This document shows, one piece after another, positions 1 through 33,702 of a stretch of 33,702 nucleotides of DNA; positions within the stretch are counted from its first letter, which is position 1; each line of letters starts with the position of its first letter. This stretch comes from Hydrogenophilaceae bacterium. GTDB taxonomy: Bacteria > Pseudomonadota > Gammaproteobacteria > Burkholderiales > Thiobacillaceae. The DNA lies in assembly GCA_013389025.1 (NCBI GenBank), contig JACAED010000001.1, positions 1 through 33,702 of the forward strand, written 5' to 3'. A program made the position numbers and the translations under genes. The notes under the pieces are model-generated. The model did no database searches and had not been told where the DNA came from. It saw only the letters and a program-made list of their open reading frames with translations.

Positions 1-526
1 CGCCATGGCCACGCAGACGCAGTTGGTAGGCGGCGGCCAGGCCGGCGGGACCGGCACCGATCACAGCGACTTTCTTGCCGGTTTCGGCTGCCGTGGAGGT
101 GTAGGTCATGTTGTTTTCGATACCCCAGTCGCCCACAAAGTGTTCGACAGCGTTGATGCCGACATGGTCTTCAACCATGTTGCGGTTGCAACCGGATTCG
201 CACGGTGCCGGGCAGACGCGGCCCATCACGCCGGGGAAGGGGTTGGCTTCGGTGATGCGACGGAAGGCATATTCCTGCCAGGTCACACCGGCGGGCGGCT
301 TCTCGATGCCGCGCACGATGTTGAGGTAACCGCGGATGTCTTCACCGGCCGGGCAGGAACCCTGGCAGGGCGGCGTGGAAAGCATGTACTCTGGGCACTT
401 GTGCGTCCAGCTCGACTGAAAAATCATGTCCTGGGAAGAGCGAATGTCACCTAGTGATTCGCCATCCTTATAACGACGCCATGTGAGGCCTTCGGTTTTT
501 GCAGCTTTGTTCGTCGTGACAGCCAT
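1..526 (-). CDS. dsrL: DsrL, NAD(P)H-dependent FAD/FeS oxidoreductase of the dsr cluster; C-terminus beyond left edge
   Basis: Reverse-strand reading from ATG at 526: MAVTTNKAAKTEGLTWRRYKDGESLGDIRSSQDMIFQSSWTHKCPEYMLSTPPCQGSCPAGEDIRGYLNIVRGIEKPPAGVTWQEYAFRRITEANPFPGVMGRVCPAPCESGCNRN...KKVAVIGAGPAGLAAAYQLRLRG. GltD-like N-terminal FeS region and GAGPAG FAD motif; located after dsrK. Confidence 0.92.
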   Translation of the reverse strand, partial: MAVTTNKAAKTEGLTWRRYKDGESLGDIRSSQDMIFQSSWTHKCPEYMLSTPPCQGSCPAGEDIRGYLNIVRGIEKPPAGVTWQEYAFRRITEANPFPGVMGRVCPAPCESGCNRNMVEDHVGINAVEHFVGDWGIENNMTYTSTAAETGKKVAVIGAGPAGLAAAYQLRLRGHG

Positions 527-582
527 GTTGGTTCTCCTAACGCCTACGAAATAAATAATTTATCAAGATTTACAAACAACGT

Positions 583-2106
583 TCAGTCGAGCTTGATCGC
601 CTTGCTGACCAATTGATGAATGCCGCCCACCATGCTCATGTCGAAGCCATACTTGGGCAAAACCTTGGTGAACTGCGCCTTGCAGATGGCGCAGATAGTG
701 GCCATGAAATTGACCTGGTGTTCCTTGACCACGTTGTTCAATGCGGTCATCCGCGGCATCGCACCCTTGACCCGGACTTCCATCAGGTCGTCGGTCAGCA
801 GACCGCCGCCACCGCCGCAGCAGTAGGTCGACTCGTAGATGGTGTCGTCTGCCATGTTGTGGAAGTTGTTCGCAACCGACTGGATCAGTTCACGCGGAAT
901 GGTGAACTGGCCGCCCGGTTCGGTTCCCATGCGCGAGGCACGAGCCACATTGCATGAGTCGTGATAGGTCACCACCAGATCGTCGTTGAGGGACGGGTCA
1001 ACCTTGATCCTGCCGGACTTGATCAAGTCGTTGGTCAACTCGCAAATGTGCTGCGGCTGCGGGTAGTTCGGGTCGAGCTGCTTCTGCAGTTCGATCGAGA
1101 ACGGGTCGTTGCCGCCGTAACCAATGCCGGTCAACGTGTTCCAGAAGCTGTAGGCGACGCGCCAGGCGTGGCCGCATTCACCGACCACGATGCGCTTGAC
1201 GCCGAGTTCGAGCGCTGCATCGCGAATCCGCATGGCGACCTTGCGCATGGTTTCGTAATTGCCGTTGAAGAGACCGAAGTTGCCGGCTTCCGAGGCATGC
1301 GAGGACAGCGTCCAGTTGATGCCGGCGGCGTGGAATACCTTGGCATAGCCGATCAGCGACTCGACGTGAGGCTCGGAGAAGAAATCGGCCGACGGCGTGA
1401 CCAGCAGCACTTCGGCGCCTTTCACGTCGATCGGCATCTTGACCGGCACACCGGTGTCAGCCTCGATGTCCTCTTCCAGGCCTTCGAGGGTGTCTATGAG
1501 CGCCGGGCCGGGCAGGCCGAGATTGTTGCCGATCTTCTGCACCTTGCCCAGAATCTCGTTGGAATATTTCTGACCCATGCCGACATGGTTGAGGATTTCA
1601 CGGCCGGCCATGGTGATTTCAGCGGTATCGATGCCATACGGGCAGAACACCGAACAGCGGCGGCATTCGGAACACTGGTGGTAGTAGCTGTACCAGTCGT
1701 CCAGCACTTCCTTGGTCAGGTCCTTCGCCCCGACCAGCTTGGGGAAAAGCTTGCCGGCGGTAGTGAAGTAGCGGCGATAGACCTGGCGCATCAGATCCTG
1801 GCGCGCCACCGGCATGTTCTTCGGGTCGGAGGTACCCAGATAATAGTGACACTTGTCGGTACAGGCCCCGCAATGCACGCAGGCATCGAGGAAGACCTTC
1901 AGTGAGCGGTACTTGCCCAGCAGGTCGCCCATCTTCTCGAGAGCGCGCTCTTTCCAGTCCTCACCCAGTTCATGCGGATAGCCCATGAAGTCCTGCACGG
2001 CCTGGCCCGCGGGGAAGGACTTGGCATGCGCCATCGAGCCTTCCCGCAGCTTGGGAATCTCGATCTCGTCCTTCAGTTCCGGGATATCAAATTCAGCAGC
2101 AGCCAC
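583..2106 (-). CDS. dsrK: DsrK, HdrD-like FeS subunit of the DsrMKJOP complex
   Basis: 507 aa; ferredoxin motifs CVHCGACTDKC and CSECRRCSVFCP, CCG-type motif YCCGGGGG; position in cluster. Confidence 0.95.
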   Translation of the reverse strand: MAAAEFDIPELKDEIEIPKLREGSMAHAKSFPAGQAVQDFMGYPHELGEDWKERALEKMGDLLGKYRSLKVFLDACVHCGACTDKCHYYLGTSDPKNMPVARQDLMRQVYRRYFTTAGKLFPKLVGAKDLTKEVLDDWYSYYHQCSECRRCSVFCPYGIDTAEITMAGREILNHVGMGQKYSNEILGKVQKIGNNLGLPGPALIDTLEGLEEDIEADTGVPVKMPIDVKGAEVLLVTPSADFFSEPHVESLIGYAKVFHAAGINWTLSSHASEAGNFGLFNGNYETMRKVAMRIRDAALELGVKRIVVGECGHAWRVAYSFWNTLTGIGYGGNDPFSIELQKQLDPNYPQPQHICELTNDLIKSGRIKVDPSLNDDLVVTYHDSCNVARASRMGTEPGGQFTIPRELIQSVANNFHNMADDTIYESTYCCGGGGGLLTDDLMEVRVKGAMPRMTALNNVVKEHQVNFMATICAICKAQFTKVLPKYGFDMSMVGGIHQLVSKAIKLD

Positions 2107-2156
2107 TTGCGAGTCCTCTGTCCGTACTTAGATGTTCGTCAATCCGTGTCAACGAA

Positions 2157-2891
2157 TCAGTTGTTCTGATCCAGCCGGGCTGCCCACGCCGCGACATGGC
2201 GATGCTCGCGCGGGTTGTCAGCCTGGTTGCGGGTGGGGCTGAAAAAGATGCCGGGTGCATGCAGGAGCTTGCTGACCGGGAAAATCACCATCAGCAGCGC
2301 CACCATGGCAAGGTGAGCCAGCAGGATCGGATCCTGCGGGACCGGCTGTACATCAAAATACATCAGCCCCATGAAGAAAGCCTTCAGCGCCACGATGTCG
2401 GTATGGACCACGAAGGTCATCATCATTCCGGACAGGCCGATGGCAAGCAGCAGGACCAGCATCAGATAGTCGGAAGGCGTCGAGATGTAACGCACCCTGT
2501 CCACCAGGAAACGTCGCGCCAGCAAACCTGCAAGGCCGACCACCATCATGAAGCTGGCGTATTTGCCGAACGGCTGAACAATTCCGACCCAGAACCACAC
2601 GGGCTCGGTGAAGTAACGCAGATGGCGCGCCAGAACCAGGAACAGTCCGAAGTGAAACAGCCAGCCGAAAACCCAGATCCATTTGTTGGACTTGAACAGC
2701 GATTCGAACAGCACAACCTCTTTGGCCATGCGATACACCACGCCGGTCTGCGTAGTCGGCGCTGGCGTGGTCGGAATCTTGAGCGGAGCGGGAGTGCGTG
2801 AGTAGTCAACAATCTTGTAGACCAGACCCACCAGCAGCAACAGGGTCGCTGCGTAAAACATCCCGGCATAAATCATCGTTAAAGTAGACAA
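2157..2891 (-). CDS. dsrM: DsrM, NarI-like membrane cytochrome b subunit
   Basis: 244 aa, multiple hydrophobic helices with His residues; immediately upstream of dsrK. Confidence 0.92.
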   Translation of the reverse strand: MSTLTMIYAGMFYAATLLLLVGLVYKIVDYSRTPAPLKIPTTPAPTTQTGVVYRMAKEVVLFESLFKSNKWIWVFGWLFHFGLFLVLARHLRYFTEPVWFWVGIVQPFGKYASFMMVVGLAGLLARRFLVDRVRYISTPSDYLMLVLLLAIGLSGMMMTFVVHTDIVALKAFFMGLMYFDVQPVPQDPILLAHLAMVALLMVIFPVSKLLHAPGIFFSPTRNQADNPREHRHVAAWAARLDQNN

Positions 2892-2914
2892 ACCCTACCC
2901 CCTAACAACACGCA

Positions 2915-3010
2915 GTTTTCGAATCGGACATGACGCTGCAAGCGCGGCATCCGATTTGAAAACAACCTGTTTGGTGAATCAAAACCGCCCCGTCGGACTG
3001 ACCAGGGCGG
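2915..3010 (-). promoter_or_regulatory. Two stem-loops in the dsrC-dsrM gap, one terminator/attenuator-like
   Basis: gttttcgaatcgga(2915-2928)/tccgatttgaaaac(2950-2963), 13/14 paired; ccgccc(2985-2990)/gggcgg(3005-3010), followed by TTTTGATT when read on minus. Confidence 0.6.
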
Positions 3011-3029
3011 CCTGACAAATCAAAACCGC

Positions 3030-3365
3030 TCAGATGCAGCCAGTAGGCTTCGGCAGGCCAGCGATCTTACAAGCCTGCTTGGCGGGGCCGTAGGGGAACA
3101 ACTCGTACAGGTACTTGTTGTTGCCTTTTTCCGGGCCGAGCTTCTTGCCGATGGCCTTGGTCAGAACGCGAACAGCGGGAGCGATCTGGTATTCGGCATA
3201 GTACTCACGCAGGAAGTTGACGACTTCCCAGTGGCTGTCGGTCAGGTCGACCTTTTCTTCGACCGCCATGTACTTGGCGATGTCTTCGTTCCACTGCGAC
3301 AGGTCAACCAGATAGCCTTCCTCGTCCACTTCCACTTCTTTACCGGCGATATTCACCATGGGCAT
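3030..3365 (-). CDS. dsrC: DsrC, sulfur-carrier protein
   Basis: 111 aa from MPMVNIAGKEVEVDEEGYL; C-terminus ACKIAGLPKPTGCI has both conserved cysteines separated by 10 residues. Confidence 0.97.
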   Translation of the reverse strand: MPMVNIAGKEVEVDEEGYLVDLSQWNEDIAKYMAVEEKVDLTDSHWEVVNFLREYYAEYQIAPAVRVLTKAIGKKLGPEKGNNKYLYELFPYGPAKQACKIAGLPKPTGCI

Positions 3366-3388
3366 AGCAATACTCCTTTGATTAAAAG

Positions 3389-3688
3389 TTACAGCCAAGA
3401 CTGACAGTTGCTGTGCTCTGCGACCAGATCCACAAAACCGCCGTAATCCACGACATTGACTCCGTCCAGCACGCGCCCGGCCATGCCGCGCGCCGCCAGA
3501 TCAGGACCGAGTGCGTAAATCTTGAGGTCAGCCGCTGCTGCCTGGATTTTCGCCGCCGCCGCATTGCCGTTCGTCGCCGCGTACACCGCGTCTTCGATCA
3601 GCAATACAGCAGAACCTTTGGTGGCCATGCGCAGGCAGCTTTCCAGCGAACTGCGCTCAGCGGCCGATTTGTTCACAATATGCAGCAT
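3389..3688 (-). CDS. dsrH: DsrH, subunit of DsrEFH sulfurtransferase
   Basis: 99 aa MLHIVNKSAAERSSLESCLRMATKGSAVLLIEDAVYA; TusB/DsrH-like; follows dsrEF. Confidence 0.93.
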   Translation of the reverse strand: MLHIVNKSAAERSSLESCLRMATKGSAVLLIEDAVYAATNGNAAAAKIQAAAADLKIYALGPDLAARGMAGRVLDGVNVVDYGGFVDLVAEHSNCQSWL

Positions 3689-3698
3689 GTCTGTCCCC

Positions 3699-4094
3699 TT
3701 AGAAGCTGATCACGACGTCTTGCTCGGCCATGAGATTTGCCATCTCCGGCACGGACAACACCGTCACATCCACAATCAGGTCATCTTCGGTCAGACCACG
3801 TGCATCCAGCGACGCCTGATCGACATACAGCTTCTCGATGTCGTAGCCCTCCAGCGCACGGTAGGTCTTGGAGAAGTCCTTGACCTCGATGCCCTTGCTG
3901 TCGATGCCCTTCATCAACTGGAAGACGCCGTCATCGGTGAAGACCATGCTCACATCCTGATCGAAAGCAGCCGTAATCAGAACCACTTCCAGACCTTCCA
4001 GCGCATACACGGTACCGTGCGGCGCCTTGCGGTTCAGGAACATGAATTTCTTGACTATGCCGGAGCCGTCGTCCATTTCGTCCATATCGCTCAT
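3699..4094 (-). CDS. dsrF: DsrF, subunit of DsrEFH sulfurtransferase
   Basis: 131 aa, TusC/DsrF-like; position between dsrE and dsrH. Confidence 0.92.
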   Translation of the reverse strand: MSDMDEMDDGSGIVKKFMFLNRKAPHGTVYALEGLEVVLITAAFDQDVSMVFTDDGVFQLMKGIDSKGIEVKDFSKTYRALEGYDIEKLYVDQASLDARGLTEDDLIVDVTVLSVPEMANLMAEQDVVISF

Positions 4095-4118
4095 CTCGAA
4101 TATCTCAATCTTTGGCCA

Positions 4119-4478
4119 TCAATCGCCGAACGTCACGAGACGATCGTACTGAATACCCATTTCAACCAACTGACCCAGACCGGAAATCCGGTAACCCGGT
4201 GCCAGCACATCGTCGTTAATGCCGCGACGCTGCGCAGCCGCCACGCAGACGACCAGATCGACGCCATGCTCTGCAGCCAGCTTGGACCAGCGTGCCGAGA
4301 TGTTGCGATCATCCTGAGGGGGCGTTGCCAGACGCGTGGAATTATTCACGCCGTCATGATAGAAAAAAACACGCGGTACGGTGTGGCCCTTCTCTATCGC
4401 CGTACGGGCGAAGAGATAAGCAGTGTCACTGGCCTGGTGGGTATAAGGCCCTTCGTTTACAAGAATGCCGAATTGCAT
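4119..4478 (-). CDS. dsrE: DsrE, catalytic subunit of DsrEFH sulfurtransferase
   Basis: 119 aa from MQFGILVNEGPYTHQASDTAYLFARTA; conserved cysteine in DLVVCVAAAQRRG. Confidence 0.94.
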   Translation of the reverse strand: MQFGILVNEGPYTHQASDTAYLFARTAIEKGHTVPRVFFYHDGVNNSTRLATPPQDDRNISARWSKLAAEHGVDLVVCVAAAQRRGINDDVLAPGYRISGLGQLVEMGIQYDRLVTFGD

Positions 4479-4562
4479 GGCTAGCTCAAACTCCGAAAAA
4501 ATCCAGACATTGTTTACGCACTTCTTTCCGTCGCGGCCATGCCGCGACGGGGGCAACACATC

Positions 4563-5633
4563 TTAAAAGCGGATGTGCGCAGAAGCGTTCAGGTTGGCAC
4601 GACCGCCACGCCAGTTATCGATGTGATACTTGGTGAAGGGCAAGCCGGTCTTCTCGAAGAATGCGGGCCAGCCAATGCGGTCGATCCAGTCGATCATGCG
4701 CTCCCACGGCTTGCCGTCTTCCTTGTAGGTGGCGAGGATCTTCTTGACCACTTCGCCCACTTCCGGCCAACGCGGGGCGTTGTTCGGCAGGCCGGCGGCG
4801 ACCAGCTTGTGGAAGGTCGGCTTGGAACGGGCGTTGGAGTTCTTGCCTCCCACCCAGATCGCAATCTTGGAGTGCTCGGGATCGTTGATCTGCATCGGCG
4901 GGCAGGGCGGGAAGCAGGCGCCGCAGCAAATGCACTTCTTCTCGTCGACTTCCAGCGAGGGCTTGCCGTTCACCAAGGCGGGACGGATCGCCGCCACCGG
5001 GCAGCGGGCCACGACGGAGGGACGCTCGCAGACGTTGGCGACCAGGTCGTGGTTGATCTTGGGCGGCTTGGTGTGCTGGATGATGATGGCGATGTCGGCC
5101 TGGCCGCCGCAGTTGATTTCGCAGCAGGAGGTGGACAGCTTGACGCGGTTGGGCATCTCGCACTTGACGAAGTCGTCGTACAGCTCGTCCATCAGCGCCT
5201 TGACCACGCCGGAAGCGTCGGTGCCGGGAATGTCGCAGTGCAGCCAGCCCTGGGTGTGGGCGATCATGGACACGGAGTTGGCGGTGCCGCCCACGGGATA
5301 ACCCGCATCGTTCAGCGCCTTGATCAGGGGCTCGACCTTGGCTTCGTCAGCCACCATGTACTCAATATTGGAGCGTGCGGTAAAACGCACGTAGCCATCG
5401 CCGTATTTATCAGCAATATCGGACAGCTCGCGGATGGTATAGGTATCCATCTGGCGCTGGGTACCGGCCTTGACGGTCCAGATCGCATCGCCGCTCTCGG
5501 CACGGTGATACAGAACGCCAGGTTTCGGGTGGGAGTGGAATACCCACTTGCCGTAGTTTTTCTTCATGACCGGATGCATGTAGGGCATCGGGTCGGGTGC
5601 GCCGCTTTCGATCGGGGGACGCAGTTCAGCCAT
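4563..5633 (-). CDS. dsrB: DsrB, dissimilatory sulfite reductase beta subunit (oxidative type inferred from context)
   Basis: 356 aa; siroheme/FeS region STSCCEINCGGQADIAII and ferredoxin motif CICCGACFPPCPPM. Confidence 0.97.
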   Translation of the reverse strand: MAELRPPIESGAPDPMPYMHPVMKKNYGKWVFHSHPKPGVLYHRAESGDAIWTVKAGTQRQMDTYTIRELSDIADKYGDGYVRFTARSNIEYMVADEAKVEPLIKALNDAGYPVGGTANSVSMIAHTQGWLHCDIPGTDASGVVKALMDELYDDFVKCEMPNRVKLSTSCCEINCGGQADIAIIIQHTKPPKINHDLVANVCERPSVVARCPVAAIRPALVNGKPSLEVDEKKCICCGACFPPCPPMQINDPEHSKIAIWVGGKNSNARSKPTFHKLVAAGLPNNAPRWPEVGEVVKKILATYKEDGKPWERMIDWIDRIGWPAFFEKTGLPFTKYHIDNWRGGRANLNASAHIRF

Positions 5634-5710
5634 GTCAGTAACCTCCAGTGTTTAAATCCTGCTGCATGGGCAAATCCTTGCCCATGCAGCCCTTAACTAC
5701 AAACCGCCGA

Positions 5711-7003
5711 TCAGGCGCTCTTGCGCTCTTCCCACTTCTCTGCCTCTTCGTCCCACCCGTCCATGCGGACATAGGGGTTGGAACGCGGTTGGGAGATCAT
5801 GTTGGGATCGATTTCCAGGCCGATGCCTTCCAGGAAGTTGACCAGGCCGATGCGGTCGATCATCTCGCCGGTACGCTCGTGCTCCAGCGCGTTTTCGGCA
5901 AAGAAATCGAGAATGTTGCGAGCCAGCTCGCCGAGTTTCTCGAAGTCCTCGTCGGATTCGAGTTTCATGAACGGAACCACCACGGTACCCATGGTTGCGC
6001 CAATTTTCAGCACGCCCTTGCCACCGACCAGAATGGTCACGCCCTTGTCCTTGCCGGGCAGCAGGCCGCCGGGGATGACGTTCAGGCAGTGCATGCAGCG
6101 CACGCAATTGTGGTTATCGATCTCCAGGCAATCCTCGGCATCGATCTTCGCCGCCACGACACCATCCGCCTTGCTCTCGCTGCCGATCTTCTTCAGCGAC
6201 AGCGCCTTGGTCGGGCACATGTTGATGACCTGATTGACCAGTTCGCCCTTGCCATTCTTGGCGACCCACGCCTGAATCAGTTCTTCGTTCACCTGCATGT
6301 TGTCGCGCCAGGTGCCCAGTGTGGCCATATCGGAACGCTGGATGGCATTCACACAGTCGTTGCCGCAACCGGAAAACTTGAACTTGAATTTGTAGGGCAG
6401 CGCCGGGCGGTGCATGTCGTCAAGGTTGTTGTTGATGACCGTGCGCAATGCGCGCGCTTCGTCATAACAGGACATTTCGCAGCGAGCCGCGCCGACGCAG
6501 GACATGGAGGTGCGCAGGGCAGGGCCGGCACCGCCGAGGTCAAAGCCGTTTTCATTCAATTCATCGAAAGCAGCCTGTACATTCTCGGTCTTGATGCCCT
6601 GGAACATGATGTCGCCGGACTGGCCGTGGAAAGCGATCAGGCCGGAGCCGTGCTTTTCCCACACGTCGCACATCCAGCGCAGGGTCTTGGTGTCGTAATG
6701 CATGCCAGCGGGTGGCTGGATGCGCAGGGTATGGAATTCAGCCGCATCAGGGTACAGGGGCTTCTCGTTTTCATCCTTGAGTTCGGTGAAACGGGGAATC
6801 ACACCGCCACCATAGCCGAACACACCAACCGTGCCGCCCTTCCAGTAACCCTTCTTGGTCTTGTAGGACGCTTCCAGCTGACCCAGCAGGTCAACCATCA
6901 TGTCATTGTCCTTGGCCAGGCGCTTGAGACCGGTTACAAAGCTTGGCCACGGGCCGCTTTCCAGCTGGTCGAGCATGGGCGTATCGTACATTTTCTTTGC
7001 CAT
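5711..7003 (-). CDS. dsrA: DsrA, dissimilatory sulfite reductase alpha subunit (oxidative type inferred from context)
   Basis: 430 aa; TSMSCVGAARCEMSCYD, KFSGCGNDCVNA and CVRCMHCLNVIPGGL motifs; good SD (ggagagttaac-ATG on minus). Confidence 0.97.
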   Translation of the reverse strand: MAKKMYDTPMLDQLESGPWPSFVTGLKRLAKDNDMMVDLLGQLEASYKTKKGYWKGGTVGVFGYGGGVIPRFTELKDENEKPLYPDAAEFHTLRIQPPAGMHYDTKTLRWMCDVWEKHGSGLIAFHGQSGDIMFQGIKTENVQAAFDELNENGFDLGGAGPALRTSMSCVGAARCEMSCYDEARALRTVINNNLDDMHRPALPYKFKFKFSGCGNDCVNAIQRSDMATLGTWRDNMQVNEELIQAWVAKNGKGELVNQVINMCPTKALSLKKIGSESKADGVVAAKIDAEDCLEIDNHNCVRCMHCLNVIPGGLLPGKDKGVTILVGGKGVLKIGATMGTVVVPFMKLESDEDFEKLGELARNILDFFAENALEHERTGEMIDRIGLVNFLEGIGLEIDPNMISQPRSNPYVRMDGWDEEAEKWEERKSA

Positions 7004-7428
7004 GTTAACTCTCCGTTTCAGAAGTTCAGATAGATAAAACTCACATGTGAATTTGCGATCATCAAGCAGACCGGATACCGGAATTCAGTCGGGATCAACG
7101 ACCGGATCGCCCCAAGGCAGCTACCCATATAACCGCATCGGTAATGGTAATCCCGCCAATTCAAAGGACACCATCATCAGGATGGGTTAATAAAACCTAC
7201 CCATTTGGGTTATATGCAACTTCCTTTTCCGGTTGTTTGAAGATGTTTTGATAACTGTCACACTCCGGAAAACGAAAATATTAGCACTCTCGATTATTGA
7301 ATTCTAGGGTGGACATAACAATATTGAATGGGTATCCCCTACAAGAAAGGGAGCCAACCATTGTAAAGATGTCGTATCAGATTGTTTTGTAATACTTTTG
7401 CATTGGACTTTATCAGAGCATCATCAAC
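7004..7428. promoter_or_regulatory. Divergent intergenic region between dsrA and the 82-aa ORF, with four ACCCAT/ATGGGT boxes
   Basis: Exact ACCCAT at 7123-7128 and 7199-7204; ATGGGT at 7182-7187 and 7328-7333; partial TGGGT at 7206-7210 forming ACCCA-TT-TGGGT (7199-7210). Confidence 0.5.
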
Positions 7429-7677
7429 ATGGATGAAACCGGTATTTCCAGTCTGGACAAATTCACTGCCTCACCTTACCGGCAGGAAATCGAACTCCAG
7501 CATGTCGAGCATCGTGCGGATTACGTGACGATGCGAGTGCGCATCCGTGAACTCAAGCGCTTTACCATTTTTGACATCGACCCGATTACCGCGAAGCGCT
7601 GGGGACAAGCCATGCTGGAATGGGCAAGCCGGCACGAGGCCAAATCAGGTGCCGGCGACGAAGGAGAACCAAAATAG
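7429..7677 (+). CDS. Small conserved-looking protein of unknown function, first gene of dsr-divergent operon
   Basis: 82 aa MDETGISSLDKFTASPYRQEIELQHVEHRADYVTMRVRIRELKRFTIFDIDPITAKRWGQAMLEWA; ATG start, codes up to the overlap with the next ORF. Confidence 0.7.
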   Translation: MDETGISSLDKFTASPYRQEIELQHVEHRADYVTMRVRIRELKRFTIFDIDPITAKRWGQAMLEWASRHEAKSGAGDEGEPK

Positions 7678-8330
7678 GCTGGTTATACGAAGACCACGCG
7701 GAGGCACGGAGTATTGATGTTTCCGCTGTGTCGGATATCCAATTCGAACTCAAGGGCGATGCCCTGCCTTTGGATCACGCCTGGCTAATCTACCAGGGCC
7801 TGATTGAAATCGCCCCATGGATCACTGAAGAAGAGGGCCTGGGCATCCATCCGATTCAGGGCGCCGACACAGGTGGCGGCGAGATGATTTTGAATCGACG
7901 GGCCAAGCTGGTCATTCGCAGTCTCGCCCGGAATCTGAGCGATTTGGCTCAACTCAGCGGGAAATCCTTCAAGGTGGGCAAACATACCCTTACCCTGGGT
8001 GCCAGCAAGATCAAGCATCTTGCTCAGCACACCCCCCTTTATGCCCATACTGTCTGCACGGGCAGTGAAGACGAGAAATCGTTTACCCGCGACATCATTG
8101 GCCAGTTGGATGAGATGAACATCAGTACACGATTCATTTGCGGCAGGCCCCAAAAATTCTTCGATGGTGAGAAAATGGAAACGGGTTACAGCCTGATGCT
8201 GCATGGTCTGCCAGTCGAACATGCCATACGCGTTCAACAGCAAGGCCTGGGATTGCATCGCAAACTGGGATGCGGAATATTCATTCCCCACAAATCCATC
8301 ACCGCGGTCGGCGCGATCGACGCGGTTTAA
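7674..8330 (+). CDS. Orphan Cas6-like RAMP protein (Cas6/Cmx6, I-MYXAN-like family)
   Basis: Core FELKGDALPLDHAWLIYQGLIEIAPWITEEEGLGIHPIQG...RLVIRSLAR-type strand pattern...GLPVEHAIRVQQQGLGLHRKLGCGIFIPHKSI; Gly-rich RAMP loop GLGLHRKLGCG (GxGx5GxG). Start codon uncertain: ATA 7674 behind AAGGAG, GTG 7728, or ATG 7620. Confidence 0.8.
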   Translation: MGWLYEDHAEARSIDVSAVSDIQFELKGDALPLDHAWLIYQGLIEIAPWITEEEGLGIHPIQGADTGGGEMILNRRAKLVIRSLARNLSDLAQLSGKSFKVGKHTLTLGASKIKHLAQHTPLYAHTVCTGSEDEKSFTRDIIGQLDEMNISTRFICGRPQKFFDGEKMETGYSLMLHGLPVEHAIRVQQQGLGLHRKLGCGIFIPHKSITAVGAIDAV

Positions 8331-8368
8331 TTTTTTTGTTCAACCAAGGCTAAAAGGAGAGTCAAACC

Positions 8369-8701
8369 ATGGGAGTCATGTACAACGGCGAAGAACTGGA
8401 AACCGGGGAAGAGGATTTTCTGCTGGAACCCGTCTACGACGACGAAATCTGCCCCATCCTCGCCGAAAAGGAAAACATCACGCTGACGGAAGATCACTGG
8501 TTCGTGATCCGCTGGCTACGCGATCAATACAAAGCCGAGGGTCAGACGCCCAACTTCCGCAACATGATCAAGGCGCTGGAGGAAGAGGACAGCAGCAAGG
8601 ACTGGAAAAGTCACCTATACAAGCTGTTCCCCAATCAACCCGCTCGCCAGGCAGTTCGGATCGCCGGTCTGCCCAAACCCTATGGAAAGGGTGGGTATTG
8701 A
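8369..8701 (+). CDS. DsrC/TusE-family paralogue lacking both C-terminal cysteines (RspA-like)
   Basis: 110 aa; ENITLTEDHWFVIRWLRDQYKAEGQTPNFRNMIKALEEEDSSKDWKSHLYKLFPNQPARQAVRIAGLPKPYGKGGY aligns with DsrC C-terminal half, but the two Cys are Val and Lys. SD aaaggagag upstream. Confidence 0.88.
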   Translation: MGVMYNGEELETGEEDFLLEPVYDDEICPILAEKENITLTEDHWFVIRWLRDQYKAEGQTPNFRNMIKALEEEDSSKDWKSHLYKLFPNQPARQAVRIAGLPKPYGKGGY

Positions 8702-8728
8702 TCCGGGCAGCCGTTGACAAAGAGTAGG

Positions 8729-8753
8729 GAGTCGAGAGAATGAATCTCGACTC
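8729..8753 (+). other. Perfect 9-bp intergenic stem-loop between dsrC paralogue and sseA
   Basis: gagtcgaga-gaatgaa-tctcgactc; no following T-run. Confidence 0.7.
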
Positions 8754-8762
8754 TCGCTAGAC

Positions 8763-9614
8763 ATGTCATTCACAAGTCTTATTTCTACCCAGGAACTGGC
8801 TGCACAGCTGGGCAATCCCAACTGGGTCGTCTTCGACTGCCGGTTCACGTTGACCGACCCGGAAGGTGGACGCCGGGCCTATGAAGAAGGTCATATTCCC
8901 GGCGCGCGATATGTGCATCTGGAGGAAGACCTTTCCGCACCCATTGGAGCCCACACCGGTCGCCATCCGCTGCCCGATCCGAAAATGCTGACGGATAAAC
9001 TCTGCCGCTGGGGTGTGGGCATCAATCGCCAGGTGGTGGTATATGACGATAGCTATGGCTCCATGGCCGCGCGCATGTGGTGGCTGCTGCGCTGGCTGGG
9101 ACACCCCGATGTCGCGTTGCTTGATGGTGGCCATCCAAAATGGCTGCGTGAAAAGCGTCCCATCGCCAAGGAAGCGCCGGTCGATGCCCATAGCGCCTCC
9201 TGTGCATGCCTGCCCGAGCGCAGTTCATGGGTTTCGGCGGAAGAAGTCGCGGAAGCCCTGACCGAGAAAAAGACCCGCCTGCTGGACGCCCGTCCGGATC
9301 GGCGTTTCTCAGGAGAATACGAACCTTTCAATCCGGTTGCCGGCCATGTGCCAGGTGCCATCAATTGGCCTTACGAAGAAAATCTGGATATCGATGGCAC
9401 CTTCCTGCCACCTGAAGCGCTCAGGGAACAATATCAAGCCCTGCTGAAAGGTGCTGCACCTCATCAGGTTATCCACATGTGCGGCTCGGGTGTCACCGCC
9501 TGCCACAACATACTGGCCATGGAGGCAGCCGGCCTTTCAGGTTCGCGCCTTTACCCCGGCTCATGGAGCGAATGGATCACGGATCCATCCCGCCCTGTGG
9601 CCACTGGAGAATAA
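8763..9614 (+). CDS. Sulfurtransferase (two-rhodanese-domain, SseA/3-mercaptopyruvate sulfurtransferase-like)
   Basis: 283 aa; N-terminal VVFDCRFTLTDPEGGRRAYEEGHIPGARYVHLEEDLS and catalytic loop CGSGVTA followed by LYPGSWSEW. Confidence 0.92.
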   Translation: MSFTSLISTQELAAQLGNPNWVVFDCRFTLTDPEGGRRAYEEGHIPGARYVHLEEDLSAPIGAHTGRHPLPDPKMLTDKLCRWGVGINRQVVVYDDSYGSMAARMWWLLRWLGHPDVALLDGGHPKWLREKRPIAKEAPVDAHSASCACLPERSSWVSAEEVAEALTEKKTRLLDARPDRRFSGEYEPFNPVAGHVPGAINWPYEENLDIDGTFLPPEALREQYQALLKGAAPHQVIHMCGSGVTACHNILAMEAAGLSGSRLYPGSWSEWITDPSRPVATGE

Positions 9615-9615
9615 A

Positions 9616-10191
9616 ATGAGCGGCATACGCGTCAAAACCAACTGGTTCCGCGAGGGCGACGATCCGCGCGGTCCGCAGGAACAGGCTTCGGCCTTTGCCA
9701 TCACGCTCTGGAAGCTGGCCGACAAGGCAGTCATCAACCTCTCCAATGCGGACTACGACATCATTACCCCGCAACGCGGCTTCACCCTGCTGGCAGAACT
9801 CATCGCCTACATGGTGCAGATCATCGACCGCATGGTTCATGGCCGCATCGACGACGAGGAACGTGCCGAACTCATTGGCGCGCTGGGTGTGAAAATGGCC
9901 GAAATACTGGAATCCAACATCCATGACGTCATGGGCGACCATGATTATCCGTATGTCGAAGCCATTCTCGACAAGTTCAACCGGCGCTGGAACGATTACG
10001 CCTCGTTTGAATTCAATCCGGAGAACCCCAATTTCCAGGTCAAACGCTATCTGGCCAACTGCATCCGCGAAGTCATGGAAGCGCGCGACCAGTCCTGGAT
10101 TGCCGACCAGATCATCGAAATCGAGGCACCTGCCTTTATCGGCCCCATCAAGAAACAGGTCGAGGCTTTTTACCCGAAGCACTGCGGCTGA
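9616..10191 (+). CDS. Protein of unknown function, predicted mostly helical
   Basis: 191 aa from ATG 9616 (MSGIRVKTNWFREGDDPRGPQEQASAF...), overlaps no other gene and abuts neighbours in operon. Confidence 0.75.
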   Translation: MSGIRVKTNWFREGDDPRGPQEQASAFAITLWKLADKAVINLSNADYDIITPQRGFTLLAELIAYMVQIIDRMVHGRIDDEERAELIGALGVKMAEILESNIHDVMGDHDYPYVEAILDKFNRRWNDYASFEFNPENPNFQVKRYLANCIREVMEARDQSWIADQIIEIEAPAFIGPIKKQVEAFYPKHCG

Positions 10192-11073
10192 ATGATTTCC
10201 TCCGACAGTCCCTTCCACCCGGATAACCGCGCTTATAAAAACTGGCGTGATGAAAAGCTGCGTAACTACCCGCAACGCGTGGAAGACCTGCTGGTAGAAG
10301 TAAATAATCCTAAATCCCTCTCCCCCGCCGAACATGCCGCACTGCTTGCGCGTTGCCGCAAGACCAATATGGCCGTGTATGTCGGCCCCGATCTGGGCGA
10401 GGACAAGGATATCCCGCGCCTGATGGGAAAACAGTTCGGCTTGGAACGGCTGGATGCCAACCTGATGGCCGATGAAGACGACATCACCACGCTGACCGTT
10501 GCCGAAAGTGGCGAGAAAAAAGGCGAATTCATCCCCTACACCGACCGCCCCATCCGCTGGCATACCGATGGTTACTATAATGCGCCCGGCCGCTGGATAC
10601 TGGGCATGATGCTGCACTGCGCCGCGCCCGCCGCGGAAGGGGGCGTCAATGATCTGATGGACCATGAAATCCTTTACCTGCTGCTGCGTGACGAGAATCC
10701 CGGTCATATCCGCGCACTCATGCAGAATGATGCCATGTCAATTCCGCCGCGCATGGACGAGAAAGGCATTGCGCGCGACACAGAAACCGGGCCGGTTTTT
10801 TCGACATTGCCCGGCGGTCAACTGCACATGCGGTATACAGCACGCACCCGATCGATTGCATGGAAGCAGGATGAAGCGACCCAAGCCGCTGTCGCCGCCA
10901 TCGAGAGGTTCTTGTCGCAGGACCTGCCCTGGATATTCCGCCATCGCATGGAAGCGGGGACTGGCCTGATCTGCAACAATGTGTTGCATGACCGCAGCGG
11001 TTTTGTCGACTCGCCGGAACACAAACGCGTGATGTACCGGGCACGGTATTACGATCGCATCAGCAATACCTGA
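10192..11073 (+). CDS. TauD/TfdA-family Fe(II)/2-oxoglutarate-dependent dioxygenase
   Basis: 293 aa; HxD motif in IRWHTDGYYN and distal His in CNNVLHDRSGF; ATG immediately follows previous TGA. Confidence 0.82.
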   Translation: MISSDSPFHPDNRAYKNWRDEKLRNYPQRVEDLLVEVNNPKSLSPAEHAALLARCRKTNMAVYVGPDLGEDKDIPRLMGKQFGLERLDANLMADEDDITTLTVAESGEKKGEFIPYTDRPIRWHTDGYYNAPGRWILGMMLHCAAPAAEGGVNDLMDHEILYLLLRDENPGHIRALMQNDAMSIPPRMDEKGIARDTETGPVFSTLPGGQLHMRYTARTRSIAWKQDEATQAAVAAIERFLSQDLPWIFRHRMEAGTGLICNNVLHDRSGFVDSPEHKRVMYRARYYDRISNT

Positions 11074-11135
11074 TACGCTTGCATGCCAGAAAAACCCGGC
11101 ACAAGATAATACAAACCCGATTTCCGTCGACGTAC

Positions 11136-12614
11136 ATGCCTCAGCAACTTGCCATCTCCCGCGCAGCCAGGCTGCTTGGTGTTTCCCGCGCAGCCCTGCA
11201 AAAGCGCATCAAGGAAGGCGGCCTGCATTCCTTCGATGGAACCATTACTTCGGAGGAACTGCTGCAGCTATACCCAGACCTCCAGCTGGAAGACAGCGGG
11301 CTATTCGAGCGAACGCAAAAAATCAAGCAGGACGCTTTCCGCCGCCGCGTGATGGATCGCACCCTGCCCGCCAAAGAGGTGCTGGCGGAAAGGCTGTATG
11401 AACAGAGCCTCGAACTCAACGACATCAAACATCATCTTCAGAATTACCACACTCTGGTTGTCGGCCTGCAGGACAAGATTCACGAGCTGGGCGGCAGCCA
11501 GCCAGAAGCGCGTTCCGCTCTTGTGCAACTGGACGAGTGGCTTGAACATGAACTGCGCCACGTCCTTGGAGAGGACAAAAAGCCGGACACCCTTGATGTA
11601 ATAGATGCTATGCTCAGAGTCATGTCTGCTCACGTCACCCTGCACCCCTCCGGCCGGGATTTCTTTGTCGAAGGCAACGACACGCTGCTGGAAGCCGCGC
11701 TGAAAGCCGGACTCGCACTCAATTACGGATGCAGCAGCGGCAACTGCGGATTGTGCAAGGCGCGCGTCATCTCCGGTCAGGTCATGAAAACCCGGCATTT
11801 CGACTACGTGCTGTCAGAGCCGGAAAAACAGCAGGGCTATACCCTGATGTGCTGCCATACAGCGGTAAGCGATGTGACGCTCGAGGCTTTGGAGGCAAGC
11901 TCTGCCAGCGACATCCCCAAACAACAAATCAGCGCCAAGGTAAAAGCCGTCACCCAGCTTAGCCAGAACATGATGCTGCTCCATCTGCAAACCCCGCGCT
12001 CGCACCGGCTGCGGTTCCTGGCCGGCCAGAGTGTCACCTTGGGACACGTGGAAGCGGGCTCGGGCGAGTTTCCCATTGCTAGTTGCCCCTGCAACGATCG
12101 CGACCTGCAATTCCACATTCAGCGCGGCGTGGGTGGCAGTTTCAGCGAGAAAGTCTGGAACGGCCTGAAGACCGGTGAAACCATCACGGTTTACGGCCCA
12201 TGGGGCGATTATCTTTTCCGGGAAGAGTCTCAAAACGGCGTGATGTTCATTGCCTTTGACCGCGGCTATGCCACCATCAAAAGCCTGCTGGAACACAGCA
12301 TGGCCCGAGAATCGGCAGAAGACATGATTCTTGTCTGGTCTGCCTCGACACCTGATGGCCACTACATGTCCAACCTGTGCCGCGCCATGGAAGACGCACT
12401 GGAAAACTTCCATTATCTGCCAGTATCGGTCGCCGGTCTGGAATCAGAGGATGCGGCAGCATCGCAGGTTATCGATGCGCTGCTGGAAGCCTACCCCAAA
12501 GCCCGCCAGCTGGACATTTACCTGGCTGGTCCCGAAAACCAGATTGCACCCGCGCGGGAAAAACTTCTTGCCGCGGGTTTCCCCAACAACAAACTCACCG
12601 CGATGGTGGTTTAG
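11136..12614 (+). CDS. HTH domain + coiled-coil + [2Fe-2S] ferredoxin + ferredoxin-reductase-like (FAD/NAD) fusion protein
   Basis: N-terminal LAISRAARLLGVSRAALQKRIKEGGL (HTH-like); plant-type ferredoxin motif CSSGNCGLCKARV...LMCC; FAD-domain-like FPIASCPCNDRD and C-terminal IYLAGPENQIAPAREKLLAAGF. Upstream in-frame start at 11079 also possible. Confidence 0.85.
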   Translation: MPQQLAISRAARLLGVSRAALQKRIKEGGLHSFDGTITSEELLQLYPDLQLEDSGLFERTQKIKQDAFRRRVMDRTLPAKEVLAERLYEQSLELNDIKHHLQNYHTLVVGLQDKIHELGGSQPEARSALVQLDEWLEHELRHVLGEDKKPDTLDVIDAMLRVMSAHVTLHPSGRDFFVEGNDTLLEAALKAGLALNYGCSSGNCGLCKARVISGQVMKTRHFDYVLSEPEKQQGYTLMCCHTAVSDVTLEALEASSASDIPKQQISAKVKAVTQLSQNMMLLHLQTPRSHRLRFLAGQSVTLGHVEAGSGEFPIASCPCNDRDLQFHIQRGVGGSFSEKVWNGLKTGETITVYGPWGDYLFREESQNGVMFIAFDRGYATIKSLLEHSMARESAEDMILVWSASTPDGHYMSNLCRAMEDALENFHYLPVSVAGLESEDAAASQVIDALLEAYPKARQLDIYLAGPENQIAPAREKLLAAGFPNNKLTAMVV

Positions 12615-12627
12615 CCAGGAACAAACC

Positions 12628-12927
12628 ATGACCGAAGATCAACTGAAGGAACTCGCCGCAAAGGAGATGAGCGTTGAACAGCGTATTTTGCGTGCGATGC
12701 GCAAAACATTGGCCAGCGTTGTGCGAGATGCCACACCGCGCCCCGGCACATCCGGATTTCTGTCCGATGAAACGGTCAATCAAATCAAGGCCTGCTTCGA
12801 ATTGATTGCCGCACGCGAAAGGGAACTGGGCGAAGCTCTTGGATTGAGACAGTCGCAACCGGTCTATCCTGACCAGCCTCAATCCAGCCAACCCATTCAA
12901 ATTCAGCGTAAAAAGGACACGCACTGA
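12628..12927 (+). CDS. Small protein of unknown function, last gene of dsr-divergent operon
   Basis: 99 aa from ATG 12628 (MTEDQLKELAAKEMSVEQRILRAMRKTLASVVRDATPRPGTSGFLSDETVNQIKACFELIAARE), 13 nt after preceding stop. Confidence 0.7.
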   Translation: MTEDQLKELAAKEMSVEQRILRAMRKTLASVVRDATPRPGTSGFLSDETVNQIKACFELIAARERELGEALGLRQSQPVYPDQPQSSQPIQIQRKKDTH

Positions 12928-12939
12928 ATTCCTGCAGGT

Positions 12940-14451
12940 TCAGGCTGCCAGCTGGTCTGCCACCTCTCTGGATAGCACATCGAAGCCCACGCGCACCCAG
13001 TCCTCTTCGTGCGTTTCGGCAATCTCTCCCAGCTGTAGCTGATAGGTTACATGGCCATCTCGCATGATCAGTTTTGCACCTTCCGAATACATCTCGATTG
13101 GCAGCAGAATATTGCTGGACATGCCTTGGCTGGTATCCGCCAGCGGTACAAATATGCCGGTATCGCCTGAAGCTGTTGCCTTCTGGTTTGGGGTCTCCTT
13201 TTCAACCCTTACCAGCTTGGGATGGCGACTCAGGCATTGCGTACCCACCAGTGTCTTTCCGTTTTCATGTCGAACCCAGCGAATCGCCAGCAACTTCCAT
13301 GAATCCTCGCCGGGTTGATGGCTGACAACGGCAAGACGGCCTATGGGCAGATTTACTTCACCCTGAATGACGAACCCCAAGCCTTCACGACTTTCATCGC
13401 GCATGATCCAGTCCGACATGAGATGCTGTTTGTGCTCGTCACGCGAAAGAACAGCCAGTACGGATTCAAGCCCCTCCGCAGCACGAACCTCGCCCTTACG
13501 CAACATGCGGGGTCCATCACGACGGATGCCTCCTCGATTGATGACACGGGAAAACTGCTGGTACAACAATCTCTCGTCAGGGTTTTCTGCCTCTGTTGCC
13601 CGATTCTCGATTGCCTCGATCACGTCTCCGAGTTCAAGATAACGCAGCCGCCTGCCTTGTATCCATCGATCTTCCAGCTTCACTGCCCCCATCGGAGCAG
13701 ACATGTCCACACAATGGGTATGCTGTTTCCTGCGCAGTTTAATTTCTGGAACCGGCATCGTGCCCAATTTTTCCAGCATGCCTGAAACCATGAAAATTTC
13801 TCTTGGCTTGAATCCGGGCGGATTGGACAGATCCAGAACCAGTGCCAAAACGTACTCCTTTGCGCAGGAAGTCGGGCCATTGCCAATATTCATTTCGCAC
13901 AACGCGACACCTGAAATCTCTGCCATGCGGTAGATCTTGTGCATGCGACGCCATATCAGGCCTGACGGACGCTGACCTCGATAGTATTCCCAACGGATGC
14001 ACATGGCGGTGTAATGCAGACTTTTCAGGGTAAGTTCCCCCAGCCATGGCTTGAGCCTGTCCTTTTCATCTCCCTTGATCGTCTGCTTGAGCAGGTAAAT
14101 GAAAGCGGCAGACAGATGGTTCCAGAACATCTGGCTTTCACGCCAGAGTGATTGTTTGGCGAACTTGAGTGTGTCCTGGTTGCGCAAATACTGTTCTATG
14201 ATTCTTGCCTGTATGGGCAGACCCGTTTCTTCCATGACGCGCAATACCTTAACGCGATTGATCACATCACCGCGAGTATCCGCGTTGAAGCGTTCCAGGC
14301 CCTCCACGATGGCATGATGTGCATCATAGTCGGATGTTTTTGGCATGCTTTCCAGCCAATGACGGGCCGTCTTCACGGATGCAAAGGGTGAAGTCTGCGG
14401 ACTGGCCGGTTTGCTTGACAGCATTTTGATCATTCCGAAAAGTTCGGACAT
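12940..14451 (-). CDS. Uncharacterised 503-aa protein with possible divergent C-terminal PilZ-like domain
   Basis: Single long ORF; near the middle/C-terminal half RKGEVR...HLMSDWIMRDESREGLGFVI contains a DxSxxG-like motif typical of PilZ domains. Confidence 0.6.
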   Translation of the reverse strand: MSELFGMIKMLSSKPASPQTSPFASVKTARHWLESMPKTSDYDAHHAIVEGLERFNADTRGDVINRVKVLRVMEETGLPIQARIIEQYLRNQDTLKFAKQSLWRESQMFWNHLSAAFIYLLKQTIKGDEKDRLKPWLGELTLKSLHYTAMCIRWEYYRGQRPSGLIWRRMHKIYRMAEISGVALCEMNIGNGPTSCAKEYVLALVLDLSNPPGFKPREIFMVSGMLEKLGTMPVPEIKLRRKQHTHCVDMSAPMGAVKLEDRWIQGRRLRYLELGDVIEAIENRATEAENPDERLLYQQFSRVINRGGIRRDGPRMLRKGEVRAAEGLESVLAVLSRDEHKQHLMSDWIMRDESREGLGFVIQGEVNLPIGRLAVVSHQPGEDSWKLLAIRWVRHENGKTLVGTQCLSRHPKLVRVEKETPNQKATASGDTGIFVPLADTSQGMSSNILLPIEMYSEGAKLIMRDGHVTYQLQLGEIAETHEEDWVRVGFDVLSREVADQLAA

Positions 14452-14693
14452 ATCTCAACCCAAAAAGAGAATAAGTTGACCGGTTTCTTGCAACATCCAT
14501 ACCTTTTCCGGACAATTATTAATTGTTATATAAATCATGATGTTATTACGCATGCCGTGGACAATATCCTCTCGAACGCGTCAGTTTTCCGTCAGGAATA
14601 TTGCCTAATGTCGAATTCACGTTCGTCGACTGCCGGCTCAAGAGGCCCTAAAATGCTGCCTTCGCCCGTCAGGGCAGAACTTAAAAGTCGCTT

Positions 14694-14730
14694 GGAGGCG
14701 TGGCAGAGTGGTTGAATGCACCGGTCTTGG
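14694..14730 (+). pseudogene. Truncated 5' half of a tRNA-Ser gene
   Basis: ggaggcgtggcagagtggttgaatgcaccggtcttgg matches the 5' 37 nt of the intact tRNA-Ser 145 bp downstream at 35/37 positions; no 3' half (no T-arm or acceptor complement) follows. Confidence 0.75.
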
Positions 14731-14838
14731 CGCCAGCCTCATGAAATGAGGCGCGCTAGTGAAGGCTAACGCTTGCGAAGCAAGGGTTAAGCGAAGCGGC
14801 CGGAACTAAAACCGGCTGGCTGTATGATCAAAAAATAT

Positions 14839-14928
14839 GGAAGCGTGGCAGAGTGGTTGAATGCACCGGTCTTGAAAACCGGCAATGACGCAAGTCATTC
14901 GTGAGTTCGAATCTCACCGCTTCCGCCA
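14839..14928 (+). tRNA. tRNA-Ser(TGA), CCA encoded
   Basis: Acceptor ggaagcg/cgcttcc, anticodon stem-loop ccggtcttgaaaaccgg with TGA, long variable arm, GTTCGAATC T-arm, CCA. Confidence 0.95.
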
Positions 14929-14935
14929 AAAAATC

Positions 14936-15787
14936 TTGAAAAACAAACTCACTCCCACCAACCACGACCGTGATGCCGAAGGAATGACCTATGTCTATCC
15001 GGTCGTCTCGCGGCGCGCGGGGGGGGTGTCGGTGGGCATCAATCTCAACCCCAACAACGCCTGCAACTGGGCATGCATATACTGTCAGGTACCTGATCTG
15101 ACGCGTGGTACGGCGCCTCCAATCGATCTGAACAAGCTTGAAACCGAATTGCGCGCCATGCTCGCGGACATTGTGCAGGGCGACTTCATGCAGACATGCG
15201 TGCCGGAAGGTTCGCGGCGCTTGAACGACATCGCGCTTTCCGGCAACGGCGAACCGACCAGCGCGAAGGCATTCCCGCAGGTCGTCGAGCTTGTCGGCAG
15301 GGTGATGCAGGATTTCAACCTCATCGGCCAAATCAAGCTGGTGCTCATTACCAACGGCAGTCTGATTGATCGCCCGCGCGTACAGGAGGGCCTGAAGAAA
15401 ATGGCTGAACTGAATGGCGAAATCTGGTTCAAGCTGGACAGTGCAACAAGTCAGGGATTTCGCCGCATCAACCAAACACGCATCCCGCCGCAAAAACATG
15501 TCGAGCGTCTTGAGGCCGCTGCCCGGCTCTGCCCGACCTGGATTCAGACCTGCATGTTCGCGCTGTATGGCGAGGCACCCTCCCGTGAGGAACAAAACGC
15601 CTATCTCGAAGTCTTGCGGCAACTGGTAAAAAAGCACGTGCCCATCAAGGGTGTGCTGCTGTATGGCCTCGCCCGCCCTTCCATGCAGCCCGCTGCACCG
15701 AGGCTTTCATCGCTCTCCCATCAATGGCTGGAGCAGTTTGCCAGCGCTATCCGCACCACAGGATTAGCCGTTAAAGTGTCGCCATGA
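14936..15787 (+). CDS. Radical SAM protein
   Basis: CNWACIYCQ (Cx3Cx2C) cluster motif, NPNNACNWACIYCQVPDL; start uncertain: TTG 14936 or ATG 14984. Confidence 0.88.
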   Translation: MKNKLTPTNHDRDAEGMTYVYPVVSRRAGGVSVGINLNPNNACNWACIYCQVPDLTRGTAPPIDLNKLETELRAMLADIVQGDFMQTCVPEGSRRLNDIALSGNGEPTSAKAFPQVVELVGRVMQDFNLIGQIKLVLITNGSLIDRPRVQEGLKKMAELNGEIWFKLDSATSQGFRRINQTRIPPQKHVERLEAAARLCPTWIQTCMFALYGEAPSREEQNAYLEVLRQLVKKHVPIKGVLLYGLARPSMQPAAPRLSSLSHQWLEQFASAIRTTGLAVKVSP

Positions 15788-16164
15788 TTTATGGCATTGG
15801 CGTCGATCTGGTGGAAATTGCCCGTCTCGAACAAGGCTTGGCGCGGTATGGCGAGCACTACGCCGACCGCATCCTGGCGCCGGCCGAGCACGCGGAATTT
15901 TTTTCCAGCAGCGAGCCGGCACGATTCCTCGCCAAGCGCTTTGCGGCAAAGGAAGCTTTCGCCAAAGCCGCGGGCACTGGCCTGCGCCATCCGGTCTCGT
16001 TGCGGAATATTGCAGTCCGTCACAGCACGCTTGGACAACCGTGCTTCAAGTTCAGTCACGAAATGGAAATCTGGCTGGCAAAAGAAAATATCGTATCGCA
16101 CCATCTGTCGATCAGCGATGAACGCGAACACGTGATCGCTTTTGCGGTGCTGGAGAAAACATGA
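15784..16164 (+). CDS. acpS: Holo-[acyl-carrier-protein] synthase
   Basis: [16 protein letters not shown]...[19 protein letters not shown]. Confidence 0.96.
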
Positions 16165-16192
16165 GGCCCAATCAATTGGAGATCAGGCAAGC

Positions 16193-17272
16193 ATGACCTT
16201 GGGCCCGTTGATGCTGGATGTGCCGGGCAAGGAACTGACGGATGACGATCGCCAGCGCCTTTCCCATCCGCTGGTGGGTGGCGTGATCCTGTTCACCCGC
16301 AACTATGAAAGTCCGGCCCAGCTAAAAAAGCTGACTACCGAAATTCATGCACTGAAATCTCCGCCGTTGCTGATTGCGGTGGATCAGGAAGGCGGGCGTG
16401 TACAGCGCTTCCGCGAAGGCTTCACCCGACTGCCGCCCATGGCTGTGCTGGGAAAAATCTACGACGAGCACCCGCATCAGGCAAAAACCCTGGCGCGCGA
16501 GACCGGTTATGTGTTGGCGGCCGAGCTGCGTGCGCACGGCGTGGACCTGAGCTTTGCACCCGTGCTCGATCTGGACTACGGGGTATCGTCGGTTATCGGC
16601 AACCGCGCTTTTCACCACGATCCGCAAGTCGTCATCCAACTCTCCCATGCCCTCATGCTGGGCATGAAAGATGCCGGCATGGCCGCCTGCGGCAAGCATT
16701 TTCCCGGCCACGGCCATATTGCGGCCGATTCGCATGTCGCCATTCCCGTTGACGAGCGTGACTATGCCGATATCGCTCTCACCGACATGCTGCCATTCAA
16801 GGCACTCATCGACATGGGCCTGCCTGCCATCATGCCGGCACACGTGATTTACCCCAAAGCCGATGCCGCGCCGGCCGGTTTTTCCCGTTTCTGGCTGCAA
16901 TCGGTGTTGCGCGGCGAACTAGGCTTCAATGGCATGATCTTCAGCGACGACCTGACCATGGAAGGCGCCTCGGTTGCGGGCGACATCACCGCGCGCACCC
17001 GCGCCGCGCTCGTTGCCGGCTGCGACATGGCCCTGATCTGCAATCGGTGTGACCTGGCTGACGAAGTGCTGGCCAGGCTCGACTTCGACTGGCCGGCCGC
17101 AAGCCGCGCGCGGCTTGCGCGCCTGCACGGTGAACCCCATCCCCTGACCATGACTGCCTTGCTTGAGCAAACCGCCTATACTCGGGCTCGACACGCCATC
17201 TCCAGCCTGGGGCTGGAAAACGCCGATCTGGCCCTGGCCGATCCGACACAGGCGCATGTCAAACCTTCCTGA
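16193..17272 (+). CDS. nagZ: Beta-N-acetylhexosaminidase NagZ
   Basis: [24 protein letters not shown] and [22 protein letters not shown] motifs; ATG 16193. Confidence 0.95.
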
Positions 17273-17289
17273 GAGACCCAATAAGAAAC

Positions 17290-18216
17290 GTGGCGCACAC
17301 GCATTTCGAACACCACGGCAGCGACCACAACCAGCCGCACTCGCATACGAGACATGAACATCATGCTTACGGCTGGGCACTGCTGCTGACGCTGGGTTTT
17401 GCAGTGGTCGAAGCCATCACCGGCTGGTGGTCGGGTTCGCTCGCCCTGCTCTCCGATGCCGGCCACATGTTAACCGACAGTCTGTCCCTTCTGCTTGCCG
17501 GTGTGGCCACATGGCTGGCGCAAAGGCCCCCTTCAGAAAAGCATTCCTATGGCCTTGCCCGTCTGGAAATCCTGGCCGCGCTGGTCAACAGCCTGTTCAT
17601 GCTGGCCATCGTTGGCGGTATTGCTTACGAAGCGATCGACCGCTACCAGCACCCCGAACCAGTCAATGGCAAGGCGGTCATGCTGGTCGCGCTGATTGGT
17701 CTGCTGATCAACCTGGGTGTGGGCTGGCTGCTCACGCGTGGTGAAGACAGCCTCAACCGCCGTGCCGCGCTCGTCCATGTCATGGGCGATGCGCTGGGTT
17801 CCATCGCCGCGCTTACCGCCGGTCTCGTCATCAGCCTGACCGGCTGGCTGCCGATCGACCCTATTCTTTCGATCGTGGTGGCAATGCTCATTCTGGTGTC
17901 CACGCTCAACCTGCTGCGCGAAGCCCTGCATGTGCTGATGGAAGGCGTGCCCGGCAACATCAGTCTGAATGAAGTTGGCAACCGGCTGGCCCGGCTCGAT
18001 GGCGTGACGCGCGTCCACGATCTGCACATCTGGACACTGGCTTCAGGCCAGATTGCCATTTCAGCCCACCTCAACCTGCGTGATCTGTCAGCCTGGCCGC
18101 GCATTCTGAGCGAGGCACGTGAAGTGCTTAATCACGATTTCGGTATCGGCCATGTCACCCTGCAACCCGAAGTTGCCGAACGTGCACCCATAGCCTTCCA
18201 TGCCCGCCATGAGTGA
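17290..18216 (+). CDS. Cation diffusion facilitator family transporter (CzcD-like)
   Basis: His-rich N-terminus; LLSDAGHMLTDSLSLLLA and HVMGDALGSIAAL HxxxD motifs; GTG start. Confidence 0.93.
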   Translation: MAHTHFEHHGSDHNQPHSHTRHEHHAYGWALLLTLGFAVVEAITGWWSGSLALLSDAGHMLTDSLSLLLAGVATWLAQRPPSEKHSYGLARLEILAALVNSLFMLAIVGGIAYEAIDRYQHPEPVNGKAVMLVALIGLLINLGVGWLLTRGEDSLNRRAALVHVMGDALGSIAALTAGLVISLTGWLPIDPILSIVVAMLILVSTLNLLREALHVLMEGVPGNISLNEVGNRLARLDGVTRVHDLHIWTLASGQIAISAHLNLRDLSAWPRILSEAREVLNHDFGIGHVTLQPEVAERAPIAFHARHE

Positions 18217-18838
18217 CTTGCTCGATTGCCGTGCCTGCAAACGTCTGGCCGGTTTTCTTGATGAAGTGCGGCAGGAAAACCCCGGATACCATGCCCGACC
18301 CGTCGTTCCATTTGGCGCGGATAATCCGCGCCTGCTGATCGTTGGCCTGGCGCCCGGCATGCACGGTGCCAATCGCACCGGCCGGCCCTTTACCGGCGAC
18401 CATGCGGGCATCCTGCTGTACGAAACCCTGCACACATTCGGTTTTGCCAGCCGCCCGGTTTCCGAATCCGCCAGTGACGGCCTTGAACTCATCGGCTGCC
18501 GCATCACCAATGCCGTCAAATGCCTGCCGCCTGCCAACAAGCCAGAAACTGCCGAGATCAAACAATGCAACACCTATCTCAAAACCGAGTTGCTATCGCT
18601 GAAGCCCGATGCCGCCGTGCTTGCGCTTGGCAATATCGCCCATGCTGCCGTGTTGATGGCGCTCAGCCTGAAGCCCACAACGCATCCGTTTGGCCATGGC
18701 GCGGTGCATGACTTGCCAAGGAGTCTGCGCCTGTACGACTCCTATCACTGCTCCCGCTACAATACCCAGACACGGCGCCTGACAACAGACATGTTCCACG
18801 CCGTCTTTGCGCGTATCAAAGCAGATTTGGAGAAATAG
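18209..18838 (+). CDS. Uracil-DNA glycosylase, family 5 (UDGb)-like
   Basis: LLIVGLAPGMHGANRTGRPFTGD and DSYHCSRYNTQT motifs, N-terminal CRACKRL. Confidence 0.9.
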   Translation: MSDLLDCRACKRLAGFLDEVRQENPGYHARPVVPFGADNPRLLIVGLAPGMHGANRTGRPFTGDHAGILLYETLHTFGFASRPVSESASDGLELIGCRITNAVKCLPPANKPETAEIKQCNTYLKTELLSLKPDAAVLALGNIAHAAVLMALSLKPTTHPFGHGAVHDLPRSLRLYDSYHCSRYNTQTRRLTTDMFHAVFARIKADLEK

Positions 18839-18840
18839 CC

Positions 18841-19029
18841 ATGCCCGTTGTATCGATCAAGCTTGCCGGCAAACTTACACGCGAGCAGAAAATGAAAATC
18901 GCCAAGGAAATCACTGCCACGCTGGAAAAACACGCGGACAAACCCGCACGTTTCACCTACATCTCCTTCGAAGAACTGCCGGACGAGAACTGGGCCATCG
19001 CCGGCGTGTTGCTGGATGAGGACCAATAG
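18841..19029 (+). CDS. 4-oxalocrotonate tautomerase family enzyme
   Basis: 62 aa MPVVSIKLAGKLTREQKMKIAKEITATLEK; Pro immediately after Met. Confidence 0.88.
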   Translation: MPVVSIKLAGKLTREQKMKIAKEITATLEKHADKPARFTYISFEELPDENWAIAGVLLDEDQ

Positions 19030-19035
19030 AGAATC

Positions 19036-19294
19036 CCTGACGCAAAGTCGCCAAGACGCAAAAAAGCGCCAGAAGAGAATTGCACGGCGTGCCTTGCCAC
19101 GATCTATGGTTGTGAATATTTATGGCTCGATTACGTGGGCAAGTTGACATCTCTCCCCTGCATGAGGGGCAGGAGCGTGTGTGGCATTTCGCGCAATAGA
19201 TACGGCCACAGTAAAGTCGGATGAACCATGTTTGTTGATATCCCTCGTCTTCTGATTCGGTTTTCTTAGCGGCCTCTGCGCCTTTGCGTCAAAG
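19036..19294. repeat. Intergenic inverted-repeat element (copy 1), GACGCAAAG-type ends
   Basis: Left end cctgacgcaaagtcgccaagacgcaaaa; right end ggcctctgcgcctttgcgtcaaag (reverse complement ctttgacgcaaaggcgcagaggcc). Confidence 0.6.
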
Positions 19295-19300
19295 AGTTGG

Positions 19301-21094
19301 ATGTTTGATTTAAAAGTTTTCCTCGCCACCCTGCCCAATCTGCCCGGCGTCTACCGCATGATCGGCGCGGATGAAACCGTGCTGTATGTCGGCAAGGCGC
19401 GCGATCTCAAGAAGCGCGTTTCCAGCTACTTCAACAAGAGCGGACTCTCGCCCCGCATCCAGCTCATGGTGGCAAAAATCGTCAGGGTAGAGATCACCGT
19501 CACACGCACCGAGGCCGAGGCGCTGCTGCTGGAAAACAACCTCATCAAATCGCTCAATCCTCGCTACAACATCCTTTTTCGCGATGACAAGTCCTATCCC
19601 TATTTGATGATTTCTGGCCATCCTTCACCGCGCATTGCCTACTATCGTGGCACACAGGACAAGAAAAGCCGTTACTTCGGCCCCTACCCGAATGCCTGGG
19701 CGGTGCGCGAAACCGTCAACTTGGTGCAGCGCGTGTTTCGCCTCCGTACCTGCGAGGATTCCGTATTTGCCAACCGCTCCAGACCCTGCCTCCTCTATCA
19801 AATCAAGCGCTGTAGCGGGCCGTGCGTCAATGCCATCAGCACGGAAGATTACACGGCAGATATAAAACGTGCCGTGCTGTTTCTGGAAGGCAAGGAAGAC
19901 GAACTGCTCGATGAACTGACCGCGCGCATGCAGGCCGCTGCCGAAAAACTCGAATTCGAACAGGCAGCCGTCTACCGCAACCAGATCCAGAATCTGGCCA
20001 AAATCAGGCAGCAGCAGGTCATCGACAGGGAATCCGACCGCGATGCGGATATCGTGGCTGCGGTAGAGGATCAGGGTATCTGGTGCGTATCGCTGGCCAT
20101 GGTACGCGGCGGACGGCATCTCGGCGACCGGCATTTCTTTCCAAAAAATACCGATGGGGTCAGCGGGGCCGAAGTGCTGGAAGCCTTTATCACCCAACAT
20201 TACCAGGATAAAGCCATTCCATCGCCGATCATTGTCAATCAGGCGGCCGATACTCACGCCCTGGTCGAGTGGTTATCGGGCCAGGCCGGGCGAAAAATCC
20301 AGGTCATCCGCAATCCGCAGGGCGAGCGCAAAGTGTGGCTGACCATGGCCGAAAAAGGCGCCCGTATCGCCATTGGCCAGCAGCTCGCGCAGTCCGCCAG
20401 CCAGGAAACACGTCTGGCCGCCCTGCGTGACACGCTGGACATGCCCTCGCTATCCCGCATCGAGTGCTTTGACATCAGCCACACCCTGGGAGAGGCCACT
20501 GTCGCATCGTGTGTCGTGTATGACCAGGGCAAAATGCAAAACAGCGAATATCGCCGCTACAACATTGCTGGCATCACCCCCGGCGACGATTACGCCGCCA
20601 TGCGCGAAGCATTGACTCGCCGCTACCGGAAAATTCAGGAAGGCGATGGCAAAAGGCCCGACCTGATCCTGATCGACGGCGGCATGGGCCAACTCAACAT
20701 CGCCAGGGAAGTCCTGGCCGAACTCGGCATATCCGACATCGAGCTGATCGGCGTAGCCAAGGGGCCGGAGCGCAAAGCCGGGCAGGAAGAACTCGTATTC
20801 ACCGATGCCAGAGTGCGGCGCCTCGATCCGGATGACCCCGCGCTCCACCTGATCCAGACCATCCGCGACGAAGCCCACCGCTTTGCCATCACCGGCCACC
20901 GCGCAAGGCGCGGCAAGGCCCGAACCCATTCCTCGCTTGAGGATATCCCGGGTGTGGGACCTGCCCGGCGCAAAACCCTGCTGGAACGATTAGGCGGCTT
21001 GCAGGGCGTAAAAGGCGCCAGTGTCGAAACGCTTGCGGAAGTCCCCGGCATCAGTCGAGAATTGGCACAACGCATTTATGATGCCTTGCACTGA
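19301..21094 (+). CDS. uvrC: UvrABC system protein C
   Basis: GIY-YIG N-terminus ([27 protein letters not shown]), UvrC RNase H-like and C-terminal HhH regions. Confidence 0.97.
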
Positions 21095-21657
21095 TGCCCC
21101 TTAATTTACCCAACCTGCTCACCTGGCTTCGCATTCTGCTCATTCCGCTGGTGATTGGCGTGTTTTACCTGCCTGACGCCATGCTTTCGGGTTCCCGAGC
21201 CAATCTGCTCGCTACAGTTTTCTTTGTCGTGGCCGCCATCACGGACTGGTTTGACGGTTATCTCGCCCGCAAACTGAACCAGACCTCCGCCTTTGGTGCA
21301 TTTCTCGACCCCGTTGCCGACAAGCTCATGGTGGCCGCAGCACTGATCGTTCTGGTTGATCTCGATCGCACCGCGCCCGTCATTGCGCTCATCATCATCG
21401 GCCGTGAAATCGCCGTATCAGCCCTGCGTGAGTGGATGGCCAAGGCCGGGAAATCCGGCAGTGTAGCGGTCAGCTTTATCGGCAAATTCAAGACCGCTTT
21501 TCAGATGATTGCCATTTCCCTGCTGCTCTACTGGGAACCGCTCTACGGTTTTCCCACCCAGACGGTCGGTCATCTGCTCATCGATCTTGCAGCGCTGTTG
21601 ACACTCATTTCGATGGCCTATTACCTCGGCATGGCCGCCAAAGCCTTGCGTCCATGA
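21094..21657 (+). CDS. pgsA: CDP-diacylglycerol--glycerol-3-phosphate 3-phosphatidyltransferase
   Basis: CDP-alcohol phosphatidyltransferase motif DWFDGYLARKLNQTSAFGAFLDPVADK. Confidence 0.95.
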   Translation: MPLNLPNLLTWLRILLIPLVIGVFYLPDAMLSGSRANLLATVFFVVAAITDWFDGYLARKLNQTSAFGAFLDPVADKLMVAAALIVLVDLDRTAPVIALIIIGREIAVSALREWMAKAGKSGSVAVSFIGKFKTAFQMIAISLLLYWEPLYGFPTQTVGHLLIDLAALLTLISMAYYLGMAAKALRP

Positions 21658-21717
21658 AGTCGCAGCAGGCAGATATTGACAGTCCTTGCCGGTTTCACCA
21701 TAATGCGCGGCTCTTAC

Positions 21718-21793
21718 GCGGGAATAGCTCAGTTGGTAGAGCGCAACCTTGCCAAGGTTGAGGTCGCGAGTTCGAGCCTCGTTTCCCGCTCCA
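21718..21793 (+). tRNA. tRNA-Gly(GCC), CCA encoded
   Basis: gcgggaa...ttcccgc acceptor, anticodon loop ccttgccaagg, GTTCGAGCC, CCA. Confidence 0.97.
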
Positions 21794-21826
21794 GATTCCA
21801 CAAGGAAAGCGAGTGCTTTTCTGAAT

Positions 21827-21864
21827 AAACTGAAGGGAAAGCACACGCTTTCCCTTTTCAGTTT
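21827..21864. other. Strong stem-loop between tRNA-Gly and tRNA-Cys
   Basis: aaactgaagggaaagc-acac-gctttcccttttcagttt, 16 bp with a 2-nt bulge. Confidence 0.65.
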
Positions 21865-21891
21865 CAAAATGTTTTAGTTACCGCTTTTCAG

Positions 21892-21965
21892 GGCGGGGTA
21901 GCAAAGTGGTTATGCAGCGGCCTGCAAAGCCGTCTACGCCGGTTCGATTCCGACCCCCGCCTCCA
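21892..21965 (+). tRNA. tRNA-Cys(GCA), CCA encoded
   Basis: ggcgggg...ccccgcc acceptor, anticodon loop ggcctgcaaagcc, GTTCGATTC, CCA. Confidence 0.97.
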
Positions 21966-22010
21966 TTTCCCCACCCCTGTGTCTGCTAGAATCCCGGCAC
22001 AATTCCCCAC

Positions 22011-22114
22011 GATTCCGCGTCTAAAGCGATTGTGGCGCGAAGGCGAGCCGCAGACAGTACAAAGGTACGGCAAGGCGAAGCCGACAAAGCCAGAATTGGT
22101 TTAGGCGCGAAATC
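22011..22114. repeat. About 104-bp imperfect palindromic intergenic element (REP/MITE-like)
   Basis: Ends gattccgcgtctaaa and tttaggcgcgaaatc are complementary at 13/15; internal ggcgagccgcagacagtacaaaggtacggcaaggcgaagcc. Confidence 0.6.
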
Positions 22115-22117
22115 GAA

Positions 22118-22207
22118 GCCCGGGTGGTGAAATTGGTAAACACAGCGGACTTAAAATCCGCCGGGCCTAATCAGCCCTTACCGGTTCGATTCCGGTTCCG
22201 GGCACCA
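22118..22207 (+). tRNA. tRNA-Leu(TAA), CCA encoded
   Basis: gcccggg...ccgggc acceptor, anticodon loop cggacttaaaatccg, long variable arm, GTTCGATTC, CCA. Confidence 0.96.
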
Positions 22208-22292
22208 CATGCAGTCTTCATGCAAGCCACTACTGGCAAAAACTGTCATAAGAAGTTATAATTTATTTGTTTTACTTTATTGCTTTTATGGC

Positions 22293-22314
22293 ATGGGCGG
22301 TTCGCCCATTTTTT
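22293..22314 (+). terminator. Rho-independent terminator-like hairpin in rimP leader
   Basis: atgggcg-gtt-cgcccat followed by TTTTTT, 16 nt before the rimP ATG. Confidence 0.75.
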
Positions 22315-22329
22315 ATTTGTGTTGCCGAA

Positions 22330-22800
22330 ATGGAACTCCCAGCATTGCTTGAAACCACGTTGTCCGGCATGGGTTACGAGCTGGTAGCCTGGGAGCGCGC
22401 CGGCCGCGGTTTGCTGCGCGTGTTCATCGATCGCCCGGATGGCCATGTACCCCAGGATGTTTCGCCGGACACACCCGCGCAGGGGGGCATCACGATTGAC
22501 GACTGCGTAGCGGTCAGCAATCAGTTGACCCGCCTTTTTGCGGTTGAAAACGTGGATTACGACCGGCTGGAAGTATCATCGCCCGGTTTGGACCGGCCGT
22601 TGACAAAACCGGGGGATTTCGTGCGCTTTGCCGGTCAGATGATCAACGTAAAGCTGCGTGTGCCGCAGGACAACCGCAGGAAATTCAGCGGCAAGCTGCT
22701 GGGTCTGGAGGACAACAAAGTCCAGCTGGACATGGATGGAAATGTAGTTGCATTGGACTGGAACAACCTGGATTCGGTGCGTTTGAAGCCCGATTTCTGA
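22330..22800 (+). CDS. rimP: Ribosome maturation factor RimP
   Basis: [22 protein letters not shown]...[21 protein letters not shown]; upstream of nusA. Confidence 0.95.
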
Positions 22801-22828
22801 TGTCCGATTTGAGTTGGAGGAAAAGGCG

Positions 22829-24301
22829 ATGAGCCGCGAAATGCTGATGCTGGTGGATGCCCTGGCGCGTGAAAAAAACGTTGATCCTGAAATCGTTTTT
22901 GGCGCACTGGAAATGGCCCTGGCTTCCGCCACCAAGAAACGCGTGAAGGGCGATGCCGACGTTCGCGTGGCAATCGACCGTCAGACAGGCGATTATGAAG
23001 CCTTTCGCCGCTGGCAGGTTGTCACGGAGCAGGAACTCGAGTCAGAGGACAATCAGATCCTGCTGGTGGACGCCCAGTACGACCACCCAGACATTCAGGT
23101 CGGGGACTATATCGAAGAGCCGCTGGAAGCAGTGGAGTTTGGCCGCATCGGCGCGCAGGCTGCCAAGCAGGTCATTTTGCAGAAAATCCGGGATGCCGAG
23201 CGCGAGCAGATTCTCAACGACTTTCTGGAACGCAAGGAGCATCTGGTTACCGGCGTGGTCAAGCGCATGGATCGAGGCAACGCCATCATCGAATCCGGTC
23301 GTGTCGAAGGCTTCCTACATCGCGATCAGATGATTCCACGCGAGAATTTGCGAGTTGGCGACCGCGTGCGCGCTTACCTGTCCAAAATCGAGCGTGGCGG
23401 ACGCGGCCCACAACTGGTACTGTCGCGTACCGCGCCCGAATTCATCATGAAGCTCTTCGAGCTCGAAGTACCTGAAATCGAGGAAGGCCTGATCGAGATC
23501 AAGGCCGCCGCGCGCGACCCTGGCCTGCGTGCCAAAATTGCCGTCAAATCAAACGACCAGCGCATCGACCCCATCGGCACTTGCATCGGCCTGCGCGGTT
23601 CGCGCGTGACCTCGGTCACCAATGAACTGGCCGGCGAGCGCGTGGACATCATCCTGTGGTCGCCCGACCCAGCCCAGTTCGTCATCAATGCGCTGGCGCC
23701 TGCCGAAGTCAGCCGCATCGTGGTGGACGAGGACAAGCACAGCATCGATGTGGTCGTGGAGGAAGACCAGTTGGGCAAGGCCATCGGCTCCAACGGCCAG
23801 AATGTCCGCCTGGCATCAGAGCTTACAGGCTGGGAACTGAACATCATTACCGAAGAAGAAGCCTCGGAAAAGAAAGCCAAGGAGACCGAATCCATCCGCA
23901 ACCTGTTCATGGAAAGGCTGGATGTAGACGAGGAAGTGGCGCAGATACTGGTGGAAGAAGGTTTCTCTACACTTGAAGAGGTGGCATATGTACCAATGGC
24001 GGAAATGCAGGAAATCGAAGCCTTCGATGATGAAATCATCAATGAACTGAGAAACCGTGCGCGCAATTCACTGCTTACTGCAGCCATTGCCGGAGAGGAG
24101 AGGGTAGAAGCCTCGGCGGGTGACCTGCTTTCCCTAGAAGGAATGGATCCTGAAACGGCACGCCTGCTGGCCGCCAAGGGCGTTCATACCACCGAGGACC
24201 TTGCCGATCTTGCGGTGGACGACCTGGTGGAAATGATCGGCATGGAAGAAACCCGGGCCAAACAGCTCATCATGACTGCGCGCGCACCCTGGTTTGCCTG
24301 A
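22829..24301 (+). CDS. nusA: Transcription termination/antitermination protein NusA
   Basis: [19 protein letters not shown]1, KH ([20 protein letters not shown]) and C-terminal acidic repeats. Confidence 0.97.
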
Positions 24302-24344
24302 TTGGCTGATTGAAGTAAAGAGTATCAAGGACGGAACTTCCCGC

Positions 24345-26984
24345 ATGAATGTTGAACAATTCGCCAAAGAACTGAAACTTTCGCCTGATTTGCTGCTCGA
24401 GCAACTCAAGGCAGCGGGTGTCCATAAATCTGCCGCCGGAGACGCCATCACCGAAACGGACAAGACCCAACTGCTGGATTATCTTCGCAAGATGCATGGC
24501 GCAGAGGACCAGCCAAAAACCAAGATCACCCTGACGCGCAAGCAGACCAGCGAAATCAAGAAGGCTGACAGCACCGGCAAATCACGCACCATTCAGGTGG
24601 AGGTCCGCAAGAAGCGAACCTATGTGAAAAAGGATGCAACCGCAGTTGATTTGGCGGCACCTGTACAGGAGGCCCCGCAAGAGCCGGTTGCCGAAGAAAA
24701 GCCCCCTATCACAACCGAACAGCCCGTTGTGGAAGCAGATGTTGCAAAACCCAAGGCTGTTGCCGCCGAGGAAGCCGCTTCGCCCGTTGAAGAGGCCAGG
24801 CCCAAGCGCACGACGCGCAAAAAGGCCATCTCCGTCATCGACGATGCCGAGCGGCAATCGCGCGAGGAGGAGGCACGCCGGCACCAGGCCCTGCTTGCCG
24901 CCCAGGCAGAGGAACTACGTTTGAAGCAGGAACGTGAACTGCTTAAAAAGCAGGCAGAAGCTGCCCGTGCGGCCGAACTGGCCAAGGCCCCTGCAAAAAC
25001 CGAATCTGGTGCAGCCACATTGCACAAGCCTGCCAAACCTGAAGGTGAAGTCAAGGACAAGAAGGCACCGAAAAAGGAAAAAGGCAGTTGGGCCGAAGAC
25101 CAGCAGAAAAAGCGCGGCATCAAGGTTCGAGGCGACACGGGTAGCGATAGCTGGCGCGGCAAAAAAACCGGTGGCAAGCATAAACCTGAGGACACGCAAC
25201 ATCAATTCGTGGCGCCAACCGAGCCTGTGGTGCATGAAGTCATCGTGCCAGAAACCATCACGGTTGCCGATCTGGCACACAAGATGTCCGTAAAAGCTGC
25301 GGAAGTCATCAAAACTCTCATGAAAATGGGCTCCATGGTCACCATCAACCAGGTGCTGGATCAGGAAACCGCCATGATCGTCGTCGAGGAAATGGGCCAT
25401 ATCGCTAAGGCGGCCGCCCTCGACACGCCGGAATCCTTTCTGGAAGAAGGCGCGTCTATTGAAGCCGCAACTGCCGTGCATCGTGCCCCCGTCGTCACCG
25501 TCATGGGTCACGTTGACCACGGCAAGACCTCGCTGCTGGACTACATCCGCCGCGCCAAGGTGGCGGCTGGCGAAGCCGGCGGCATCACGCAGCATATCGG
25601 CGCCTATCACGTCGAAACGCCCAAGGGCATGATCACTTTTCTCGACACACCGGGACATGAAGCGTTTACCGCCATGCGCGCACGCGGGGCCAAGGCTACC
25701 GATCTGGTGATTCTGGTCGTGGCCGCAGATGACGGTGTCATGCCAACGACAACCGAAGCCATTCACCACGCAAAAGCGGCCAATCTGCCGATCGTGGTCG
25801 CCGTCAACAAGATCGACAAGCCCGAAGCCAATCCGGAACGCATCCGACAGGAACTGGCCAATCATGAAGTGGTTCCGGAAGACTGGGGGGGCGACGCCAT
25901 GTTCGTGGATGTTTCCGCCAAGACCGGTCAGGGCATCGACAACCTGCTGGATGCCATTTTGCTGCAAGCCGAGGTTCTGGAACTGACCGCGCCCAGGGAA
26001 GCACCGGCCAAGGGCATCATCATCGAATCCCGGCTCGACAAGGGCAGAGGCCCAGTCGCCACCCTGCTGGTACAGTCCGGCACGCTGAAGCGTGGTGACA
26101 TCCTCCTCGCGGGCCAGGCATACGGCCGGGTACGCGCCATGCTGGACGAAAACGGCAACGCCATCAATGAGGCAGGGCCGTCCATCCCGGTTGAAATTCA
26201 GGGTTTGTCCGACGTGCCGAACGCCGGTGACGACGCGCTGGTATTACCGGACGAGAAAAAGGCGCGAGAAATTGCGCTGTTCCGCCAGGGCAAGTATCGT
26301 GACGTGAAGCTTGCCAAGCAGCAGGCCGCCAAGCTCGAGAACATGTTCGAACAGATGGCTGAAGGCGAAGTCAAGCAACTGCCGCTCATCATCAAGGCCG
26401 ACGTGCAGGGTTCCTATGAAGGTCTGACCCACGCGCTGAGCCGCCTTTCCACGGGCGAGGTCAAGGTCAACGTCATACACAGCGGCGTGGGCGGCATCAC
26501 CGAATCAGACGTCAACCTGGCATTAGCCTCCAAGGCCGTCATCATTGGCTTCAATGTCCGCGCCGACGCCAATGCACGCAAGCTCGCCGAATCATCGGGT
26601 GTGGATATCCGCTACTACAACATCATTTACGAAGCCGTGGACGAAGTTAAGGCAGCGCTTGGGGGCATGCTCTCTCCGGAGAAAAAGGAAAACCACCTTG
26701 GTCAGGTCGAAATTCGCCAGGTTTTCCAGGTACCCAAGGTTGGCGCCGTGGCGGGCTGCATGGTGCTTTCCGGACTGGTCAAGCGCGGCAGCCGTGTGCG
26801 CCTGCTACGCGACAATGTCGTCCTGTTCGATGGCGAACTCGACTCGCTTAAACGTTTCAAAGATGACGTGAGAGAAGTGAAGGAAGGCTTTGAGTGCGGC
26901 CTTTCTCTGAAGAACTACAATGACCTCAAGGAAGGCGATCAGCTCGAGGTGTACGAAGTCGTGGAAGTGGCAAGAACCCTGTAA
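24345..26984 (+). CDS. infB: Translation initiation factor IF-2
   Basis: [27 protein letters not shown]-domain [29 protein letters not shown]. Confidence 0.97.
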
Positions 26985-27047
26985 ATTCAGTTGAGAATTG
27001 AGAATCAAAGAGTGGAGATAAAAACCCGCTCTTGACTCTCGACCCAA

Positions 27048-27431
27048 ATGCCAAAAGACTTCCCCCGTTCCCGCAGAGTCGCAGACGAAATCCAGCGTGA
27101 GCTGGCCGAAATCATCCGTCTCGAACTCAAGGATCCGCGCATCGGTCTCATCACGATCACTGGCGTGGAAGTAACCAACGATCTTGAACACGCCAGGATT
27201 TTCATCACCCGCCTGACGACCAAACCCGCCGCGACCAGCCACGAAGATGTTCTGCACGCGCTTAGACGCGCAGCCGGGTTTCTCCGGAGCCAGCTGGCGC
27301 AGCGGATGAAGTTGCGTCTCGTGCCGCAACTCACCTTTGCTTACTACGAATCCGTCGAGCGCGGCATGCATCTGTCCCAGCTCATCGACCAGGCAATCGC
27401 CGAAGACGCCAGGCATCCCAGGGACGAGTGA
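27048..27431 (+). CDS. rbfA: Ribosome-binding factor A
   Basis: MPKDFPRSRRVADEIQRELAEIIRLELKDPRIGLITITGVEVTNDLEHARIF. Confidence 0.95.
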   Translation: MPKDFPRSRRVADEIQRELAEIIRLELKDPRIGLITITGVEVTNDLEHARIFITRLTTKPAATSHEDVLHALRRAAGFLRSQLAQRMKLRLVPQLTFAYYESVERGMHLSQLIDQAIAEDARHPRDE

Positions 27432-27490
27432 AGCAGCCTGCTAAACCCTCACACCTACCCTCTCCGGCAATGCGAAAGGGCGCCAATGTA

Positions 27491-28414
27491 ATGCCCAGAC
27501 ACCCAATCGACGGCGTGCTGCTGCTGAATAAGCCCGCTGGGTTGACATCGAACGCCGCCCTGCAAAAAGCCAAGCGGCTTTACAACGCCGCCAAGGCCGG
27601 CCATACCGGCACGCTGGATCCCTTCGCTTCCGGGCTGCTGCCCATCTGCCTGGGCCAGGCCACCAAATTTTCCAGCTATGCCCTGCATGGCGACAAAGCC
27701 TACCGCGCCACGCTCAAGCTGGGCGTCACCACAACCACGGGTGACACTGAAGGAATAGCCGTTGAAATTCGGCCAGTTGAAATCTCGCTCGATGCCGTCA
27801 AGGCCATGCTTCCCGCTTTTACCGGCACGCTGATGCAAATCCCGCCCATGCATTCCGCGATCAAGCACCAGGGCAAGGCATTGTATGAATACGCGCGCGC
27901 CGGCGTCGAGATTGAACGCAAACCACGCGAGATCACGATTTACAAACTGGCCGCAAAGGGGCTGGACAAGGACTTGCTCACGCTGGATGTTCGCTGCTCT
28001 GGCGGTACCTACATCCGTACTCTCGCCGAGGACATTGGCGAGGCCCTGGGTTGCGGCGCGCATTTGATTGGCCTGGAACGCACGGACGCCGGGCCATATT
28101 CAGTCGATCACGCTCACACCTTCGATGAGCTGGCAATCATGACTGAATCCGAGCGCCTTTCCGTCCTGCTTCCCCCGGACAGCCTGCTTGCTTCGCTACC
28201 TCGTCTGGATATCGATGCGGAATCAGCGCTTCTGCTGGCGCAAGGCAAGCACATTGCAACCCCTGACAATTGCCCCATGGGAAACCTTCGTGCCTATATG
28301 CCACGTGGTTTTCTGGGGCTGGTCGAGGCAGGAACAATGCTTGTTCCCAGCCGGCTCATGGACACCTCGGAACTTGCCGGGAAAAGCCTGCCGGGCAGCC
28401 CCACAACCGATTGA
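27491..28414 (+). CDS. truB: tRNA pseudouridine(55) synthase
   Basis: DGVLLLNKPAGLTSN, GHTGTLDPFASGLLPICLGQATK; ATG 27491. Confidence 0.95.
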   Translation: MPRHPIDGVLLLNKPAGLTSNAALQKAKRLYNAAKAGHTGTLDPFASGLLPICLGQATKFSSYALHGDKAYRATLKLGVTTTTGDTEGIAVEIRPVEISLDAVKAMLPAFTGTLMQIPPMHSAIKHQGKALYEYARAGVEIERKPREITIYKLAAKGLDKDLLTLDVRCSGGTYIRTLAEDIGEALGCGAHLIGLERTDAGPYSVDHAHTFDELAIMTESERLSVLLPPDSLLASLPRLDIDAESALLLAQGKHIATPDNCPMGNLRAYMPRGFLGLVEAGTMLVPSRLMDTSELAGKSLPGSPTTD

Positions 28415-28505
28415 TGGAAAAGCCTTTTACGGGTAGAATGCTTGGTTACCCGATAGGCTCGTGCCGGTAAGCAAGTGCCTTCAAGGAATTTTCCAAAGCT
28501 GTTTT

Positions 28506-28571
28506 GGAACGAAACCCGCCGTACACAAAGCGGGTTCCCTGAACGAAACCCACCCTGGCCACCGGGTTTCG
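28506..28571 (+). promoter_or_regulatory. Two tandem related stem-loops in rpsO leader
   Basis: aacccgc(28513-28519)/gcgggtt(28530-28536) and cgaaaccc(28544-28551)/gggtttcg(28564-28571); direct repeat gaacgaaaccc at both. Confidence 0.6.
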
Positions 28572-28603
28572 CGATTCTTAACCCTGATTCATAGGAGAAA
28601 TAC

Positions 28604-28873
28604 ATGGCTGCCACTGCTGCTGAAAAGGCGCAAGTCGTCAAGGATTATCAACGCGCCGCAAATGACACGGGTTCGCCGGAAGTGCAGGTCGCTCTTCTGA
28701 CCAACCGCATCAATCAACTCACCGATCATTTCAAGACCCACGCCAAGGATCATCATTCCCGCCGTGGATTGCTGAAAATGGTTTCCCGCCGCCGCAAGCT
28801 GCTGGATTACCTCAAGCGCACCAATCTGGCCAGCTACAAGTCGCTGATTGACCGTCTGGGTCTGCGCAAGTAA
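28604..28873 (+). CDS. rpsO: 30S ribosomal protein S15
   Basis: 89 aa; [51 protein letters not shown]. Confidence 0.97.
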
Positions 28874-28909
28874 TCGCAGCCAGGTCAAGCAAACTATCGA
28901 ACAGGAGAC

Positions 28910-28937
28910 AACCGCCCCGCCATCCCGCGGGGCGGTT
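28910..28937 (+). promoter_or_regulatory. Perfect 11-bp stem-loop in the rpsO-pnp gap
   Basis: aaccgccccgc-catccc-gcggggcggtt; no T-run, 23 nt before pnp ATG. Confidence 0.7.
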
Positions 28938-28960
28938 GCGCTTAGACAAAGAGGAAAAGC

Positions 28961-31090
28961 ATGAAAGTCACCAAATCATTCCAGTTCGGCCGTCATACCG
29001 TTACCCTGGAAACAGGCGAAATCGCACGTCAGGCGGATGGCGCAGTCATGGTCAATATGGACGACACCGTGGTGCTGGTCACCGTTGTCGCCAAGCGCGA
29101 CGTCAAGCCCGGTCAGGATTTTTTCCCCCTGACTGTGGATTACATCGAAAAAACCTATGCCGCCGGCCGCATTCCCGGCGGTTATTTCAAACGCGAGGGC
29201 AAACCCACCGAAAAGGAAACCCTGACATCCCGCCTGATCGACCGCCCCATCCGTCCGCTGTTCCCGGAAGGCTTCTTCAACGAAGTGCAGGTCATCGCGC
29301 ATGTGTTGTCTTCAAACCCGGAAGTGGACTCCGACATCCCTTCCCTTATTGGCGCATCCGCTGCATTGACCCTGTCCGGCGTCCCGTTTGACGGTCCGGT
29401 TGGTGCTGCCCGCGTCGGCTTCATCAACGGCGAATACGTGCTCAACCCCACCGCATCCGAACTGAAAAATTCCGCGCTGGATCTGGTTGTTGCGGGCACC
29501 GAAGCCGCCGTGCTGATGGTGGAATCCGAAGCCATGGAACTGCCCGAAGACATCATGCTGGGCGCGGTCGTTTTCGGCCATCAGCAGATGCAGGTTGCCA
29601 TCAACGCCATCAATGAACTGGCCGACGAAGCCGGCAAGGATCCTTGGGACTGGGAGCCACCCGCGCCCAACACCGAACTCATCAGTAAAATCGAGGCGAT
29701 GGCAGGTCAGGCCATGCAGGAAGCCTATTCCATCAAGCAGAAACAGGCACGCATGGCTGCGGTGGATGCCATCCGCGAAAAGGTTTTCGCCGAACTCATC
29801 ACCGAGGACATGGACACCTTGGCGGTGAACATCGTCAAGGACGAGTTCTTCAAGCTGGAAGCGCGTGTCGTGCGCGGCCGCATCCTCTCCGGCCAGCCCC
29901 GAATAGACGGCCGCGACACGCGCACTGTGCGTCCCATTACCATCCGCACGGGCGTGCTGCCGCGCACTCATGGTTCCGCCCTGTTCACGCGCGGCGAAAC
30001 CCAGGCGCTGGTCATCACCACCCTGGGCACGGGCCGCGATGAGCAGACCATCGAATCGCTGATGGGTGAATACTCGGAACACTTCATGCTGCATTACAAC
30101 ATGCCGCCCTTCGCCACCGGCGAAACCGGCCGAGTGGGCAGCCCCAAGCGCCGCGAAATCGGCCACGGCCGTCTGGCCAAGCGCGCCTTGCTGGCCGCAT
30201 TGCCCTCCAAGGAAGAATTCGGTTACACCATCCGCGTCGTCTCTGAAATCACCGAATCCAATGGCTCCTCTTCGATGGCTTCCGTCTGTGGCGGCTGCCT
30301 GTCCATGCTGGACGCGGGCGTGCCCATGAAAGCACACATCGCCGGCATCGCCATGGGCCTGATCAAGGAAGGCGGAAAATTCGCCGTGCTGACCGACATC
30401 CTGGGTGACGAAGATCATCTGGGCGACATGGACTTCAAGGTTGCCGGTTCCGAAAAGGGCGTGACCGCCCTCCAGATGGATATCAAGATCCAAGGCATCA
30501 CCAAGGAAATCATGGATGCTGCGCTGAGGCAGGCCAGGGAAGGCCGCATGCATATACTTGGTCTGATGAAGCAGGCCGTGAGCGGAGCCCGCGAGGAAAT
30601 GTCGGCTTACGCCCCGCGCATCATCACCATCAAGATCAATCCCGAGAAAATCCGTGACGTTATTGGCAAGGGCGGTGCCGTCATCCGTGCGCTGACCGAG
30701 GAAACCGGCACCCAGATTGATATCGAAGAAGATGGCACCGTCAAGATCGCCTGTACCAGTACGGAATCCGGCGAAGCCGCCAAGAAGCGCATCGAGGAAA
30801 TTACCGCTGAAGTCGAAGTCGGTGGTATTTATGAAGGCACCGTGGTCAAGCTGCTCGACTTCGGGGCGATCGTGAACGTGCTGCCAGGCCGCGACGGGCT
30901 GCTGCACATTTCCCAGATCGCCCACGAGCGCATCGCCACCGTGGCCGATCACCTGAAGGAAGGCCAGCAGGTGCGTGTGAAAGTACTGGAAGCCGACGAA
31001 AAAGGCCGCCTGCGTCTATCCATGAAAGCATTGATCGAACCACCCAAGAAGGAAGAACCGACGCCCGCACCGGAAGGCGCGGCTGAGTAA
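28961..31090 (+). CDS. pnp: Polyribonucleotide nucleotidyltransferase
   Basis: 709 aa; RNase PH repeats, KH ([25 protein letters not shown]) and S1 domains. Confidence 0.97.
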
Positions 31091-31110
31091 GCAACAATGC
31101 TCAAAACAAA

Positions 31111-31140
31111 ACGCCCGGCATCTGCCGGGCGTTTGTTTTT
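31111..31140. terminator. Rho-independent terminator after pnp, possibly bidirectional
   Basis: acgcccggca-tc-tgccgggcgt followed by ttgtttttt; A-rich flank on the other side; convergent genes. Confidence 0.88.
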
Positions 31141-31150
31141 TTAGAAAAGT

Positions 31151-31591
31151 TCAGCCGCCAAAAAGAGATTGCCACCACCGTTTTCGGTTATTCGGCACCA
31201 CCGCAGGATTCAAATCAACCGGAGCTTGCTGGCTCATGATCCAGCCGGGGAAGATATGGTGGCCGCTGGAACCGCAGGAAACACCAAGGTTATGGGGATC
31301 ATAAATCTTGATGAAGGTGGGCCGGGCAAGATCATCGGCATAGACAATGCCGCAGTAATCCTCCTCGTGTTCCTTGCGCAGCAGCTCATCGATGTGCTTG
31401 ATGAAAATCGCCACCTCATCGCTGGAAGACTTTGCGGAAGGCACATCCTGCCCCACCGCATACAGATACCAGCCCGCACCAGCGTCCAGTTTTTGCCACA
31501 GCGCCGTGAGTTGCTCCCACGACAAAATACTGTAAAGCGTGCCCCAGTATTTGGCCTCGAAGTCAGTGCTTGCTTTCTGGGGCGCGTTCAT
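31151..31591 (-). CDS. Protein of unknown function
   Basis: 146 aa MNAPQKASTDFEAKYWGTLYSILSWEQLTALWQKLDAGAGWYLYAVGQ; 9 nt from dksA on the same strand. Confidence 0.75.
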   Translation of the reverse strand: MNAPQKASTDFEAKYWGTLYSILSWEQLTALWQKLDAGAGWYLYAVGQDVPSAKSSSDEVAIFIKHIDELLRKEHEEDYCGIVYADDLARPTFIKIYDPHNLGVSCGSSGHHIFPGWIMSQQAPVDLNPAVVPNNRKRWWQSLFGG

Positions 31592-31600
31592 GGGCCTTAT

Positions 31601-32023
31601 TTACTTGGCAACCTGCTTTTCCTTGATCTCTTCCAGGGTCTTGCAGTCGATGCACAGGCTGGCGGTCGGGCGCGCCTGCAGGCGCTCGATGCCGATTTCG
31701 ACACCGCAGGATTCACAGTAGCCATAATCACCCGCGTCGATCTTGGCGATGGTTTCGTCGATCTTCTTGATCAGCTTGCGTTCTCGATCGCGGTTTCTGA
31801 GTTCCAGCGCCATGTCGGACTCCTGGGTCGCCCGGTCGTTGGGATCGGCAAACACAGTTGCCTCGTCCTGCATCACGTGGATGGTGGTATCGATGTCGTG
31901 CGACAGCTCGGCTTTCCAGGCCTCAAGGATTTTGCGAAAATGCGCGAGCTGCTTTGCGTTCATGTACTCCTCGCCCTTTTTGGCCTTGTAGGGTTCAAAG
32001 CGCTTCAAATGTTCGGTGGCCAT
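31601..32023 (-). CDS. dksA: RNA polymerase-binding transcription factor DksA
   Basis: Coiled-coil with [11 protein letters not shown] and zinc finger [25 protein letters not shown]. Confidence 0.96.
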
Positions 32024-32116
32024 GTTGTTTTCCGCTTAACTAGACAAACTTAACAAAATAAACCTGACTTAATAGCAGATTTTGCCCTGCTCCCGCAACC
32101 TATATATTTTCCAACC

Positions 32117-32875
32117 ATGACTTTACAAGCCCTTATTTTTGACGTTGACGGCACGCTTGCCGATACCGAGCGCGACGGCCACCGCCCCGCCTTCAATGCC
32201 GCCTTCCGGGAATTCGGACTGGACTGGGACTGGGATGTGGCACTTTACGGCAAACTGCTGGCCATCACAGGCGGCAAGGAGCGCATGAAGCATTATGTCG
32301 AGACTTATCGGCCAGATTTCATGAAACCTGACGATTTCGATGATTTGGTCGTCGAATTGCACAAGGCCAAAACGCGCCATTACACGACCATGCTGGCCGA
32401 GGGCAACGTACCCATGCGCCCCGGTGTAAAGAGGCTGCTGGAAGAGGCCCGTGCCGCCGGCATCCGGTTGGCAATTGCCACGACCACGACGCCTGACAAT
32501 GTGACTGCACTGCTGGAGCACAGCCTGGGAAAAGGCAGCACGGACTGGTTTGAAGTGATTGCAGCGGGCGATATCGTTCCGGCAAAAAAACCCGCACCGG
32601 ACATTTACATCTGGGCGCTGGCGCAGATGAAACTCGCCCCCGAAGCTTGCCTGGCTTTTGAAGACTCAGAGAACGGCATTCGGGCCAGCCGCGGCGCGGG
32701 ACTGACAACCCTGGTCACGGTCAACGACTATACATTTGACCACGATTTCACGGGTGCCTCAGTCGTACTGAGCGACCTTGGCGAACCCGATGCCCCCGCC
32801 ACTGCCCTGTCAGGCGCCTGGCAGGGCCAGGGCTACGTCACGCTGGAGAGTCTGAGAGTTTTGCACAACCCATGA
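32117..32875 (+). CDS. HAD-family hydrolase, CbbY-like
   Basis: IFDVDGTLADTERDGHRPAFNAAF, KKPAPDIY, AFEDSENGIRAS. Confidence 0.9.
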   Translation: MTLQALIFDVDGTLADTERDGHRPAFNAAFREFGLDWDWDVALYGKLLAITGGKERMKHYVETYRPDFMKPDDFDDLVVELHKAKTRHYTTMLAEGNVPMRPGVKRLLEEARAAGIRLAIATTTTPDNVTALLEHSLGKGSTDWFEVIAAGDIVPAKKPAPDIYIWALAQMKLAPEACLAFEDSENGIRASRGAGLTTLVTVNDYTFDHDFTGASVVLSDLGEPDAPATALSGAWQGQGYVTLESLRVLHNP

Positions 32876-32881
32876 AAAATC

Positions 32882-32995
32882 TTTGACGCAAACACGCAAA
32901 GAACTACAAATCCTTTAACACAAGGAAAACAGGGGAAGTTTGCGGACACAATTTTCTGCAATGTTCTTCTCCGAGTCTTTGCGCCTCTGCGTCAG
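32882..32995. repeat. Intergenic inverted-repeat element (copy 2), GACGCAAAG-type ends
   Basis: Left end tttgacgcaaacacgcaaag; right end gagtctttgcgcctctgcgtcagg (reverse complement cctgacgcagaggcgcaaagactc). Confidence 0.6.
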
Positions 32996-33702
32996 GTTTT
33001 GGTGTGGATGTCGTAGGCCTGCAAAGTATTCTGCAACAGCGAGGCAACCGTCATGGGTCCGACGCCGCCGGGCACGGGCGTAATCCACGCCGCGCGCTGT
33101 TTAGCCACGTCGAACTCGACATCGCCGCAGATGCGTCCATCGGGAAGCCGGTTGATGCCTACATCCGCCACCGTGGCACCTTCCTTGATCCAATCGCCCC
33201 TGACCAGATTGGGCTTGCCCACCGCCACTACGATAATGTCCGCCTGAAGCGCCAGCACGGGCAGATTTCGGGTCTGGCTGTTGGCAGTCGTCACCGTGCA
33301 GCCCGCCATCAGCAACTCAAGCCCCATTGGCCGGCCAACATGGTTTGAGGCCCCCACCACCAGTGCATTCATGCCGCGCATGTCGGCATGCACGCTTTGC
33401 AGCAGCGTCATCACGCCCATCGGCGTGCAGGATCGCAACGTAGGCATTCTTACCGCCAGGCGGCCAATGTTGTAAGGATGAAAACCATCCACATCCTTAT
33501 CCGGATGAATGCTTTCGATGACCGTTTCCGGATCGATCTGCCGGGGCAAGGGCATCTGCACCAGAATGCCATCCACGCCTGGATCATTGTTCAGCGCGTC
33601 GATCAAGCTCAGCAGTTCGGATTGTGTCGTCGTTGCAGGCAGATCATGGGACACCGACCCCACCCCCGCACGCTCGCAGGCACGGCGCTTGTTGCGCACG
33701 TA
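32992..33702 (-). CDS. folD: Bifunctional methylenetetrahydrofolate dehydrogenase/cyclohydrolase FolD; N-terminus beyond right edge
   Basis: [38 protein letters not shown] and [19 protein letters not shown] motifs. Confidence 0.95.

Follow-up and report, generated by a model that had tools for sequence, protein, structure and literature searches.

A Cas6-like protein independent of CRISPR is linked to dsrA, with a possible role in RNA-based control of the reverse dsr locus

Why should a Cas6-like protein be encoded beside the genes for dissimilatory sulfite reductase? To our knowledge, Cas6 is known solely as a crRNA-processing enzyme. The gene in question lies on a contig of a Hydrogenophilaceae bacterium, of which we analysed a stretch of 33,702 nucleotides (33.7 kb; hereafter, the window). 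An initial annotation, made from the sequence alone, had read the open reading frame at 7620-8330 as a Cas6 of the Cmx6 type standing beside a dsr cluster without CRISPR, and had proposed that the fold was recruited to bind or cleave non-CRISPR RNA, perhaps hairpins in dsr-locus transcripts.

We confirmed the open reading frame (+ strand) and compared its product with known families. The protein covers the whole of the Pfam Cas6 profile PF09559 (E 2.3e-55, 188 bits against a cut-off of 26.7) and scores 142.4 bits with the NCBIfam model TIGR02807 (cas6_cmx6; cut-off 98.85); PADLOC Cas6 models match it with E values down to 4.5e-55. A phmmer search of the PDB returned a single strong match, 8fcj, the Cas6 of a type I-B CAST Cascade (E 2e-19). 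The AlphaFold2 model of the 218-aa protein (69-row alignment, pLDDT 88.5, pTM 0.84) has the double ferredoxin-like (RAMP) fold of Cas6; in Foldseek it matched the CAST type I-B Cas6 with TM scores of 0.82-0.84 (0.82 for chain 8fcj_B) at 1.6-1.7 Å, and PDB ranks 1-40 were nearly all Cas6 or Cas6-containing chains. All three segments picked out by the initial annotation are found in the reading frame, namely GDALPLDHAWLIYQGL, GLGIHPIQG and the glycine-rich loop GLGLHRKLGCG, which fits GxGx5GxG (GhGxxxxxGhG) and in which G191, G193, G199 and G201 are invariant. Both the profile search and the structure prediction thus bear out the assignment to Cmx6-type Cas6. The nearest solved structure, the CAST type I-B Cas6 (8fcj, 8fcu), is 27% identical and has GIHPI in common with the protein; the CAST Cas6, however, belongs to a crRNA-guided Cascade, and no such machinery is encoded near the Cas6-like gene.

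The start at 7620 had to be abandoned. Residues 1-18 of the listed frame are unconserved and are the DUF6967 gene read in another frame, and the conserved protein begins at ATA 7674, a codon that overlaps the DUF6967 stop (TAG, 7675-7677) and follows a strong Shine-Dalgarno sequence (Table 1). At the homologous position we found ATA in 24 loci, ATC in 14, and ATG, GTG or TTG in 37, these last belonging to Thiobacillus proper and others. In 12 loci there is no ATG, GTG, TTG or CTG between the in-frame stop and the ATA or ATC codon. Third-position, synonymous changes prevail after this codon (211 against 78 and 50 in the near group), whereas the stretch upstream of it shows no third-position bias. 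Since the bias appears only after ATA/ATC and, in those 12 loci, no alternative start exists upstream, initiation at AUA/AUC is the best reading, and the gene most likely starts at ATA 7674; initiation at these codons is itself unusual.

Table 1. Features of the window discussed in the text (positions are those of the window; residue numbers are those of the 218-aa protein)
Feature	Position	Strand	Evidence and remarks
Canonical dsrC	3030-3398	-	tail KPTGCI, both cysteines present
dsrB	4563-5633	-	TIGR02066, 1.3e-154
dsrA	5711-7003	-	TIGR02064, 2.4e-156; divergent from the operon of the Cas6-like gene
Perfect palindrome TCACATGTGA	7041-7050		immediately 5' of dsrA; no variation among the eight sequences compared
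Inverted repeat TACCCAnnTGGGTTA (TACCCA-TT-TGGGTTA)	7198-7212		middle of the divergent promoter region; kept in near relatives
DUF6967 (PF22295), 82 aa	7429-7677	+	Pfam, 3e-26
Shine-Dalgarno AAGGAG	7661-7666	+	7 nt ahead of the ATA start
Cas6-like (Cmx6-type), 218 aa	7674-8330	+	start codon ATA; PF09559, TIGR02807, AlphaFold2/Foldseek
Cas6-like signature	W49, H59, R76, R82 and C-terminal GxGxxRxxGCGIFIPHKS		sequence conservation
DsrC-family paralog	8369-8701	+	PF04358, 1.4e-30; TIGR03342; tail GKGGY, no C-terminal cysteines
Rhodanese / mercaptopyruvate sulfurtransferase-like	8763-9614	+	PF00581, 1.8e-29; in 75 of 81 loci
Conserved protein without Pfam match	9451-10191	+	in 64 of 81 loci and the majority of gamma loci; the real start probably lies more internally
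TauD-family dioxygenase	10192-11073	+	PF02668, 1.7e-16; also in the gamma cluster

As can be seen from Table 1, the Cas6-like gene is part of a cluster divergent from dsrBA that runs from DUF6967 through the DsrC paralog, the rhodanese and the protein without a Pfam match to the TauD-family dioxygenase. Curated models identify dsrA, dsrB and a DsrC-family gene, and the placement beside a dsr cluster was therefore correct. The order dsrC..dsrB-dsrA followed, in the opposite direction, by (DUF6967)-Cas6-DsrC paralog-rhodanese is near-constant in 80 loci of other species, and the gene order of the cluster is also kept in gamma-proteobacterial loci. The palindrome TCACATGTGA, of which 0.05 copies are expected by chance in the window, and the inverted repeat TACCCAnnTGGGTTA are candidate regulator or operator sites in the divergent dsrA promoter region.

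Because the 80 loci had been fetched by similarity, we also analysed genome samples drawn irrespective of the Cas6-like gene, one from the order (n=399) and one from the class (n=274). In the order sample the family occurs in 80 genomes, dsrA in 87 and both in 80, with none of the 312 dsrA-less genomes carrying the family (Fisher p 1.7e-76, inflated by relatedness); all 80 Cas6-like genes are divergent from dsrA, 79 of them at 416-2082 bp. The class sample gave the family in 91 genomes, dsrA in 94 and both in 87 (p 1.9e-57, likewise inflated), and 65 of 66 same-contig pairs were divergent and within 4.5 kb. Taken together, with the shared genome counted out, 166 of 170 family-positive genomes have dsrA and 166 of 180 dsrA genomes carry the family (14 do not), while 144 of the 145 pairs found on one contig are divergent and within 5 kb. 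Neither the occurrence of the gene across many bacterial families nor the common divergent orientation rests on the p-values. Of the four family-positive genomes without dsrA, three are drafts in many fragments; in the remaining one (G629) the Cas6-like gene lies less than 1.5 kb from a contig end. The linkage to dsr is thus conserved in well over a hundred genomes, far more strongly than could be known from a single sequence, though linkage by itself is no proof of function. No PF09559 match was found in a broad phylum sample of 199 other genomes, and no homologue in the phage records searched. In one single-contig genome of 1.4 Mb (G611, locus L196) the Cas6-like gene is placed 41 kb from dsrA, outside the dsr cluster; a Cas1 search of this genome found none.

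We then considered the relation of the gene to CRISPR. A search of the 33.7 kb window for CRISPR-like repeats gave none; what it did pick up was an incomplete duplication of a tRNA and two weak pairs. An Rfam scan of the window found tRNAs only. The duplication is a 37-nt near-copy of a tRNA 5' end (14693-14729), 145 bp upstream of the intact tRNA (about 14839-14925), and suggests a tRNA-end duplication or insertion scar. The description "without CRISPR" holds for the window but not for the genome. A type I-C locus is present on other contigs of the source genome, which is 75% complete, one contig carrying cas4-cas1-cas2 with two hairpin repeats and another cas3, cas5c and cas8c (the names of cas3 and cas8c were read from translations). 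Three findings had been named in advance as evidence against recruitment. Two of them, no match to a RAMP fold and no conserved linkage to dsr, are contradicted by the results above. The third, a CRISPR locus elsewhere whose repeats the protein processes, is countered only in part: a CRISPR locus exists, but in type I-C systems it is Cas5 that processes the repeats, and Cas1 is often absent where the Cas6-like gene is present. Indeed, when CRISPR presence was judged by searches for the Cas1 and Cas5 families, good genomes of the window's family had the Cas6-like gene in 57 of 59 cases, as a rule in one copy, with Cas1 patchy (35 of 59). A genome of the window's genus that is 99% complete (G112) has the Cas6-like gene and no Cas1 candidate. 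Among near-complete gamma genomes with the Cas6-like gene, 17 of 40 are without Cas1, including three of only 1.0-1.1 Mb (G542, G644 and G756) and several single-contig ones. The Cas6-like gene is not encoded with cas genes or an array, its conserved neighbours in the 80 loci being dsr genes, and its presence across genomes follows dsrA rather than CRISPR-Cas. In its setting and occurrence the protein is independent of CRISPR.

The dsr-linked proteins also differ in sequence from their CRISPR-linked relatives. The type I-MYXAN Cas6 (Cmx6) of cyanobacterial CRISPR loci, for example that of Gloeothece pP742402, encoded beside cas3 and cas8a1, is about 28% identical to the protein; the likeness is that of one family above the curated cut-offs, extends over the whole length, and includes the glycine-rich loop with R82, R196 and C200, residues common to nearly all dsr-linked and CRISPR-linked proteins. 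Unlike the I-MYXAN gene, the Cas6-like gene has no cas genes or arrays nearby, sits on a separate branch, and is near-universal, single copy and bound to dsrA; its product has W49, R76, H59 and PHK, which are specific to dsr-linked proteins. W49, R76 and the C-terminal PHK (H206 and K207) are near-invariant in dsr-linked proteins and absent from CRISPR-linked ones (R76 from all but one). H59, which, judging from the order of the fold, we take to be the place where other Cas6 proteins carry the catalytic histidine, is kept in 63 of the 68 dsr-linked proteins compared, whereas six of seven CRISPR-linked proteins lack it. In the larger beta set, position 59 is Q in 29 of 81 proteins, mostly from Thiobacillus proper, and the H comes one residue later; a case for RNA binding can thus be made more readily than one for cleavage.

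We built a tree with 97 rows, of which only seven are CRISPR-linked, CAST or cyanobacterial plasmid Cas6 and whose root is unfixed; in it the dsr-linked proteins and these seven lie on opposite sides of one branch (100/98). The identity matrices of the Cas6-like protein and dsrA correlate (Mantel r 0.82, 0/999). One genome of the window's order (L201) carries a gamma-type dsrA (84% identical to that of locus L187) together with a gamma-type Cas6 (54.5% to that of L187), which points to joint transfer of the two genes. In a Gloeobacter morelensis plasmid (pGMOR1, L180) a Cmx6 gene at 2974-3765 is not beside cas3 and stands among genes for PAPS-reductase-family and cupin proteins, possibly another non-CRISPR setting of Cas6.

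The closest companion of the gene matches PF04358 and TIGR03342 and so resembles the DsrC/TusE/DsvC family; it differs in that both C-terminal cysteines, by which sulfur-transferring DsrC and TusE are recognized, are replaced and the tail reads KGGY. None of the 75 beta relatives has a cysteine in the last 12 residues, and every gamma case seen beside it has the KGGY tail and no C-terminal cysteines. A KGGY-tailed gene is present in 50 of 58 short loci, and a few dsr genomes, including three related ones (L218-L220), have it but no Cas6-like gene; the pairing is strong but not strict. The paralog resembles the cysteine-less DsrC group that goes by the name RspA in the literature. The A. vinosum counterpart of the KGGY companion may be Alvin_1508, a DsrC paralog whose expression declines along with that of dsr (PMC11267869). 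A precedent for a regulator of the DsrC family is offered by the DsrC of A. vinosum, which, according to work cited in PMC5944118, binds to DNA in the region upstream of the dsr genes.

DUF6967 accompanies the gene in the beta branch but, outside it, in just a few gamma relatives, most gamma loci being without it. Its AlphaFold2 model (pLDDT 88.6) is a four-stranded sheet with a helix (beta4-alpha), a predicted topology similar to that of PUR-alpha and PC4-like single-strand nucleic-acid-binding domains. The top nine Foldseek matches are Pur-alpha repeats, with probabilities of 0.93-1.00 but E values of 0.2-1, and there is no sequence similarity to these domains; the model thus weakly resembles PUR-type domains, which is a lead and not membership.

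Which RNA might such proteins act on? Very strong hairpins are present between dsrA and dsrB (5661-5690, - strand), between dsrB and dsrE (4525-4555, - strand) and in the gap between dsrC and dsrM (about 2980). Their position is kept in most lineages while their sequence is wholly changed, and they may serve to set mRNA stability segment by segment along the dsr operon. We rejected them as a demonstrated substrate of the Cas6-like protein: their sequences have nothing in common, dsr loci that lack the Cas6-like gene have them too, and they are missing in reduced genomes that retain it. The suggestion that the protein acts on hairpins in dsr-locus transcripts is thus not supported, as these hairpins neither mark Cas6-bearing loci specifically nor occur in all of them. 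The spacer between dsrA and DUF6967 showed no convincing covariation indicative of conserved RNA structure (term only -0.15), and its conserved pieces look like DNA operator palindromes.

That a Cas6 fold has been recruited outside CRISPR, as originally proposed, is well founded on the fold, the conserved dsr linkage and the CRISPR independence. Beyond this we infer RNA as the ligand, a partnership with the DsrC paralog and a regulatory role, and we lean slightly towards the view that Cas6 was recruited to the reverse-dsr locus as an RNA-binding, post-transcriptional regulator of dsr, together with the KGGY paralog and DUF6967. A Cmx6-type Cas6 would have become detached from CRISPR and been taken up early, once as far as sampled, by the reverse dissimilatory sulfite reductase locus of beta- and gamma-proteobacterial sulfur oxidisers. 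There it would bind a specific RNA hairpin, and perhaps cleave RNA, in concert with the cysteine-less paralog and, in the beta branch, with DUF6967 as a further partner. The KGGY paralog may be a non-reacting mimic of DsrC that reports the occupancy of DsrAB or DsrEFH, and dsr expression would in this way be adjusted post-transcriptionally by the status of the sulfur relay. This explanation is weakened by the lack of an RNA element, the Q at position 59 in Thiobacillus proper, the non-significant E values of DUF6967 and its absence from most gamma loci, the occasional occurrence of the KGGY paralog alone, and the 14 dsrA genomes without the Cas6-like gene. Some of these observations would suit a protein that retains the Cas6 fold but has given up RNA as its ligand and serves the Dsr proteins as an adaptor or assembly factor, with the KGGY paralog as its partner, seated in DsrAB or DsrEFH without reacting. 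The closest companion of the gene is, after all, a DsrC-family protein and not an RNA gene; W49 and PHK could make up a surface for protein contacts; no RNA element goes along with the gene; and position 59 is not strictly kept. We nevertheless consider an adaptor unlikely, as conservation of the glycine-rich loop, R196, R82 and C200 equals that seen in CRISPR-linked Cas6, the full fold appears from the model to be retained at 1.7 Å, and the neighbouring DUF6967 has a predicted nucleic-acid-binding look.

The proteins of the DsrC/TusE group belong to the 2-thiouridine relay, and the Cas6-like protein might instead respond to the sulfur supply by directing or curbing the thiolation of tRNA or by cleaving tRNA. 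TusE and DsrC form one family (TIGR03342), and DsrEFH is homologous to TusBCD (PMC5728499). The paired DsrC paralog, however, is without the sulfur-carrying cysteines, and the tie of the gene is to dsr, with no tus or mnmA among the conserved neighbours, making a tRNA role quite improbable. Still harder to sustain is a residual CRISPR role, in which the protein would process pre-crRNA in trans for arrays elsewhere in the genome. Databases do label the protein CRISPR-associated, and the source genome offers a locus with hairpin repeats; yet this locus (Cas5c, Cas3, Cas8c, Cas4-1-2) is of type I-C, and such loci are without cas6 (PMC5944118). Together with the absence of Cas1 from many genomes that retain the gene (G112 and the gamma genomes counted above) and its tracking of dsrA, this leaves a CRISPR role very improbable and already largely refuted.

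Extending the reading of the protein as an RNA-binding dsr regulator, we propose tentatively, at somewhat less than even chances, that the Cas6 fold has become part of the core of sulfur oxidation and is inherited vertically. With the cysteine-less DsrC as decoy or sensor and the PUR-like protein, it would form a sulfur-responsive module that controls reverse dsr by binding or cutting one specific RNA of the cell, its own translation being held low in one branch by the conserved AUA/AUC start. The protein family is already known; its dsr setting and likely role are new. In the open-access literature we found no description of a Cas6 tied to dsr or DsrC, nor of DUF6967, although this absence is not proof. 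TIGR02807 scores a Thiobacillus denitrificans member at 221 bits, so that current annotation labels such proteins, probably proteins of sulfur metabolism, as "CRISPR-associated" in many genomes. The dsr-linked Cas6-like protein provides a concrete protein, partner and phenotype for asking about post-transcriptional regulation of dsr. It would seem that a component of CRISPR immunity has settled permanently into sulfur metabolism, probably as an RNA-binding protein: its clade tracks dsrA over two large proteobacterial groups, even in genomes of 1.0-1.1 Mb, as would a CRISPR RNA tool taken over for energy metabolism.
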